Positions 1 to 64,000 are shown, counted from the stretch's first letter. The stretch: 64,000 bases of DNA from Allosalinactinospora lopnorensis (GCF_000981225.1 NZ_LAJC01000011.1:1-64000); one strand, 5' to 3'. A program made the numbers and translations. Notes: generated by a model not told the origin, from the sequence alone.

Positions 1-160
1 ATCGGGCACAGGACGGCATCTATGCGACATGACCGGGTATCTATCGCTCCCGGGCCCGTGGAGACCGGCCGGTGGCACCCCCTCACTGCCATCGAGGGCT
101 CCGGCAGGCCGTCCGGGGCGGCGCCCCCGCGAAGGTGCCCCCTGTCGGGAAGGAGGACGG

Positions 161-1453
161 ATGCCCAGCACCTGGCACGCCTGGCCGCGGGGAACCGACC
201 CGCACGAGCTCCGGCGTTCGGTGGCGGTGGCGCGCGAGAGATTCCTGACCTCCGGGCACACCCCGCACCGGCTGCGGGGCCTGGTGCGTGAATCGTGGCA
301 GCGCTGCGTACTCAACGGCGTGGACCCCGACATCGCCTTCCCCGGGGTGGAACTGGCAGAGGACGACCTCCGCGAGTACCGCGGCTCCCATCCGCTCTCC
401 CGGGTGATGCCGCTGATCCGCCGGCTGCTGGTCAACGCCACTCAGGACAGCCCGCACATCGTCGCGCTCGGGGACGCCACCGGGCGGCTGCTGTGGGTGG
501 AGGGCGACCACGCCCTGCGTTCCCAGGCCGAGCGGATGCACTTCGTCGAGGGGGCCAACTGGCGGGAGCAGACTGCCGGCACCAACGCGCCCGGGGTGGC
601 GCTGGCCCTGAACCACGAGGTGCAGATCTTCGCCACCGAGCACTTCGCCCGCAATGTCCAGCCCTGGAGCTGCGCGGCGGTCCCCGTCCGCGACCCCGAC
701 ACGGGGGAGGTCCTCGGCGTACTCGACCTGACGGGCGAGGACACCGTGGCCTCCCCGCACGCGCTCGCCCTCGTCCGGGCCACGGCGGCCGCCGCGGAGG
801 CCGAGCTGCGCGTGCAGCGCATGAACGGCGTACTGCCCCCGATCCCCGCCCCTCTCTGCGAGGAGGGTCCCGCCGCCCCCGCCCGGGCCCACCTGCGGGT
901 GCTCGGCCGCAACGAGGCGCTGCTCGGTGTGGACGGGCGCACACTGCGGTTGAGCGGACGGCATTCGGAGATCCTGCTGCTGCTCGCGCGGCATCCCGAA
1001 GGGCTGTCCGGTGACGGGCTCGGAGTCCGGCTGCACGAGCGGGACGCCTCGGCGGTGACCGTCCGCGCGGAGATGTCGCGGCTGCGCCGGCTGCTCGGCG
1101 ACGGCGTGCTGACCTCGCGCCCCTACCGGTTGCTGACAGCGGTCACCACCGACGTCGACGACGTGCGACGCCACCTCGCCGACGGCGACTACCGGCGGGC
1201 CCTGGCGGGCTACACCGGCCCTGTGCTTCCCAACTCCGAGGCACCCGAGGTGATCGACGCGCGCCACGAGCTGGACTGCGAGATCCACGCGGCCCTTACC
1301 CAGAATGCTGATGCCGAGGTCCTGCTGACGTGGGCCGAGCGGCCGGACGGCCGCGAGGACCCGCGCGTCCTCGAAGCCGCGTTGCACGCGCTTCCTGCGG
1401 GCTCCCCCCGCAGGGAACTGGTCCGGGCCCGGCTGGAGCGCATCGCCTGGTGA
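161..1453 (+). CDS. GAF-domain transcriptional regulator of the downstream aldehyde dehydrogenase
   Basis: A 430-residue cytoplasmic regulator, probably sensing a small molecule and activating the aldehyde dehydrogenase next to it. Residues about 25-60 carry the REPSWQRC-like helix (here LVRESWQRC) seen before GAF domains of AcoR-type activators. A GAF domain follows (about 70-225), ending in VPVRDPDTGEVLGVLDLTG. The C-terminal half (about 250-350) has a winged-helix-like stretch with SGRHSEILLLLARHPEG, in place of the sigma-54 AAA+ domain of true AcoR. I chose ATG 161 because GGAAGGAGG sits just upstream; the open frame reaches back to 29 without a better site. The order regulator, ALDH, DUF779 recurs in actinomycetes from family knowledge. 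The inducer is unknown. Confidence 0.75.
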   Translation: MPSTWHAWPRGTDPHELRRSVAVARERFLTSGHTPHRLRGLVRESWQRCVLNGVDPDIAFPGVELAEDDLREYRGSHPLSRVMPLIRRLLVNATQDSPHIVALGDATGRLLWVEGDHALRSQAERMHFVEGANWREQTAGTNAPGVALALNHEVQIFATEHFARNVQPWSCAAVPVRDPDTGEVLGVLDLTGEDTVASPHALALVRATAAAAEAELRVQRMNGVLPPIPAPLCEEGPAAPARAHLRVLGRNEALLGVDGRTLRLSGRHSEILLLLARHPEGLSGDGLGVRLHERDASAVTVRAEMSRLRRLLGDGVLTSRPYRLLTAVTTDVDDVRRHLADGDYRRALAGYTGPVLPNSEAPEVIDARHELDCEIHAALTQNADAEVLLTWAERPDGREDPRVLEAALHALPAGSPRRELVRARLERIAW

Positions 1454-1614
1454 CAGCGCCCGCGCTGCGGGAACGCGCGGTCCCGCACAGCGGTGCATGC
1501 GCGTGCAACCTGCCGGCAACCCTCCCGTGACTAGCGTCACCGCAACACGACGCCCCGCGGGTCCACCGCGGGACACGCGCTCAATCGTTCAGCCAACCCG
1601 TGGGAGGTTTCGCC

Positions 1615-3137
<1,523 letters not shown>

Positions 3138-3138
<1 letters not shown>

Positions 3139-3533
3139 TGCCCGGCGGGACAGAGGAGGGAGCCGCCCGGTCGCGGGTGGCGGTCTCCAGCGAAGCGGCC
3201 GCGCTACTGCGCACGCTGCGCGCCGAGCACGGGCCGCTGATGTTCCACCAGTCCGGCGGCTGCTGCGACGGCAGCTCGCCGATGTGCTACCCGGCCGGCG
3301 AGTTCCGCATCGGGACGGCCGACGTGCACCTCGGCGACCTGGATCCGGGCACGCCCGAGCCCGTGTCGGTGTGGATGTCGCGCTCCCAGTACGAGTACTG
3401 GAGCCACACCCACCTGACCATCGATGTCGTGCCCGGCCGCGGCGGCGGCTTCTCGCTGGAGGCGCCGACCGGCCAACGGTTCATCATCCGCTCCCGGCTG
3501 CTCACCGACACGGAGGCGGCCACTCTTCCCTGA
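3138..3533 (+). CDS. DUF779 family protein coupled to the aldehyde dehydrogenase
   Basis: A 131-residue protein of the DUF779 family, which is typically encoded directly after ExaC-type aldehyde dehydrogenases. The diagnostic cysteine cluster SGGCCDGSSPMC lies at about residues 35-48, followed by a conserved segment with Tyr, Trp and His (SQYEYWSHTHLTIDV). Cys plus His clustering suggests a metal or thiol role, perhaps in maintaining or protecting the dehydrogenase; this is inference. The start codon overlaps the ALDH stop by one base. A strong hairpin at 3547-3581 follows the stop and closes the operon. Confidence 0.8.
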
Positions 3534-3546
3534 GCGGATCAGGAAG

Positions 3547-3581
3547 GGGGCGGGCGGCCCGGAGGACGGGCCGCCCGCCCC
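3547..3581. terminator. 15-bp perfect GC hairpin after the ALDH-DUF779 operon
   Basis: Arms at 3547-3561 and 3567-3581 are exact reverse complements with a 5-base GAGGA loop. There is no T-tract, which is common for actinobacterial terminators. It lies 14 bases after the DUF779 stop. Confidence 0.7.
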
Positions 3582-3649
3582 GCGGTGGATTCCGTGCCCG
3601 CTCTGGGAGAATCGGAGGGGCGACTTGACCCGGCCCTGAAGAACCGGGA

Positions 3650-4249
3650 TTGGAGGTAGTGCCCGACCGGCTGCCGGGTGGACTCCTCCGTCCCGACGCC
3701 CCTGTGGAGTGGCAGGGACGCCTGAAGCCGCCGCACGGCCCGGCCGAGGAGATGGGATTGACGTTCTCCGAACCGCCCCGCACCCCTGTCAAGCGGGCGA
3801 TCTACCGAGCGCCGATCTGGTGTTACCGGCTCGGGTTGGGCGGACTGCTCGGCCACCGCTTCGTGCTGCTCACCCACATCGGCCGCAAGAGCGGGCGCCC
3901 CCGCCAGGTGGTGCTGGAGGTCGCGGGGTACCACAGGGAATCGGGCGGCTTCCTGGTCGCCTCGGGCTACGGGGCGCGTTCCCAGTGGTTCCGGAACATC
4001 CTGCACCGGCCGCGCGTGCGTTTCCAGATCGGATGGCGCCGCTACGAAGGGACGGCGCGCCCGCTGCCGGCCGAGGAGTCGGGGCGGAGCCTGGCGGAGT
4101 ACGCCCGTCGGCATCCGCGCGCCGCGGCGTCGTTGCTGAGGGCCCTCGGACTCTACGTCGACGGATCGGCCGCGAACTACGAACGTGTGGGCTCCGATCC
4201 CGAGCACGGTGTACCCGTGGTCCTGCTGCGCCCCGCCCCCCGCGGATAG
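3650..4249 (+). CDS. Deazaflavin-dependent nitroreductase (Ddn/DUF385) family protein
   Basis: Up to 199 residues of the split-barrel F420-binding family. The motif LLTHIGRKSGRPRQVVLEV followed by YGARSQWFRNIL is characteristic of Ddn-like proteins that reduce quinones, nitro compounds or enones with F420H2. The start is uncertain: TTG 3650 opens the frame, GTG 3659 has GGAGG almost touching it, and ATG 3752 (MGLTFSEPP) would give a 165-residue protein nearer the usual family length. It lies between two near-identical hairpins, so it is probably transcribed on its own. Substrate unknown. Confidence 0.7.
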   Translation: MEVVPDRLPGGLLRPDAPVEWQGRLKPPHGPAEEMGLTFSEPPRTPVKRAIYRAPIWCYRLGLGGLLGHRFVLLTHIGRKSGRPRQVVLEVAGYHRESGGFLVASGYGARSQWFRNILHRPRVRFQIGWRRYEGTARPLPAEESGRSLAEYARRHPRAAASLLRALGLYVDGSAANYERVGSDPEHGVPVVLLRPAPRG

Positions 4250-4252
4250 GGA

Positions 4253-4282
4253 GCGGGCGGCCCGGGGGGACGGGCCGCCCGC
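4253..4282. terminator. 12-bp GC hairpin between convergent genes
   Basis: Arms 4253-4264 and 4271-4282 are exact reverse complements around a GGGGGA loop. The stem sequence is the same as the core of the hairpin at 3547-3581. It sits between the DUF385 gene and the oppositely oriented dehydrogenase, so it may serve both strands. Confidence 0.65.
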
Positions 4283-4409
4283 CCAGCAGCGGCGGGTCGG
4301 GGGCGCCGCTGCGGGAGACGGCGGGACCGCAAGGCGAAACCAGCACGCGGACCGATCGATACGGTAGCGGCTTACGCCGAACGGTTCCCTCCGCCGGTGC
4401 TCGCGGTTC

Positions 4410-5930
4410 TCAGCCGGTCGCGGGCAGGGTGAGGACCCCGTCCACGCGGCGCGGAATCGCGGCCGGTTCGTCGCGCAGCTCCGGCGGGAGCACCGCCGCA
4501 GGGGCGTTCTGCCAGGCGTACGGCCGCAGGAACCGGCGGATCGCGGTCGGGCCGACCGAGGTGTGGACGGCGTTCGTCGCCGGCCAGGGTCCCCCGTGGT
4601 GCTGGGCCCAGGCGACCGCGACACCCGTGGGGTAGCCGTCGACCACCAGCCGGCCCGACAGCTCCCGCAGCTCGTCCAGGAGTTCCCGGCTGCTCGCGGC
4701 CTCCTCCTCGCCGAGGTGCACCGTCGCGGTCAGCGAGGGTTCGAGACGCGCCAGCGCACCGAGGAGTTCCTCGCGCCCGGAGTAGCGGACGGCGAGGAGC
4801 AGCGGGCCGAAGCACTCGTCGACGACACGGTCGTCCACAGCGGTGGCGTCAATGCTGAGCAGGCGCACCTGCGCGGTGAACCCGTTCCCCTCGCCCGCGG
4901 CGCCGGAGGAGACCCCGGTCACGCCCGACAGGGAGGACAGGTAGTCCGCTCCCGAGGCGAAGCTCTCCCAGATGTTCTTGTTCAGCAGCACCTGCGCGCC
5001 GGAGGCCGTGACCGCCTCCGACAGCGACTCAAGGAGTCGGTCGCCCGCGTCGGTGCGCGGAACGAAGGCGAGGCCGGGCTTGGTGCAGAACTGCCCGGCT
5101 CCCAGCGTGAACGACCCGGCCAGGCCGGTACCGATCTCCGCACCCCGCTCCGCGGCCGCCTCCTCCGTGACCACCAGCGGGTTGATGCCGCTGAGCTCCC
5201 CGTAGAACGGGATCGGGTCGGGGCGCTGGTTGATCAGGTCGAGCAGCGCCCTGCCCCCGCCCCGCGACCCGGTGAAACCCACGGCCGTGACCTCCGGGTG
5301 CTGCACGAGCCGGGCGCCGGCCTCCCTGCCGTAGACGACCGCGATGATGCCATCGGGGGCGCCGAGCGCCTTCGCGGCGGCGGCGAGCGCGGAGCCGCAC
5401 AGCTCCGCCGTCCGGGGATGGGACTGGTGGGCCTTCACGATCACCGGGCAGCCGGCGGCGAGGGCCGCCGCCGTGTCGCCGCCCGGCACCGAGAACGCCA
5501 GGGGGAAGTTGCTCGCTCCGAAGACGACAACGGGGCCGAGCGGTATCAGCATCCGCCGCAGGTCCGGCCGGGGCCCCACCTCCGTCTCGCCGGCGTGGTC
5601 GATGGTCGCCTCCAGGTAGCTTCCCTCGGCGACGGTGTCGGCGAAGAGGCGTAGCTGGAAGCAGGTGCGGGTCAGTTCCCCATTGAGGCGCGCCTCGCCG
5701 AGGCCGGTCTCGGCGTCGGCGGTGCGCACGATCTCAGAACGCCGCTCGTCGAGCTCGTCGGCCATCGCCCGCAGCAACCGGGTACGCCACGCCCGGTCCC
5801 GCGTGGCGAGATCGTTGAACGCAGCGCGCGCCCGCGTGGCGGCCTCGTCGACCTCCGCCGGCGTATGCTGCTTGATCCCGGTTCCCGTGGTCGCGCCGGT
5901 ACGTGGGTCGGTGCTCAGCACCTCGGACAC
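4410..5930 (-). CDS. Alpha-ketoglutarate semialdehyde dehydrogenase-type ALDH (NADP+)
   Basis: A 506-residue ALDH of the KGSADH branch, which oxidises 2,5-dioxopentanoate to 2-oxoglutarate in pentose, hexarate or hydroxyproline degradation. It shows the branch-typical VVVFGASNFPLAFSVPGGDTA (N141), VKAHQSHPRT, general base E245 in FYGELSGINP and nucleophile C282 in GAGQFCTKPG. Start MSEVLSTDP is preceded on the minus strand by a GGAGC-like site. It is transcribed divergently from the IclR gene at 6216 across an AT-rich spacer, so regulation by that IclR protein is likely. No upstream sugar-acid dehydratase is in the window, so the pathway it serves is not settled. Confidence 0.85.
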   Translation of the reverse strand: MSEVLSTDPRTGATTGTGIKQHTPAEVDEAATRARAAFNDLATRDRAWRTRLLRAMADELDERRSEIVRTADAETGLGEARLNGELTRTCFQLRLFADTVAEGSYLEATIDHAGETEVGPRPDLRRMLIPLGPVVVFGASNFPLAFSVPGGDTAAALAAGCPVIVKAHQSHPRTAELCGSALAAAAKALGAPDGIIAVVYGREAGARLVQHPEVTAVGFTGSRGGGRALLDLINQRPDPIPFYGELSGINPLVVTEEAAAERGAEIGTGLAGSFTLGAGQFCTKPGLAFVPRTDAGDRLLESLSEAVTASGAQVLLNKNIWESFASGADYLSSLSGVTGVSSGAAGEGNGFTAQVRLLSIDATAVDDRVVDECFGPLLLAVRYSGREELLGALARLEPSLTATVHLGEEEAASSRELLDELRELSGRLVVDGYPTGVAVAWAQHHGGPWPATNAVHTSVGPTAIRRFLRPYAWQNAPAAVLPPELRDEPAAIPRRVDGVLTLPATG

Positions 5931-6059
5931 AGGACAGCTCCTTTACGGATGGAAACGCGGATTCGGACAGGCGCGCCATCGGCGGCGCGTCCGCCGAACC
6001 TCTCAGGCCGTTCGGTGACTTTCCTCTCTCCGACGAGAGGCACCCGTGACGGCCTCCGC

Positions 6060-6165
6060 TCTCGACGTGCGACTACGCTTATGTGTATACATAGCAGTCG
6101 CACTGTCTTTCTATATAGACAATAGATATATTCAGAGTAGTCTGCTGGCATCTTGCTAACCTGTC
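6060..6165. promoter_or_regulatory. AT-rich divergent promoter/operator region
   Basis: This stretch is strikingly AT-rich for the window and lies between the divergent KGSADH and IclR starts. It contains the near-palindrome ATGTGTATACATA (6081-6093) and the inverted repeat TGTCT-N8-AGACA (6104-6108 and 6117-6121) with CTATATAG inside. These are plausible IclR operator and -10 elements; no single box can be assigned with certainty. Confidence 0.45.
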
Positions 6166-6215
6166 AACAGCTCGACCAGGTAGGCGAGAAAGCGAACACG
6201 CGAGAAAGAGGTGCG

Positions 6216-7045
6216 ATGACCCCGCCGTCAGAAGCAGCGGCAGGTGAGACCCAGACCGGCGTACGCGCCGTGAAGTCCGCGGCACGCACCGTGGAGCTGC
6301 TCGAACTGCTGGCCTCGCGGCAGAACCGCCCGGCCCGCCTGCGGGAACTGAGCGACGCGCTCGGAGCTCCCCGGAGCAGCGTCTATGCCCTGATCCGCAC
6401 CCTCGTCGAACACGGCTGGGTCCGCACGGACCGACCGGGACGCAGTACAGCATCGGCATCCGCGCCCTGCTCGCGGGGACGACCTACCTGGACACCGACT
6501 CGCACCTGCGCATCGTCCAGCCGCACATCAACGACCTCAGCTCGGAGTTGGACGAGACACTCCACTTCGGGCGGCTCGACCGCGGCGACATCGTGTATCT
6601 GGCCACGAAGGAGTCCAGCCGCTACCTGCGCCCGTTCAGCCGTGTGGGGCGCAGGCTCCCGGCGTTCAGCACCGCTATGGGAAAGTCGCTGCTGGCCGAG
6701 CGCCTCGACTCGGACGTGGACGCCCACATCCCCCGGAAGCTGACCCCGCTCACCCCGAACACCCTCGTCGACTACGACGCGCTCATCAGCGATCTGCGGC
6801 GGACCCGCGAGCGCGGACACGCGATCGACAACGAGGAGAACTACGCCGGCGTGACCTGCTTCGGTTTCGCGCTCCGCTACACCAGCCCTCCGATCGACGC
6901 GCTCAGTTGCTCGGTGCCCACCGCCAATCTCGACGAGAAGCGGGAGCAGGAGATCGTGAAGGCGATGGAGCGCACCAGGCTGGCCATCGAGCGCATGGCC
7001 CCGGTGGACCTCTCGTCGAGCGACGTCCCCGTCTCCGGGGTCTAG
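6216..7045 (+). pseudogene. IclR-family regulator, interrupted by a -1 frameshift
   Basis: The N-terminal frame encodes an IclR winged helix (VKSAARTVELLELLASRQ, then LRELSDALGAPRSSVYALIRTL). At GGG 6437-6439 the frame is lost: the effector-domain half, beginning YSIGIRALLAGTTYLDTD and running to the stop at 7045, is in the next frame. One added G restores a continuous protein of about 276 residues, the normal IclR length. Start ATG 6216 has AAGAGG upstream. It probably represses the divergent KGSADH and perhaps the TauE carrier that starts five bases after its stop. Both halves keep good codon usage, so a base-call error is as likely as a real mutation. Confidence 0.8.
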
Positions 7046-7050
7046 AAAGC

Positions 7051-7821
7051 GTGGACCCCGCTTCCGCTCTCCTGCTCGTCCTGGCGGGAGTCGCAGCAGG
7101 CCTGGCCGGCTCGATGGCGGGCCTGGCCTCGCTGTTCAGCTACCCGGCGCTGCTCGCCGCCGGGCTGCCGCCGATCGCGGCCAACGTCACCAACACGGTG
7201 GCGATGTTCTCGACCACGGTCGGGGCCGCGGCCGGATCCCATCGGGAGTTACGCGGGCAGAGACGCCATATCATCACGCTCGTCGGACTGGCCGGCGCGG
7301 GCGGGTCGCTCGGGGCGCTGCTGCTCCTCAACACCCCGCCGGCCACCTTCGAGCTCGTCGTCCCGTGGCTCATCGCCCTGGGGTGCGTACTGCTCCTCAT
7401 GCGCGACCCGCTCCGCCGCCTCGCCGACGCGCGGGCGCAGGGGCGCGAGCGCGCCCGCCGCTCCACGTTGCCGTTCGCGTGCGCGGTCGTGCTGGTCGGC
7501 CTCTACGGCGGCTACTTCGGCGCCGCGGCGGGGGTCCTGATGCTGGCCGTGCTCTCCCTCGCTCTGACCGAGCCGCTGCCGGTGACCAACGCCCTGAAGA
7601 ACATCTCCACCGGGGCCGCCAACCTCGTCGCCGCGCTCGCCTACGCCTTCCTCGCCCCCGTCGACTGGGCGGCCGCCGGCGTGCTCGCCGTGGGCTGCCT
7701 CATCGGCAGCTGGACGGGGCCAGCGTTCGTGCGCCGACTGCCGGAGCGGCCGCTGCGGATCGCGATCGCCCTCGGCGGGCTCGGGCTCGCCGCGCACCTT
7801 TGGCTGTCGGCCCTCGCGTGA
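7051..7821 (+). CDS. TauE/SafE family membrane carrier
   Basis: A 256-residue integral membrane protein with about eight hydrophobic segments and the two-fold repeated layout of TauE/SafE transporters. Repeat starts are recognisable as GLAGSMAGLASLFSYPAL near the N-terminus and GLYGGYFGAAAGVLMLAVL near residue 150, with NALKNIS after the second. Family members export or import sulfite, sulfoacetate and other small organic anions. GTG 7051 is taken as the start because it follows the IclR stop directly and the hydrophobic segment begins at once. Operon position suggests transport of the anion recognised by the IclR regulator; that is inference. Confidence 0.8.
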   Translation: MDPASALLLVLAGVAAGLAGSMAGLASLFSYPALLAAGLPPIAANVTNTVAMFSTTVGAAAGSHRELRGQRRHIITLVGLAGAGGSLGALLLLNTPPATFELVVPWLIALGCVLLLMRDPLRRLADARAQGRERARRSTLPFACAVVLVGLYGGYFGAAAGVLMLAVLSLALTEPLPVTNALKNISTGAANLVAALAYAFLAPVDWAAAGVLAVGCLIGSWTGPAFVRRLPERPLRIAIALGGLGLAAHLWLSALA

Positions 7822-8447
7822 GCGTTCCGCGGTGGTGCCCCCGGCACCCGCGGGTCGGGGCCTGTCCCCTCTCGGGTGGCGCGCCGAGCGCGCTTGACAG
7901 CCGGGCACGTGCACGCACTCCAATACGGCGTCGGCGAGCACGGCACCTCAGCTTCGCGCCCTCCGGGGAACCACAGGGGTGCGAGAGAACACATCTGAGG
8001 CGATCGGCTCGCCCCTCGGACGATGAGAGGCAAAGAGGGGATTGTTCATAGTCGCGCTTCCGAATCCGATGTCCCGCACCCGGTCGTGGATCATGGAATC
8101 ATGTTCGGAAATTCGCTGGACGACCCCTGTGATGAGTCTCCACCGATACAGCAGGGGCGAGAGACCGGCCGTTTCTCCCTATCCCGCGTTCCCGCGACCC
8201 GAACCCCCTTGGATTCGAGGCGAGACTCCTCCATATCTCTGGATCGACGCATCTCCGACCTGCAGCTCATCGCCCCTTGACTGGGCCAAAAGCTCTCCCC
8301 TGAGCACTGCTACAGGGCACTGGAGATCCACAACAATCGGCTCGGAGAATTGGATCACAAGATCTCCACCCGCACCGTTCACCGCGACCGGCTTCGAAAG
8401 AAAGCGGAATGACCGCGCCGGCGATGAACATCGCCGGACTCTACCCC
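7822..8447. other. Non-coding or degraded stretch
   Basis: No intact gene is seen over about 630 bases. Composition is less GC-rich than the flanks after 8020. A short open stretch at 8281-8412 reads as a plausible but anonymous polypeptide (SPEHCYRALEIHNNRLGELD, then HKISTRTVHRDRLRKKAE) and is closed upstream by TGA 8278-8280; it may be the end of a lost gene. Confidence 0.4.
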
Positions 8448-8642
8448 GGCACCGGCGGCGCCGCCCGCCGGCCCGAGAACGAGGTGGAGGCCGGCATGGT
8501 CGGGGTGAACGTGCCGATACCGATCCCGGTCGCCTACCACTCCTTCGGCGGCTGGAAGTCCTCACTGTTCGGTGATAGCCATGCCTACGGGGCGGACGGA
8601 ATCCACTTCTTCATCCGCACGAAGACCGTGACCAGCGGGTGG
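8448..8642 (+). pseudogene. C-terminal relic of methylmalonate-semialdehyde dehydrogenase (mmsA)
   Basis: About 65 codons match only the extreme C-terminus of MmsA-type ALDHs: GGAARR, then NEVEAGMVGVNVPIPIPVAY, HSFGGWKSSLFGDSHAYG and GIHFFIRTKTVTSGW. The other 430 or so residues of the enzyme, including the catalytic Cys, are absent; unrelated sequence precedes it. The frame runs on to a stop at 8744. It lies directly before the iron alcohol dehydrogenase gene, so an mmsA-ADH unit (as in inositol, valine or 3-hydroxypropionate routes) was probably deleted. Confidence 0.75.
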
Positions 8643-8740
8643 CTCCACGAGCTCGCCGCCCCGCGGAAGGAGGGGGCCGGGCGGCCTGGGGCCCGGCTTC
8701 CCGCGCAGCCGCTGACGCCGACACAACTTACGGAGCCCCC

Positions 8741-9902
8741 ATGACCGCACCCATCGCCCTGCCTCGCGTCATGCGTATCGGCGGCGGCGCGTCCTCGGAG
8801 CTGCCCGACGTCCTGGCCTCCCTCGGGCATTCCCGCCCGCTGCTCGTGACCGACGCGTTCATCGCGGAGCAGCCGTTCCTGCAGCGGTTGCTGCGGGACC
8901 TCGAACACTCGGGAGCGGCGCCGAGGATGTTCACCGGGACAACTCCGGACCCCACCACGGAGATCGGTGCGCCGCGCCACCCGGATGCTGGACGACGGCG
9001 ACGCCGACTGCGTCGTCGGGATCGGCGGCGGAAGCTCGATGGACACGGCGAAAGCGGTCGCACTCCTGGGCACCGGGGACACCGAGATGCGCGCCTACAA
9101 GGCCCCTGTGACCACCGACGTCCCCGCGCTGCCGGTGGTCGCCGTCCCGACGACCGCCGGTAGCGGTTCGGAGTGCACCCGTTTCACGATCATCACGGAC
9201 AGTGAGACCGATGAGAAGATGCTGTGCGGCGGACTCGCCTTCCTGCCGCAGACCGCGTTGGTGGACTACGAGCTGACCGTGGGAATGCCGCCCCGGCTGA
9301 CCGCGGACACGGGGGTGGACGCCCTCGTCCACGCCATCGAGGCCTACGTCAGCGTCAAGGCGAACCCGTTCACCGACACGCTGGCGCTCGCCGCCATGCG
9401 CACGATCTCCGCGAACCTCCGCACCGCTTACGCCGACTCCTCCGCCAGGGCGGCGCGCGAGGCGATGACGCTCGGTGCCACCCAGGCCGGGCTCGCCTTC
9501 TCCAACTCCAGCGTCGCCCTGGTCCACGGGATGAGCCGGCCCATCGGCGCCCACTTCGGGGTGGCGCACGGGCTGTCGAACGCCATGCTCATGCCGGCGG
9601 TCACCGGGTTCTCGATCCCCGATGCGCCCGTCCGGTACGCCGACTGCGCCAGGGCCATGGGCATCGCGGATTCCTCCGAGACCCACGACTCGGCCACGGC
9701 CCGGCTGGTGGATGAGCTGCACCGGCTGAACCGCGACCTGGCGGTCCCCTCGCCCCGGGAGTACGGGATCGACGAACAGCGCTGGCACGAACTGGTACCG
9801 CTCATGGCCGCGCAGGCCCGGGACTCCGGTTCCCCGGCCAACAATCCCCGCGTCCCGGCCACGGCCGAGATCGAGGACCTGCACTGGTCTCTGGGGGGCT
9901 GA
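8741..9902 (+). pseudogene. Iron-containing alcohol dehydrogenase, +1 frameshift
   Basis: A group-III (iron) alcohol dehydrogenase. From ATG 8741 (GGAG upstream) the frame gives the N-terminal domain up to TTPDPTTEI. The rest, from VRRATRML through IGGGSSMDTAKAVALL and VPTTAGSGSE, to the stop at 9902, lies in the next frame. The spacing between PDPT and GGGS fits the family exactly if the single G at 8966 is removed. Metal ligands are intact: Asp and His in DTGVDALVHAIEAY, and the two later His in HGMSRPIGAHFGVAHG. About 387 residues when repaired. Probable substrate is a short-chain alcohol or semialdehyde; the neighbouring mmsA relic suggests a shared lost pathway. Confidence 0.8.
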
Positions 9903-10277
9903 CCCTCCACCGGCCGCTGCGCCTGCCGGCGGCCGGCGCCGTCGTCCCGCGCACCGCCCGGACGAGCGAACGCGATGCGCGTTCCGCACCGTTTGGTCCG
10001 GTTCGGCGAGCCATCGCCGCCCATCACCGGGTTTACGGCGGTATGGGGATTCCCCGGGGCCACTCCCCCATCACGAGCCGGAAACGGTATAGCACATCAT
10101 TGGCAACGATCAGGGCGATCCCGCCGTGCGCCACTAAACCGAGGTGCCCGCCAACTGCAAGGATCTGTCGGTGGTGGGAGCATGTCCACCGTTTGGCGGA
10201 CATGCCCGGCGCCCGAGCGCCTTGATCCATCGCGGTCGCGCCCCGCGTCGTTCGGCTTCATCGTAAGGAGACCGGTC
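9903..10277. promoter_or_regulatory. Conservon promoter region with inverted repeat
   Basis: No gene is visible. An inverted repeat GCATGTCC-N10-GGACATGC (10180-10187 and 10198-10205) lies about 75 bases before the cvnA start and could be an operator or a leader hairpin. The AAGGAG site at 10265-10270 belongs to cvnA. Confidence 0.4.
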
Positions 10278-12079
10278 TTGGAGTACTCGGCCCGGCCAGA
10301 GCAGCGGACAGGTCCAGGGGCGGGCCAGAGCGGGTACGGAGCCACGCCCGTGTCCGGCTACACCGCAGGTCCACCCGGCCGTCCGGCGAAGCGGGTCTCT
10401 CGCTGGAAGCGCCTGTTCCGCGGCCGCCGGTCAGCAGAGCAGCAGCGCCCCGCGGGCACCGACCCGATCGGGTACCCGGGAGCGCACCCCGCAGGGGCCT
10501 ACCCGCCGCCGTACGGCAGCGGATACCCGGGCTACTGGGGCCAGCAGCAGTACGGCCCCCAGCCCGCAGCGGGATACACCCCTCCCCATACGCCGGCCCC
10601 GCAGCCCGCCGCCCCGTACCCGCCCGCGGCCCCCCGCGCCGCCGCCCGCACCGGACAGCAGCCCGACCACGGCCCCGGTGCCGCAGGTCCGCACGGCCCA
10701 CCGGGAGCTGCTGCCGAAGGCGCTGGCCAACCTGGCGATGCGGGACCTGACCCTGGTGGAGTCCCTGCTCCTGCTCATCCAGCGGCTGGAGGACCGCGAG
10801 GACGACCCCGACCTGCTGGAGATCCTCTACAGGGTCGACCACCTGGGCACGCGGATGCGCCGCAACTGCGAGAACCTCCTGGTCATGGCGGGGGAACCGA
10901 TCGCCACCGGGCACCAGGACCCGGTTCCGCTGCACGACGTGACCCGGGCCGCATTGTCGGAGATCGACAAGTACACCCGGGTGCGCATCCAGGAACTGCC
11001 CCAGCTGCACGTCCGGGACATCGCGGCCGACGACATCAGCCACCTGCTGGCCGAGCTGATGGAGAACGCCCTCGCGAACTCCTCCGACGACTCCGATGTA
11101 ACGGTGCGCGGCCATTACCGGGACGACGGCGGGCTCGTCCTGGAGATCGCCGACGACGGCATCGGGATACCGCCGGACAAGCTCGCCCGGATCAACGCCG
11201 AGCTGCGCGAGTCCCCGGTTCTCACCGACGAGACGCTCCGGCACATGGGGCTCTTCGTCGTCGGTCTGTTGGCCCACCGGCACGGCATCGAAGTGCAACT
11301 GCAGACCCGCCCCTTCAGCGGGACGAGCGCGTTCGTCTACGCGCCGGCCGGGATCGCCCAAGTGAGCCAGGCCTCCAGCGCGCAGAGCGGGAACGGACAG
11401 TCCATGCCGGAGACGGGCGAGAGCGCCGGCGCCCCGCGTCCCAGGCCCGCGCCGGTCAGAACCCCCCGGCCACCGCACGGCGGCCGGACGACCCCAGCGG
11501 GGCGGGCCAACCGCTGCCCGAACTCCCCAAGCGCGACCCCGGGCGCGGCACCCCTGGACTGCGCGTCGTCGACGGCGAAGCGCGCCCGGCGGCACCGGAT
11601 CCCGACCCGTCGCAGCCCGCGACGCAGGAGCTACCGGAACTGCCGCGCCGCCAGCCCGCCGAACGCCAGGCCCAGGACACCGACAACGGGCTCGCGGCGC
11701 TGCCCCGAAGAACCCCGCACGGGGGCGTGCCGCCCGCCCCCGCCGGGGAGGCGTCCGGAGGCGAGCGGCAGGACGAGACACAGGACGACTTCGTCGCCGT
11801 CCGCGGCACCCCACCCGAGGACGGCGCGGCGCCCGAAGGCGGGACGCCGACCTACGCGGAGCGCATCCGGGCGGAGTTCGACGGCTACGTCAGCGGGCGG
11901 CGGGAGTACCGGGAGCACGCGGGCGCGGCAGAGGACAGCGACGGCTCCGCGGACGAGGGCCCCGGCAAGGGAGGCCGGCTGGACACCACGGACGGCAGCG
12001 AGGAGAACACCCCCGACGAAGAAGCGGAAGAGGGGATCGCCCCGCACTCCCCCGATCCGGGAAAGGCGGAGCAGCATGA
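10278..12079 (+). pseudogene. cvnA: Conservon sensor histidine kinase-like ATPase (CvnA), frames disrupted
   Basis: Start TTG 10278 has AAGGAG seven bases upstream. The first frame gives a soluble Tyr/Pro/Gly-rich tail (YPGYWGQQQYGPQPAAGY) with a basic patch RVSRWKRLFRGRR and no membrane segment. At the C6 tract 10630-10635 coding moves one base on; that frame holds the conservon dimerisation region (TAHRELLPKALANLAMRDLT) and HATPase_c (LLAELMENALANSS, EIADDGIGIPP). At a second C6 tract (11462-11467) coding returns to the first frame, giving an acidic tail with LPELPKRDPGRGTPG and AALPRRTPHGG repeats typical of CvnA. The exact end is unclear: TGA 12077-12079 overlapping cvnB is the natural stop but needs one more shift. 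Product sits upstream of the GTPase CvnD in a G-protein-like signalling complex. Confidence 0.75.
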
Positions 12080-12498
12080 GCGCCGGCGCCTCCCAAGTGG
12101 AGCAGTTCACCTGGCTGGTGAACAACTTCGTCCGCGACGTGCCAGGTGTCCGCCACGCGCTGGTCGTTTCCAGCGACGGCCTTCGACTCGCGGCATCGGA
12201 GGACCTCGGCTTCGAACTGGCGGAGAAGCTCTCCGCCGTGGCCAGCGGTGTGTTCAGCCTCGCCCAGGAGACGTCCCGGCTCTTCGACCAGGGCCGGTGC
12301 GAACGCACCGTGGTCCGGATGGAACACGGCCGTCTCTTCATCGTCGCGCTGAGCGACGGAAGCTGTTTCACCGTGCTCGCCGGGGAACAGAGCGACATGA
12401 AGGTCATCTCTTACCAGATGGCCATGCTGGCGGACAAGGCCGCGCACGTCCTGACTCCGCAACTGCGATCCCAACTACGGGAAGCGACCGTCAGCTGA
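12076..12498 (+). CDS. cvnB: Roadblock/LC7 domain protein (CvnB)
   Basis: A 140-residue roadblock/LC7 protein, in conservons the partner or GAP-like regulator of the Ras-like GTPase CvnD. The domain spans almost the whole length: VEQFTWLVNNFVRDVPGVRH, VVSSDGLRLAAS, then the FTVLAGEQSDMKVISYQMAML segment. ATG 12076 follows GGCGGAGC. It happens to be in the same frame as the kinase part of cvnA with no stop between them, but the linker in that frame is Arg/Ser-rich shadow sequence, so a natural CvnA-CvnB fusion is unlikely. Confidence 0.9.
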   Translation: MSAGASQVEQFTWLVNNFVRDVPGVRHALVVSSDGLRLAASEDLGFELAEKLSAVASGVFSLAQETSRLFDQGRCERTVVRMEHGRLFIVALSDGSCFTVLAGEQSDMKVISYQMAMLADKAAHVLTPQLRSQLREATVS

Positions 12499-12605
12499 AC
12501 AGGGCCGAAGGAACGGCCCGCCGAAGACGGAGAACCCCCGTCGTCCCCGGAGCGCGCTCAGAGGCGCGAACCGGTGCCAGGCATTGACGAGGAGAGACGA
12601 TCGAA

Positions 12606-12965
12606 TTGAATGGCACTCCCGGGAGGAGCAACCGGGTTCGCTCGTTCAGCCTCACAGGCGGGCGGACCAGGTCGCCATCTCCCCTGCTGCTCGAAACGCT
12701 GGTCTCCACGATCAGCATGAACGCCGCCGGTTTCGCGGCACTCACCCCCGAGCAGCGCGAGATCTACCTCGCGTGCCGGGAAGCCACGTCCGTGACCGAG
12801 ATCGCCACGAGACTGGCGATGCCTATCGGCGTCGCCCGGATTCTGATCAGCGACCTCGCTGAACAGGAACGGATCACGATCCACCCGACGGTCCGGCGCG
12901 ACCAGCCCTCGAACCGCCATCTCCTGGAGAGGATCCTCCATGGGCTCGAGTCAATCGCCCAGTGA
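12606..12965 (+). CDS. cvnC: DUF742 protein (CvnC)
   Basis: A 119-residue DUF742 protein, third member of the conservon. The family signature GGRTRS near the N-terminus and the winged-helix-like AGFAALTPEQREIYLACREA plus IATRLAMPIGVARILISDLA are present. The start is TTG 12606, with GAGGAGA about ten bases upstream; ATG 12610 is out of frame. Its 3' end overlaps cvnD by 26 bases, indicating tight coupling. Role: recruits or couples CvnB/CvnD, from family knowledge. Confidence 0.85.
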   Translation: MNGTPGRSNRVRSFSLTGGRTRSPSPLLLETLVSTISMNAAGFAALTPEQREIYLACREATSVTEIATRLAMPIGVARILISDLAEQERITIHPTVRRDQPSNRHLLERILHGLESIAQ

Positions 12966-13554
12966 TTTCCCGCGGTCGCCGGGGCAGGCGGCCAAGACCT
13001 CCGCGAAGATCGTCATCGCCGGCGGCTTCGGAGCCGGCAAAACCACGATGGTCGGAGCGGTCTCGGAGATCCCACCGGTGAACACCGAGGCGGTCATGAC
13101 CCAGGCGGGCGTCACCCACGACGACCTGAGCGCGACCCCGGACAAGACCTCGACGACCGTCGCCATGGACTTCGGCCGGCTCAGCATCGACCAGGACCTG
13201 CGCCTGTACATCTTCGGCACCCCGGGCCAGTCGCGGTTCTGGTTCATGTGGGAGGACCTGCTGCGCGGAGCGATCGGCGCGATCGTGCTCGCGGACACCC
13301 GGCGGCTCGACGACTCCTTCCACGTCATCGACTACTTCGAGAAGCACACCGATATGCCCTTCATGGTGGTGCTCAACCGGTTCGAAGGAGTGCCCATGCA
13401 TCCCGTGGAGGACGTGCGCGACGCCATGGCCCTCGCCCCGGAGGTTCCCATCCTCCTCTGCGATGTGCGCAGCAGGCAGGAGACCGCGGGGGTGCTGGCC
13501 CAGCTCGTCCGGTACTCCTTGACGTACGAGAGCGCTCCGGCGCTGGCCCCCTGA
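12940..13554 (+). CDS. cvnD: Ras-like GTPase of the conservon (CvnD)
   Basis: A 204-residue small GTPase. The P-loop GGFGAGKTT is at residues 28-36, a switch-I-like Thr stretch lies around 70-78, switch II appears as FGTPGQSRF, and the specificity motif is NRFEG instead of canonical NKxD, which is usual for this family. Overlap with cvnC shows it is the fourth gene of the operon. It is predicted to act at the membrane-proximal signalling complex formed by CvnA-D. The monooxygenase-like gene starting 84 bases downstream is probably in the same unit. Confidence 0.9.
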   Translation: MGSSQSPSDFPRSPGQAAKTSAKIVIAGGFGAGKTTMVGAVSEIPPVNTEAVMTQAGVTHDDLSATPDKTSTTVAMDFGRLSIDQDLRLYIFGTPGQSRFWFMWEDLLRGAIGAIVLADTRRLDDSFHVIDYFEKHTDMPFMVVLNRFEGVPMHPVEDVRDAMALAPEVPILLCDVRSRQETAGVLAQLVRYSLTYESAPALAP

Positions 13555-13637
13555 CGGCGCGACCGTCACCGCCCCGGCGCAGGAGACCGGCTTCCGGGGC
13601 AGTCCAGGCCGGTCCGTCCGGCTCACGATGACCGCGG

Positions 13638-14897
13638 ATGTGGAACCAACCGATGCGCAAGATACTGATCGTCGGCGGAGGGCAGGCCGGGCTGCAGCTC
13701 GGGCTGACCCTGCTGCACCACGACTACGACGTGACCCTGATGACCGCCCGTACAGCGGAGGAGGTCCGCAATGGGCGCGCGGTCTCGATCCAGATCCAGT
13801 TCTCCGACGCGTTGCGGTTCGAACGCGAATACGGCCTGCACCTCGGCGACACCGCACCGGATTCCGTGACGAGCTGCCGCTACACGTTCGCCGGCATGGA
13901 GGGCGTCCCCGGGTTCGACTGGACGGGGCGGCTCAGCGCCGGGGCGCAGTCCGTGGACGAGCGGCTGAAGATGCCCGTATGGCAGGAGATGTTCGAGCAG
14001 CGCGGCGGCAAGATCATCATCCACCCGGTCACCAGCAGCGACCTCAACGCCATGGTGCACATGTTCGATCTGGTGGTGGTCGCCGCCGGGCACTCCGGGC
14101 TGGCCGAGATGTTCCCCGCGAACCCGGCGTACACGCTGCCCGACGTTCCACCGAACGCGTCGGTCATGGCCTACGTGCGAACCGGATCGGAGGAGGCCCA
14201 TCCCTGCCGCGCCGAGATCCACATGTTCCCCGACCTCGGGTTCCTGGTCACCGTGCCCACGATGTCGGTGACCGGGCCGTGCCAGCTCATCTACTTCTGC
14301 GGCCCTTCCACCGGCCCGCTCGGATCCTGGCCGCAGCGGATCCGTCCGCGGGAGCACCTGGACCTGATGCTGGAGACGATCCGGGAGCGCAGCACCGAGC
14401 AGTACGAGCGCTTCCGCGGCGCCGCGCTGGCCGACGCGCGCTCGGTGGCCGTGGACTACTCGCAGCCGGTGGTCCGGCATCCGGTGGCCGCCCTGCCCTC
14501 CGGCGGAAGGATCATGGGGCTGGGCGACACCGTGCTCGTCTGCCAGCCGCACATGGCCCAGGACGCCAACAACGCCAGCAGGAGCGCCGAGGTCGCACTC
14601 AAGAACATCCTGGAGCAGGGGGACCGCCCCTTCGACGAGGAGTTCATGCTCCGGACGTTCGACGGCTTCTGGGAGTACGCCCGCTACATGGCCGGGCACG
14701 TCACAACGGCGCTGATGTCCCCCTCGCCGGCGCTCATGGAGCTCTACATCGCGGCGAACACGCACCAGGAGATCGCCGACCGGTTCATCAACGGGTTCAA
14801 CGACCCGTCCGACTTCGACGCCTGGGCCACCGGCGAGGAGAAGTCGCGCGGCTACCTTGAGCGGGTGACCGGCAGCAGAAGCCTGCTGCCGGGGTGA
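13638..14897 (+). CDS. Styrene/indole monooxygenase-like FAD flavoprotein (StyA family)
   Basis: A 419-residue group-E flavin monooxygenase-like protein. The FAD-binding GxGxxG appears as ILIVGGGQAGLQLGLTLL; the middle carries HPVTSSDLNAMVHMFDLVVVAAG and the late FAD loop reads GLGDTVLVCQPHMAQDANNAS. StyA enzymes epoxidise alkenes or oxidise indole using FADH2 from a separate StyB reductase; no styB is in the window. ATG 13638 and ATG 13653 are both possible; neither has a clear ribosome site. Position behind cvnABCD suggests that conservon signalling is linked to a flavin-dependent oxidation, and physical coupling rather than catabolism cannot be excluded. Confidence 0.8.
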   Translation: MWNQPMRKILIVGGGQAGLQLGLTLLHHDYDVTLMTARTAEEVRNGRAVSIQIQFSDALRFEREYGLHLGDTAPDSVTSCRYTFAGMEGVPGFDWTGRLSAGAQSVDERLKMPVWQEMFEQRGGKIIIHPVTSSDLNAMVHMFDLVVVAAGHSGLAEMFPANPAYTLPDVPPNASVMAYVRTGSEEAHPCRAEIHMFPDLGFLVTVPTMSVTGPCQLIYFCGPSTGPLGSWPQRIRPREHLDLMLETIRERSTEQYERFRGAALADARSVAVDYSQPVVRHPVAALPSGGRIMGLGDTVLVCQPHMAQDANNASRSAEVALKNILEQGDRPFDEEFMLRTFDGFWEYARYMAGHVTTALMSPSPALMELYIAANTHQEIADRFINGFNDPSDFDAWATGEEKSRGYLERVTGSRSLLPG

Positions 14898-14909
14898 GCG
14901 CCGGGGCCT

Positions 14910-16145
14910 TCAGTCCCACTCCGGAGCCGCTCCCACAGCAGAGCAGAACGCCGGGGTGAGCGGGTAGAGGGGCAGGATCGCGGTCTGGAACGCGTGGTAG
15001 ACGTCGGGCTTTCCGGACCACACCGTGTCCGAAGGGCGGTTGTCGGGACCGAGCTCGTGGTGCCAGCTGCCGCGCTCCCTGTCGACGAAGACGCGCTCGG
15101 CATAGTCCCACCAGGTGCGGTACCAGCGGTCGTACTCGGGGTCGCCGGTCCGGCGGAGCAGGGTGGCGGCGGCCGCGATGGCCTCGGTCAGCACCCAGTG
15201 CATCCGCTCGCGGACGACAGGGGCGTCGTTCCAGTCGTGGGTGTAGACGAAGCCGGGCGCCCCGTCGACGTGCCAGCCGCGGCGCACGGCGGCGTCGAAG
15301 AGGGCTTCTGCGTCGCTCATGAGCCAGCCGGGGGCCGCCGCCCCAAAGGCCTGGTCGAGCTGCACGAGCAGCCTCGACCACTCCAGGAGGTGGCCGACCG
15401 TCACCCCATAGGGGCGGAACGGGTGGGCGCGGTCGCCGGTGTTGTACTCCGGCAGCGGCTGCCAGTCGGTCGTGAAATGCTCGGGGAGCCGCCAGTCGTG
15501 GTCTGCCGCCACCTCGTGGATCGCGAACTCGGCGATGCGCAGCGCGCGCTCCAGCCAGTGGGACCGCCCGGTGACCTCGGCGGTGGCCATGAACGCCTCC
15601 ACCAGGTGCATGTGGCTGTTGATGCCGCGGTACTCCTCCGACTCCGTCCAGGCCCGGTCCCAGGACTCGTGGCAGCGCCCGAGCTTCTCGTCGTAGAAGC
15701 GCTCCTCGATCACCGCGATCGCGAGGTCCAGCAACTCCCGGCCGCCGGGCCGGTCGGCCGCGGCCGCCGACGCGGCCGCGAGCAGCACGAAGGCGTGTTC
15801 GTAGGCCGACTTGGCGGTCTGCGTCGGCCGGTCCTCGGGGTTGATGCCGCCGTACCAGCCGCCGTACTCGGTGTCGCGCAGCGGACCCAGCAGCGCCCGG
15901 ACTCCGTGGTCGGCGAGCGTGCCCGCCCTGGGGACCCCCATCATGTGCGCGAGCGCGAAGACGTGCGTCATCCGGCAGGTCACCCAGGTAGGTGTTCCGT
16001 GTACGGCCTCAAGGAGCCCATTGTTGTCGAGCCAGCCGAAACCGGCCTCGGGCCGTTCGGCCGCTGCCCCGAAGGACAGCAGCCGTTGCGCTTCGCTGTG
16101 CAGCCACGCCTTGTGGGCCGGCCGATCGATCCAGGGGTGCGACAT
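14910..16145 (-). CDS. AGE-family epimerase/isomerase (mannose or sulfoquinovose isomerase-like)
   Basis: A 411-residue (alpha/alpha)6-barrel protein of the N-acylglucosamine 2-epimerase family. Barrel motifs include RMTHVFALAHMMG, GGWYGGI, SAYEHAFVLLAAASA, NSHMHLVEAF and HLLEWSRLL, with the catalytic-type His residues in HPFRPYGVTVGHLLEW and ERMHWVLTEAIAAAA. This pattern is nearest YihS/mannose isomerases, which interconvert mannose and fructose or act on sulfoquinovose. ATG 16145 has GGAG five bases upstream; the longer open frame to 16343 is not supported. Convergent with the StyA-like gene. The alpha-mannosidase gene at 17029 makes mannose the attractive substrate. Confidence 0.8.
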   Translation of the reverse strand: MSHPWIDRPAHKAWLHSEAQRLLSFGAAAERPEAGFGWLDNNGLLEAVHGTPTWVTCRMTHVFALAHMMGVPRAGTLADHGVRALLGPLRDTEYGGWYGGINPEDRPTQTAKSAYEHAFVLLAAASAAAADRPGGRELLDLAIAVIEERFYDEKLGRCHESWDRAWTESEEYRGINSHMHLVEAFMATAEVTGRSHWLERALRIAEFAIHEVAADHDWRLPEHFTTDWQPLPEYNTGDRAHPFRPYGVTVGHLLEWSRLLVQLDQAFGAAAPGWLMSDAEALFDAAVRRGWHVDGAPGFVYTHDWNDAPVVRERMHWVLTEAIAAAATLLRRTGDPEYDRWYRTWWDYAERVFVDRERGSWHHELGPDNRPSDTVWSGKPDVYHAFQTAILPLYPLTPAFCSAVGAAPEWD

Positions 16146-17028
16146 GTAACTCCATCCGGCGTCAGCGGTTCGGGGCGGCGGCGGGTCAGGGGTGGGCACG
16201 GTGGCTGTGTTCTCGCGGGCGGGCAGGGCCAGCACGCCGGCGAACCCCGCTGGCGTGCGTCGGATGACCCCATCATTGCTGCCACAGACGACCGCGGTGG
16301 AGTGGTCCGGGCCCGAAAGCAGGGAGGGCGCGGGCGCCCCCATGTATCGCCGAGGTCCGTGGCGACTGATCGCTTATGTTCGCGTGCCGTGGAATTTTAC
16401 CTCCTGAACGACGGGCTCGGACTCCCCGGGCGAAACCGATCGGTCCCTTCCTCCAGCGCAGCGCACCGGATCGGCAAAGAAACGCCGCTCTCGTATTGAC
16501 GTTCCCTCCCCGTTAGGGCAGGTTCGTTCTCGTCACGAGGAACTCAACCGGTTTGTCTCCTGCACTTCCGTACGCCCGGCTTTTCCCGTGGGGGACTCGT
16601 GCCCCGGCACCCGGCCGCCCAGGTTCCCTCGTCCGGACACCGAGGAGGTCACCCGTGCGCACGACCGAATTGACTCCTCCCCTCCCTGAAGGAAGGGGAT
16701 TCCTGGCTCACGTCGGCTGCGGACCGGCGGCCCGTGGAAGCCGGATTCCTCCCCGGCCTGAAGGCCGGAACATCCTCCGGGAGGTCTGGTGATCACTTCC
16801 GATCGGGAACCGACCTGACAGCCATGGCCGGGACGCCACCGTTTCCAGAGCACGCGGACCGCCGATGAGCGGTTCTCCCCGGACCGCGGCGGAGCACGGG
16901 CGTGCCTTCCTCTCCCAGTGCCCCGCTGGCGAGGGCTGGAGATCCACACGACAGGGCCGGACCACCGGCGGCCCGTACCACACAACCCACGGGGACGGGC
17001 AGCAGACCGCAGAACCTGAGGGGGCTTC
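16146..17028. other. Long intergenic region before the alpha-mannosidase
   Basis: About 880 bases with no convincing gene. It must hold the divergent promoters of the isomerase and mannosidase. Its distinctive content is the pair of TGAA-loop hairpins described at 16670-16795. The rest shows no clear coding bias. Confidence 0.5.
16670..16795. repeat. Paired TGAA-loop hairpins resembling IS200/IS605 element ends
   Basis: Two similar units stand about 70 bases apart. The first is TCCTCCCCTCCC-TGAA-GGAAGGGG (16675-16698, one mismatch) followed by ATTCCT; the second is CCGGCC-TGAA-GGCCGG (16753-16768) preceded by GGATTCCTCC and followed by CATCCTCCGGGAGGTCTGGTGA. Subterminal hairpins and this TTCCTCCCC/CTGAAG signature are what I associate with TnpB-type IS605 termini in actinomycetes. 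No transposase remains between them, so this would be a decayed or miniature copy. Confidence 0.4.
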
Positions 17029-20000
17029 ATGCACGACGACCGCAAGCTGGCGCAAGACCGCATCACCCGTGTCCTCAACGAGCGCATCCGCCCTGCTGTC
17101 TATCCGGAGTCCGTCCCGCTGGAGATCGCCCGCTGGGACGCGCCCGGGGAGCCGGTGGCGGTCGAGGACGGATTGAGTGCCCAGTACACGCCGGCCTCGG
17201 TCCGGGACAGATGGGGACCTCCGTGGGGCACCACGTGGTTCCGCGTCCGCGGCGAGGTCCCGCAGGAATGGGGCGGGCGCACGGTCGAGGCCGTCATCGA
17301 CCTCGGCTTCGACGAGCGCATGCCCGGCTTCCAGTGCGAGGGCCTGGTCTACCGGTCCGACGGCACCGTGGTGAAAGGGCTCAGCCCGCGCAACCAGTGG
17401 CTGCGGATCGACACCCCGGTCAAGGGCGGCGAGCGGGTGGAGTACTACGTCGAGGCCGCCGCCAACCCGGTGATCCTGGGCGTTCCCCCGTTCCAGCCCA
17501 CACATCTGGGTGACCGCACGACCGCGCACAGCGAGCCGCTGTACGGCATCCACCGCGTCGACCTTGCGGTGTTCGACGAGACGGTGTGGAACCTGGTGCA
17601 GGACATGGAGGTCCTCGACCAGCTCATGCGGGAGCTCCCGGAGGGGGCGCCGCGCCGCTGGCAGCTGCTGCGGACCCTGGACCGGGCGCTCGACGCGGTC
17701 GACCTGCAGGACGTTCCCGCGACCACCGCCCGGGCCCGCGCGGTAATCGCCCCCGCGTTCGAGGCGCCGGCGGAGGCCAGCGCGCACCGGGTCTCGGCCA
17801 TCGGGCATGCCCACATCGACTCGGCCTGGCTGTGGCCCCTGCGCGAGACCGTGCGCAAGGTGGCGCGCACCGCTTCCAACGTCACGGCGCTGATGGACGA
17901 CCACCCCGAGTTCCTGTTCGCGATGTCGCAGGCCCAACAGCTGGCGTGGATCAAGGAGCACCGCCCCGAGGTCTACGAGCGCGTGCGCAAGAAGGTCTCC
18001 GAGGGCAGGTTCGTCCCGGTCGGCGGGATGTGGGTGGAGTCGGACACCAACATGCCCGGCGCGGAGGCGCTGGCCCGGCAGTTCGTCTTCGGCAAGCGGT
18101 TCTTCGCCGACGAGTTCGGGCTTGAGACGCGCGAGGTCTGGCTGCCCGACACGTTCGGCTACTCCGGTTCGCTGCCGCAGATCGTGAAACTGTCCGGCTC
18201 GGAGTGGTTCCTCACCCAGAAGATCTCCTGGAGCCAGACCAACACGTTCCCGCACCACACCTTCTGGTGGGAGGGCATCGACGGCACCCGGGTGTTCACG
18301 CATTTCCCGCCGGTCGACACCTACAACTCGGACCTGTCCGGCGGGGAGATGGCGCACGCCTCGCGCAACTACCGGGAGAAGGGCGGCGGCAACCGGTCCC
18401 TGGCCCCGTTCGGCTGGGGCGACGGCGGCGGCGGTCCGACCCGGGAGATGCTGGCCCGCGCCAGGCGGCTGCGCGACCTCGAAGGCTCGCCGAAGGTGGA
18501 GATCGAGCGGCCGGCCGAGTTCTTCGCCAAGGCCCGGCAGGAGTACGCCGACGCCCCGGTGTGGCTGGGCGAGCTGTACCTGGAGTTCCACCGCGGCACC
18601 TACACCAGCCAGGCCAAGACCAAGCAGGGGAACCGCCGCAGCGAGCACCTGCTGCGTGAGGCCGAGCTCTGGGCAGCGACGGCCGCGGTCCGGTCCGGGA
18701 CCGACTACCCCTACGAGCGGCTGGAGCAGGCGTGGCGGACGGTCCTGCTGCACCAGTTCCACGACATCCTGCCCGGGACGTCCATCGCCTGGGTGCACCG
18801 CGAGGCCGAGGGCACCTACGGCAAGGTCGCCGCGGAGCTCACCGGGATCATCGACGCGGCGCAGCGCACCCTGGCCGGAGACACCACAAGCGATGACATG
18901 ATCGTCTTCAACGCCGCCCCACACGTCCGCAACGGAGTGGCCGCGCTCGGCGGGGCCCGCACCTCCCCGCCCGCCGGGACCGTCGGGCACAGCCGCGACG
19001 GCGACCGGCACGTGCTGGACAACGGCCTGATCAGGGTGGTCATCGACGCAGGCGGCCTGGTGCGGTCGGTGCTCGACCTGGAGAGCGACAGGGAGGCTCT
19101 GGCTCCCGGCCAACCGGGCAACCTACTGCAGATCCACCCCGACCTCCCGAACCAGTGGGACGCCTGGGACGTCGACGCCTTCTACCGCAACACCGTGGTC
19201 GACCTCACCGGCGCCGACGAGGTCGCGGCCGTGTCCGCGCCCGCTCCGGGCGGCGGCGCCTCCGTGCGGGTGCGCCGCAGCTTCGGGGCGTCGAAGGTCA
19301 CCCAGGTGCTGACCGTGCGACCCGGGGCCAAGCGGCTCGACGTCATGACCGAGGTGGACTGGCACGAGGCCGAGAAGTTCCTGAAGACGGCCTTCCCGCT
19401 GGACGTCCGCGCCGACGACTCCGCGTCGGAGATCCAGTTCGGGCACGTCCGCCGCCCCACGCACACCAATACCTCGTGGGAGGCGGCCAAGTTCGAGATC
19501 TGCGCGCACCGCTGGCTGCACGTCGGCGAACCCGGCTACGGCCACGCCCTGGTCAACGACTCCACCTACGGCCACGACGTCACACGCGACGTCCGCGCCG
19601 ACGGGGGCACCACCACGACGGTCCGGCTGTCCCTGCTGCGCGCGCCGCGGTTCCCGGACCCGGAGACCGACCAGGGCCTGCACCGCTTCGGTTACGCGCT
19701 GGCCCCCGGTGCGGAGGTCGGCGACGCCGTCCGCGAGGGGTACCGGATCAACCTGCCCGAGCGCTCCGTGCCGGGCAGCGAGGAGGTGGCGCCGCTGGTC
19801 GCGGTGGACCACCCGGGCGTCGTCGTCGAGGCGGTGAAGCTGGCCGACGACCGCTCCGGCGACGTTGTGGTGCGGTTGTACGAGTCCCGCGGGACGCGGG
19901 CCCGTGCCCAGGTGGTGTTCGGCTTCCCGGCGCAGCGGCCGCACGTGGTCGACCTGCTGGAGCGGCCGATGCAGTCCGGCCCGGAGCTGCGGGAGGGTAA

Positions 20001-20067
20001 GAACAGCGTCACGATGGACCTGCGCCCGTTCGAGATCGTCACCCTGCGCGCCTCCCGCGCCGGGTAG
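17029..20067 (+). CDS. Alpha-mannosidase, GH38
   Basis: A 1012-residue cytosolic GH38 enzyme of the bacterial/ManC-like type, hydrolysing terminal alpha-mannose. The N-terminal beta domain (about 1-240) is followed by the catalytic (beta/alpha)7 domain with the zinc motif GHAHIDSAWLW (H260, D264), the nucleophile D374 in WLPDTFGYSG, and HQFHDILPGTSI. C-terminal beta-sandwiches complete the usual length. Start ATG 17029 follows a GAGGGGGC site. There is no signal peptide. A long hairpin at 20115-20154 ends the transcript. It may be paired functionally with the isomerase at 14910. Confidence 0.92.
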   Translation: MHDDRKLAQDRITRVLNERIRPAVYPESVPLEIARWDAPGEPVAVEDGLSAQYTPASVRDRWGPPWGTTWFRVRGEVPQEWGGRTVEAVIDLGFDERMPGFQCEGLVYRSDGTVVKGLSPRNQWLRIDTPVKGGERVEYYVEAAANPVILGVPPFQPTHLGDRTTAHSEPLYGIHRVDLAVFDETVWNLVQDMEVLDQLMRELPEGAPRRWQLLRTLDRALDAVDLQDVPATTARARAVIAPAFEAPAEASAHRVSAIGHAHIDSAWLWPLRETVRKVARTASNVTALMDDHPEFLFAMSQAQQLAWIKEHRPEVYERVRKKVSEGRFVPVGGMWVESDTNMPGAEALARQFVFGKRFFADEFGLETREVWLPDTFGYSGSLPQIVKLSGSEWFLTQKISWSQTNTFPHHTFWWEGIDGTRVFTHFPPVDTYNSDLSGGEMAHASRNYREKGGGNRSLAPFGWGDGGGGPTREMLARARRLRDLEGSPKVEIERPAEFFAKARQEYADAPVWLGELYLEFHRGTYTSQAKTKQGNRRSEHLLREAELWAATAAVRSGTDYPYERLEQAWRTVLLHQFHDILPGTSIAWVHREAEGTYGKVAAELTGIIDAAQRTLAGDTTSDDMIVFNAAPHVRNGVAALGGARTSPPAGTVGHSRDGDRHVLDNGLIRVVIDAGGLVRSVLDLESDREALAPGQPGNLLQIHPDLPNQWDAWDVDAFYRNTVVDLTGADEVAAVSAPAPGGGASVRVRRSFGASKVTQVLTVRPGAKRLDVMTEVDWHEAEKFLKTAFPLDVRADDSASEIQFGHVRRPTHTNTSWEAAKFEICAHRWLHVGEPGYGHALVNDSTYGHDVTRDVRADGGTTTTVRLSLLRAPRFPDPETDQGLHRFGYALAPGAEVGDAVREGYRINLPERSVPGSEEVAPLVAVDHPGVVVEAVKLADDRSGDVVVRLYESRGTRARAQVVFGFPAQRPHVVDLLERPMQSGPELREGKNSVTMDLRPFEIVTLRASRAG

Positions 20068-20114
20068 CGGTCCTTCGGGCACAAGGGCCCGGGTCCGAGC
20101 GCCCGGGAAACCGT

Positions 20115-20154
20115 ACGGGTGTGGTCCGGGGGCATGCTCCCGGACCACACCCGT
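20115..20154. terminator. 16-bp perfect hairpin between convergent genes
   Basis: Arms 20115-20130 and 20139-20154 are exact reverse complements with an 8-base loop GGCATGCT. It lies between the ends of the alpha-mannosidase (+) and the RsbW-like gene (-), so it can stop both transcripts. Confidence 0.8.
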
Positions 20155-20158
20155 GTGA

Positions 20159-20734
20159 TCAGGCGCCGCTGCCGTTACCGGGGTCGGGGTTGTCGGGATT
20201 CGAGCGCGGCCACGGCCCGGGGATCACTTGCCGGGCCCGGCGGCGCCCGCGGTCGCGGTAGGGCAGCGGGGGCGCGCCGAATACGGTCGTCGAACCCCAG
20301 TGGAGTTGGAAGAACACGCCCGGTCCGCGCCCGGAGGTGAACCGGCCCCAGGTGTCGGCGAGGGCGGCGGTCAGCAGCAGCCCGCGCCCGCGATCGGCGG
20401 CGGGGTCGGGCGCGGTGAGCTCGGCGGGAAACGGGGCGCCGCCCTCGTCGCGGACCTCCACGCGCAGTCCCTCGTGGAAGAAGTAGGCCCGAACGCGAAA
20501 CGCCCCGCCCTCGGCGCCGCTGGCGGTGTGCCGGACGGCGTTGGTCGACAGTTCGGAGAGCAGCAGCAGGGCGTTTCCGGCGGGCTCTTCGGGGACCTCG
20601 GCGATGGCCAGCCGGGTGGCCAGCCAGTCCCGGGCGCCCTTGACGCTGCGCGGGCACCCGGTGAACCGCCCGGCGCAGCGCTGCAGCGGGGCACGGCGCG
20701 GGGGTTCGGGGACGGGACCGATACGGTTGGACAC
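20159..20734 (-). CDS. RsbW-like ATP-binding protein (anti-sigma factor kinase type)
   Basis: A 191-residue HATPase_c_2 protein. The N box reads LLLSELSTNAVRHT, the G1 box VEVRDEGG and the G2 segment GRGLLLTAALADTWG. Such stand-alone ATPases phosphorylate anti-anti-sigma factors or sequester sigma factors, and are highly multiplied in filamentous actinomycetes. The C-terminal 40 residues are a disordered Arg/Pro/Gly/Asn tail. No cognate sigma or anti-anti-sigma gene is adjacent. Start MSNRIGPVP at 20734 lies close to an intrinsic-type terminator (20769-20808) in the opposite sense. Confidence 0.8.
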   Translation of the reverse strand: MSNRIGPVPEPPRRAPLQRCAGRFTGCPRSVKGARDWLATRLAIAEVPEEPAGNALLLLSELSTNAVRHTASGAEGGAFRVRAYFFHEGLRVEVRDEGGAPFPAELTAPDPAADRGRGLLLTAALADTWGRFTSGRGPGVFFQLHWGSTTVFGAPPLPYRDRGRRRARQVIPGPWPRSNPDNPDPGNGSGA

Positions 20735-20768
20735 GAGTCCTCACCTGCTTACTCAGGTCGGGGGCCAA

Positions 20769-20808
20769 GGCCCTGGCCGGTGCTGCAACACCGACCAGGG
20801 CCGTTTTT
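20769..20808 (+). terminator. Intrinsic terminator with T-tract, no obvious upstream gene
   Basis: Stem GGCCCTGG/CCAGGGCC (20769-20776, 20795-20802) continues through one C-A mismatch into CGGTG/CACCG (20778-20782, 20789-20793), loop CTGCAA, followed by GTTTTTAT. It is a textbook plus-strand intrinsic terminator, yet it lies between two divergent genes; nothing on the plus strand before it is a gene back to the alpha-mannosidase. Confidence 0.7.
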
Positions 20809-21004
20809 ATGTGTCGGCGTCATGTGCCAGCCAGAGACCCTCAGTCACCATCTGAGCACCGACGCCACTGCTAGTGTGCCCTGCAACACAGAGGATGGCA
20901 AGCAAAGCTATAGAAACTCCAAAATTGGCAACTTGCGAAAAGTTGGCATCGTGCACTGGATCAGCGAAACTATTGATGTCCATGTCTGCGTCAGGAGGTG
21001 TCGG

Positions 21005-21871
21005 GTGGCAGATGCCAGCCCCACAGTCGCGCGTCGCACGTTGGCGAGAGTGCTTCGCCAGCGCCGGGAAGGCGCGCGCATTACCGCTGCTAAAGCAGCA
21101 AGTCACGCGGGGATGCACGCTGCCACGCTCAGCAAGGTAGAGAGCGCGACGACCCGGATCCAGCCAGGGACCGCCCAGGCTCTCATGAAGTACTACGGAG
21201 CCTCAGAGGATGAGTGCGAGGCCGTGTTCGAGCTGGCGCACGCAGCCCGACAGCGTGGTTGGTGGCGGACCTACAAGGCAACGCCCGCCTGGTTTGATGC
21301 TTACGTCGGCCTGGAGACCGAAGCGAATTCACTTCGGGACTACCAGACAGAACTCGTCCATGGTCTGCTGCAGACGGAGGAATATGCTTTCGCACTAGCG
21401 CGGGCGGCGGTTGACGTCACATCCAACGAAGAGGCGAAAGAGCATGTTGCGCTCCGCATGGCACGTCAGGAGCGGCTGAGTGGTGACCGGCCGCTCGAAC
21501 TGCACACCATCATGAACGAAGCTGCGCTGCACCGAGAGGTAGGCGGAGCTCAGGTCATGCGTTCGCAGCTCCAGCAGTTGCGAGAACGCTGCGATCTGCC
21601 GAACGTAACGTGTCAGATCCTGCCGTTCGACTCGGGTGAGCACCCCGCCGGATACGGGTCCTTCGTGATCATCTCGTTTCCCGCATTCCAGCATCAGACC
21701 ATCACCTTCGGTGATGTCGTCTATGTCGAATACGGGTTGGGGGCGCTTTACCTCGAAGAGCCCTCCGATATCGAACACTTCACCAAGATCTTTGGTGGCT
21801 TGAAGGATCGGGCGTTGAACCAGGAAAAATCGCTGGCACTGGTTGAACGCGCACTCGCTCAGTACAAGTAG
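21005..21871 (+). CDS. XRE-family regulator with DUF5753 domain
   Basis: A 288-residue regulator: XRE helix-turn-helix at about 10-65 (LARVLRQRREGARITAAKAA, then MHAATLSKVESATTRIQPGT), followed by DUF5753 with LRDYQTELVHGLLQTEEYA, LHTIMNEAALHREVGG and the C-terminal TFGDVVYVEYG. This is the partner of DUF397 proteins. GTG 21005 is chosen because AGGAGG lies at 20993-20998 with ideal spacing. Codon usage and GC content are lower than the neighbouring genes by eye, hinting at recent transfer. It probably controls the DUF397 gene that follows after 15 bases. Confidence 0.9.
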   Translation: MADASPTVARRTLARVLRQRREGARITAAKAASHAGMHAATLSKVESATTRIQPGTAQALMKYYGASEDECEAVFELAHAARQRGWWRTYKATPAWFDAYVGLETEANSLRDYQTELVHGLLQTEEYAFALARAAVDVTSNEEAKEHVALRMARQERLSGDRPLELHTIMNEAALHREVGGAQVMRSQLQQLRERCDLPNVTCQILPFDSGEHPAGYGSFVIISFPAFQHQTITFGDVVYVEYGLGALYLEEPSDIEHFTKIFGGLKDRALNQEKSLALVERALAQYK

Positions 21872-21886
21872 CTAAGAGGTTGCACC

Positions 21887-22081
21887 GTGGAACTCGTCAT
21901 GTCCGAATGGCGTAAGTCGTCGTACAGCTCGAACACTGGTGCCTGCGTCGAGGTCGCCGGTATCGACCGCGGGGTTGCCCTCCGCGACTCCAAGCACCCC
22001 CACCAGGGTCATCTTTCCTTCCCTGCCGCCTCCTGGCACGCCTTCATCTCCTCCATTAATTCTGGCCCCCTCGCCGAGTAA
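21887..22081 (+). CDS. DUF397 protein
   Basis: A 64-residue DUF397 protein with the family opening SEWRKSSYSSNTGACVEVAG and the closing FPAASWHAFIS. DUF397 proteins are thought to act as small antagonists or partners of the adjacent XRE/DUF5753 regulator, BldB-related and sometimes toxin-antitoxin like. GTG 21887 has AGAGG upstream; ATG 21899 is the alternative. The very long hairpin at 22089-22154 starts eight bases after the stop. Confidence 0.85.
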   Translation: MELVMSEWRKSSYSSNTGACVEVAGIDRGVALRDSKHPHQGHLSFPAASWHAFISSINSGPLAE

Positions 22082-22088
22082 CTAACCC

Positions 22089-22154
22089 CCGCCGATCTTG
22101 AGGAAATCGTTCCTTCGGTGCTGTCTAAAGGAACGATTTCCTCAAGATCGGCGG
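22089..22154. terminator. 27-bp perfect inverted repeat after DUF397
   Basis: Arms 22089-22115 and 22128-22154 are exact reverse complements; the loop is 12 bases (22116-22127). The arms are unusually AT-balanced for this genome and much longer than a normal terminator. It lies directly behind the XRE/DUF397 operon and overlaps the leader of the next small ORF. Confidence 0.75.
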
Positions 22155-22169
22155 AGGAGTTGGCCCCGC

Positions 22170-22565
22170 GTGAGCAATTCCGAGAAATCTTGGCCTCCGG
22201 AGAAAGCGAGGGTTCTGGCTTGCGCATGGATGGGGATCGCATTGGACGCGGTCGCCGGCCCCGGGCAGGAAACCCTTTATGCACGGCGACCGGAGATCCC
22301 CGACTCCGCAGACATCTGGGAGCACGTCCAGTTCCATCATCCTCCCGAGTGGCGGCTCGGCGGCGGTCCGCTGACGCCAGGGCGCTCCTATCTCTCGTTC
22401 GGGGGCGAGGTGTCCTGGGAGCCGGAACACGGTCTGCAGTTGGTCTACGAAGACGGGCGGCGGGTCTGCAAAGCCAGCCGATACCCGCGCCTCGCGCGGT
22501 GCCCAGGTGCGGTCCTTTTATCCGCGGCCGCACCTCCGCTATGCGCACCGTGTCAGGACTTCTAA
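22170..22565 (+). CDS. Hypothetical protein
   Basis: A possible 131-residue protein from GTG 22170, with GGAGGAG eleven bases upstream. I do not recognise the family. A central stretch has real-protein character and good codon use: IPDSADIWEHVQFHHPPEW, LTPGRSYLSFGGEVSWEPEH and GLQLVYEDGRRVCK. The last 30 residues turn Ala/Pro/Cys-rich, so the true C-terminus may have been lost by a frameshift near 22480. ATG 22230 is an alternative start. It follows the XRE/DUF397 pair and its leader begins inside the 27-bp hairpin. Confidence 0.4.
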   Translation: MSNSEKSWPPEKARVLACAWMGIALDAVAGPGQETLYARRPEIPDSADIWEHVQFHHPPEWRLGGGPLTPGRSYLSFGGEVSWEPEHGLQLVYEDGRRVCKASRYPRLARCPGAVLLSAAAPPLCAPCQDF

Positions 22566-22577
22566 GCTCGCCACGGG

Positions 22578-24071
22578 TCAACCGGCGCCGCCGAGCGCGA
22601 CCGTGACCGTGAACGCCATCAGAACCACGAGCGTCCACACGGCCGGCGCGGAGCTTTCCATCTGGGCGCGGCGCCGGCTCGCCCGCGCGGCGAAGGCGGC
22701 GCCGCGCGGCACCCACCACGGGTCGTGCCGAGCCTCCAGCAGGTGGAATGTCACCCCCAGCCCGGCACCGTAGGCAAGGTGGCCTACCAGGCTCGGGAAA
22801 CTATTGGCGGCGTCCTCCGCGGTCCACAGCGGCTCGCCGCCGAGCAGCACGGGAAACAGGGTCAGCCCGCCCAGTACCCACCACAGGAAGCCGTAGGAGG
22901 TCCCCCAGCCGATCGCGGCGGCCAGGTCGTGCGTCTGCCGCCGAAACAGCAGCCCGTAGGACACGCCGACGATCAGGGCGATGGTCAGGTGGACGGTGAG
23001 CCCGACACCGGCCGAACTCCCGCCCACCAGCCGGGCCACCCTCGGGAACAGGTCGAGGTGCGCCATGACCATGGTGAACAGCAGGCCGCCCACGCAGCCG
23101 GCCAGCGCACCGCGGCCGACCGCACGCAGCGTCCGGGCGCCGGGCCCCTCGTCGTCGGCACGCTCCACGGGGGCGGTGAACAGCAGCCGCCACACCCGGT
23201 CGATCCAGGTGTAGACGGCCGCTACCGCCACACAGAACAGCAGGTATGCCGGGAGTGTCACGAACACCTCGGCCACGGCCTGCGCCGACCAGGCCAGCGC
23301 GCCATCCTCGACCAGCGGGACCAGCGTCAGCCCCAGCACCACCCACAGCAGGAAACCGAACCCCGCCCCGCGAACCAGGGACGGCCCCGCGGCGTCGGGC
23401 GCGCGCGGGTACAGCGCCGCGAACCCCACGCCGGCGAGAATCCCCAGACCGAACACGGCGGCGGTGACCGTCCCCAGCGGCCGCTGCGCCATCGCCGCGG
23501 AGACGGCGAGCGGCCCGTACTGCTCGCCGACCGCGGCGGTGATCAGCCACGCCGACACCACACCGGCGACCGCTCCCCGGAGCATGCCCCCCGCCCTCAC
23601 CGGGGTGTCGGCCCGTTCCGTCGGCGGCGCCCCGGCCCGGTCGGAGTCGTGTTGACGTATCCACGCGAGGACAAGACCGGTGGTCGCGCCGTACAGCAGA
23701 TGCCCGAGCAGGCTGGGGAACGCCTCCTGGGCAGCCGCGACCGTCCACTGCACCGGCTGGCCGAGCACCACCAGCCGCAAGGTGAGAGCGCCGAGGTACC
23801 ACCAGAACATGCCGTAGGCCAGCCCCCAGAACACCGTCTCGCCCGCGCCGGGGCTCTGGTGGCGGACCAGGACGGCGAACAGCGCGCCGATGACCGCCGC
23901 GATCGCCATGTGGACGACGAACCCGACCAGCGGCGAGTCCACACGCACCAGCGACGCCACCGTTGGTAGCACGCCCAGCACGACCATGGCCGCGCCGAAC
24001 ACCAGCCCACCGGCGACACCGGCGAACGCGCCGGACGCCACGAGGTCGGTCGCCGATCCATTCCTGGCCAT
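22578..24071 (-). CDS. Integral membrane protein made of three tandem copies of one domain
   Basis: A 497-residue membrane protein with about 13 hydrophobic segments. It is built from three copies of a ~128-residue unit at roughly 11-138, 163-290 and 319-447, plus a final helix (478-495). Copies 1 and 3 share YGMFWWYLGALTLRLVVLG/YGFLWWVLGGLTLFPVLLG, a Pro-X-X-Trp-Thr, and FPSLLGHLLYGATTG/FPSLVGHLAYGAGLG; copy 2 is more divergent. The same unit forms the N-terminus of the adjacent NDH-2 protein, whose stop lies 20 bases upstream of this start. I know no function for the domain. Co-transcription with NDH-2 suggests a respiratory-chain or quinone-linked membrane role. Confidence 0.8.
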   Translation of the reverse strand: MARNGSATDLVASGAFAGVAGGLVFGAAMVVLGVLPTVASLVRVDSPLVGFVVHMAIAAVIGALFAVLVRHQSPGAGETVFWGLAYGMFWWYLGALTLRLVVLGQPVQWTVAAAQEAFPSLLGHLLYGATTGLVLAWIRQHDSDRAGAPPTERADTPVRAGGMLRGAVAGVVSAWLITAAVGEQYGPLAVSAAMAQRPLGTVTAAVFGLGILAGVGFAALYPRAPDAAGPSLVRGAGFGFLLWVVLGLTLVPLVEDGALAWSAQAVAEVFVTLPAYLLFCVAVAAVYTWIDRVWRLLFTAPVERADDEGPGARTLRAVGRGALAGCVGGLLFTMVMAHLDLFPRVARLVGGSSAGVGLTVHLTIALIVGVSYGLLFRRQTHDLAAAIGWGTSYGFLWWVLGGLTLFPVLLGGEPLWTAEDAANSFPSLVGHLAYGAGLGVTFHLLEARHDPWWVPRGAAFAARASRRRAQMESSAPAVWTLVVLMAFTVTVALGGAG

Positions 24072-24091
24072 TGCGCTGTCTCCTCGGCTCG

Positions 24092-25887
24092 TTACCTCGT
24101 ACGGTCAGGTTCGGGCGAGGTGACCCGCGGTCGGGGCTGGACGGCCCTGGCCTCGGTGAGCACCACGTCGCGGGAGAAGAACAGGTCGAGTGTCCAATCG
24201 AGGGCGACCCGGATCTTCTTCTCCGCGCCGGGCAGCTTGCTGAGGTAGGTGCCGCGCCAGAGCAGCCAGGCGAGCAGCCCGGAGAACGGTCGGCCGCGCA
24301 GCTCCGCGGCCCCCTTCTGGTGGCCGAGGGCGACAAGCAGGCCGATGGTGCGGAACCGGAACGGTTTGGCCGGTTTGCGGTCCAGTTCGGCGACGATGTT
24401 GTCGGCGGCGGTCCTGCCTTCCCGCAAGGCGTGCTGAGCGGTCGGCGGATGGAACTCGCCCGGCGACGTCACATCGGGGACGGCGGCGCAGTCGCCCAGC
24501 GCCCACACATTGTCCACCCCCCGGACCTGAAGCGTCGGCGTGACGGCCAGCGCATCGTTGCCGGCATGCCTCCCGGGTAGCTCGGCGACCAGCGGGTGCG
24601 GCTGGTTGCCGGCAGTCCATACCAGCGTGCATGTCGGCATCCGCTGCCCGTCACTGAGGAGGACCTCCTCCTCCGTCATCTCGGCCACCCGCGCGGACAG
24701 CGCGAACTCGACCCCCCGCAGCCGCAGGTCGGCCAGCGCGTAGTCGGCGAGCTCGCGGCTGAGCTCGGGCAGGATACGTTCCCGGGAGTGCACGAGGACG
24801 AACCGCAGCTCCGCCGGGTCGATGCGCGGGTAGTAGCGCCGGACGTCGTGCACCAGGTCGAACAGCTCGGCGATCAGCTCAGCACCGGCGAAACCACCAC
24901 CGGCTACCACAAAGGTGAGCTGCCGGCACCGCCGTACCGGGTCGGGCTCCACGTCGGCCCGTTCCAGCAGCCCGATCACATGGTTGCGCAACCGGATGGC
25001 GTCGCCGAGCGTCTTCAACGCGAACGCGTGCTCGGCCACCCCGGGAAGCCCGCGGTAGTTCGCCGTGGCGCCGAGCGCCACCACCAGGTGGTCGTAGTGC
25101 AGCACCTCGGGCGGGTGGTCGTCGCCGCGCCGCAGCCGGACCTCCTGCCGGTCGGTGTCCACCGCCTCGACCCTCGCCTGGTGGAACACGGTGTGCGGGC
25201 ACAGCGCGCGTACCGGCGCGCTGATGTGCCGCGCCTGCAGGGCACCCGCGGCGACTTCAGCGAGCATCGGCGTGAACAGCAGATAGTTGCTGTCGCTGAC
25301 CAGCGTGACCTCAACGTCGGTGCGCCGCGCCAGCCGATGTTCCAGGCGCTGCGCCGTGCTGATACCGGCGAAGCCGCCTCCCAGGACGACGACACGACGG
25401 GTCGGCGGGGGAACCGACGCCCCGGTCGACGCGAGCTTCGTCCGGGTGAGCACCGCGAGGAGATAGTGCGTGCCGAGGCCGGTCAGCGCCCCGTACAGCA
25501 GGCGGCCGACCAGGAACGGGAAGGTGGCCTCGGCGTCGGCCAGCGCCCACGTCACCGGCTCGCCGGTGAGGACCGGCAGCAACGTGAGCGACTCGGCCAT
25601 CCACGCCAGCATGCCGAGCAGGACCCCGGAGCCGACCGCCGCCGCATGACCACGCGGCCGGTAGCCGACGACAGCGCCGATGACCGCCCCCACCAGCACA
25701 CCAACGACAAACCCCACCCCCAGCCCGGGGCGCGCCGGCTGGGGCCGACGAAGTCCGTGCTGTTCATGCCCTGGGAGATCTGGACGAGCCCGACCACGAG
25801 ACCGGCGAACAGCCCCACCCAGGCGCCGGCTACGGGCGGCACCTCCCGGGGCAGCTCGGGTGTGGGGGCAGGAGTGGAGTCGGCCAT
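24092..25887 (-). pseudogene. NDH-2 type NADH dehydrogenase with N-terminal membrane domain, frameshift near 25735
   Basis: About 598 residues when repaired. From ATG 25887 (GGAG nine bases before it) the frame gives PPVAGAWVGLFAGLVVGLVQ and NSTDFVGPSRRA; the rest continues in another frame from PGLGVGFVVGVLVGAVIGAV. The first ~150 residues form the membrane unit shared with the neighbouring protein (LTLLPVLTGEPVTWALADAE, FPFLVGRLLYGALTGLG). The remainder is a complete NDH-2: FAD motif VVVLGGGFAGISTAQRL, NADH motif FVVAGGGFAGAELIAEL, ALGDCAAVPD, and a C-terminal amphipathic helix. It oxidises NADH and reduces quinone without proton pumping. Fusion to an integral membrane domain is unusual, since NDH-2 is normally peripheral. 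One base is missing in the GC-rich stretch 25725-25745. Confidence 0.8.
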
Positions 25888-26349
25888 GATGGTTGGCTCC
25901 ATCACTCGGGGCGGCCGGCTGTCCGTTCCTCAGCGCACCGATCGCTGACGAACCACCGGAACAGGAACACATTAATACTTCCCCCCACACTGGGAGATCC
26001 CGATCAGCGAGGGTGATCTCGTTTCAGTCCGGTGGATACGTGTCTGCTTTGGAAACCTTGTTACCGAACAAGGAGAGTGACCGTCCAGAATGCGCCCGGC
26101 CTCCCCACCGGGGTACCGCGAGCACATCATCGAGTTCGCCCGCGAGTTCGAGGGAACTGTCCACATGGTTTCCGCAATTCGGGCATAATGGTTGATATGC
26201 CCCGCTCTTCGGGAAACCCCTGCGGGACAGAGCCGAGACGGCACGACCACCCCTATGGCTTCTTCCTCCGACGCGCCTCTGGAGCGTGCGCTCGCGCGTG
26301 GAGGAGCCGCGCCACCATCGGCGGGCGGCGCGAAGGGGGCGAGCGGGGC
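25888..26349. other. Intergenic region upstream of NDH-2, with possible transposase fragment
   Basis: The first half should hold the NDH-2 promoter. A short frame at 26090-26188 (MRPASPPGYREHIIEFAREF, 32 residues in all) resembles the N-terminus of IS3-type OrfA transposases, which open with Pro-rich residues, Tyr/Phe-Arg and a basic-acidic helix. It stops at once and no inverted repeats were seen, so it is at best a scrap. Nothing else is recognised. Confidence 0.25.
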
Positions 26350-26814
26350 TCACCCCTTCAGCAGGTGATTGTTGATCTCGCGCACCAGGGGGGCGAGGTC
26401 GGGCGCCTCGACCACGGTGCGGCCCGCATCCTGCAGGCGTTCCGCCCCGTCGCCGTTGACGAAGATCGTGGGCTCGCGCCAGGCGAACACGATCCGCGGT
26501 ATGGGGGTTTTCAGGATCAGATCGCTGCACGAAAGGGGCCGCAGGGCGCGTACGCTGCACGGCTCCAGGGAGCTGTAGAGGGTGGCGGTGCGCAGCCGGG
26601 GGTCGCCCGGATCGAGGGAGCGCAACGCCGCCTCCTCAGCGTGGTCGTAGGGGTCGGTCTGGCGGGAGTAGCCCTCGGCGAGCAGCCCGCCGTCGGCGTC
26701 CAGGACGACCGCCCCTACCGAATAGGCGGTCTCCGAGGGTGGGCAGCGGCGCGACAGCTCAATCGCGGAGCGCAACCAGCGGAGGTCGGCCTCGGTAACC
26801 TCGTCGGGAGTCAC
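26350..26814 (-). CDS. Cytidine/deoxycytidylate-type deaminase, RibD N-domain-like
   Basis: A 154-residue zinc deaminase. The motif HAEEAAL supplies the His ligand and catalytic Glu, and SLEPCSVRALRPLSC supplies the two Cys ligands with the spacing of RibD-type deaminases. It acts on a pyrimidine or pterin-like amine. GTG 26814 overlaps the upstream reductase stop (GTGA), so the two are coupled and together equal a RibD in separate, reversed-order pieces. No other riboflavin genes are nearby, so a specialised flavin, pteridine or deazapurine product is possible. Confidence 0.8.
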   Translation of the reverse strand: MTPDEVTEADLRWLRSAIELSRRCPPSETAYSVGAVVLDADGGLLAEGYSRQTDPYDHAEEAALRSLDPGDPRLRTATLYSSLEPCSVRALRPLSCSDLILKTPIPRIVFAWREPTIFVNGDGAERLQDAGRTVVEAPDLAPLVREINNHLLKG

Positions 26815-27497
26815 TCCGTGCTCCTCGCCAGGTAGCGCAGGATCGCCATGTCACCAATAGAACGGGCCTCGACGAGCCGCATCGGGTTCCCCGGTCCGTT
26901 CGGGAACGATCCGGACCCAACGAAGCGGGGCGCCGCCGTGTCGCCGATGAAGAACGGCGCCACCGCGACGCGCAGCTCGTCGGCCAGACCGGCGGTGAGG
27001 AAGAGGGTGTGGATGTGGCCGCCCCCTTCGACCAGAAGCCGGCCTATCCCCCGCTGCGCCAGGTCGGCGAGGACGGTCCCGGGATTCGGGGGCTCGCCGG
27101 CGTCAACCACCGTGACGCCGCCGGAGTCGCGGAACCGTTCCACCGCGGCCGCGTGGCCGCCGGTGCCCGTGTAGACGAGTTTTCCGGCGTCCCCGGTAGT
27201 GAAGAAGCGTGCGTCCGGGTCCAGCTTGCCGCTTTCGGAGAGGACGACCTTGACCAGGTCCTCGGTCCTTCCTGCGGCGGCGCGGCGACGGCGCCGGTCG
27301 CTGGAGCGGATCAGCAGCCGCGGGTTGTCCAGCCGCAGGGTCCCCGCGCCGACGAGGATGGCGTCGCAGGCCGCGCGTACCTCGTCGATCTCATCGAAGT
27401 CCTGCTCGCTGGAGAGCCGCAGGCGTTCGGGGCCAGTGTCGTCGATATACCCGTCGAGCGACATCGCGCAGCTCAGAACGGTGTAGGGGCGATCCAT
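26811..27497 (-). CDS. RibD C-terminal/dihydrofolate-reductase-like pyrimidine reductase
   Basis: A 228-residue protein of the RibD_C fold. It carries SCAMSLDGYIDD, the substrate loop CDAILVGAGTLRLDNPRL and the NADPH segment GIGRLLVEGGGHIHTLFLTAG. In riboflavin synthesis this domain reduces the ribosyl group of the deaminated pyrimidine with NADPH. It is first in a two-gene operon with the deaminase. Start MDRPYTVLSC at 27497. The pairing of stand-alone reductase and deaminase is seen in actinomycete secondary-metabolism and salvage loci, from general knowledge. Confidence 0.85.
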   Translation of the reverse strand: MDRPYTVLSCAMSLDGYIDDTGPERLRLSSEQDFDEIDEVRAACDAILVGAGTLRLDNPRLLIRSSDRRRRRAAAGRTEDLVKVVLSESGKLDPDARFFTTGDAGKLVYTGTGGHAAAVERFRDSGGVTVVDAGEPPNPGTVLADLAQRGIGRLLVEGGGHIHTLFLTAGLADELRVAVAPFFIGDTAAPRFVGSGSFPNGPGNPMRLVEARSIGDMAILRYLARSTE

Positions 27498-27973
27498 AGG
27501 GCCAGGTTATCCGCGCCCGCCACCAGGGCTGCAATTGAACAGGTTTATACCAGGGTAAAACTGCTATGGGACCGGATGCTTCCCGGCCGGTTCACGAGCA
27601 TGAGGCCAGGCGATCGACACGGCAACGTACCTGCCCCGGAGCCACGGGTGCCCGCCTTTCTCCCGTCATTCCTATGATCCCGCCTGGCCAAACCGGGCTC
27701 ATAGCATTGTCCAGCACTGGAACGCGGGAACAAGGAGGTGAGAATTGGACGAAGAGTATGACGAGCCGCCGACATACCGCGGCGGTCACAACAGTGGAAC
27801 CTGTAGAGTCCACGGACCGGAATCAGGGGAGCCAAACACGCACCCCTAGCCAAGGAATGTGTTCGGATCCCCTTGGACCGGGTAAGGCCGTCTTCCGGCG
27901 GCCCGGACCGAACTATTCATCGTCCACGTGGCTCTTCTTTCCATTAAGTCGCGGTTTGCGAGCGTCCGCACTC
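27498..27973. other. Intergenic region with one short candidate gene
   Basis: Apart from the small frame at 27745-27849 no gene is seen. TTGAAC at 27535-27540 followed by TAAAAC could be promoter-like but spacing is poor. The stretch 27850-27973 lies between convergent ends. Confidence 0.35.
27745..27849 (+). CDS. Candidate small peptide (34 residues)
   Basis: A short frame opened by TTG 27745, with the strong Shine-Dalgarno sequence AAGGAGGTGA at 27732-27741. The peptide is acidic at the front (LDEEYDEPPTYRGG) and ends HNSGTCRVHGPESGEPNTHP, with a single Cys. It has no hydrophobic segment. I do not recognise it. It is convergent with the XRE regulator that ends 125 bases further on. The ribosome site is the main evidence; the TTG start and short length keep confidence low. 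Confidence 0.4.
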   Translation: MDEEYDEPPTYRGGHNSGTCRVHGPESGEPNTHP

Positions 27974-28879
27974 CTACCAGCGCCACGCGATCCCCGAGTG
28001 CAGATCATCGATCCGCTTGAAGTCCCGAAAGTAGAATCCGCTGGGATTAGCGGGGAAAATACGGTCTGATTGTGGAGGCGCGGGCGCCTCGGTCGCGAAG
28101 ACGTCGCGCTCACTGAACCACCACACCTCTTGTGGAAGTGTCGGCGGGGTGAACAGCACCCGCAACGCATAACGAGCGTTTCCGGTACGAGCCCGATAGC
28201 GAAGCAGCGGTCGGGCCGGGATCGAACTTCTCACCCGCACCCGATAGCACAGCGAGTACAGCTCACCGTCCCCCGGGTTGAGTTCCCGATCCATCCGGAA
28301 CACCGCGGACAGGTAACCGAACCCGGTCTCACGTAGCTTCGCCAGCCTACACCCGACCCCGGGTTCAATGGAAAGTACACCGGTCCCCGTGTCGCGGTGG
28401 TAGTTGTGCGCGACGGCGATGAGCGTCACTCCGGGCTGTACCGCGGCGATCATCCGGATGACGTCGACCTCGGTGATGACGCCCCGTTCGTCGATCCGGT
28501 AGTAGGCCTCGCTCTCCCGCACCTCGTACCCCTCGCGGATCTCCCCCGCCGGTGAGTCCGGTGTCACCTGGTAGGCGCCTCCGCGCAGGCCCTGGTTCCG
28601 CTGCACGAGGCGCTGGGTCCGCCGCCGTTCCTCGGAGGCCCGCCGGGCCTTCCCCAGGGCCTCGCGCGCCAGCCGCCCGTCGCAGCCGAACTCCTTGACG
28701 TAGTAGTAGACGAGTTCGGGCGACGGCATCACGTGCCCGTTCTCCACGTTGGAGATGTGGCCGGAGCTGTAGAGCGCAACGTCCCTGGTGGTCGCGCCCG
28801 CGGACACCCGCGCCCGGCGAAGCAGCCCGCCGAGCTCCCGATGCTCGTCGCTCACCGGCACGCGCTCCGCTCGCGCCAT
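27974..28879 (-). CDS. XRE-family transcriptional regulator
   Basis: A 301-residue regulator. The helix-turn-helix is at about 12-65 (LGGLLRRARVSAGATTRDVA, LYSSGHISNVENGHVMPSPE). The C-terminal part is not DUF5753: it reads YYRIDERGVITEVDVIRMIA and WWFSERDVF, and ends in IDDLHSGIAWRW. Many of these Trp/Tyr-rich C-domains occur in actinomycete XRE proteins of unknown ligand. Start MARAERVPVS at 28879. Single gene; the divergent small membrane protein gene starts 189 bases away. Confidence 0.75.
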   Translation of the reverse strand: MARAERVPVSDEHRELGGLLRRARVSAGATTRDVALYSSGHISNVENGHVMPSPELVYYYVKEFGCDGRLAREALGKARRASEERRRTQRLVQRNQGLRGGAYQVTPDSPAGEIREGYEVRESEAYYRIDERGVITEVDVIRMIAAVQPGVTLIAVAHNYHRDTGTGVLSIEPGVGCRLAKLRETGFGYLSAVFRMDRELNPGDGELYSLCYRVRVRSSIPARPLLRYRARTGNARYALRVLFTPPTLPQEVWWFSERDVFATEAPAPPQSDRIFPANPSGFYFRDFKRIDDLHSGIAWRW

Positions 28880-29067
28880 CGGCGTTCCCCTCTCCCGCGC
28901 GTCCCAGCCGTGCTTGCCGATCGCGCTTGCTTGCTTGCCGCCCGCTCTGGCGTATCGGCAAGCATTCCCCCGGCGTGTTCCCCTGATTCCAGGAGGTTCC
29001 TGACATCATGCCCGAAGGCGCGCAGAGGGGGAGCCCGCCGGATTCGGACAGGGAAGGAGAGCGGTCA

Positions 29068-29280
29068 ATGGCTATCCTGCTGACCGCAGTGGCCTGCTTC
29101 ATCAGCGGGCTCGCCGCCGGTTGCGTTTTCGGGTCCTCATACTCGGCCTGGTCCATGAGGGGCGTCGTCAACCGGCAGCAGCGAGAGCTCATCCGGCTCC
29201 GGGAAGAGATCGCAGTCCTTCAGGGGCTGCTGTACGCCCCGCCGGCGTCGAGGGGCGGCCGGCTGGAGGGCGCCCCCTGA
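29068..29280 (+). CDS. Small single-pass membrane protein
   Basis: A 70-residue protein with one N-terminal transmembrane helix (about 2-26, AVACFISGLAAGCVFGSSY) and a following basic/acidic helix (NRQQRELIRLREEIAVLQGL) likely to form a coiled coil in the cytoplasm. GAAGGAGA seven bases before ATG 29068 supports the start. No family recognised. A 12-bp hairpin follows the stop. Confidence 0.65.
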   Translation: MAILLTAVACFISGLAAGCVFGSSYSAWSMRGVVNRQQRELIRLREEIAVLQGLLYAPPASRGGRLEGAP

Positions 29281-29287
29281 CCGGCTC

Positions 29288-29317
29288 GCCGGGGAGCGGG
29301 CGCGTCCGCTCCCCGGC
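29288..29317. terminator. 12-bp hairpin between convergent genes
   Basis: Arms 29288-29299 and 29306-29317 are exact reverse complements, loop GCGCGT. It separates the small membrane protein gene from the carbonic anhydrase gene. Confidence 0.65.
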
Positions 29318-29349
29318 CTCTTCCCCGCACCGGCCGTCCGCACCCGGTT

Positions 29350-30063
29350 TCAGTCCAGGAAGGTCACGGCACCGGTGCCGAGCTCGTAGCGGGCGGCGAC
29401 CACGCGGAGCGCTCCCGTTCGCGCGAACCCGCCGATCTCCTCGTCCTCGCGCAGCCGCCGCGCGATGTCCTCGGCGTTGGCGGTGACGCAGGCGTCGACG
29501 AAGTCGCCGCCGTCGTCGGGAGTCGACTCGACGACGGGGAGCAGCCGCTCCACCAGGTGGCCGATGTGCCCTTGGGGCACATCGCCCGTCTCGTGGGCCT
29601 CGACGGCGGCGCTGACGGCGCCGCACGACTCATGGCCGAGCACGACGAGCAGGGGCGTCTCCAGGTGCTCCACCGCGTAGAGCACACTGCCGAGCACCGA
29701 GGGGTCGGGGACCTGGCCGGCCGAGCGCACCGTGAAGAGGTCGCCCAGCCCCCTGTCGAAGACCAGCTCCGGAGGCACCCGGGAATCGGAGCAGCCCAGG
29801 ATGGTCGCGAAGGGGGACTGTCCGCCGGTGAGCTCCTCGCGCCGGGCGGCGTCCTCGTTGGGGTGGTGCGAGGCAGAGGCGCGCCAGCGCCGGTTCCCCT
29901 GCCGCAGCAGCCGCAGCGCCCCGTCGGCGTCGCCTGGACGGGCGGACTCCGGGCCATCAGAGGACGCCAGGGCCGCGGCTCCGGACCCGCCCAGGACCAA
30001 TGCGGCTCCGCCCGTCAGGGAAGCGCGAAAAGCGGTACGCCGCGAAACGGCCACATTCATCAC
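29350..30063 (-). CDS. Beta-carbonic anhydrase with Tat-type signal
   Basis: A 237-residue beta-carbonic anhydrase interconverting CO2 and bicarbonate. Zinc ligands are C91 and D93 in LGCSDSRVPPE, and H144 and C147 in GHESCGA. The N-terminus carries a twin-arginine signal (SRRTAFRAS followed by an Ala/Gly-rich hydrophobic stretch to about residue 33), so the enzyme should be exported folded with its zinc. An exported, actinobacterial-type beta enzyme is plausible. Start is ATG 30063 or the adjacent ATG 30060. Monocistronic by position. Confidence 0.9.
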   Translation of the reverse strand: MMNVAVSRRTAFRASLTGGAALVLGGSGAAALASSDGPESARPGDADGALRLLRQGNRRWRASASHHPNEDAARREELTGGQSPFATILGCSDSRVPPELVFDRGLGDLFTVRSAGQVPDPSVLGSVLYAVEHLETPLLVVLGHESCGAVSAAVEAHETGDVPQGHIGHLVERLLPVVESTPDDGGDFVDACVTANAEDIARRLREDEEIGGFARTGALRVVAARYELGTGAVTFLD

Positions 30064-30548
30064 CAGTTCTATGTCCGAAGGGTGTGCAAAACGTCAGAGC
30101 GGACGAGGAAAAACGGGAGAGGAAAAGCTGAGCGCTAAAAGCATACAGCAGGCGGGCGCCTGATAAACGCCGGGTCCGCCATGCGACGGCTCCGGAACAG
30201 TGACCGCGGTCCGCGGACCGTACGGCGCCGTAATAGGTGAAGTGCCCTGGAAGGTGACGCGGCGAAGTAACACGTCGGCAATTCTTCGGCCGCGCACCCG
30301 GACCGGGGAACACGGTTTTCTTTCCGGAAGTCACGAATAAGGTGATCTCAGCGACTTCTCGTTTCGGACAGCCTCGGGAGCAGGGCGGCTTCGACGATGG
30401 CGCCGATCGCGCGTCGGCCGAGATGGCCATCCCCCGGGCCGCGGCCGTGTGGAGAACGGACAGGGCATGGACGCGTGCGGCGGTGATGCCCCGGCGGCGG
30501 ATCCGAGCTTGGCATCGGAGCTCCACACTGACGCGCCGGCGGGACCGG
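30064..30548. other. Intergenic region with a possible TetR C-terminal relic
   Basis: No intact gene. On the minus strand around 30480-30346 two adjacent frames read VHALSVLHTAAARGMAISAD and AIGAIVEAALLPRLSETRSR followed by a stop, which together resemble the C-terminus of a TetR regulator. They lie just behind the intact TetR gene and may be the remains of a second copy. The carbonic anhydrase promoter must also lie here. Confidence 0.3.
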
Positions 30549-31202
30549 TCAGCCACCGCCGGAGCGCGGCGGATCGCCTGCCACGACCTCGTGGTCCGGT
30601 TGGCGGATCAACGCGTCCCAGGTCAGCATGGCGCGGTCGATGACAGTATGCGCCAACTCCCGAGAACATCCGTCCCGCGCCTGAATCGACAGCCCATGAA
30701 GAACGGTCAGGTAGTACGAAGCCATGGCCGCGGTGTCCGTCCCGGGCGGGATGTCCCCCTCTGCGACACCTCGATCGAGCCGGGCGACGACCTTGTCGTG
30801 GTCCCGCCGCCGGAGCGCGGCAAGGCGGTGGCCTATGTACTCGTTCGCTGAGGTCAGATTGAGCCCGGCGAGAACCACCATGCACCCGCGCGGGGTATGG
30901 GGATCGACATAGGCGTCGGCGTTGTCACGCAACATCCGCTCGATCGCCTGCCGAGCGGTCGGGGATGTCTCCAGAGCGCTGTCTGTCGGTGACCAGTCGG
31001 CCGAATTGTAGAGATCCACCGCCTCGCGGAAGAGCTCCCCCTTCGAGCCGAACGCCGCGTAGAGGCTCGTAGACGTGATGCCAATGGCATCGGTGAGCAT
31101 GCTGAGCGAGGTCCCCTCGTAGCCGTGCTCCCAGAAGAGCTCCATCGCGACGCGCAGTGCCGCGGTCCTGTCGAACCGGCGGGGACGCCCTCGTGCCGAC
31201 AT
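30549..31202 (-). CDS. TetR-family repressor
   Basis: A 217-residue TetR regulator. The N-terminal helix-turn-helix is canonical: RTAALRVAMELFWEHGYEGT, SLSMLTDAIGITSTSLYAAF, GSKGELFREAVDLY. The C-terminal ligand domain resembles AcrR/YxaF types (VLHGLSIQARDGCSRELAHT). It is transcribed divergently from an SDR gene, with a 26-bp perfect palindrome in the spacer that is its obvious operator. Expected ligand: a substrate of the SDR or of the SMR exporter. Confidence 0.9.
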   Translation of the reverse strand: MSARGRPRRFDRTAALRVAMELFWEHGYEGTSLSMLTDAIGITSTSLYAAFGSKGELFREAVDLYNSADWSPTDSALETSPTARQAIERMLRDNADAYVDPHTPRGCMVVLAGLNLTSANEYIGHRLAALRRRDHDKVVARLDRGVAEGDIPPGTDTAAMASYYLTVLHGLSIQARDGCSRELAHTVIDRAMLTWDALIRQPDHEVVAGDPPRSGGG

Positions 31203-31250
31203 GATGCCCCCTTGCCCGCTGCCTTGACACCCTCTGGGGCCGATGCTACC

Positions 31251-31276
31251 AATTATGTATCGATCGATACATAATT
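31251..31276. promoter_or_regulatory. 26-bp perfect palindrome, TetR operator
   Basis: Positions 31251-31276 equal their own reverse complement; the half-site is AATTATGTATCGA. It sits 48 bases from the TetR start and 25 from the SDR start, in an otherwise GC-rich spacer, so it can block both promoters. TTGACA at 31224-31229 is a likely -35 for the SDR direction. Confidence 0.85.
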
Positions 31277-31301
31277 ATCTCGTGCTACCGAGGAGGCGTG
31301 C

Positions 31302-32042
31302 ATGGCCCCGCTACACGGCAAAGCCGCGCTGGTCACCGGAGGAAGCAGGGGCATCGGTGCGGCGATCGCCGAACGGCTCGCCCATGACGGCGCCGATGTG
31401 GCGCTGACGTACAACGCCTCGCCAGACCGAGCCAAGGCCGTGGTCAGCAGGGTCGAGCAGACCGGACGCCGCGGAAGCGCCATCCGGGCCGACGCCGCGG
31501 ACCCCGCCGCTGTGGCCGCGGCGGTCGATCAGGTCACCACCGAGTTCGGACGGGTCGACATCCTGGTCAACAACGCTGGGATCTTTCCTTACGGCACCAT
31601 CGACGAGTTCTCTCTCGAGAACTACGAGAACACCATGGCGATCCATGTTCGTGCCGTGTTCGTCGCGGCCCAGACCGCGGCCAAGCAGATGACGGACGGC
31701 GGCCGGATCATCAGCATCGGAAGCAGCCTGGTCGAGCGGGTACCTGCTCCGGGGTTCAGCCTCTACTCGATGAGCAAGTCCGCGCTGGTCGGATTCACCA
31801 AGGGACTGGCACGCGACCTGGGGCCGCACGGGATCACCGCAAACGTCGTACACCCCGGTTCCACCGACACCGAGATGAACCCGGCCGACGGCGAGGGGGC
31901 GGATGAAGAGCGCGAGCTGACCGCGCTTGGACGGTACGGCAGCGCCAACGAGATCGCCGCCACCGTCGCGCATCTCGCCGGTCCTTCGGGTGCTTACATC
32001 ACCGGTACCACCATCACCGTGGACGGCGGTGTCACGGCGTGA
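31302..32042 (+). CDS. Short-chain dehydrogenase/reductase
   Basis: A 246-residue classical SDR. It shows the cofactor motif TGGSRGIG, NNAG, catalytic Ser in IISIGSSL, the YSMSK active-site pair (YxxxK), and the C-terminal GTTITVDGG. Arg/Asn after the second strand (TYNAS) favours NADP(H). It is under the divergent TetR repressor. Its stop overlaps an in-frame GTG of the following SMR-type gene, indicating an operon. Substrate unknown; an electrophile-detoxifying carbonyl reductase would fit the repressor-exporter context. Confidence 0.9.
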   Translation: MAPLHGKAALVTGGSRGIGAAIAERLAHDGADVALTYNASPDRAKAVVSRVEQTGRRGSAIRADAADPAAVAAAVDQVTTEFGRVDILVNNAGIFPYGTIDEFSLENYENTMAIHVRAVFVAAQTAAKQMTDGGRIISIGSSLVERVPAPGFSLYSMSKSALVGFTKGLARDLGPHGITANVVHPGSTDTEMNPADGEGADEERELTALGRYGSANEIAATVAHLAGPSGAYITGTTITVDGGVTA

Positions 32043-32113
32043 CCGGCCCACAGACGAGCATCGCCGCGCGGCACTGCGGAGACCGGGCACGGCGCACGAG
32101 AACAGCATTGACC

Positions 32114-32430
32114 GTGGCCTGGGTCGTTCTCATCGTCGCGGGCCTTCTGGAGATCGTGTGGTCACTCGCGCTCAAAGAAGCGTCCGGTCTCACCCGGCCC
32201 GTATGGTCAGCCCTCGGTATCGGAGTGGCCATGCTCAGCCTCGGCATGCTCTCGTACGCCCTGAAGAGCCTGCCAGTAGGCACCGCCTACGCGGTGTGGG
32301 TGGGAATCGGCACAGTAGCGTCGCCACAGCCGGAATGATCGCGCTGGGAGAGTCCATGTCCCGGACGCGGCTGCTCAGTATCGGTCTGATCGTCGCCGGA
32401 GTCATCGGACTAAACTTCGTAGAGGACTGA
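32114..32430 (+). pseudogene. SMR-family (EmrE/SugE-like) exporter, disrupted by a 5-base duplication
   Basis: The first three helices of a small multidrug resistance protein are in one frame: VAWVVLIVAGLLEIVWSLAL with the essential Glu, VAMLSLGMLSYALKSLP, VGTAYAVWVGIGTV. That frame then stops at 32336. The fourth helix, VATAGMIALGES followed by LLSIGLIVAGVIGLNF, is in another frame up to 32430. The break holds GTAGC-GTCGC (about 32311-32320), an imperfect direct duplication of five bases. Deleting one copy yields a normal 104-codon SMR gene. GTG 32114 is the likely start. It would export cationic compounds or guanidinium. Confidence 0.8.
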
Positions 32431-32478
32431 CCACACAAGCTCGCACGCCGAGTCCGCGTCTCCCCGCTGAGACCCGGA

Positions 32479-32508
32479 GCCCCGGGACGGCCGGGGCCGT
32501 CCCGGGGC
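32479..32508. terminator. 12-bp hairpin between convergent genes
   Basis: Arms 32479-32490 and 32497-32508 are exact reverse complements with loop CCGGGG. It separates the SMR gene from the oppositely oriented protease-like gene. Confidence 0.65.
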
Positions 32509-32515
32509 GTGCCTG

Positions 32516-33457
32516 TCACCGGCCGTCGGCCAGGCGGGCGTCGAACTCGTCGAGGACCGCGCGCATCGGGTTGGCGTAGGTCAGCCCGGTCCCGTCGGGG
32601 CCGCCGATGTCGCTGCCGGCGAAGAGCAGGCCCAGCGCGGCGTGTTCGTCGGCGGTCCAGATCAGCGACCCGGAGTCGCCGCCGTCGCTGAAGCCTCCGC
32701 CCGCGCCGGAGATCTCGATCTGGTCGTCGAAGAGCAGGTCCCCTGTGGGGAAGTCGATCCGCAGCCCGTCGACCTCGAAGGCGGTGACGTACCCGCGGGT
32801 GTATCCGGTGGTGCGCCCCAGCTTGCGCACCTCGTCGCGCTCCTGGACCTCCGCGGTGACATCGGTGATCGCCCCTCCCGGGTAGCCCTCCGGGTCGTGG
32901 CCGACGGAGTCGTCGATCCGGGCGACCGCGGCGTCCAGGAGGTTGGGGCGGTCCGTCCTCAGCTCGGAGAAGGCGGTGAGCCGGGCGACCGCGTCGCCCG
33001 GGTCGGTTCCGCTGTCGGAGACCCCGGGCTGCAGCACGGTGTCCCCCGGCTCCGCGCGGCCGCTGTCGGCCAGGACATGGTTGTTGGACAGTATGTGCGG
33101 CGCCTCGTCGATGGTGACGAAGGCGCCGAGGGTGCCCGCCGTGATATCGGGGTGCCCGACGGAGGCTCCCGGCACCAGGGGCCGGTGGCGTTTCTGCAGC
33201 TCGTCCGGCGAGGGGGCGGACAGGGCGCGGATCCGGCCGACCGTGACGACGTTGAGCTCGTTGTGCGCTTCGGAGGCGAGGCGTTCGATCAGGTCCGCGG
33301 CGGTCCGGGAGTTGGGGACGCGGACGGCGAGGGAGAACTCTCCCGGGGCGATGCGGGTGACTCCCAGGCCGACCCAGGGGGCTTCGGTGCGGGCGGTGAG
33401 TTCCGGGACGCGCTCCAGCAGGGAGCGTTTCAGGTCGCGGCACGAGTCCAGGTGCAT
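32516..33457 (-). CDS. Trypsin-like (chymotrypsin-fold) serine peptidase-like protein
   Basis: A 313-residue protein without a signal peptide. The chymotrypsin-fold triad is suggested by His in SNNHVLADSGRA, Asp in LLDAAVARIDD and Ser in the SDGGDSGSLIW motif. The first 100 residues (LERVPELTARTEAPWVGLGV) form a separate N-terminal region. This pattern occurs in intracellular bacterial S1-like proteins, often in defence or stress islands. Oxyanion and nucleophile residues look intact, so activity is plausible. Start MHLDSCRDL at 33457. No operon partner seen. Confidence 0.65.
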   Translation of the reverse strand: MHLDSCRDLKRSLLERVPELTARTEAPWVGLGVTRIAPGEFSLAVRVPNSRTAADLIERLASEAHNELNVVTVGRIRALSAPSPDELQKRHRPLVPGASVGHPDITAGTLGAFVTIDEAPHILSNNHVLADSGRAEPGDTVLQPGVSDSGTDPGDAVARLTAFSELRTDRPNLLDAAVARIDDSVGHDPEGYPGGAITDVTAEVQERDEVRKLGRTTGYTRGYVTAFEVDGLRIDFPTGDLLFDDQIEISGAGGGFSDGGDSGSLIWTADEHAALGLLFAGSDIGGPDGTGLTYANPMRAVLDEFDARLADGR

Positions 33458-33582
33458 CGAGACTCCTTCAGGGGGAGGCCACTACTCATTGTGGTTCCTC
33501 CTTACCCGGAACGTGGCCAACCGCATCGTTACTGTCCGCTACCTCCCTGATGCCCACTGAAGCGCGCCGCCTCTCAGGGGTC

Positions 33583-35215
33583 TCAGGGCCGGAATTCGTG
33601 TTCGATGGCGACCGCGACGTCCAGGACCAGGGGTTCGGTCCGCTCGTGCAGCGTGGGAACGACCGAGTCGAGGACGGCGACGAGGTCGTCGTGGGTCTCG
33701 ACGCGGCGTGCGGGGCATCCCAGCTCGCGGGCCAGTCCTGACACCGACACCTCCGGGAAGCCCGGCCACGAGGGCTTGCCACCGTGCTTCTCGGCGAGGC
33801 GGTCCATGATCGCGTAGCGGCCGTTGGACAGCACCACGAACAGCACGCCCGTCCCGTAACGGGCCGCGCTCCACAGGGACTGCACCTGGTACAGCGAGGA
33901 GCCGTCACCGACCACGGCGATGACCGGGCGGTCCGGCCGCGCCATCCGGACCCCGGTCGCCGCGGGCAGCGCGAAGCCGAGCCCGCCCATGGCGGCGGAG
34001 AGGAAGCCCAGCGGGCGCCGGGCGGGGACCAGCCGGTGCATCTCGGGACGGCTCGACGGGGTCTCCTCGACGAAGACGGTATCGGCCGGCGCCCGTTCGG
34101 CCAGCGCCGCCAGCACGTGAGCGGGCAGCATCGGCCGCCCCTCCGCCGGCGGTTCGGGCACCGCGGCGGCCGCTCTGTACGGCGGCGTCCTGTCGCGCGG
34201 CGCGACCCGCTCGGTCATCCGGCGCAGGGTGGAGGGGATGGGGGCGAGCACCGCCAGCTCGACCGGGCTGCGGTAGGCCTCCGCCGGGTCGTCTGTGAGC
34301 ATCGCGAGCCGGATGCCCGGTTCGGCCAGGGGCCCCTCGGTGTAGGGGTACTGCCGGAACACTGGGGCGCCCACAGAGAGCACGGTGTCGTAACCGGCGA
34401 GGGCCGCGCGCAGTCCCGGGCGGTCGGCGGGCAGGAAGCCCGCGAAGCGCGGATGGTCCTGCGGGAACCCCGCGCGGGCGCCGAAGCTCTCCTGGAACAC
34501 CGGGGCCCCGATGTGCTCGGCCAGCGCGACCAGGGCGGCCCATCCGTCCTCGGTGTCGGTTCCGGCCCCGGTGACCAGCGCGGGCGCGTCCGCCTGGTCC
34601 AGCAGCGCGGCCAGATCGGCGATCCCGGCCTCGTCGGTGCCCTCCGCCCGTTCGACGCGGCCGGCCGCGGCCAGCACCCCGTCCGCGCCGGCCGGCCGCC
34701 CCCCAGTCGTCCATGGGCACGATCACCAGGGAGGGGCCCCGCGCGTGCACGGCCTCGTGGTGGGCGCGGGCGACGGCGCCGGGCACCTCCTGGGCGGTGA
34801 GCGGTTCCTCCACCCGCACGGGGTAGTCGCCGGCCAGGTCGCGCAGCCGGCCGGCGAGGAAGGGCTCCAGTGCGAGGTGCCGGCGGTCCTGCTGGCCGAC
34901 CAGCACGACCAGGGGTGCGCGGTTCACCCGGGCGGTGGCCAGCGCCCCGACCGCATTGCCCAGCCCTGCCGTCGTGTGCAGTTGCACCAGCGCCGGACGG
35001 CCGTGCGCGATCGCCCACCCGGTCGCCATGCCCACGACCGACCCCTCGTGCAGCGCCAGCACGAAGCGCAGGTCCTCGGGCAGGTCGGTGAGGAAGCCGA
35101 CCTCGGTGGACCCCGGGTTGGCGAAGACCGTGGTCAGGCCGTACCCGCGGAGCACGTCGAGGGTGGCGTCGCGGACCGTGCGCTCCGGGCGCCCGGCTCC
35201 GTGCGGCTGCGCCAT
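33583..35215 (-). pseudogene. mdlC: Benzoylformate decarboxylase-like ThDP enzyme, +1 frameshift in a C6 tract
   Basis: About 543 residues if repaired. The N-terminal PYR domain from ATG 35215 has VFANPGSTEVGFLTDLPED, LALHEGSVVGMATGWA (His/Glu of the MdlC active site) and the closing VIVPMDDWG. The rest is in the next frame: VLAAAGRVERAE, middle domain, then PP domain with VVGDGSSLYQVQ and LSNGRYAIMD. The break falls at C6 34699-34704; removing one base joins them. It decarboxylates aryl-glyoxylates to aryl-aldehydes; MdlC also takes 4-hydroxybenzoylformate. It is the last gene of an ABC-transporter operon, starting 11 bases after the ATPase stop, which suggests the imported solute is its substrate. 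Confidence 0.8.
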
Positions 35216-35226
35216 CTCGCTCCCCC

Positions 35227-36021
35227 TCAGGTGGCGGCCGGCGCCGAGGCGGCCTGCCCGTTCTTGGCGTTCTGGATCTCGCTGTAGACCCGCGCCCGCA
35301 GCTCGGTGAAACGCTGGTCCGACCGCGTTGTGAGCTGGTCGCGTTCGGCGGGCAGGTCCACCGCGACGTCGTCCTGCACCACCGTCGGCGAGGAGGAGAG
35401 CACCAGCACGCGCTGGCCGAGGTAGACCGCCTCGTCGATGTCGTGCGTGATGAACAGGACCGTCATGGAGAACCGCTGCCACAGCCCGCGGATCAGGTCC
35501 TCCAGGTCGGCGCGGGTCTGGGCGTCCACGGCGGCGAACGGCTCGTCCATCAGCAGCACGCGCGGCTCGTAGGCGATCGCCCGGGCGATCGCCACCCGCT
35601 GCTGCATGCCGCCGGAGAGCTGCCAGGGGTAGGACCGCGCCGAGTCGGCCAGCCCGACCGCCTCCAGTGCCTCTGTCACCAGGGTCCGGCGGCGCTCCTT
35701 GGACAGCTTCTTCTCCTTGAGGGGCAGCTCGACGTTGCCCTGGACGGTCAGCCAGGAGAACAGGCTGCGCCCGTACTCCTGGAAGACCACGGACATGTCG
35801 CGCGGCGGCCCGGTGACCGCCTTCCCGGCGACCTCGACACTGCCGGAGGTCGGCTTGAGCAGACCCGCGATGCACTTCAGCAGCGTGGTCTTGCCGCAGC
35901 CCGAGGGGCCGACGAGGCAGGCCAGTTCGCCCTCCTCAAGCCGGAACGTCAGGTCGCGGACGGCTTCGACCTCCCGGTCCTTCCCCCGGTAGATTTTCTG
36001 CACTCCATTGACGTCAAGCAT
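35227..36021 (-). CDS. ABC transporter ATP-binding protein (NitT/TauT type)
   Basis: A 264-residue ATPase with Walker A GPSGCGKTT, Q-loop VFQEYGRSLF, signature LSGGMQQRVAIARA, Walker B RVLLMDEP and the H-loop FITHDIDEAV. The sequence is of the nitrate/taurine/sulfonate importer family. It powers the two permeases encoded directly upstream, and with the lipoprotein at 37743 forms a complete importer. Transcribed on the minus strand between the permease and the decarboxylase genes. Confidence 0.92.
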   Translation of the reverse strand: MLDVNGVQKIYRGKDREVEAVRDLTFRLEEGELACLVGPSGCGKTTLLKCIAGLLKPTSGSVEVAGKAVTGPPRDMSVVFQEYGRSLFSWLTVQGNVELPLKEKKLSKERRRTLVTEALEAVGLADSARSYPWQLSGGMQQRVAIARAIAYEPRVLLMDEPFAAVDAQTRADLEDLIRGLWQRFSMTVLFITHDIDEAVYLGQRVLVLSSSPTVVQDDVAVDLPAERDQLTTRSDQRFTELRARVYSEIQNAKNGQAASAPAAT

Positions 36022-36070
36022 GGTGACCTTCTCGATCAGGGGTCGTGGGCGAAGGGGGCCGGCACGGCGC

Positions 36071-36877
36071 TCACTCGTCCCGGGCCGCGGCGCGCACGCC
36101 GTCGTACCAGCGGAGGACCCGGCGCTCGACCTGGACGAACAGCGTCGAAAGGGTGACGCCGATCAGTCCCAGCAGCACGATCCCGCTCCACATCTCCGGG
36201 ATGGCGAAGCTCCGCTGGAACTGCACGATGCTGAACCCCAGTCCGCTGGTGGTCGCGAACATCTCGCTGATGACCATCAGGATGATCGCGATGGCCAGTG
36301 CCTGCCGCAGCCCGGCCATGATCTGCGGACTCGCGGAGCGCAGCACCAGGGTGGTCAGCCAGCGCCGCCCGCGGACTCCGTAGCACCGGCAGGTGTCGGC
36401 GAGCACCGGGTCGACGCTGCGCACCCCCTCTATGGTGTTCAGCAGGATCGGCCAAATGCACCCGGAGACGATGAGCGCCACCTTCATCGGGGTGTTCACG
36501 CCCACGAGCAGCATGAGCAGCGGCACCAGGACGGGCGGCGGGATCGCCCGGAAGAACTCCAGCACCGGTTCGGCCGTGGCGCGCATGCGGGAGGAGAGCC
36601 CCAGGACGACACCGAGCGTCGTCCCCAGGACCGCGGCCAGCGCGTAGCCGGTCAGCAGCAGTCCGACGCTCGGCAGCACGTCGACGAAGAACCGCTCGGA
36701 GAACCACACCTCGACGAAGGTGGCCGCGATCTCGCCGGGGGTGGTCATGTAGTAGCTGGCGGAGGCGCTGCTGTACCACCACCACAGCAGGATCAGCAGC
36801 ACCGGCAGCAGGAACAGCTGGGTAAGGCGGACCGCGCCGCGGCGGGTGATGCGCACGGTCCTGATCACCAGAGTCAT
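36071..36877 (-). CDS. ABC transporter permease (NitT/TauT type)
   Basis: A 268-residue permease with six predicted helices and the EAA loop (DTCRCYGVRGRRWLTTLVLR, then ASPQIMAGLRQALAIAI). The first helix is FLLPVLLILLWWWY. Its start overlaps the stop of the other permease by four bases. Heteromeric pairing with the 36874-37737 product is expected. Belongs to the importer of the aryl-glyoxylate decarboxylase operon. Confidence 0.9.
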   Translation of the reverse strand: MTLVIRTVRITRRGAVRLTQLFLLPVLLILLWWWYSSASASYYMTTPGEIAATFVEVWFSERFFVDVLPSVGLLLTGYALAAVLGTTLGVVLGLSSRMRATAEPVLEFFRAIPPPVLVPLLMLLVGVNTPMKVALIVSGCIWPILLNTIEGVRSVDPVLADTCRCYGVRGRRWLTTLVLRSASPQIMAGLRQALAIAIILMVISEMFATTSGLGFSIVQFQRSFAIPEMWSGIVLLGLIGVTLSTLFVQVERRVLRWYDGVRAAARDE

Positions 36878-37737
36878 GCCGCGATCTCCCCTCGCACCGA
36901 TGTGTGCCAGTGCAGGACGCGGCGCTCCAGCGCCCGCACCCCGACGTTTACGAGGACGCCGATGGCGCCGGTCGCGACGATCAGCGCGTAGACCAGGGCC
37001 GTGGCGCCGCCGGACTGGGCCACGGCGATCTCCTGGCCCAGCCCCGGGCTGCCGATGGTGAGCTGCGCGGTCACGGCCAGGATGAGCGCCACGGCCGCGC
37101 CCAGCCGCACGCCGGTGAGCACGTAGGGCAGCGCGGAGGGCCAGACGACGTAGCGGATCCGGGCCAGGCGGCCCAGGCCGTAGGAGCGGGCGGTCTGGTC
37201 GGCCACGGGGTCGACGTCGGCCACACCGTAGAGCACCTGGATGTAGATCTGCCAGAACGACGCGTAGACCACGAGCAGCAGGGTGGACCGGATGTCGGTC
37301 CCGTATAGCAGGATCGCGAGCGGGATGAGCGCCACGGAGGGAATGGGGCGCAGGAACTCGACCGTGGAGGCGGTGAAGGTCCGCAGGGCGGGGACCGAGC
37401 CCACGACGAAGCCGAGGGTCACGGCCGCGGTGAAGGCGATGGCCAGTCCCAGACCCCAGCCGGCGAGGGTGTCGCCGACCGCCACCCAGAAACCGGCGAC
37501 CAGCAGCCGCTCCCCGAGCGTGGTCAGGACCTCCGAGGCGGGTGGCAGATAGGTGGCGGAGACGGCCCCTGTACGGGGCGCGATCTCCCAGAGCAGTAGG
37601 AAGCAGGCGGAGCCGGCGATTCCCAGGAGCGCGTTGCTCCCGAACGGGAAGGCGGCCCCCGGCCCGCGCACCCGCCCCTCCGCCGGTCTCTGCGAGCCGG
37701 TGGTGGGGCGAGCGGTGTCCGTGGTGGGTGTGGTCAT
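36874..37737 (-). CDS. ABC transporter permease (NitT/TauT type)
   Basis: A 287-residue permease. After a 35-residue disordered head it has six helices and the EAA loop (QTARSYGLGRLARIRYVVWP, then SALPYVLTGVRLGAAVALIL). ATG 37737 begins five bases after the stop of the binding-protein gene, so the order on the minus strand is lipoprotein, permease, permease, ATPase, decarboxylase. Confidence 0.9.
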   Translation of the reverse strand: MTTPTTDTARPTTGSQRPAEGRVRGPGAAFPFGSNALLGIAGSACFLLLWEIAPRTGAVSATYLPPASEVLTTLGERLLVAGFWVAVGDTLAGWGLGLAIAFTAAVTLGFVVGSVPALRTFTASTVEFLRPIPSVALIPLAILLYGTDIRSTLLLVVYASFWQIYIQVLYGVADVDPVADQTARSYGLGRLARIRYVVWPSALPYVLTGVRLGAAVALILAVTAQLTIGSPGLGQEIAVAQSGGATALVYALIVATGAIGVLVNVGVRALERRVLHWHTSVRGEIAA

Positions 37738-37742
37738 GGCGT

Positions 37743-38687
37743 TCACTGGAACAATTGGTCCAAGTCGGGTTCGTTGTCGATAAGACCGTCCTCCACCATC
37801 AGCTCGCCGATCACCTCGGCGGATTCGGGGTCCGGCTCGCTGGGGAAGGTCGGCAGCCGGATCTCCTCGATGAGCTGTTCGTCCATCTCGGTGTAGTTGA
37901 GGAGGATGCGGCGCACCTCTTCGGGGTGGCTGTCGGCGTAGGTGAGCGATTCCTGCATCGCCACATGGAAGGACTCCACGAGTTCGGGATCCTCGGCGAT
38001 GACCTGCTCGGTGGTGAAGTAGGAGGCGACGGAGAGCGTCTCGTGGGCGTCCACGAAGTTGGAGGCGATCTCCTCGGCACCGTTGTCGAGCGCCGTGGTG
38101 AGGAACGGCTCCACCACCCACGCCGCGTCCACCTGGCCGTTCTCCAGCGCCGCCGGCATGTCGGGGAAGGGCAGTTCGGAGAACTCGACGCCGGCGGGGT
38201 CGCCGCCGTCCTCGCGGACGGAGTTGCGCACGGTCGTGTCGCCGATGTTCTGCAGGTTGTTCACCGCGACCTCCTTGCCGGCGAGGTCCGCCGGACCGGA
38301 GATGTCGCTGTCCTCGGGTACCACGATGCCGCCGAAGTCATTGCCGTCCTCGCCCGTGGTGGTCACGCCGTTGCTGACGATCTTCACCGGCAGATCCTGA
38401 TCATGGGCGAGGATCAGGGAGGTGATGTTGCCGAAGGCGAAGTCGAAGTCGCCGCTGACGACTCCGGGGATCGCCTCCGCGCCGCCGCCGGTGTTCTCGA
38501 TCTCGACTTCGAGGCCGTGGTCGGCGAAGAAACCCTGTTCCACACCGAGGTGCAGGGGCGCGATGTCGACGATGGGAAGCGCGCCGACGGTAATGGCCTC
38601 GGGGCCCTCCTCCTCAGAGTTTCCGCCGCAGGCCGAGGCTGAGGCGAGGACCGTGACACCGGCAATAGCGAGGATCTTTCGACGCAT
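37743..38687 (-). CDS. Substrate-binding lipoprotein of the importer (SsuA/NMT1-like)
   Basis: A 314-residue binding protein with a lipoprotein signal ending at C20 (ASASACGG). The mature part has the NMT1/SsuA fold signature: VDIAPLHLGVEQGFFADHGL, SGDFDFAFGN, and NNLQNIGDTTVRNSVR. It captures a small anion outside the membrane for the two permeases. It is a close paralog of the orphan binding protein at 41832, sharing DAAWVVEPF and the IGDTTVR stretch. Start MRRKILAIAGV. IclR-type half-palindromes lie upstream at 38805-38838 and 39002-39016. Confidence 0.9.
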   Translation of the reverse strand: MRRKILAIAGVTVLASASACGGNSEEEGPEAITVGALPIVDIAPLHLGVEQGFFADHGLEVEIENTGGGAEAIPGVVSGDFDFAFGNITSLILAHDQDLPVKIVSNGVTTTGEDGNDFGGIVVPEDSDISGPADLAGKEVAVNNLQNIGDTTVRNSVREDGGDPAGVEFSELPFPDMPAALENGQVDAAWVVEPFLTTALDNGAEEIASNFVDAHETLSVASYFTTEQVIAEDPELVESFHVAMQESLTYADSHPEEVRRILLNYTEMDEQLIEEIRLPTFPSEPDPESAEVIGELMVEDGLIDNEPDLDQLFQ

Positions 38688-39099
38688 CTAGGGGTCTCCT
38701 GTTGAAGGGGAGTGAAGATCGGGAGCGTGGCTGGGTTTCGAGGTGGCCGTTTCGAGCGCGAGTGCGCCGAACCCGTGTTTGGAGTCCGCACCGGCACACG
38801 CGCTATTCGTATGACGCACGGTAATCCCGGGCGCGAACATGACCGGTCACCGCATTTTCCTCGACCCGGCGCATAACCCTATCGGTCGCCTTCCCTCCCT
38901 CTAAAGCACGGGTATCGCTGTTCTTTGTGCTGGATTCACCTCCGGCGGCGCCTCTCCGGTGTTCGAACGGCGCCCTTTACCGAATCGGCAGCCGCCGACA
39001 TGTGCGGTATGAGAACAGAGGTCGGAGCGGAACGCGGACCGTCCGGCACCGGCGCGCACCGTCCGGCGACGCGTCCCACTCCAATGGCGCGCCGGCCGT
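38688..39099. promoter_or_regulatory. Promoter region of the importer operon with IclR-type boxes
   Basis: No gene. Boxes matching the local RTKC-N7-GAAC pattern are at 38805-38819 (ATTC-N7-GCAC), 38824-38838 (ATCC-N7-GAAC), which are again 19 bases apart, and 39002-39016 (GTGC-N7-GAAC). The last shares the 13-base string CGGTATGAGAACA with the region in front of the IclR gene (43064-43076). Confidence 0.55.
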
Positions 39100-40230
39100 T
39101 CATCCCCAGACCTCTTCGGCGGTCTCCACGATCAGCCGCAGTTTGGCGACCTGCTCGTCGTGGGTGAGGTCGTTGCCCTCGAAAGTGCTGGAGAAACCGC
39201 ATTGCGGTGCCAGGCAGAGCTGCTCAAGCGGAATGTACTCGCTCGCCTCGTCAATGCGGCGTTTCAGGTCGTCCTTCTTCTCCAACTCCCCCTTCTTGGT
39301 GGTGACCAGACCGAGGACGACGTACTTGCCCTTGGGGACGAAGCGCAGCGGCGCGAACCCGCCGGAGCGGGCGTCGTCGAACTCCATGAAGAACCCGTCC
39401 ACGTTGAGCGTGTTGAAGAGTTCCTCGGCCACGAAGTCGTAGCCGCCTTCGGCGACCCAGGACGAGCGGAAGTTGCCCCGGCACATGTGCGTGGTGACCC
39501 GCAGTCCCTCGGGGCGGTCGGCGAGTGCGGCGTTGAGCTGGCGGATGTAGCGCAGGTGGATGCTGTCGCCGTTGTCGCCGCGCTCGTCCATCATGGCGCG
39601 CTGCTTCGGGTCGTTCAGGTAGGCCAGGCTCGTGTCGTCGAGCTGCAGATAGGTGCAGCCCAGCTCGGAGATCCGGCGCACCTGCTCGGCGTAGGCGCGG
39701 GAGAGGTCGGCCCAGAACCCCTCGGTGTCGGGGTAGACCTCGGGGTCGATGGAGGCCTGGCCGCCCCGGTAGTGCACCATGCTCGGAGACGGGATCGTCA
39801 GCTTCGGGGTGGCCGTGGTGACCGTGTCCCGCAGGAACGAAAACGCCTCGCCGAAGATCGTGTGCCCGAGCCCGATCTTGCCGTCCACGCGCAGGGCGGC
39901 CGGTGTGAACTCGATGTCGCCCTGCTCGTTGTGGAAGGTCACCCGCATCTCGTCCTGAGCGCGGGAGACCCCTTCGAGCTGGTAGATGAAGTCCATGTGC
40001 CAGGAGGAGCGCCGAAACTCCCCGTCGGTGGCCGACTGCAGGCCGACCGACTCCTGCATGCGTACGACATCGCGGATGGCGTCGTCCTCGATCCGGCGCA
40101 GATCGTCGTCGCCGATCCGGCCCTCGGCGTGTTCGGCACGGGCCTCGAGCAGGTTGCGGGGCCGCAGCAGGCTTCCCACATGGTCGGCGCGGAAGGGCGG
40201 CACGGTGCGTCGGCTGGTGTGCTCGGTCAT
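39100..40230 (-). CDS. MetE C-domain-like zinc methyl/alkyltransferase
   Basis: A 376-residue TIM-barrel protein of the cobalamin-independent methionine synthase II family. Zinc ligands H248 and C250 (TTHMCRGN) and C344 (LAPQCGFSS) are in place, and D199 lies in LQLDDTSLAY. It lacks the N-terminal half of true MetE, so it is unlikely to use polyglutamyl-folate for methionine synthesis by itself. The same size and motif set occur in epoxyalkane:coenzyme M transferase and in small thiol alkyltransferases. It is the last gene of an operon with a binding protein and an aldehyde dehydrogenase, so an alkyl-transfer step on an aromatic or sulfur compound is inferred. Confidence 0.8.
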   Translation of the reverse strand: MTEHTSRRTVPPFRADHVGSLLRPRNLLEARAEHAEGRIGDDDLRRIEDDAIRDVVRMQESVGLQSATDGEFRRSSWHMDFIYQLEGVSRAQDEMRVTFHNEQGDIEFTPAALRVDGKIGLGHTIFGEAFSFLRDTVTTATPKLTIPSPSMVHYRGGQASIDPEVYPDTEGFWADLSRAYAEQVRRISELGCTYLQLDDTSLAYLNDPKQRAMMDERGDNGDSIHLRYIRQLNAALADRPEGLRVTTHMCRGNFRSSWVAEGGYDFVAEELFNTLNVDGFFMEFDDARSGGFAPLRFVPKGKYVVLGLVTTKKGELEKKDDLKRRIDEASEYIPLEQLCLAPQCGFSSTFEGNDLTHDEQVAKLRLIVETAEEVWG

Positions 40231-40289
40231 GGTGTTCCAGGTTCTCCTCGCGTTCGGAGTGCAGAGGTGCGGGATTCGTCCGGACGGCT

Positions 40290-41750
40290 TCAGAACGGGT
40301 AGCGGGCCACGTCGGCCTGCATCGTCACCCACTGGGTCTCGGTGAACGCTTCGATGTTGGCGCGGGTGCCGCCGAAGCGGGATCCGGTACCGGAGTCGCC
40401 GACCCCACCGAATGGGGCGACCGCCTCGTCGTCGACGGTCTGGTCGTTGATGTGCACGATGCCGCTCGGGATGCGGTCGGCGATCTCCATGCCGCGCATC
40501 GGGTTGGCGGTCAGGATGCCCAGGGACAGCCCGTACGGGCTCGCCTTCGCGATGTCGGCGATGTCGTCCACCGAGGAGACCCGCATCACCGGCGCCACCG
40601 GCCCGAAAACCTCGTCGGCGTAGGCGGGGGCGTCCATGGTCACCCTGTCGAGCACCGTGGGCCGGTAGAACAGCTCCTCGTAAGTGCCCCCCGCGACCAG
40701 CTTCGCCCCGGCGTCCACGCTGGTGGTGACCATGGAGTGCACCTTGTCGCGCTGGCCGGCGTCGATGAGCGGTCCGAGCGCGACCTCGTCCCTGTCCGGG
40801 TCCCCGACCGGCAGGGCATCGGCCTTGGCGGCGAGCTTCTCGACGTACTCGTCGGCGATCCGCTCGTGCACCAGGTGCCGCCCGGCCGTCATGCAGATCT
40901 GGCCCTGGTGCAGGAAAGAGCCCCAGGCACCGGTCGACACGGCCGCGTCGAGGTCGACATCGTCCAGGATGACCAGCGGTGAGTTGCCGCCGAGCTCCAG
41001 GTGCACACGCTTGAGATAGCGCCCGGCGGCCTCGCCCACCTTGCGGCCCACGGCGCTGGAGCCGGTGAAGGAGATGACCCGCACGTTGGGGTCGGCCACC
41101 AGCTGCTCGCCGGCCTCGATGCCGCCCGGAAGCATCTGGAACACCCCTTCGGGCACGCCGGCCCGCCGGAACACCTCGGCGAGAACGGCTCCGCCGCAGA
41201 CCGCCGTGCGCGGGTCCGGCTTGAGCAGCACCGCGTTGCCCACAGCCAGCGCCGGGGCGACCGAGCGGGTACTGAGAATGAGCGGGGCGTTGAACGGGGC
41301 GATGACGCCGACGACACCGGCCGGCACCTGCCGGGCGAAGCTCAGCCTCGGCTTCCCGGTGCGCAGCACCTCGCCATAGGGCTGGGAGGCCAGCGCCGCC
41401 GCCTCGTAGCACTCGGCCGCGGCGACGTGCACCTGGAAGCCGGCCATGCCCGGGGCCGCACCGCTCTCGCGGCGCAGCCAGGCCATGATCTCGTCGCCGT
41501 TCTCCTCCAGCAGCGCACCCGCCCGGCGCAGGACGGCGGCACGTTCCTCGAAGGAGGTGTCGGCCCAGCCCCGCTGGGCGGCGGCGGCGCGTTCGGCGGC
41601 CGCGCTGATGTCCTCGGCGTTGGCCGAGCCGGCGCGGCCGATCTCGGCACCCGTGGCCGGGGAGACCACCGGGGCGTCACCGCCGGCGGCGGGCGTCCAG
41701 CGGCCGGTGAAAACCGCGGCGGACCACGAATCGGTTTCGAATAGGCTCAC
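40290..41750 (-). CDS. Aldehyde dehydrogenase (benzaldehyde dehydrogenase type)
   Basis: A 486-residue ALDH. Key elements: VIAPFNAPLILSTRSVAPAL, general base Glu in HLELGGNSPLVI, nucleophile Cys in LHQGQICMTAGR, and FGGVGDSGTGSRFGGTRANI. The GQICM active site and NAPL motif are those of vanillin/benzaldehyde-type dehydrogenases. It is well placed to oxidise the aldehyde produced by the MdlC-like enzyme to 4-hydroxybenzoate or benzoate. GTG 41750 follows a GAGGA site. It lies 80 bases after the binding-protein gene and 59 before the MetE-like gene. Confidence 0.88.
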   Translation of the reverse strand: MSLFETDSWSAAVFTGRWTPAAGGDAPVVSPATGAEIGRAGSANAEDISAAAERAAAAQRGWADTSFEERAAVLRRAGALLEENGDEIMAWLRRESGAAPGMAGFQVHVAAAECYEAAALASQPYGEVLRTGKPRLSFARQVPAGVVGVIAPFNAPLILSTRSVAPALAVGNAVLLKPDPRTAVCGGAVLAEVFRRAGVPEGVFQMLPGGIEAGEQLVADPNVRVISFTGSSAVGRKVGEAAGRYLKRVHLELGGNSPLVILDDVDLDAAVSTGAWGSFLHQGQICMTAGRHLVHERIADEYVEKLAAKADALPVGDPDRDEVALGPLIDAGQRDKVHSMVTTSVDAGAKLVAGGTYEELFYRPTVLDRVTMDAPAYADEVFGPVAPVMRVSSVDDIADIAKASPYGLSLGILTANPMRGMEIADRIPSGIVHINDQTVDDEAVAPFGGVGDSGTGSRFGGTRANIEAFTETQWVTMQADVARYPF

Positions 41751-41831
41751 GATGTCCTCGTCTTCCTCCTGTGTGACCGGGGAGCGCCGACCGCCGCGAC
41801 AGCGGGTCGGCTCCACCCGCCGCTCCAGCGC

Positions 41832-42785
41832 TTACCGGTACAGCTCGTTCAGGTCCGGGATTTCGTCGATGAGCCCATCCTGGTGCATCAGCTCCGCCAT
41901 GGTCTCGACCGATTCGCGGTTGACCTCCTCCGGCCAGGCCGGCAGCCGGACCTCCCCGGCGAGGTCCTCGTCCATCTCGGTGTAGGTGCCCATGATCTCG
42001 CGCACCTCGTCGGGGTTCTCCGCGGCGTAGGCCAGCGACTCCTCCAGGGCCGCGGTGAGCCGGTCGACGAGCTCCGGGTCCTGGGCGATGACCTCCTCGG
42101 AGGTGAAGTAGGTGGCGACCGTGAGCTCGGGATGGCCGTCGGCGAAGTTGGAGGCGATCTCACGGTGCCCGTCCTCCAGCGCCATCGAGACGAAGGGTTC
42201 GACCACCCACGCGGCGTCGATCTCCTCCTTCTCGACCGCCGCGGACATGTCCGGCAGTCCCATCTCGACGAACTCGACCTGGCTCGGGTCGCCGCCGTCC
42301 TTGCGCACCGAGGCCCGGACGGTGGTGTCGCCGATGTTCTGCAGGTTGTTCGCCGAAACCGTGGCGCCTTCCAGATCGGCCGCGCTCTCGATCGGGCTGT
42401 CCTCCTTCACGACAACGGCGCTGAAGTCGGCGCCCTGCTCGCCCGTGGTGGCCACCCCGTTGGAGATGATCTGCAGCGGCAGCCCCTGCTCCCGGGCGAT
42501 GATCAGGGAGACGACGTTGCCGAAGGCGAAGTCGAGGTCGCCGCTCACCACCCCGGGAATCGACGCGGCGCCGCCCGAGCCGACTTCCAGGTTCAGGTCG
42601 ATGCCGCGCTCCTCGAAGAACCCCTGCTGGTCACCGAGGTAAATCGGTGCGACGTCCACGATGGCGATGACGCCGGCGGTGACCTCCTGGAGCCCCCCGT
42701 CCTCACCGTCCTGGTCGCCTCCCCCGCACCCTGATGCCGCGATGAGGGACAGGACTCCGGCGATCGAAAGGATTCGTCGGCGCAT
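41832..42785 (-). CDS. Orphan substrate-binding lipoprotein, paralog of the importer's
   Basis: A 317-residue lipoprotein (signal ends at C20 in IAASGCGGG) of the SsuA/NMT1 family. It is colinear with the protein at 37743: VDVAPIYLGDQQGFFEERGI, GDLDFAFGN, NNLQNIGDTTVRASVRKDGG, DAAWVVEPF. No permease or ATPase is in its operon, so it may feed a second ligand into the same membrane complex. A pair of IclR-type boxes lies 90-125 bases before its start. Confidence 0.9.
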   Translation of the reverse strand: MRRRILSIAGVLSLIAASGCGGGDQDGEDGGLQEVTAGVIAIVDVAPIYLGDQQGFFEERGIDLNLEVGSGGAASIPGVVSGDLDFAFGNVVSLIIAREQGLPLQIISNGVATTGEQGADFSAVVVKEDSPIESAADLEGATVSANNLQNIGDTTVRASVRKDGGDPSQVEFVEMGLPDMSAAVEKEEIDAAWVVEPFVSMALEDGHREIASNFADGHPELTVATYFTSEEVIAQDPELVDRLTAALEESLAYAAENPDEVREIMGTYTEMDEDLAGEVRLPAWPEEVNRESVETMAELMHQDGLIDEIPDLNELYR

Positions 42786-43217
42786 GGTGATTCTCCTCGG
42801 TCAGGTAATGGCCAGGGGCGGATCGGCGCCAGCGCCGATGGGGGATCCGCCGGAGCCATCCGCCGACGGATCGGTGTGCGTTCTACGAACCTTCGTTCCA
42901 AAAGCGAACTTATGTGAACCCCATCACCTCGTCAACCCTTTCCGGCACCACAGCGGCATTTCATCACTTTTCGCATCTACATTGCAGCGCAGAGTGCATA
43001 ATTCCGCCCTCTTTCCGTCGGTGAACGCACTCGGGATCACTATTCGATCTCACGCCGCTTGTTCGGTATGAGAACATCGACGGAGGACTACGGGGGCCGA
43101 TTCCGGGGAAACGCGCCGCGCGGGCGGCCGGAAGCATCCGGAGCGGCGGCACAGCGGGCGCTGCCCGCACAACACCGCCGGCCCCGGCACCATGCACACT
43201 GACTCCAAAGGTGGACG
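42786..43217. promoter_or_regulatory. Divergent regulatory region of the orphan binding protein and the IclR gene
   Basis: Contains boxes GTGC-N7-GAAC (42876-42890) and GTTC-N7-GAAC (42895-42909), 19 bases apart, facing the binding-protein gene, and GTTC-N7-GAAC (43061-43075), with a weak ATTC half-site 19 bases before it, in front of the IclR gene. No gene is present. Confidence 0.65.
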
Positions 43218-44039
43218 ATGAGCACGGAACTGACCGAGACCGATGCGCAGGCGCGCGGCGAGCATTTCGTACAGTCGCTGGAACGCGGGCTCGCTGTCAT
43301 ACGCGCGTTCACGCCGCAGGCGTCGTCGATGACCCTGAGTGAGGTCGCCCGCGCCACCGGACTAACCCGGGCGGCGGCCCGCCGCTTCCTGCTCACCCTG
43401 GTCGACCTGGGCTACGTTCGCACCGACGGCCGGGCGTTCGCCCTCACTCCCCGTGTGCTGGAGCTGGGCTATGCCTACCTGTCGTCGGCCGGCCTGCCCG
43501 AGGTGGCGCAGCCGCACCTGGAGAGGCTGGCCTCGGAGGTCCGGGAGTCCTCCTCGGTCTCGGTGCTGGACGGGGACGACGTCGTCTACATCGCGCGCGT
43601 CCCCACGTCGCGGATCATGCGGGTGGCGATCAACGTCGGCACGCGCTTCCCGGCCTACGCGACGTCGATGGGCCGGGTGCTCCTCGCCGGCCGCCCCGCC
43701 GACGAGCTCGAGGCCTACCTGAACCGGGTGGAACTGCGGCGGCACACCGCCTACACGCTGTCGACGGTGCCGCGGCTGCGCGCCGAGATCGACCGTGTCC
43801 GCAACCAGGGGTGGGCGATCGTGGACCAGGAGCTGGAGGAGGGACTCCGCTCGGTCGCGACGCCGATCCGGGACCGCGAAGGCAAGGTGGTGGCGGCCGT
43901 GAACGTCTCGGCGCATGCCAGCCGGGCCTCCGTTGAGGACATCCGCCGCGACCTGCTGCCTCCGCTGCTGGCCACAACGGCCCGCATCGAAGCCGATCTG
44001 GAGATCGCGACGCGCGGCCCCGGGGCGCGGGGGGCCTGA
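43218..44039 (+). CDS. pcaR: IclR-family regulator of the beta-ketoadipate pathway (PcaR/PobR type)
   Basis: A 273-residue IclR regulator. The winged helix (FVQSLERGLAVIRAFTPQAS, LSEVARATGLTRAAARRFLL) opens with the FVQSLERGL motif typical of PcaR/PcaU/PobR. The effector domain follows (SSVSVLDGDDVVYIARVPTS, GTRFPAYATSMGRVLLAG, DQELEEGLRSVATPI). It likely senses protocatechuate, 4-hydroxybenzoate or beta-ketoadipate and activates the adjacent pca-pob operon, binding the RTKC-N7-GAAC boxes found in front of that operon, of the two transport operons and of itself. ATG 43218 is preceded by AAAGGTGG. Confidence 0.88.
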   Translation: MSTELTETDAQARGEHFVQSLERGLAVIRAFTPQASSMTLSEVARATGLTRAAARRFLLTLVDLGYVRTDGRAFALTPRVLELGYAYLSSAGLPEVAQPHLERLASEVRESSSVSVLDGDDVVYIARVPTSRIMRVAINVGTRFPAYATSMGRVLLAGRPADELEAYLNRVELRRHTAYTLSTVPRLRAEIDRVRNQGWAIVDQELEEGLRSVATPIRDREGKVVAAVNVSAHASRASVEDIRRDLLPPLLATTARIEADLEIATRGPGARGA

Positions 44040-44160
44040 CGGCCCGCCGGGGGGTTCGGCTGCGGGACCGCGCCGGACCTTCGTTCTACATCATCCGGCC
44101 ATCGGATCAATCTGGGTCTTGACCCGCTGCTCACGGCAGGGCTAACGTCTGGTCACGAAC

Positions 44161-44194
44161 GTTCGCTTTAAGAACGTTTATTCGTCATACGAAC
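44161..44194. promoter_or_regulatory. Tandem IclR-type operator before pcaI
   Basis: Two near-palindromic 15-mers, GTTC-N7-GAAC (44161-44175) and ATTC-N7-GAAC (44180-44194), begin 19 bases apart and end 16 bases before the pcaI start. The reverse complement of the first (GTTCTTAAAGCGAAC) matches the box at 42895-42909 at 13 of 15 positions. Confidence 0.7.
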
Positions 44195-44210
44195 ATAGAT
44201 TGGGGCGCCC

Positions 44211-45041
44211 ATGATCGTGCCGCTGGACGAGGGGATCCGCGAGCTCGTCCACGACGGGGATACGGTCGCGCTCGAAGGTTTCACCCACCTGATCCCGGTC
44301 GCCGCCGGCCACGAGATCATCCGCCAGGGCCTGCGCGATCTCACCCTGGCGCGAATGACCCCCGACATCGTCTACGACCAGATGATCGGCGCGGGCTGCG
44401 CCCGCAAACTGGTGTTCTCCTGGGGCGGGAACCCCGGGGTCGGCTCACTGCACCGCTTCCGCGACGCCGTGCAGAACGGCTGGCCCGCACCCCTGGAGAT
44501 CGAGGAGCACAGCCACGCCGGCATGGCCAACCGGTACGTCGCCGGAGCCTCGGGGATTCCCTTCGCCGTGCTGCGCGGCTACACCGGGACCGACCTCATC
44601 GCGCAGACGCCGGACATCACCACCATCACCTGCCCCTTCACCGGTGAGGAGCTCACAGCGGTCCCCGCGCTCACCCCCGACGTCGCCATCGTGCACGCCC
44701 AGCGCGCCGACCGCGCCGGCAACGTGCAGCTGTGGGGGATCACCGGTGTGCAGAAGGAGGCGGTCCTCGCCTCCCGGCGCGCGCTCGTCACCGTCGAGGA
44801 GGTCGTCGACCGCCTCGATCCGGTGCCCGGTCAGGTGCTGCTGCCCGCACGCGTGGTGACCGCTGTGGCCGAGGCCCCCGGGGGCGCGCGTCCTTCCTAC
44901 GCGCACGGCTACTACGCCCGCGACAACGACGCCTATCAGCAATGGGACGCCGTCAGCCGGGAGCGCGAGACGTTCGAGCAGTGGCTGCGGACCGAAGTGC
45001 GCGGCAACGCGCGACCGGCGCGGGAAGGCGGGAGGACATGA
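44211..45041 (+). CDS. pcaI: 3-oxoadipate CoA-transferase, subunit A
   Basis: A 276-residue CoA-transferase alpha subunit that with PcaJ moves CoA from succinyl-CoA to 3-oxoadipate. It begins directly with the family N-terminus (IRELVHDGDTVALEGFTHLI) and has the GAGCARKLVFSWGGNPGVGS loop and GYTGTDL. It is first in the pca operon, 16 bases after the second operator box. Its stop overlaps the pcaJ start (ATGA). CatI is an equally valid name for the family. Confidence 0.9.
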   Translation: MIVPLDEGIRELVHDGDTVALEGFTHLIPVAAGHEIIRQGLRDLTLARMTPDIVYDQMIGAGCARKLVFSWGGNPGVGSLHRFRDAVQNGWPAPLEIEEHSHAGMANRYVAGASGIPFAVLRGYTGTDLIAQTPDITTITCPFTGEELTAVPALTPDVAIVHAQRADRAGNVQLWGITGVQKEAVLASRRALVTVEEVVDRLDPVPGQVLLPARVVTAVAEAPGGARPSYAHGYYARDNDAYQQWDAVSRERETFEQWLRTEVRGNARPAREGGRT

Positions 45042-45793
45042 CGACCACGCCCCGGTACACCGCCGACGAGATGATGACGGTCACCGCCGCACGCTTCCTC
45101 ACCACGGAGATGGCCTGCTTCGTCGGTATCGGCCTGCCGAGCACCGCGGCGAACCTCGCCCGCCGCACGCACGCGCCGAACCTGTGGATGATCTACGAGT
45201 CCGGAACGCTCGGCGCCAAGCCCGACACGCTCCCCCTGTCCATCGGTGACGGCATCCTCGCCGAGACCGCCGACACCGTTGTCTCGGTACCGGAGATCTT
45301 CAACTACTGGCTGCAGCCCGGCCGCATCGACATCGGCTTCCTCGGAGCCGCGCAGATCGACCGGTACGCCAACATCAACACCACCGTGATCGGCGACTAC
45401 TCCGACCCGAAGGTGCGGCTGCCCGGTGCCGGCGGCGCCCCCGAGATCGCGGCCTCCTGCCGCGAGGTCATCGTCATCGTGCGGCAGAACTCCCGGACGT
45501 TCGTGGAATCGGTCGACTTCGTCACCTCGGTCGGGCACGGAAAAGGCGCCGGTCAGCGTGAACAGCTCGGACTGACCGGCCTGGGCCCCACCCGCGTCAT
45601 CACCGACCTCGGCGTCCTCGAACCCGAACCGCGCACCCGCGAACTCACCCTGGCCAGTGTGCACCCCGGTGTCGCGGTGGACGACGTGCGCGCCACGACG
45701 GGCTGGGAGCTCCAGGTCGCACCGGATCTGGCGGTCACCGCCGAACCGGACGAGGCGGAGCTCTCGGTACTACGCTCGCTCACAGGCAGCTAA
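45038..45793 (+). CDS. pcaJ: 3-oxoadipate CoA-transferase, subunit B
   Basis: A 251-residue CoA-transferase beta subunit. The catalytic glutamate is in the MIYESGTLGAKPDTLPLSIG motif. Other family stretches are FVGIGLPSTAANLARR and GFLGAAQIDRYANINTTVIG. ATG 45038 overlaps the pcaI stop and has GGGAGGAC upstream. Together with PcaI it completes the activation step before thiolysis. Confidence 0.92.
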   Translation: MTTTPRYTADEMMTVTAARFLTTEMACFVGIGLPSTAANLARRTHAPNLWMIYESGTLGAKPDTLPLSIGDGILAETADTVVSVPEIFNYWLQPGRIDIGFLGAAQIDRYANINTTVIGDYSDPKVRLPGAGGAPEIAASCREVIVIVRQNSRTFVESVDFVTSVGHGKGAGQREQLGLTGLGPTRVITDLGVLEPEPRTRELTLASVHPGVAVDDVRATTGWELQVAPDLAVTAEPDEAELSVLRSLTGS

Positions 45794-45829
45794 CTTGCAC
45801 TTCCTGCAACGATGGACGGGATTCCCACC

Positions 45830-47005
45830 ATGACCGACGTATTGGTGCTGGACGCGGTCCGCACCCCCTTCGGGAAGTACGGCGGCGCGCTCGCCGGGAT
45901 CCGGCCCGACGACCTCGCCGCCCACGTCGTCAGCGGCCTCGTGGCGCGCTCCCCCGACCTCGACCCCGCATATGTCGACGACGTCTATTTCGGCGACGCC
46001 AACGGTGCGGGAGAGGACAACCGCAATGTGGCGCGCATGGCGGCGCTGCTCGCCGGCCTGCCCACCTCCGTCCCCGGCGCGACACTGAACCGGCTCTGCG
46101 GCTCGGGCCTGGAGGCCGCGATCGCCGCCAACCGCGCTGTGGCCGTGGGCGACGCGTCCCTGGTCCTCGCCGGGGGCGTGGAGTCGATGAGCCGCGCACC
46201 GTGGGTACTGCAGAAGCCGGGCAAGGGGTTCCCCGCCGGGCACGAGACACTGCACTCCACCACCCTGGGCTGGCGGATGGTCAATCCCCGGATGCCCGGG
46301 GAGTGGACGGCCTCGCTGGGCGAATCCACCGAGCAGATCGCCGAGCTCTACGGGATCGGCCGCGAGGAGCAGGACGAGTTCGCCCTGGCCAGCCACACCA
46401 ACGCCGCGGCCGCATGGGAGAAGGGTGTCTACGACGCCGAGATCGTGCCGGTGCCCGGCGTCGAGCTGCGGCGCGACGAGAGCATCCGGGAGACGTCGCC
46501 GGAGAAGCTCGCCGGGCTGAAGCCGGCGTTCCGGCCCGACGGTACGGTCACCGCGGGCAACTCCTCCCCGCTCAACGACGGCGCCGCGGCGGTACTCATC
46601 GGCGACGAGGCGGCCGCCGACGCCACCGGACGCGAACCGCTGGCCCGCATCGTCAGTCGGGGCGTGGCCGCGATCGAGCCGCACCGGTTCGGGATCGGGC
46701 CCGTCGAGGCCGCGGAGACCGCACTGCGCCGCGCGCGTATCGGCTGGGACGACCTGTCGGTCGTCGAACTCAACGAGGCCTTCGCCGCCCAGTCGCTGGC
46801 CTGCCTGAAGCTCTGGCCGGAACTGGACCCGGCGATCGTCAACCCCAACGGCGGCGCGATCGCCATCGGCCACCCGCTGGGCGCCTCCGGGGCCCGGATC
46901 CTGGGTTCGCTCGCCCATGAGCTGCGCCGGAGGGGCGGCGGCTGGGGGCTCGCCGCCATCTGCATCGGCGTCGGCCAGGGCCTGGCCGTCGTGCTGCACG
47001 CCTGA
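45830..47005 (+). CDS. pcaF: 3-oxoadipyl-CoA thiolase
   Basis: A 391-residue thiolase splitting 3-oxoadipyl-CoA into succinyl-CoA and acetyl-CoA, the last step of the pathway. The acylated Cys is in NRLCGSGLEA, His in NPNGGAIAIGHPLGASGARI and the second Cys in AAICIGVGQGLA. The GGVESMSRAPW motif is also present. ATG 45830 (MTDVLVLDAVRTPFG) is preferred on homology to the family N-terminus; ATG 45812 would add six residues. Confidence 0.92.
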   Translation: MTDVLVLDAVRTPFGKYGGALAGIRPDDLAAHVVSGLVARSPDLDPAYVDDVYFGDANGAGEDNRNVARMAALLAGLPTSVPGATLNRLCGSGLEAAIAANRAVAVGDASLVLAGGVESMSRAPWVLQKPGKGFPAGHETLHSTTLGWRMVNPRMPGEWTASLGESTEQIAELYGIGREEQDEFALASHTNAAAAWEKGVYDAEIVPVPGVELRRDESIRETSPEKLAGLKPAFRPDGTVTAGNSSPLNDGAAAVLIGDEAAADATGREPLARIVSRGVAAIEPHRFGIGPVEAAETALRRARIGWDDLSVVELNEAFAAQSLACLKLWPELDPAIVNPNGGAIAIGHPLGASGARILGSLAHELRRRGGGWGLAAICIGVGQGLAVVLHA

Positions 47006-47014
47006 GAGGACCAT

Positions 47015-47755
47015 ATGACTACCGACTCCGCCGGCCGGGAGCGCCCGGTCCCCGGCTACCTCCGCGACCACGACGTACATCCCCCGCTGGACTACCCGGG
47101 CTATCGCAGCACCGCGCTGCGGCACCCCAAGCGGCCGCTGCAGTTGCTGCCGCACCTGCTGACCGAGGTCACCGGCCCCCTGCTCGGAGAGGGCCGGATC
47201 GGCGAGCTCGACCACGACCTGACCCGCCAGCACGCCGGCGAGCCGCAGGGGCAGCGGATCATCGTGCACGGCCAGGTACGCGACAGCGACGGCCGGCCCA
47301 TCCCGCACACCCTGGTCGAGATCTGGCAGGCCAACGCCGGCGGCCGGTACCGCCACACCGGGGACAACTGGCCGTGCCCGCTCGACCCCAACTTCACCGG
47401 GGTGGGCCGCGCCCTGACCGACGCCGAAGGGCGGTACCGGTTCGTTACCGTCCAGCCCGGCGCCTATCCGTGGAAGAACCACGACAACGCGTGGCGGCCC
47501 GCGCACATCCACTTCTCACTGTTCGGGCGGGCCTTCACCCAGCGGCTGGTCACCCAGATGTACTTCCCGGGCGACCCGTTGTTCTTCCAGGACCCGATGT
47601 GGAACTCGATCCCGGACGACAAGGCGCGGGAACGCCTGGTGTGCCGGTTCGACTACGAGAACACCGAGCCCGAGTGGGCCCTGGCCTACGAATGGGACAT
47701 CGTGTTGCGCGGCCGCGAGGCCACGCCGTTCGAGTCCGAGGTGGATGACGACTGA
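47015..47755 (+). CDS. pcaH: Protocatechuate 3,4-dioxygenase beta subunit
   Basis: A 246-residue intradiol dioxygenase subunit carrying the Fe(III) site. The four ligands are Y112 (GGRYRHTGD), Y151, H164 and H166 (in YPWKNHDNAW and RPAHIHFSLFG), with the same spacing as the Pseudomonas enzyme (39, 13 and 2). It cleaves protocatechuate to 3-carboxy-cis,cis-muconate. ATG 47015 follows GAGAGGACC. Its stop overlaps the pcaG start. Confidence 0.95.
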   Translation: MTTDSAGRERPVPGYLRDHDVHPPLDYPGYRSTALRHPKRPLQLLPHLLTEVTGPLLGEGRIGELDHDLTRQHAGEPQGQRIIVHGQVRDSDGRPIPHTLVEIWQANAGGRYRHTGDNWPCPLDPNFTGVGRALTDAEGRYRFVTVQPGAYPWKNHDNAWRPAHIHFSLFGRAFTQRLVTQMYFPGDPLFFQDPMWNSIPDDKARERLVCRFDYENTEPEWALAYEWDIVLRGREATPFESEVDDD

Positions 47756-48330
47756 TGGCCGATACGAGACCCTCCCCGACGACCCCCTCCCAGACGGTCG
47801 GCCCCTACCTGCACATCGGCCTGCCCTGGCCGGACGGCCCGTTCGCGGTGGCCGAGGGGACGCCTGAGGGCTTCTGGATCTGCGGAACGCTGTACGACGG
47901 CGCGGGGCAGCCGATAGCCGACGGGCTCGTCGAAACCTGGCAGGCCGACCCGGACGGCCGGTTCGACCACCCCGACGACCCGAGGGGCGCGGTCCCGCGC
48001 CCCGGATTCCGTGGGTTCGGACGCTGCGAGACCGATGAGCGCGGCGAGTACCGCATCTTCACGGTGAAACCGGGCCCGGTACCGGGCGCTGGGGGAACCG
48101 TCCAGGCCCCGCACATCGACGTCTCGGTGTTCGCGCGCGGCATGCTGCACCGCACCGTCACCCGCGTCTACTTCCCGGAGGAGACCGAAGCCAACGCGGC
48201 CGACCCGGTGCTGAACGGCGTCGCCGACGACCGCGCCCGTTCCACCCTGGTCGCCGCGCCCGCCGAGGACGGCTACCGCTTCGACGTCCGACTGCAGGGG
48301 GAGGACGAGACCGTCTTCTTCGACGTCTGA
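47755..48330 (+). CDS. pcaG: Protocatechuate 3,4-dioxygenase alpha subunit
   Basis: A 191-residue structural partner of PcaH, same fold without the iron ligands. Recognisable by TPSQTVGPYLHIGLPW, DGLVETWQADPDGRFDHP, APHIDVSVFARGMLHRTVTR and VYFPEE. ATG 47755 shares a base with the pcaH stop, giving strict coupling as expected for a 1:1 complex. Confidence 0.95.
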   Translation: MADTRPSPTTPSQTVGPYLHIGLPWPDGPFAVAEGTPEGFWICGTLYDGAGQPIADGLVETWQADPDGRFDHPDDPRGAVPRPGFRGFGRCETDERGEYRIFTVKPGPVPGAGGTVQAPHIDVSVFARGMLHRTVTRVYFPEETEANAADPVLNGVADDRARSTLVAAPAEDGYRFDVRLQGEDETVFFDV

Positions 48331-48401
48331 GGCCGGGGCGCCGGGCCGTGGACCGGCGAAGGAGGCGCAGGCGCACGAGAAGGGGCCGGAGAGGGGAGAC
48401 G

Positions 48402-49786
48402 ATGACCGGGCTGTTCAGCGGCGTCTTCGCGCACGGCGGGATCGGGGACGAGGTCGGCGACGCGGCCTGGCTCCGGGCGCTGCTCGACGCCGAGGCCGCG
48501 CTGGCGCGCGCCCACGCCGCGCCGGGCTGATCGACCCCGCGCACGCCGAGGCGATCACGGCGGCCTGCGTCGCGGAGCGCTTCGACGCGAGCACGCTCGC
48601 AAGCGCCTCGGCGGCCTCGGGCAACCCGGTGGTTCCGCTCGCCAGGGAGCTCACCCGGGCCGTCGGCGGCGATGCCGCGCGCCACGTGCATCTCGGGGCG
48701 ACCAGCCAGGACATCATGGACACCGCGGCGATGCTGGTGAGCCGGCGCGCGGGAGCGGTGATCAGGGCGGACGCCGACATCGTCTGCGCGGCCCTCGCCG
48801 CGCTGAGCGGTGAGCACCGCGCGACGATCATGGCCGGGCGCACCCTGCTGCAGCAGGCGCTGCCGACCACGTTCGGCGCGGTCGCCGCCGGCTGGCTCAA
48901 CGGGGTGGGCACGGCGGCTCAGGCACTCGACGAGGTGATCGAGCACCGCACCGCCGCGCAACTCGGCGGGGCGGCGGGGACCCTGGCCTCCCTGGAGGGA
49001 CGCGGACCGGCCGTGGCGGCGGCGTTCGCCGACGAACTGGGGCTGGCCGAGCCCGTACTGCCCTGGCACACCGACCGCGGCCCGATCGTCGAACTGGCCG
49101 GGGCGCTGGCCCGCGTGTGCGGGGCGACCGGCAAGATCGCGGGCGACATCGCGCTGCTCGCCCAGACCGAGGTCGGTGAAGCGACCGAGGAGGGCGGGGC
49201 CGGGGTCGGCGGCTCCTCCACGCTGCCGCACAAGCGCAACACGATCGCCGCGGTGTCGGCCCTCGGCTGCGCCGAACAGGCGCCCGGCCTGGCGTCGACG
49301 CTGTTCGCGGCCCAGGTGCAGCAGCACCAGCGCGCGGCGGGACCGTGGCACGCCGAGTGGCTCCCGCTGAGCCGCCTGCTGGGTGTCACGGGGTCGGCCG
49401 TTGCCTGGCTGCGCACCTCCCTCGAACGCCTCGCGGTGCATCCCGAGCGGATGCGCGCCAACCTCGACCTGACGGACGGATTCCCGCTCGCCGAGCGCGT
49501 CACCACCGACCTCGCCGGCGAGCTGGGCCGGCTGCCCGCCCACGAGCTGGTGCAGTCGGCATGCCAGGAGGCCGCGGACAGCGGACGCGCCCTGGCCGAG
49601 GTGCTGACCGAACGCCTCCAGGGCAGGCGCACCGGGTCCGAGATCGCCTCGCTGCTCGACCCCGCCGGATACCTTGGTGCCACCGGCGCCTTCGTGGACC
49701 GGGCGCTCGCGGCGCACGCGGAGCGCACCGCGCGGCGCGGCACCGGGCCGGCAGGTGACCCCGCAAGGAACAGGAGCAGGACGTGA
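48402..49786 (+). pseudogene. pcaB: 3-carboxy-cis,cis-muconate cycloisomerase, -1 frameshift near 48520
   Basis: A fumarase/aspartase-superfamily enzyme that lactonises carboxymuconate. From ATG 48402 (GGGGAGAC upstream) the first frame gives LFSGVFAHGGIGDEVGDAAW and ARAHAA, then stops at 48530. The remaining ~420 residues are in another frame: GLIDPAHAEAITAACVAERF, HLGATSQDIMDTAAML, and the superfamily signature GGSSTLPHKRN. One base is missing in 48518-48521. The rest of the operon is complete and its next gene overlaps this stop, so a sequencing error is the simplest explanation. Confidence 0.88.
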
Positions 49787-50553
49787 GCGTCGACGTGCAC
49801 CATGTCGCGGACGGCCCGGCGGACGCACCCACTGTCGTACTGTCGGGGTCGCTCGGCAGCACCCTCGACATGTGGGGACCCCAGGTGGCCGCCCTGACCC
49901 CGGAGTTCCGGCTGATCCGCTACGACCTCCGCGGCCACGGCAAGTCGCCGGTCCCCGATGGGCCCTATTCGATCGCCGACCTCGGCGGGGACGTGCTGCG
50001 GCTCCTGGACCGCCTCGGCGCCGACCGCGTGCACTTCGCCGGCCTGTCGATCGGCGGGATGATCGGCATGTGGCTGGCCGCGCACGCCCCTGACCGGATC
50101 GACCGGCTCGCCCTGCTGTGCACGTCGGCCCGGCTCGGCCCGCCCGAGGGCTGGGCGCAGCGGGCGGCGGTGGTGCGCGAGGAGGGCGCCGGAGCGGTCG
50201 CCGCCGGCGTAACGCAGCGCTGGTTCACCCCCGGCTTCGCCGAGCGGGAGCCGGAGGCCGCCGAACGGATGCGGGCCATGGTCGCGAGCAGCTCCAGCGA
50301 GGGGTACGCCGGCTGCTGCGCCGCCATCGAGCACATGGACCTGCGCCCCGAACTGCCCCGGATCGCCGCGCCGACCCTGGTGGTCGCGGGCGCCCACGAC
50401 CCGGCGACCCCGCCCGAGCACGCCGAGCGGATCGCCGGCGGGATCAGCGGGGCGCGGCTGCGGGTCCTGGACGGCGCGGCCCACCTGGCGAGCTGGGAAC
50501 GCGCCGACCAGGTCAACGAACTGCTGCGGGAGCACTTCGCCGGGCGCCCCTAA
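49783..50553 (+). CDS. pcaD: 3-oxoadipate enol-lactonase
   Basis: A 256-residue alpha/beta hydrolase converting the enol-lactone to 3-oxoadipate. Catalytic triad S89 (GLSIGG), D206 (GAHDPATPP) and H234 (GAAHLASWE); oxyanion region SGSLGSTLDMW. GTG 49783 overlaps the pcaB stop. PcaC is a separate gene here, not the PcaD-PcaC (PcaL) fusion found in some actinomycetes. Confidence 0.92.
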   Translation: MSVDVHHVADGPADAPTVVLSGSLGSTLDMWGPQVAALTPEFRLIRYDLRGHGKSPVPDGPYSIADLGGDVLRLLDRLGADRVHFAGLSIGGMIGMWLAAHAPDRIDRLALLCTSARLGPPEGWAQRAAVVREEGAGAVAAGVTQRWFTPGFAEREPEAAERMRAMVASSSSEGYAGCCAAIEHMDLRPELPRIAAPTLVVAGAHDPATPPEHAERIAGGISGARLRVLDGAAHLASWERADQVNELLREHFAGRP

Positions 50554-50609
50554 CCGGACGGGACGGCGCCCGCGATCCGCGGCGAAGCACGAGACACGAG
50601 GACGATGTG

Positions 50610-51011
50610 ATGAGCAGCCACGACACCGGTTCCCAGGAGGCGGCGCGGTACGCGGCGGGGATGAAGGTGCGGCGCGAGGTGCTCGGGGATGAACACGTCA
50701 ACCGCGCCGAGGCGAGGAAGACACCGTTCACCGAGCCGTTCCAGGACCTGATCACCCGCTACGCCTGGGGGGACGTCTGGACCCGGCCGGGGCTGGACCG
50801 CCGGACGCGCAGCTGCATGGTGCTGACCGCGCTCGTCGCCAAAGGACACTGGGAAGAGCTGGCCATGCACGTGCGGGCCGCCCTGCGCAACGGCCTGACC
50901 GCCGACGAGATCCAGGAGGTCTTCCTGCAGGCCGCGATCTACTGCGGTGTTCCGGCCGCGAATAAGGCGTTCGCCGTGGCCCAGGAGGTGCTGGCCGAGG
51001 CCGACGGCTGA
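50610..51011 (+). CDS. pcaC: 4-carboxymuconolactone decarboxylase
   Basis: A 133-residue AhpD-like helical protein. It opens with GMKVRREVLGDEHVNRAEAR and contains the active-site stretch WGDVWTRPGLDRRTRSCMVL, followed by GHWEELAMHVRAALRNGLTA and IYCGVPAANKAF. It decarboxylates gamma-carboxymuconolactone to the enol-lactone used by PcaD. ATG 50610 follows an ACGAGGACG site. Confidence 0.92.
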   Translation: MSSHDTGSQEAARYAAGMKVRREVLGDEHVNRAEARKTPFTEPFQDLITRYAWGDVWTRPGLDRRTRSCMVLTALVAKGHWEELAMHVRAALRNGLTADEIQEVFLQAAIYCGVPAANKAFAVAQEVLAEADG

Positions 51012-51049
51012 TCCGGACGACAGGACCACACGAGAAGGACCGAGAACCC

Positions 51050-52225
51050 ATGCGTACCCAGGTTGCCATCATCGGTGCCGGCCCTGCCGGCCTGTTCCTC
51101 TCCCACCTTCTGCACCTGCAGGGCGTCGACTCCGTGGTCGTGGAGCGTCGCGACCGCGCCTACTGCGAGCAGCGGCAGCGCGCCGGCGTGGTGGAGCACG
51201 GGGTCGCCGAGGCACTGCGGGCCTCGGGCGTGGGCGAGCGGATGGACCGCGAGGGGTTCGCGCACGACGGTATCGAGCTGCGCTTCGACCGCCGATCGCA
51301 CCGGATCGACTTCCCGGCCCTGACCGGCCGCAACGTCATGATCTACGCGCAGACCGAGATCGTGAAGGACTTGATCGCGCGGCGGCTGGCCGACGGCGGC
51401 CGGCTGCTGTTCGAGGCCGAGGCCGGCGCGATCGAGGGCACCGAGACCGAGCGCCCCAGGGTGCGCTTCACCCATGCCGGGGCCGAGGAGGTCCTGGAGT
51501 GCGACTATGTGGCCGCCTGCGACGGCTTCCACGGGATCGGCCGGGCGGCGATGCCCGGCGGCGCCGCCCGCACCTTCGAGAAGGTCTACCCGTTCGGCTG
51601 GCTGGGCATCCTGGCCGACGTCGCGCCGTCCTGTGACGAGCTGATCTACGCGCACTCCGATCGCGGCTTCGCGCTGCACAGCATGCGCTCGGAAACGGTC
51701 AGCCGCCTCTACCTCCAGGTGCCCGCGGACACCGATCCGCGCAACTGGTCCGACGAGCGGATCTGGGACGAGCTCGCCGCGCGGTTCGAGCTGCGCGACA
51801 GCGACTGGGAGCTGAAGCGCGGCCCCATCACCGACAAGGCGGTGACACCGATGCGCAGCTTCGTCACCGAGCCGATGCGCCACGGGCGGCTCTTCCTGGC
51901 GGGCGACGCCGCGCACATCGTGCCGCCCACCGGCGCCAAGGGCCTGAACCTGGCCCTGCACGACGTCGCGCTGCTCGCCGACGCCCTCACCGCCTGGCAC
52001 GGCAAGGGCGACACCTCGCTGCTCGACGAGTACTCGGCCACCGCGCTGCGGCGGGTCTGGCGTGCCGAGCACTTCTCGTACTGGATGACCACACTGCTGC
52101 ACACCCGTCCGGACGGCGACGCGTTCGACCGCCGGCTGCAGCTCGCGCACCTGCACCACATCGCCGACTTCACCGCCGCCACCACCACCCTCGCGGAGAA
52201 CTACACCGGCCTGCCCCGGGTGTGA
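51050..52225 (+). CDS. pobA: 4-hydroxybenzoate 3-monooxygenase
   Basis: A 391-residue class A flavin hydroxylase making protocatechuate. FAD motif IGAGPAGLFLSHLLHLQG, the CEQRQRAGVVEHG loop that contacts FAD and NADPH, the CDGFHGIGR motif and GDAAHIVPPTGAKGLNLALHD are all present. ATG 51050 has AGAAGGACC upstream. Last gene of the pca operon; it shows that the operon is fed by 4-hydroxybenzoate. Confidence 0.95.
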   Translation: MRTQVAIIGAGPAGLFLSHLLHLQGVDSVVVERRDRAYCEQRQRAGVVEHGVAEALRASGVGERMDREGFAHDGIELRFDRRSHRIDFPALTGRNVMIYAQTEIVKDLIARRLADGGRLLFEAEAGAIEGTETERPRVRFTHAGAEEVLECDYVAACDGFHGIGRAAMPGGAARTFEKVYPFGWLGILADVAPSCDELIYAHSDRGFALHSMRSETVSRLYLQVPADTDPRNWSDERIWDELAARFELRDSDWELKRGPITDKAVTPMRSFVTEPMRHGRLFLAGDAAHIVPPTGAKGLNLALHDVALLADALTAWHGKGDTSLLDEYSATALRRVWRAEHFSYWMTTLLHTRPDGDAFDRRLQLAHLHHIADFTAATTTLAENYTGLPRV

Positions 52226-52478
52226 CACCCGGTGATCGGGCCGCCTCCGCGCCGGAAACGGCGAAAGACCGGTTTCGGCGGGGATTTCCCCGGATGACGT
52301 ATTCAAGGCCGCCGGAGACGAATGGCGCGGCGCGTCATCGCCGCGTCTCCGGTCGAGCGCGGGGGCGCGCGTCCGGATATTTCGGAGCGGATATCGCCCA
52401 GACAGCCTGCGAGGACCGGCCCGGAGAATAGAATCCGGAGCATATGAGCCGGTTTCCATGCCTCAGAAGAGGACGGCG

Positions 52479-53357
52479 ATGCCCCGTTTCGAATCCCCCA
52501 CATTCCTCAAGAAAATGAGCGAAAAGCACCAGAACCCCCCAGAGATCGACATGTCGAAACCGAGTATCGCCCGCGTCTACTCCTATTTCCTCGGCGGCAA
52601 GGACCACTTCCGGGTGGACCGCGAGATGGCGAACCACGCCGAGGGGGCGGTGGCGGGGGTCACCGACCTCGTCATGGGAAACCGCGCGTTCGTGCAGCGC
52701 GCCGTCGGGTGCATGGCCGAACAGGGGATCCGCCAGTTCCTCGACATCGGCTCCGGACTGCCGACCGACAGGAACGTGCACCAGATCGCGCACCGGACCG
52801 CCCCGGAGGCCCGGGTGGTCTACGTGGACAACGACCCCATGGTCCTCGCCCACGCCCGGGCGTTCCTCGCCGACCACGGCACCACGGCCGCCATCAACGA
52901 GGACCTCACCACTCCCCGGAAGATCCTCGACGCCGAGGGGACCCGGCAACTGCTCGACCTGAACCGGCCCGTGGGCCTGGTGCTCGGCGGGGTCCTGCAC
53001 CACCTGCACGACTCGGAGGAGCCGCAGCGGCTCACCCGAGAGCTGTGCGACGCGCTGGTGCCCGGCAGCCACATCGCGGTCAGCCACTTCTGCCGGCCCG
53101 ACCCCGAGGAGCACCCCGCCGACGCCGAGCGCGCCGAGCGGCTGGAGCGGGCGTTCCTGGAGAAACTGGGCACCGGGCGGTGGCGCGGCCACGACGAGGT
53201 CCTCGGCGCCTTCTGCGGCTGGGAGATGCTGCCCCCGGGCCTGGTTCCGCTCGACGAGTGGCGCCCGTCGCCCGTCGGCTCCACCGGCCCCGGTTCCTAC
53301 CGGATGCCCACGCGCAACCGGCGCCTCATCATCGGAGGCGTCGCGCGGAAATCGTAG
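52479..53357 (+). CDS. SAM-dependent methyltransferase, DUF574 family
   Basis: A 292-residue protein of the actinomycete DUF574/Methyltransf_19 family. Family signature KPSIARVYSYFLGGKDHFRVDRE near the N-terminus (given here in part: IARVYSYFLGGKDHF), SAM motif FLDIGSGLPTDRNVHQIA, and ARVVYVDNDPMVLAHARAFL. The post-motif LGGVLHHLHDSEEP follows. Substrates of this large family are unknown. ATG 52479 is preferred for the AGAGGA site; ATG 52458 and 52515 are alternatives. Monocistronic. Confidence 0.85.
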   Translation: MPRFESPTFLKKMSEKHQNPPEIDMSKPSIARVYSYFLGGKDHFRVDREMANHAEGAVAGVTDLVMGNRAFVQRAVGCMAEQGIRQFLDIGSGLPTDRNVHQIAHRTAPEARVVYVDNDPMVLAHARAFLADHGTTAAINEDLTTPRKILDAEGTRQLLDLNRPVGLVLGGVLHHLHDSEEPQRLTRELCDALVPGSHIAVSHFCRPDPEEHPADAERAERLERAFLEKLGTGRWRGHDEVLGAFCGWEMLPPGLVPLDEWRPSPVGSTGPGSYRMPTRNRRLIIGGVARKS

Positions 53358-53513
53358 CGGCCTTGAGGAGATCGCTCCTTCGCCGCGTGGTGGAGGAACG
53401 GTCTCCGCACGATCGGCGGGCCTCGCCAGACCAGAAGCGGCCATATTCCCGCGCATCTCCCGCGAAGCGGTCATGCTGGAACCTTCGCGAACAGAATCGA
53501 CGGGGAGCGGCCC

Positions 53514-56143
53514 ATGGCACGCGCAGCCGATGGTCGACGGCGGACAGCAGACGAGCGGCGTCCGGACGCGGGAAGACCACCGCGCCCCGTGAGACGGCGG
53601 GGCCACGGCGACCGCCCGGACTCTTCCCGGACCTCGGACCGCGCTGTCTCCGGCCGCGGGAAGGCGCTCCGCCGCCCGCTCGTGCTCCTCGCCCTCCTCC
53701 TGGTGCTGCCGGCTCCAGGTTCGGCCACGTGGGCGAACGCCGGTACCACCGGACCAGGAGGTGAGCAGCGGTTCCCAGACGCTCCCCCGGGCGGAGGGGC
53801 TGGTGGTCCCGCCATCCAAGCCCCGGGAGATCCCGGAACCTCCCCTCCCCCGGCGGGGCCGGTCGTGCCCACCCCCGACGCCGAAGGCATCACCACGCAC
53901 GAGCACATGTTCTGGGATGCCTCCTCCGGTTATGTCAACACGATCGTGCTGCGCGACGCCGAGCCCTGCGCCCTGCCCGAGGGAAGCGAGGGCCCGGACG
54001 CGGAGGCCGGGCGCGGGGTGCGTGTCAGCGCGACCCCGATGGAGGGCGACGCCGGACCACCGGTCGACGTGACGAACCTGTCCGTGTTCTACGCCGATCC
54101 GGACGACCTCGTCATCGAGGTCCGCGACCTCGCGAATCTCGCCCTCGGCGACGTCGCCCTCGACGTGGAGTGCCAGGCGGACAACGACGAGTGGGTGCCG
54201 GTCGGCGGCGGCGTGTTCACGGTCGAAGCGACGGATAACCTTCCGCCGGGAACAGACTTCCCCACCACGGAGGACTTCGGCCCGGTCGTGGAAGGCGGGC
54301 GCATCCCGCTCAGCCTCGCCGCCCTGAACGCCGAAGGTCCCGTCGGCTACCCGATATCGGAACTGGACCTGGCGGACGTACGCGCGGAGCTGGACGGCGA
54401 GCGCCTCGAGATCGAGGGAACGGCCGAGGACGCGCGGGTCATCCTGCCCGCTGACGCGGAGCCGGGTCTTCACATGCTGAGCCTGGCCTACGACGACCCC
54501 GCCCTTTGGTGGGTCGTGGTCCCCGTTATCAACGGGTTCGCCGCCCCCGAGCCGGACGTGGTCGCCGGCGGCGACGGGGTGCCCCGCCTGGAGGAGCTGC
54601 GCACCGACCCCACGACACTGCTCGCCGCCCTGGGCCTCACCGCCGCGGCGATCGTGACGGTGTGGCTGCTGGTCGGCTTCCCCTCCGACATCTTCAACAA
54701 GTCCCTCGAAGGCAACCGGGGCCGCGTCCGCAACTGGTGGCAGCGCATCCGCGCGCTGCTGACCGGGCGCGGGCGCGGTGAACGGCGGGCGTTCCTCTCC
54801 CTGTCCGCGGGGGCCGCCTTCCTCGTCTTCTGGGTGCTCTCAGCGGCACTCCCGGTACTGCTGAACCGGGACCCCGCCCCCGAGGCCACCCCGTGGCTGG
54901 ACTTCCTGGGCCTGCTCGTCGCCGTGTTCGCCGTCACCGTGGTCTACGCCTGGGTGGTCAACGCCCGCGACTGGGCGTGGTCGCACGTCCCCGGCCGCTT
55001 CGAGGTGCTGCCCGCCGGGCTGGTGATCATCGCGTTCTGCTCACTGGCCTCGGCCGCCGCCGATTTCGAACCCGGCTACTTCTACGGTCTCATCGCCGGG
55101 TTCGCGGCCGTGGCCGACCGCCGGTCCCGGCTCGCCATGGCCGAAGCCGACAAGGACGCGTTCGTCCGGGACAACGAGGGCCGCGCCACCCGGCTGGGAG
55201 CGATCAGCGTGCTGGCGCTGAGCATCCTCTGCTACCTGCTCTGGAACTCGGTCGACACCGTGGTCCAGCAGGGCGAGGCCCCGTTCGGTGTGCAGTTGCT
55301 GGACAAGGCGCTGTTCTCCACCGCACTGCTGGGCATCCAGACAGTGGTGTTCGGGCTGCTGCCGATGCAGTTCCTGGACGGCCACCGGCTGTGGACATGG
55401 GGCAGGCGGCACTGGCACTGGCCTACTTCCCCGGACTGTTCGCCTTCCTCTACCTGCTGCACCTGCACCCCGACAGGACCGCGGGCAAGACCGTCCCCGA
55501 GTCCCTGCTGGCCACCGCCGCTCTCTTCGTCGGCTTCGGTGTGCTGTCGCTGGCGGTCTGGCTGTTCTTCGTATGGCGCTCCCGCCGCGACGCGCGCGGC
55601 AGGCGGAGCGCGCCGGCGGCGGAGCGCGTCCCGGCCACGGTCGGCGCGACCGCGACCGGTCCCGTCAAAACAACGGCGGGCGCCGCCGGCACCTCCACCA
55701 GCGCCGACGCGCCGTCTCAGGTCACCGATTCACCGGACGAGGGGGAGGCCCCCTCCCCCGCGGAACCCGCGGAGGAGGCGGAACAATCTGCCGGGAAGGC
55801 ACAAGGGACGGCCGTTCCGCCGACTGTCGAGGCGCGGTCTCCGTCCGCTGAGTCCGCGGACGGGACGGACGAGGGCGCGGCCGTCCCACCGACACCTCCC
55901 CCCGCTCCCAGGGCGGACTCCGATGCCGGAGGCGCCCGGCCGCCCGCCGGCGAGACGTCGCAGGAGGAAGCAGAGGCACTCGCGGACGGCGGCGAACAGC
56001 CACCGGGAGTCGACGCCCGGCCGGACGACGCCTCCGGGACCGGCCAGGACAGCGCCGCCGAGACCGTTCCCGGGCCCCGGAAGGAGGAGAGACCGCCGGC
56101 CGGATCGGAGGACGCGGCCCCTCCCGTCGGGGAGTCGACGTAA
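53514..56143 (+). pseudogene. Large exported/membrane protein with multiple helices, -1 frameshift near 55400
   Basis: Starts with a basic head, then an export or membrane segment (RRPLVLLALLLVLPAPGSAT), an extracellular beta-rich region (about 80-360) and a group of helices from LLAALGLTAAAIVTVWLLVG onward. The first frame is convincing up to FGLLPMQFLDGHRLWTWG; the partner frame continues AALALAYFPGLFAFLYLLHL and VGFGVLSLAVWLFFVWRSRR, then a ~180-residue acidic Pro/Ala/Glu-rich tail, ending at 56143. One G missing from GGGG 55399-55402 explains the break. I know similar actinomycete proteins ending in the FGLLPxxFLxG region but no function. ATG 53514 is a provisional start. Confidence 0.65.
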
Positions 56144-56224
56144 GGGGTCCTGTCAGCGGCGAAACCGGGGCGCCGACCGGCACAGTTCACATCATGCGCT
56201 CCGAAGCCCTCATACAATGAGCGC

Positions 56225-56770
56225 GTGAATACGCGGGAAAACGAAGTCGCCGTCGAGAACAATCTGAAATCAGCGGTCTCGCACTGCGTAATCATCTCAT
56301 CGATCGGAGTCGCGGCCGGCGCCCTCACTTCGTACGGCCAGACGTATTTACCGGAGCCGTTCACACAGCTCGCCAATTCCTACTCGGTATGGTTGACGTT
56401 CTCTTTCGTTTACGGATTGCTCGCGCCGTCGAAGCGCTTCGCCGTTCCGGGCGGGATCGTAGTCCAGATGCTCGCGATCGCCGGTTATTACCTTGTCTCG
56501 GAGCTGCGCTTCGATGCGGGCACGGGCGGCTTGGAGACAAACCTTGTATGGCTTTTCGGAGGTTTGCTCGTAGGACCGGCCGCGGGGCTGGCAGGGTACT
56601 GGGCGCGGACGAAAAGAGAGCTGGGGCCGTACGCTCTCGGAGTCGCGACATGCGCCATAGCAATTGTCCGCGAGCCGATGCACTGGCCCCGCGTCGCGGC
56701 AACGGCCACGATCCTGGGCGGTGTGGTGTTCGCCGGATATTCCGTTGTCCTACCAGCGGTATTCGGGTAA
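56225..56770 (+). CDS. Small integral membrane protein, DUF6518-like
   Basis: A 181-residue protein with about five helices: VIISSIGVAAGALTSYGQTY, YSVWLTFSFVYGLLAP, VQMLAIAGYYLVSELRF, LFGGLLVGPAAGLAGYWA, ATILGGVVFAGYSVVLP. GTG 56225 is the start given; no strong ribosome site. The family name is a tentative match. Lower GC than neighbours by eye. Standalone gene. Confidence 0.55.
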   Translation: MNTRENEVAVENNLKSAVSHCVIISSIGVAAGALTSYGQTYLPEPFTQLANSYSVWLTFSFVYGLLAPSKRFAVPGGIVVQMLAIAGYYLVSELRFDAGTGGLETNLVWLFGGLLVGPAAGLAGYWARTKRELGPYALGVATCAIAIVREPMHWPRVAATATILGGVVFAGYSVVLPAVFG

Positions 56771-56904
56771 TAACGACACCCCGCCCCGACCCCTCACCCG
56801 GGGCCGGCTCAGACGACGAGCTTTCGCGAAGGCGCGGGCACGGCAGCCGAGGCGGTTTCCTGCTGATAAGGACCACCGCGCAACAATCTGCACAGGGCCC
56901 ACTC

Positions 56905-57456
56905 TCACCTCAGATGGCGTCGTACCTCGGCTGTGAACTGCATAACGCCACTGCGCTCCAGCAGGGCCAGCACACCGGGAACAGTGGTCGGCTCTCTGCG
57001 GTAAGAGGCAGCTTGTTGCTCTAATACGCCTATGGTCAGCCCTGGGTACAGGTCCAGTTGGTCGAGTAGGAAATCATCAGGGGTGACGGCGAGGATGTCA
57101 TACGGCTTCAGCGCGACATCCGGGAAGTCCTTGACGTTGAAGGTGACCACTACCTCGGCGTTTGCCCGTACGGCCGCGGCCAAGACGTGGCGGTCCTTGG
57201 GGTCGTTCCCCATCCCGTCGATGAGGAACTCGTAGCCGGCTACCAATGCGTCCGGGAAGGCACCGCTCATCTGCCTGATCCTGCGATCTACCAGGTCAGT
57301 AGATATTCCACGCTCAATCAGATTGCGCCTGAGTTCCTCGAGGACGTCAGTAGACCACAGGGGACGGTAGGCCTCGGCCTCAGCCAGACGCAGGAGAGTG
57401 TCGGACAGGTAAGCCGGATAGAGGACGCACGTATCAAGGAAAGCGGGGAAGGCCAC
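56905..57456 (-). CDS. PIN-domain ribonuclease toxin
   Basis: A 183-residue PIN-domain protein. The acidic pocket is visible as D8 in AFLDTCVLYP, Glu in VLEELRRNL, Asp in DPKDRHVLAAAV and Asp in FNVKDFPD. PIN toxins of TA pairs cleave RNA. It starts 12 bases after the stop of the HTH gene, so the operon reads antitoxin then toxin. The C-terminal 50 residues beyond the PIN fold (VPGVLALLERSGVMQFTAEV) are an extension seen in this HTH-PIN subtype. Confidence 0.85.
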   Translation of the reverse strand: MAFPAFLDTCVLYPAYLSDTLLRLAEAEAYRPLWSTDVLEELRRNLIERGISTDLVDRRIRQMSGAFPDALVAGYEFLIDGMGNDPKDRHVLAAAVRANAEVVVTFNVKDFPDVALKPYDILAVTPDDFLLDQLDLYPGLTIGVLEQQAASYRREPTTVPGVLALLERSGVMQFTAEVRRHLR

Positions 57457-57468
57457 GAATACCCGCTT

Positions 57469-57939
57469 TCACCGGGTGTTTTGAGGGGCGGATGTGGCTT
57501 CGTACAGCCCGGATTCCTCGGCTTGTGCGGCCATGTCATCGAGTGTCTGCCGACGTTCCCGGCGAGTGCGCTCCTGGTAGTCCAGGACATCGCGAAGCAT
57601 GACCCGACGGTGGCGCCCGCGCTTGGTGAAGGGGATCTCGCCGTCGACCAGCAGCCGTACCAGAGTAGGCCGGGAGATATTGAGCAGGTCAGCGGCTTCC
57701 TGCGTGGTCAGCATGGTGTTGTGCGGAGCGATCGACACCGCCATGCCCTGGGATAGGGCTGCCACGGCATCGCAGAGGACACCATAGAGCTCATCGGGAA
57801 CCTCGATCTCTGAACCATCCGGACCGACCAGCCTGGCCCGCCCTGGGCGATCCGACTCACCCAGTTCACGAGCAAGCCTGGTCAGCGCCGATCGATCCTC
57901 AGGCGGCAGAACCGTACGTTCATGCAGCGTGCTCGACAT
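57469..57939 (-). CDS. Excisionase-type HTH antitoxin
   Basis: A 156-residue protein with an excisionase/MerR-like helix-turn-helix (MLTTQEAADLLNISRPTLVR, then LLVDGEIPFTKRGRHRRV) and a C-terminal helical tail for toxin binding. The N-terminal 80 residues form a second domain. Promoter-proximal partner of the PIN toxin; it probably represses the pair through the TTCG-N7-CGAA repeat just upstream (57958-57972). Confidence 0.8.
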   Translation of the reverse strand: MSSTLHERTVLPPEDRSALTRLARELGESDRPGRARLVGPDGSEIEVPDELYGVLCDAVAALSQGMAVSIAPHNTMLTTQEAADLLNISRPTLVRLLVDGEIPFTKRGRHRRVMLRDVLDYQERTRRERRQTLDDMAAQAEESGLYEATSAPQNTR

Positions 57940-58242
57940 ACCGCCATGATAGCAATATTCGAAAAAAACGAAAACCCTGTCGTTGAGAACCCAAGTACGG
58001 CTGCAGCTTCCAGTTCAGGGCGTCTTTGAACTCGGCGCCAGTCGGGGTGCGGATGCAACAAAACCCTGAGCGCTGCCGGGGCTTGTGATGTGTGCACCCC
58101 CAAAGTGGGAGCGCCATCTCGTGTCCCTGGAGTCGCTGCTGGTGCCCGCGCCCGCCCACTTCACCCGCTTCCCGTGCTTGCGAGCCGGGACGCTACGGAC
58201 ACCTGGGCGACCTCGGCGTCACGGTATGAGCGGTGGGCGAGA
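57940..58242. promoter_or_regulatory. Toxin-antitoxin promoter and upstream region of the RsbW-like gene
   Basis: The inverted repeat TTCG-AAAAAAA-CGAA at 57958-57972 lies 19 bases before the antitoxin start and is a likely autoregulatory operator. An open frame on the plus strand runs from 58090 into the RsbW-like gene but has no domain match before 58243. Confidence 0.5.
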
Positions 58243-58788
58243 ATGCACACCGACCTTACCCTCGTCGGCCTGCCCAACGCGGTGGGCTTTGCCCACCAGT
58301 TCACCCGTACCACCCTGCGGCATTTTCCGGTGCGGGAAGTCGTCGATAACGCCGAACTGATCGTCTCCGAACTTCCTACCAACGCCGTCGAGACCACTGG
58401 TTTGGCGATGAGTGCACCCATCTCCGCGATCTCACCGCGTCACCTGGTCAACCTGACTCTGAGCATTACCGGGGACCTGCTCCACATCGAGATATGGGAC
58501 GGCCAAGGCGGCCAGCCCTTCCGCCGTGGCGCCACCAGCCAGGTCGAAAACGAAGGCTGCCGAAGCTTGCTCCTGGTGGAGGCGTTGAGCAGGCAGTGGG
58601 GAACGGCGCCGAGCCCGTACGGAGGCAAGATCGTGTGGTGCACGCTCGCCCTGGAGGCTCGGACGGTGAACGGCTCCCCGAAGACCGAAGCGCCGCAGCC
58701 GGGGCGGCTTCCCCGTCGCCCGCCGGGCCGCACGCTGGAAGGGCACCACTCCCCTACCGGCCGCATCCGGGGCGGTTCGACGACCTGA
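58243..58788 (+). CDS. RsbW-like ATP-binding protein with altered N box
   Basis: A 181-residue HATPase_c_2 protein. The fold is clear (FTRTTLRHFPVREVVDNAEL, HIEIWDGQGGQPF, NEGCRSLLLVEALSRQWG), but the N box reads SELPTNAVETTG where ELVTNAVRHT is usual, losing the Arg-His after the Ala-Val. ATP binding may be changed. ATG 58243 is used; the frame could begin as early as 58090. Followed by a 25-bp hairpin. Confidence 0.65.
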   Translation: MHTDLTLVGLPNAVGFAHQFTRTTLRHFPVREVVDNAELIVSELPTNAVETTGLAMSAPISAISPRHLVNLTLSITGDLLHIEIWDGQGGQPFRRGATSQVENEGCRSLLLVEALSRQWGTAPSPYGGKIVWCTLALEARTVNGSPKTEAPQPGRLPRRPPGRTLEGHHSPTGRIRGGSTT

Positions 58789-58837
58789 CCCACCTGTGAC
58801 CGGACAACCTCGCCCTTCCCGAATGAGCACACTCACA

Positions 58838-58894
58838 CGGCCGTGCTGTTGTGACCACTTTCCAGCGGCGAAAGTGGTCACAACAGCACGGCCG
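58838..58894. terminator. 25-bp perfect inverted repeat
   Basis: Arms 58838-58862 and 58870-58894 are exact reverse complements with a 7-base loop CAGCGGC. It starts 49 bases after the RsbW-like gene. There is no T-tract. Length and perfection exceed an ordinary terminator; a mobile-element end cannot be excluded. Confidence 0.65.
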
Positions 58895-58960
58895 AGACAG
58901 AAGCCGGGGCGCCCTCCCGGCAACAGGAACAGCGCCGGGAACACCACCCACCCGGACAGC

Positions 58961-58987
58961 AAAAAGCCAGACCGTATTGGCCTGGCT
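58961..58987 (-). terminator. Intrinsic terminator of the tRNA-Asn gene
   Basis: On the minus strand AGCCAGGCC pairs with GGTCTGGCT (nine pairs including one G-T) around a five-base loop, followed by a run of T. It lies five bases after the encoded CCA. Confidence 0.85.
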
Positions 58988-58991
58988 TCTG

Positions 58992-59067
58992 TGGCTCCCG
59001 CGACTGGACTCGAACCAGTAACCTGCCGGTTAACAGCCGGCTGCTCTGCCGATTGAGCTACGCGGGA
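58992..59067 (-). tRNA. tRNA-Asn (GTT)
   Basis: The 73-base tRNA body is 58995-59067, with 3' CCA encoded at 58992-58994. Acceptor TCCCGCG pairs with CGCGGGA, the D arm reads AGCTCAATCGGCAGAGC, the anticodon loop is CTGTTAA (GTT, Asn), and the T loop is GTTCGAGTC. All arms pair normally. Confidence 0.97.
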
Positions 59068-59255
59068 TCGGGGTCCCGGCCGCCCGGGAGGAGGTCCCTC
59101 GGCGGCACCAGGAAACAGACTAGCGCACCTGGCAGGGTGCTCGTGACAGTTTTCGCTCCCGTGTCCCGCCGCGGCGCCCGGGTGTCTCTCCGCTTTGGGC
59201 GCTTGCAGGCGGTAGCGTCGGGATCGTCAGCACCCGTCGAGGTCGAGAGGGAACC

Positions 59256-59567
59256 ATGCGCTACCGGATCACGTTCGCCGCTGGACTCGCCGTCGGGTAT
59301 GTGCTCGGGGCCAAGGCCGGCAAGGCACGCTACGAGCAGATCGCGCGCGCGGCCCGCCGCATCGGGGAGAGCCCGGCCGTCCAGGAGACCGCGGGGCTTG
59401 TCGGTGCGCAGGTCAGTACTGCGAGCAAGGCCATCCGCGTCAAGGTCGGCGAGAAGATCCCGGTGGCCTCGGTCCGGGACTTCCTGGCCCGGCCCACCGA
59501 GGAGGAGAGGGCCGAGATGCGAGACAGCGGCCTCAACGGCGCCGGCCCCGGTGAGCCGACCCGCTGA
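59256..59567 (+). CDS. YtxH-like small membrane-associated protein
   Basis: A 103-residue protein with one N-terminal hydrophobic helix ending in a GAKAGKARYEQ motif (ITFAAGLAVGYVLGAKAGKA), as in YtxH-type proteins, followed by a helical cytoplasmic part. ATG 59256 follows GAGAGGGAACC. It lies 189 bases from the divergent tRNA-Asn gene. Function unknown. Confidence 0.7.
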   Translation: MRYRITFAAGLAVGYVLGAKAGKARYEQIARAARRIGESPAVQETAGLVGAQVSTASKAIRVKVGEKIPVASVRDFLARPTEEERAEMRDSGLNGAGPGEPTR

Positions 59568-59593
59568 TATCCCGCGGACACTAGGGTGAGGGC

Positions 59594-60115
59594 ATGCGAT
59601 TGTTGCGCTCTCTCACCCTGCCCCGCGAGATCCGCAAACATCTGCGGCTGGCGCGCGGTGAGCGGGTCCTCGCCCACGCGTTGTCCGTGGAGGGCGCCCT
59701 CGTGGCGACCACGGACGCGCTGCACCTCCCCGACGGCCACGCCGTGCCGTGGCAGCACATCGACCGCGCCCGCTGGTCCGACGAGGGCCTGCATTTCACC
59801 GAGGAGGGCGCCGGCGAACGGTTCTTCGCCGTCGACGAGCCCGGGCGGCTGGCCGAGACCATCCACGAACGGGTGACCGCCACCATTGTGGTGAGCCGGC
59901 ACGTCCCCTTCGCCGAAGGGAGCACCGCCGCCCAGGGCGCCTCCGTCGAGGGCGGAGACGCCGTCGGCTTCCGGCTGGTCGCCCGCCGCCCGCCGGGCGG
60001 AAGCGACATCACCTGGCAGGTCCACATCGACGAGGGGGTCGATCCCGGGGACCCGCGCCTTGAGGAGCAGGTCCCCACCGCCCTTGCCGCCCTCCGCGAA
60101 CAGATGGGCGTCTGA
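59594..60115 (+). CDS. Conserved actinobacterial hypothetical protein
   Basis: A 173-residue soluble protein. It opens LLRSLTLPREIRKHLRLARG and has PH-like beta-rich features (TTDALHLPDGHAVPWQHIDR, ARWSDEGLHFTEEGA), which resembles small proteins often found near tRNA genes in actinomycetes. I know no function. ATG 59594 lies 26 bases after the YtxH-like stop, so the two may be one operon. Convergent with the FAD/Fe-S oxidase gene, one base apart. Confidence 0.6.
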   Translation: MRLLRSLTLPREIRKHLRLARGERVLAHALSVEGALVATTDALHLPDGHAVPWQHIDRARWSDEGLHFTEEGAGERFFAVDEPGRLAETIHERVTATIVVSRHVPFAEGSTAAQGASVEGGDAVGFRLVARRPPGGSDITWQVHIDEGVDPGDPRLEEQVPTALAALREQMGV

Positions 60116-60116
60116 G

Positions 60117-63010
60117 CTACCGCCGCCGGTCCAGCCCGCGCGCCAGCGCCTCTGCGAGGTGGCGGGCGGGCCTGCCCGTCTCCTGGGTGATCTGGGTGCG
60201 GCAGCTGAAGCCGTCCGCGAGGACCAGCGTCGAAGGGTCGGCACCGCGAACGGCCGGCAGCAGGACGCGCTCCCCCACCGCTTTGGCGATGTCGTAGTGG
60301 CCGTCTTCGAACCCGAAGTTGCCGGCCAGCCCGCAGCAGCCGGATTCCAGGACCGTGCCGTCGATCCCGGCGCGTTCCATCAGTTCCCGGTCGGCGTCGA
60401 AACCGATGACGGCGTGCTGGTGGCAGTGCACCTGGCTGATCGCCGAGGCGTCCACCTTAGGCGGGCGCCAGTCGGGCGCGTGCTCGGCGAGGAAGGCCGC
60501 CAGGGTGTGCACCGACGACGCGACCTGCTCACTCGGCTCCCCCGGCAGCAGCTCCACGAGGTCGGTGCGCAGCGCGGCGGTGCAGCTCGGCTCTAGGCCG
60601 ACAATGGGGGTGCCCACCGCGACGTGCGGCGCGAGCGCGCGCAGCGCGTGGTGCATGACGCGCCGGGCCACGTTGAGCTGCCCGGTGGACACCCAGGTCA
60701 GCCCGCAGCACACCGGGGCATTGGGCAGGACGACGCGGAACCCCGCGTCCTCCAGGACACGCACGGCCGCGATCGGAACCTGCGGGGTGAGGTAGTTGCC
60801 GAACGTGTCCGGCCACAGCAGCACGGTTCCCCGCTCTCCCTCGGGGGACCGGTGCCGGCGGAACCAGCGGGTGAAGGTCGTACGGGCGAACCGCGGGATC
60901 GCGCGTTCCGGTGCGATCCCGCCCGCCCGCTTGAGCAGCCCGCTGAGGCCGCGGGCGGACGCCGCCCGGTTCACCTCGGCCGGGGCCAGCGCCGCCAGCC
61001 GCGCCCAGAGCGGCAGCCACCCCATGGAGTAGTGCGAGGCGGGGCGCAGCCGGCCCTGGTAGTGGTGGTGCAGGAACTCGGCCTTGTAGGTGGCCATGTC
61101 CACATTGACCGGGCAGTCGCTGCGGCAGCCCTTGCAGGACAGGCAGAGGTCGAGGCTGTCGCGGACCTCCTCGGAGCGCCAGCCGTCGGTGATGACCTCG
61201 CCGTTGACCATCTCGAACAGCATCCGGGCCCGGCCGCGCGTGGAGTGCTTCTCCTCCTGGGTGACCATGTAGCTGGGGCACATCACGCCCGGCCCCTCGT
61301 TGCGGCGGCATTTGCCCACACCCACGCAGCGGCGCATGGCCCGGGCGAACTCCCCCCGGTCCTCGGGGTAGGAGAACACGGTCGGCGCCGCGCTGGTGAC
61401 GGTGGCGACACGCAGGTCGGCGTCGAGGGGCCTCGGATCGACGATGACGCCGGGGTTCATCCGGTTGCGCGGGTCCCAGACGGCCTTGAACGCGGAGAAC
61501 GCTTCATCAGCTCCTCGCCGTACATCCGGGGCAGCAGCTCGGAGCGGGCCTGGCCGTCGCCGTGCTCCCCGGAGAGTGACCCGCCGTGCTCCACGACCAG
61601 GTCGGCGGCGTCCTCCATGAACGTGCGGAAGTCGCGCTGACCCGCGCGCCCGGCCAGGTCGAAGTCGATGCGGATATGGATGCAGCCCTCGCCGAAGTGC
61701 CCGTAGGCCACTCCGTTGCGACCGTGCCGCTCCATGAGCCGGTCGAAACCGCGGAGGTAGGATCCCAACCGCTCCGGCGGAACGGCGGCGTCCTCCCAGC
61801 CGGGCCAGGCCTCGGTCCCGCCCGGGCCGCGCGTGGCCAGGCCGGAGCCTTCCTCGCGGACCCGCCACAGGGCCTGTGCGCGCGCGGGGTCGGTCACCAC
61901 GGCCCCGTCCTGCGGGCGCGCCGCTCCCGTCAGATCGCGCAGCAGGGCGTGCCCGGCGGCCACCGCCGCTGCGGCGTCCTCGCCGCCCATCTCCACCATC
62001 AGCCAGGCGCGGCCGTCGGGCAGCCGCACCCGGGAGCGCGCCCCCGGGCGGTCCAGCCCGACCACCAGCCGGTCGTTCAGCCCCTCGACCGTCAGCGGGG
62101 CGTGGTTGAGCAGCTCGGGAACGGCGTCGGCCGCGGAGGGGGTGTCCGGGTAGCCGAGGACCACGAGCACGCGGGCGGGCGGCGCCTCCACCAACCGCAC
62201 AGTGGCGCCCAGGACGGTGACGCAGCTGCCCTCGGTCCCGGTGAGCGCGCGGGCGAGGTTCCCCCCGTTCTCCGGCAGCAAATGGTCGAGGCCGTAGCCG
62301 GAGACCCGGCGGGAGAACTGCGGCATGCCGGTGCGCAACTCACCCATGTAGGTGTCGGTGAGGTCGCGCAGCGCCGCGTGGATGCGCCCCTCGGGCGTGG
62401 GCCGGGCCGCCAGGTCGTCGCGCTGCTCGCGGGACGTGGCGCCCGCGGTCATCCGGACGCCGTCATAGGTCAGCACGTCGAGGGACTCCACGTTGTCGGC
62501 GGTGGTGCCCCACGCCACGGAGTGCGACCCGCAGGAGTTGTTCCCGATCATCCCGCCCAGCGTGCACCTGCTGTGCGTGGAGGGGTCGGGGCCGAAGGTC
62601 AGGCCGTGCGGCCGGGCGGCGCGGCGGAGGTCGTCCAGGATGACGCCGGGCTGGACCCGGGCCGTCCGGGCAGCGGGATCGAGATCCTCGATCGCGCTGA
62701 GGTGGCGGGAGGTGTCGATGACGAGCCCCGCGCCGATGGAGTTCCCGGCGATGCTGGTACCACCGCCGCGCGGGGTCAGGGGGACCCCGTAGGCGTTGCA
62801 GGCGGCCACGGCCGCGATCATGTCGTCGACGGTGCGGGGGACGACCACGCCCATCGGGACGTGGCGGTAGTTGGAGGCATCGGCGGTATAGAGGGCGCGG
62901 GCCCCTGGTCCGAACGACACCGTTCCGGAGATCTCGGCGCGCAGGGCGCGCTGGAACCCCTCGATGTCGATGTCGTCGTCCATTGCCCCGGAATGCTGCG
63001 GATCGGCCAT
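60117..63010 (-). pseudogene. FAD-linked oxidase with Fe-S/CCG domains (D-lactate dehydrogenase type), frameshift near 61502
   Basis: About 964 residues if repaired. The first frame (from 63010) holds the PCMH FAD domain: LTPRGGGTSIAGNSIGAGLV, FGPDPSTHSRCTLGGMIGNN and SGEHGDGQARSELLPRMYG. The other frame gives the FAD-oxidase C-terminal (AFSAFKAVWDPRNRMNPGVI), the ferredoxin Cys clusters (CVGVGKCRRNEGPGVMCPSY, LSCKGCRSDCPVNVD) and two CCG half-motifs (NAPVCCGLTWVSTGQLNVAR, ESGCCGLAGNFGF). Together this is the Dld-II/GlcD-GlcF-like fusion that oxidises D-lactate, 2-hydroxyglutarate or glycolate into the electron chain. One base is missing in GAAGCG near 61502. Confidence 0.85.
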
Positions 63011-63094
63011 GCCCTAAGCCTGTCGCCCCGCCACCGGGAGTGACAAGCGCCTCGCGTTCCCCACCGGCACATCTTGCGCACCCGGCCGAAAAAC

Positions 63095-63111
63095 CTGACA
63101 GAGGATGTCAG
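63095..63111. promoter_or_regulatory. Inverted repeat between divergent genes
   Basis: CTGACA (63095-63100) and TGTCAG (63106-63111) flank GAGGA. It lies between the FAD/Fe-S oxidase start (63010) and the PNPOx-like start (63135). GntR-type (FadR/LldR) regulators of lactate-type oxidases bind short inverted repeats like this, so it may be an operator; overlap with a ribosome site is also possible. Confidence 0.4.
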
Positions 63112-63134
63112 TCGGGCGCGGGAGACTGGTTCCC

Positions 63135-63599
63135 ATGACGACGACGTGGCGACAGTTCGCCGACGAAGCGCCCGATCTGGCGGCCGCGGTCCGCGCCCGG
63201 TTCGAAGCGGCGAAGCACCATGTTCTGGCCACTCTGCGCAAGGACGGCGCGCCCCGGGTCAGCGGCACAGAGGTCTCCTACCACGGCCCCGACCTCGCCA
63301 TCGGTTCCATGCCGGGTGCGCTCAAAGCGCGCGACCTGCAGCGCGACGGCAGGTTCGGGCTGCACGCCAACCCCGGCGACGGCTCGATGGAGGGCGGGGA
63401 CGCCAAGATCTCCGGTATCGCGGTGGAGGTGACGGATCCCGCGGAGCTCGCGGAGTACGCGATGGACGCCCCGCCGGGCCCCTTCCACCTGTTCCGGCTG
63501 CTGCTCACCGATGCCGTGGTCACCTCGGTGGAGGAGGACCGGCTCGTCATCCGCGCCTGGCGCCCGGGCAGGGGCGTCACCGAGTTCCGGCGGACATGA
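63135..63599 (+). CDS. Pyridoxamine 5'-phosphate oxidase-fold protein
   Basis: A 154-residue split-barrel protein. Family features are ARFEAAKHHVLATLRKDGAP followed by RVSGTEVSYHGPDLAIGSMP and DLQRDGRFGLHANP. These proteins bind FMN, F420 or heme; the exact cofactor is not clear. ATG 63135 is 24 bases after the inverted repeat. Single gene, convergent with the chitinase gene. Confidence 0.75.
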   Translation: MTTTWRQFADEAPDLAAAVRARFEAAKHHVLATLRKDGAPRVSGTEVSYHGPDLAIGSMPGALKARDLQRDGRFGLHANPGDGSMEGGDAKISGIAVEVTDPAELAEYAMDAPPGPFHLFRLLLTDAVVTSVEEDRLVIRAWRPGRGVTEFRRT

Positions 63600-63611
63600 G
63601 ACACCGCGGAG

Positions 63612-64000
63612 CTACTCCCCGTCCTCCAGCGACTCGTCCATCGCCTCGACCAGCTCGGCGTCGGGGTCCATGTCCAGGTTCCAGAGCATCAGCCCGCCGA
63701 GCCCCTCCTTTCGAACGTAGTACCCCTTCTGCGCGACGGTCTCGGGCGTGTCGTAGGACCACCATTCGCCGTCGCTGTAGAGCCAATAGGCGCCGTTCAA
63801 CGGGTCGTGGAACCGGTGCCCTCCGAGTTCCTCCAGGTCCGCGTAGGCCATGGTGCCCGCACCGTAGTCGCCTTCGGCCGCGTCCTCCGCCGGCGCGAAG
63901 CGGCCGAAGTCCTCGCGGGCCACCCCCTCCCAGCCGCGACCGAACCCGGGGAAGCCGAGGATCAGCTTCTCGGGCGGCAGGCCGTAGTCGAGGTACTGTT
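63612..64000 (-). CDS. GH18 chitinase, C-terminal part (cut by the window edge)
   Basis: The frame is open to the end of the window, so only the last ~129 residues are seen. YGLPPEKLILGFPGFGRGWE is the GH18 barrel strand with the family GxPxxGRGW motif, then LEELGGHRFHDPLNGAYWLY and the final barrel strand KEGLGGLMLWNLDMDPD with its Trp. The catalytic DxxDxE lies outside the window. Short stretch GVARED continues upstream in the same frame. It cleaves chitin; secretion cannot be judged. Confidence 0.85.
   Translation of the reverse strand, partial: QYLDYGLPPEKLILGFPGFGRGWEGVAREDFGRFAPAEDAAEGDYGAGTMAYADLEELGGHRFHDPLNGAYWLYSDGEWWSYDTPETVAQKGYYVRKEGLGGLMLWNLDMDPDAELVEAMDESLEDGE

Follow-up and report, generated by a model that had tools for sequence, protein, structure and literature searches.

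An NDH-2 fused to a DUF6789/DUF1440-type membrane unit is encoded beside a three-unit membrane protein in Allosalinactinospora lopnorensis and bacteria of approximately ten phyla

Introduction

Canonical NDH-2 is regarded as a single-chain, monotopic or peripheral enzyme that does not pump. Peripheral redox enzymes may be served by integral helices carrying His residues, as in the anchor subunits of the SdhC/D and NarI types, and in the di-heme cytochrome b of the bc1 and b6f complexes two His residues lie approximately 13–14 residues apart on helix 2 and again on helix 4. The FLEET system of Listeria comprises EetA/EetB, a PplA-type lipoprotein, and an Ndh2 whose membrane domain serves an outward membrane route of its own. 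YjlC of Bacillus subtilis is, by description, a small protein of an unrelated family and not a repeat membrane protein.

Amphipathic helices constitute the membrane anchor of NDH-2, and the NDH-2 quinone motif AQxAxQ has the known variants AQxAxR and APxAxQ; a conservation study of the enzyme omitted NDH-2s with extra fused domains (PMC5299459). Escherichia coli YagU belongs to the family DUF1440; external acid strongly induces it, and it has a part in acid resistance (PMC2270276).

We analyzed a 64,000-nucleotide stretch of the Allosalinactinospora lopnorensis genome (NZ_LAJC01000011.1:1-64000; hereafter the window), in which a fused NDH-2 adjoins a three-unit membrane protein. Comparison with the described systems revealed that (i) the NDH-2 resembles those of C. 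thermarum (4NWZ), S. aureus (5NA1), yeast (Ndi1), and mycobacteria (9MQY) in catalytic sequence and fold, and shares the AQxAxR quinone motif and the C-terminal amphipathic helices with known NDH-2s; (ii) unlike canonical NDH-2, the fused enzyme has an N-terminal four-helix unit and a co-inherited three-unit partner; (iii) the unit is similar to DUF6789/DUF1440/YagU proteins in its approximately 135 residues, four helices, TM2 His, and TM4 GHL motif, whereas these relatives, in the present data, are mostly single-unit proteins without NDH-2 and here three units occur in one chain and one on NDH-2; and (iv) unlike in the single-unit relatives, the His residues are lost in about half of the units here. 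By analogy, the partner may be likened to YjlC as an accessory protein binding an NDH-2 (integrative model 9a63), and the fused enzyme to the FLEET NDH-2, whose membrane domain serves a dedicated membrane route outward; unlike in FLEET, clustering of the flanking genes here revealed no conserved neighbor besides the partner. No sequence or fold match to the SdhC/D and NarI types was found for the present module, in which heme is putative. A literature search, thin on subscription journals, returned no description of an NDH-2 fused to a membrane unit and only an off-topic mention of DUF6789. Both ingredients belong to known families; within the searched literature, no account appears to exist of their combination, of its arithmetic of four units, or of how widely it is spread.

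Results

The three-unit membrane protein

The three-unit protein, designated P0001 (497 residues; 22578..24071, minus strand), was identified from its open reading frame, a Pfam DUF6789 match, AlphaFold prediction, and orthologs, and has 13 predicted transmembrane helices. Its ATG lies 20 bases beyond the NDH-2 stop codon, and a Shine-Dalgarno-like GAGGAG (24080..24085, minus strand) is found in the sequence 8 bases 5' of it. The protein contains three mutually homologous units of approximately 135 residues and four helices each: unit 1 (residues 8–142; 23646..24050, minus strand), which keeps the His pair H54/H124; unit 2 (residues 160–294; 23190..23594, minus strand), a degenerate copy without the His pair; and unit 3 (residues 314–448; 22728..23132, minus strand), the most conserved unit, which keeps H361/H431. 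Beyond the three four-helix units, AlphaFold predicts a 13th helix at the C-terminus (TM13, residues 458–493; 22593..22700, minus strand), which bears a conserved APALW motif.

The P0001 model (pLDDT 91.1, pTM 0.91) and that of the fused NDH-2 from the closest relative of the window gene (locus L061; pLDDT 89.2, pTM 0.83) were predicted as single chains, both with confident folds. In the former, 13 long helices are joined by short ones.

The fourth unit lies at the N-terminus of the NDH-2, as an earlier note on this DNA had recognized when it counted one membrane unit four times in two adjacent genes; BLASTP and a unit profile hidden Markov model (HMM) both recover three copies in P0001 and one on the NDH-2. 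Residues 92–213 of the NDH-2 align with unit 1 (E = 1.4e-17), unit 3 (E = 1.7e-15), and unit 2 (E = 9e-6) in BLASTP, and an HMM built from units 1 and 3 finds four places in the window genome, with E values of 2.5e-59, 8.4e-58, 1.6e-17, and 1.9e-9. Judged by these alignments, homology of the four units is far beyond chance. The motifs that the note had taken to be common to all four copies are distributed unevenly: the Trp/Pro framework, that is, the TM3 Trp and the subsequent Pro and Trp, is retained in every unit, including unit 2 and the NDH-2 unit, from which both His residues are gone, whereas FPSLxGHLxYG is present in units 1 and 3 only and is not kept in the other two.

The fused NDH-2 gene

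The NDH-2 gene (24092..25887, minus strand) is split over two frames. The leader and first helix, starting at 25887, are in a different frame from the remainder of the gene; DNA alignment with L061 revealed that one base is absent near 25743, and the codon-phase GC content changes frame at the same point. The affected region (25700..25745, minus strand, beside GGGGGTGGGG) was delimited by alignment with this relative, whose NDH-2 is 81% identical. The degenerate N-terminal membrane unit (25451..25850, minus strand) spans the frameshift, which had been passed over when the N-terminus was read as one frame. In the nearest relative, an intact NDH-2 of 601 residues is encoded (L024:7346-9151 / L061:7296-9101). 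According to the alignments, the frameshift is a mutation or a sequencing or assembly error confined to one genome. Programmed frameshifting was considered and rejected, because the nearest relative (NDH-2 part 81% identical) has a single frame and one base is simply gone. Since the NDH-2 of the window is frameshifted, the system may be damaged in Allosalinactinospora lopnorensis.

The catalytic part (24092..25396, minus strand), which comprises the FAD and NADH domains, the AQxAxR motif, and C-terminal amphipathic helices, was assigned by Pfam, PDB profiles, Foldseek, and motif. The tDBDF-type pair of dinucleotide-binding domains is supported by Pyr_redox_2, which matches the window NDH-2 at 142.7 bits (cut-off 26.1); NDH2_C matches it at 26.5 bits, slightly below its cut-off of 27.7. 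PDB profiles of the C. thermarum, S. aureus, and Ndi1 NDH-2s match this part at 2.8e-80 and below, and the NDH-2 part of the ortholog model superposes on 4nwz with a Foldseek TM-score of 0.92. The amphipathic helices (residues 546–560 and 564–579 in the L061 ortholog model) are retained. The AQxAxR quinone motif is present in the fused NDH-2s; the idea that an unusual quinone motif is special to them was discarded, because canonical actinomycete NDH-2s carry AQxAxR too.

Two further regions of the window were noted: a carbonic anhydrase gene (PF00484; 29350-30063, minus strand), whose product has an N-terminus resembling a Tat-type export signal, and an HTH/DUF5753 regulator gene lying opposite a small ATPase-like (anti-sigma-type) gene (20159-21871).

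The unit belongs to a known superfamily

The unit had been taken for an undescribed one, which it is not: Pfam already holds the family as DUF6789 and DUF1440/YagU. P0001 matches DUF6789 (PF20587) at 30.4 bits, above the cut-off of 27.1, and DUF1440 (PF07274) at 30.5 bits, below the cut-off of 34.7. The DUF1440 cut-off is passed by other three-unit proteins (L050, 36.8; L093, 44.0), and some three-unit orthologs fall slightly under that of DUF6789 (L050, 25.4). These profile scores support membership of the unit in the DUF6789/DUF1440 superfamily, the function of which is uncharacterised, though P0001 itself fails the DUF1440 cut-off.

Among 395 genomes of the class, 28 contain matches to the unit profile, which are mostly single-unit proteins, and only two (the window genome and G336) contain the three-unit form. 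Among the matches listed for the 395 class genomes, two NDH-2s align over the length of the N-terminal unit, and both adjoin a three-unit gene. No NDH-2 was found near the single-unit genes in 19 actinomycete stretches; their surroundings include a Crp-type regulator in 12, a MerA-like flavoprotein disulfide oxidoreductase in 9, and glutaredoxin and CcdA in a few, examples of which were confirmed by Pfam. This thiol/metal redox neighborhood of actinomycete single-unit genes recurs in L031, L191, L192, L194, L196, L199, and L200.

Genomic linkage and co-inheritance

An alignment of the unit, used to scan 84,980 species genomes, yielded 80 loci, of which 6 were set aside because the contig starts in or just before the three-unit gene, leaving 74 informative loci. 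In 72 of them (71 detected by script plus L105, whose three-unit gene is split), the gene immediately upstream, in the same orientation, encodes an NDH-2, and the commonest spacing between the two genes is a 4-bp overlap. The query was drawn from three-unit proteins, so that the sample favors those over single-unit ones; because it contained no NDH-2, the adjacency of NDH-2 is independent of the search. The N-terminal unit was detected on 64 of 71 upstream NDH-2s, and of the 7 others 3 are cut by the contig start and 1 is split by a frame break. The two exceptions are L125, which looks like a single unit, and L093, where no NDH-2 occurs within the 931 bases upstream of the three-unit gene; downstream of the latter gene are gnd, zwf, and pgl (L093:932-4924; names assigned by eye), and the presumed products of gnd and zwf, 6-phosphogluconate and glucose-6-phosphate dehydrogenases, are NADPH producers. 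The HMM check that had been proposed for the unit therefore gave a divided answer: the three-unit form is tied to NDH-2 (72/74), and the unit is a generic family whose members in Actinomycetes mostly occur without it. As far as these comparisons of genes go, the unit itself is generic, and what is specific is the four-unit NDH-2 assembly.

The loci with the pair are labeled as Actinomycetota, Chloroflexota, Armatimonadota, Sysuimicrobiota, Bipolaricaulota, Bacillota, Myxococcota, Planctomycetota, and Acidobacteriota, as well as Eremiobacterota and TA06, in total approximately ten phyla; many are metagenome bins, and the cultured carriers include Streptomyces olivaceus and Kutzneria. Clustering of the flanking genes revealed no universal third gene at the pair loci. 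The search for plasmid carriage returned only two partial Deinococcus matches to the three-unit protein and none with a single-unit query, and no RNA elements were found near the locus. In a Bipolaricaulota (Acetothermia) bin, an additional single unit lies upstream of the pair (L068:3991-4458). A molybdopterin oxidoreductase (PF00174, Pfam-confirmed for one representative) with a membrane N-terminus is located by or near the pair in 8 loci (L081:10642-11835 and relatives in 7).

In a tree with 18 canonical NDH-2s, for which the outgroup consisted of actinomycete NDH-2s only, the NDH-2 domains of the 58 fused proteins group in a single clade with support of 100/100. For each of the four units, pairwise distances track those of the NDH-2 domain (correlation 0.83–0.88), and evolution is slowest in unit 3 and the NDH-2 domain. 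The tree and the distances support the view that the NDH-2 and the three-unit protein have been inherited together.

The His pair and its predicted position

In 73 three-unit proteins, unit 3 keeps H361 on helix 2 in 67 and H431 on helix 4 in 71. A second His pair is carried by unit 1 only in 38 proteins and by unit 2 only in 26, never by both, and by neither in 9. The choice between units 1 and 2 tracks the two main clades of the tree and may reflect a single switch, and the Fisher p-value does not stand for independent events. The NDH-2 unit carries a His pair instead or additionally in a few systems, and in some systems Gln, Asn, or Tyr replaces His. Among 54 complete systems, two units with a His pair are present in 44, three in 3, one in 6, and none in 1. 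The single-unit relatives, including YagU, share the TM2/TM4 His pair with no NDH-2 nearby, so that the site need not concern quinone. The alignments show one conserved His per helix and not the pattern of the di-heme cytochromes b.

The loops on the presumed cytoplasmic side contain 17.3 Lys and Arg per 100 residues, compared with 4.5 on the opposite side. This bias indicates that the N- and C-termini of each unit are cytoplasmic, in agreement with a cytoplasmic NDH-2 following the fused unit. Because helices 2 and 4 have the His residues at their starts, this topology places them in the outer half of the membrane, and we infer that the His pair faces away from the NDH-2.

Sequence search found no solved structure of the membrane unit, and comparison of the membrane part with the PDB by Foldseek gave no confident match (best E = 0.019, a ClC protein, TM-score 0.14). 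The best VIA match of a single unit was to four helices of MmpL4 (MmpL/RND), with a Z-score of 5.9 over approximately 120 residues, where values below 8 are background for helical bundles according to the tool's own notes.

Discussion

The linkage to NDH-2, the co-inheritance, and the gene overlap are most economically read as signs of a membrane partner complex, and the NDH-2 and the three-unit protein are very probably physically associated. The earlier note had suggested such a complex; the linkage at 72 of 74 loci, the co-inheritance, and the usual overlap support it, and the complex itself is what we infer from them. That the operon merely joins two membrane-associated proteins that form no complex is highly improbable, since the unit is fused to the NDH-2 and present three times in the neighbor, in the same order in approximately ten phyla and with co-inheritance.

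We favor, with a probability of roughly 0.45, a single complex with a four-unit membrane module and, in the outer bilayer half, a site for quinone or another redox ligand; both ligand and flow direction are putative. The N-terminal unit of the NDH-2 would pack with the three units of its neighbor to form a module of four units, with 16 helices plus one extra, which would keep the NDH-2 on the membrane while the enzyme reduces quinone at the inner face in the usual manner. The module would further provide a putative site for quinone/quinol or another redox ligand, centered in the two intact units on the TM2/TM4 His pair and the Trp/Pro cluster, and an integral complex would result, with the normally monotopic enzyme as its catalytic subunit. 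The outer-half ligand site is the part of this reading that we hold with low confidence, and several observations count against the reading: the 7 of 54 complete systems with fewer than two His pairs, the single-unit relatives that have the His pair with no NDH-2 nearby, the three-unit gene of L093 with no NDH-2 in the adjoining 931 bases, and the frameshift in the window NDH-2. An extended form, in which an integral multi-subunit NDH-2 has a pseudo-tetrameric module of two active and two degenerate units, an outer redox or proton site, and transmembrane coupling, seems rather unlikely.

A module that is purely an anchor or scaffold, keeping the NDH-2 tightly on the membrane or coupling it to other respiratory enzymes, would suffice for the fusion and the gene pairing, which by themselves require nothing beyond anchoring, and the B. 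subtilis NDH-2 likewise has a modeled partner protein in YjlC (PDB 9a63). Anchoring alone is disfavored, and in our estimate improbable, because the best-conserved residues are placed in the half of the membrane away from the NDH-2 and the amphipathic anchor helices of canonical NDH-2 are still present; in addition, a 12-helix partner would be excessive for mere anchoring. The same outer-half residues could instead belong to a heme-b (or metal) electron conduit, the His pairs of which would pass electrons from the NDH-2 or quinol to an acceptor outside, like the cytochrome-b subunits that anchor other respiratory dehydrogenases. The two His residues, which lie at matching depth in a Gly-rich four-helix unit near the outer ends of its helices 2 and 4, and the preservation of the pair in two of the four units, are consistent with such a conduit, as are the positions of single-unit genes next to those for NAD(P)H-dependent flavoprotein disulfide oxidoreductases, CcdA, glutaredoxins, and in one case a multicopper oxidase, and the membrane-anchored molybdopterin-type oxidoreductase adjoining or near the pair in 8 loci. 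A single outer heme is possible; however, with one conserved His per helix there would be no inner-face heme to bridge the flavin and the outer site, Foldseek and VIA (a weak test) returned no cytochrome b fold, and Gln, Asn, or Tyr stands in place of His in some systems, and we regard the conduit as doubtful.

Least probable of all is an ion-translocating module, that is, a pumping NDH-2 in which protons would move through the four units, driven by NADH oxidation or driving it. The acid induction of YagU, which has the same His pair, and its contribution to acid resistance (PMC2270276), together with the weak similarity in fold between single units and four MmpL/RND helices (Z 5.9), would fit this proposal. 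However, a Z-score below 8 is within the helical-bundle background, no antiporter-type acidic residue or lysine was noted in the alignments as conserved within the membrane, and nothing that could couple the NDH-2 flavin to the outer site is evident.

If the favored complex with its four-unit module is true, an NDH-2 clade would work as an integral complex in approximately ten phyla. The DUF1440/DUF6789 family, including YagU, would gain a biochemical setting, namely a conserved His pair beside a defined enzyme.
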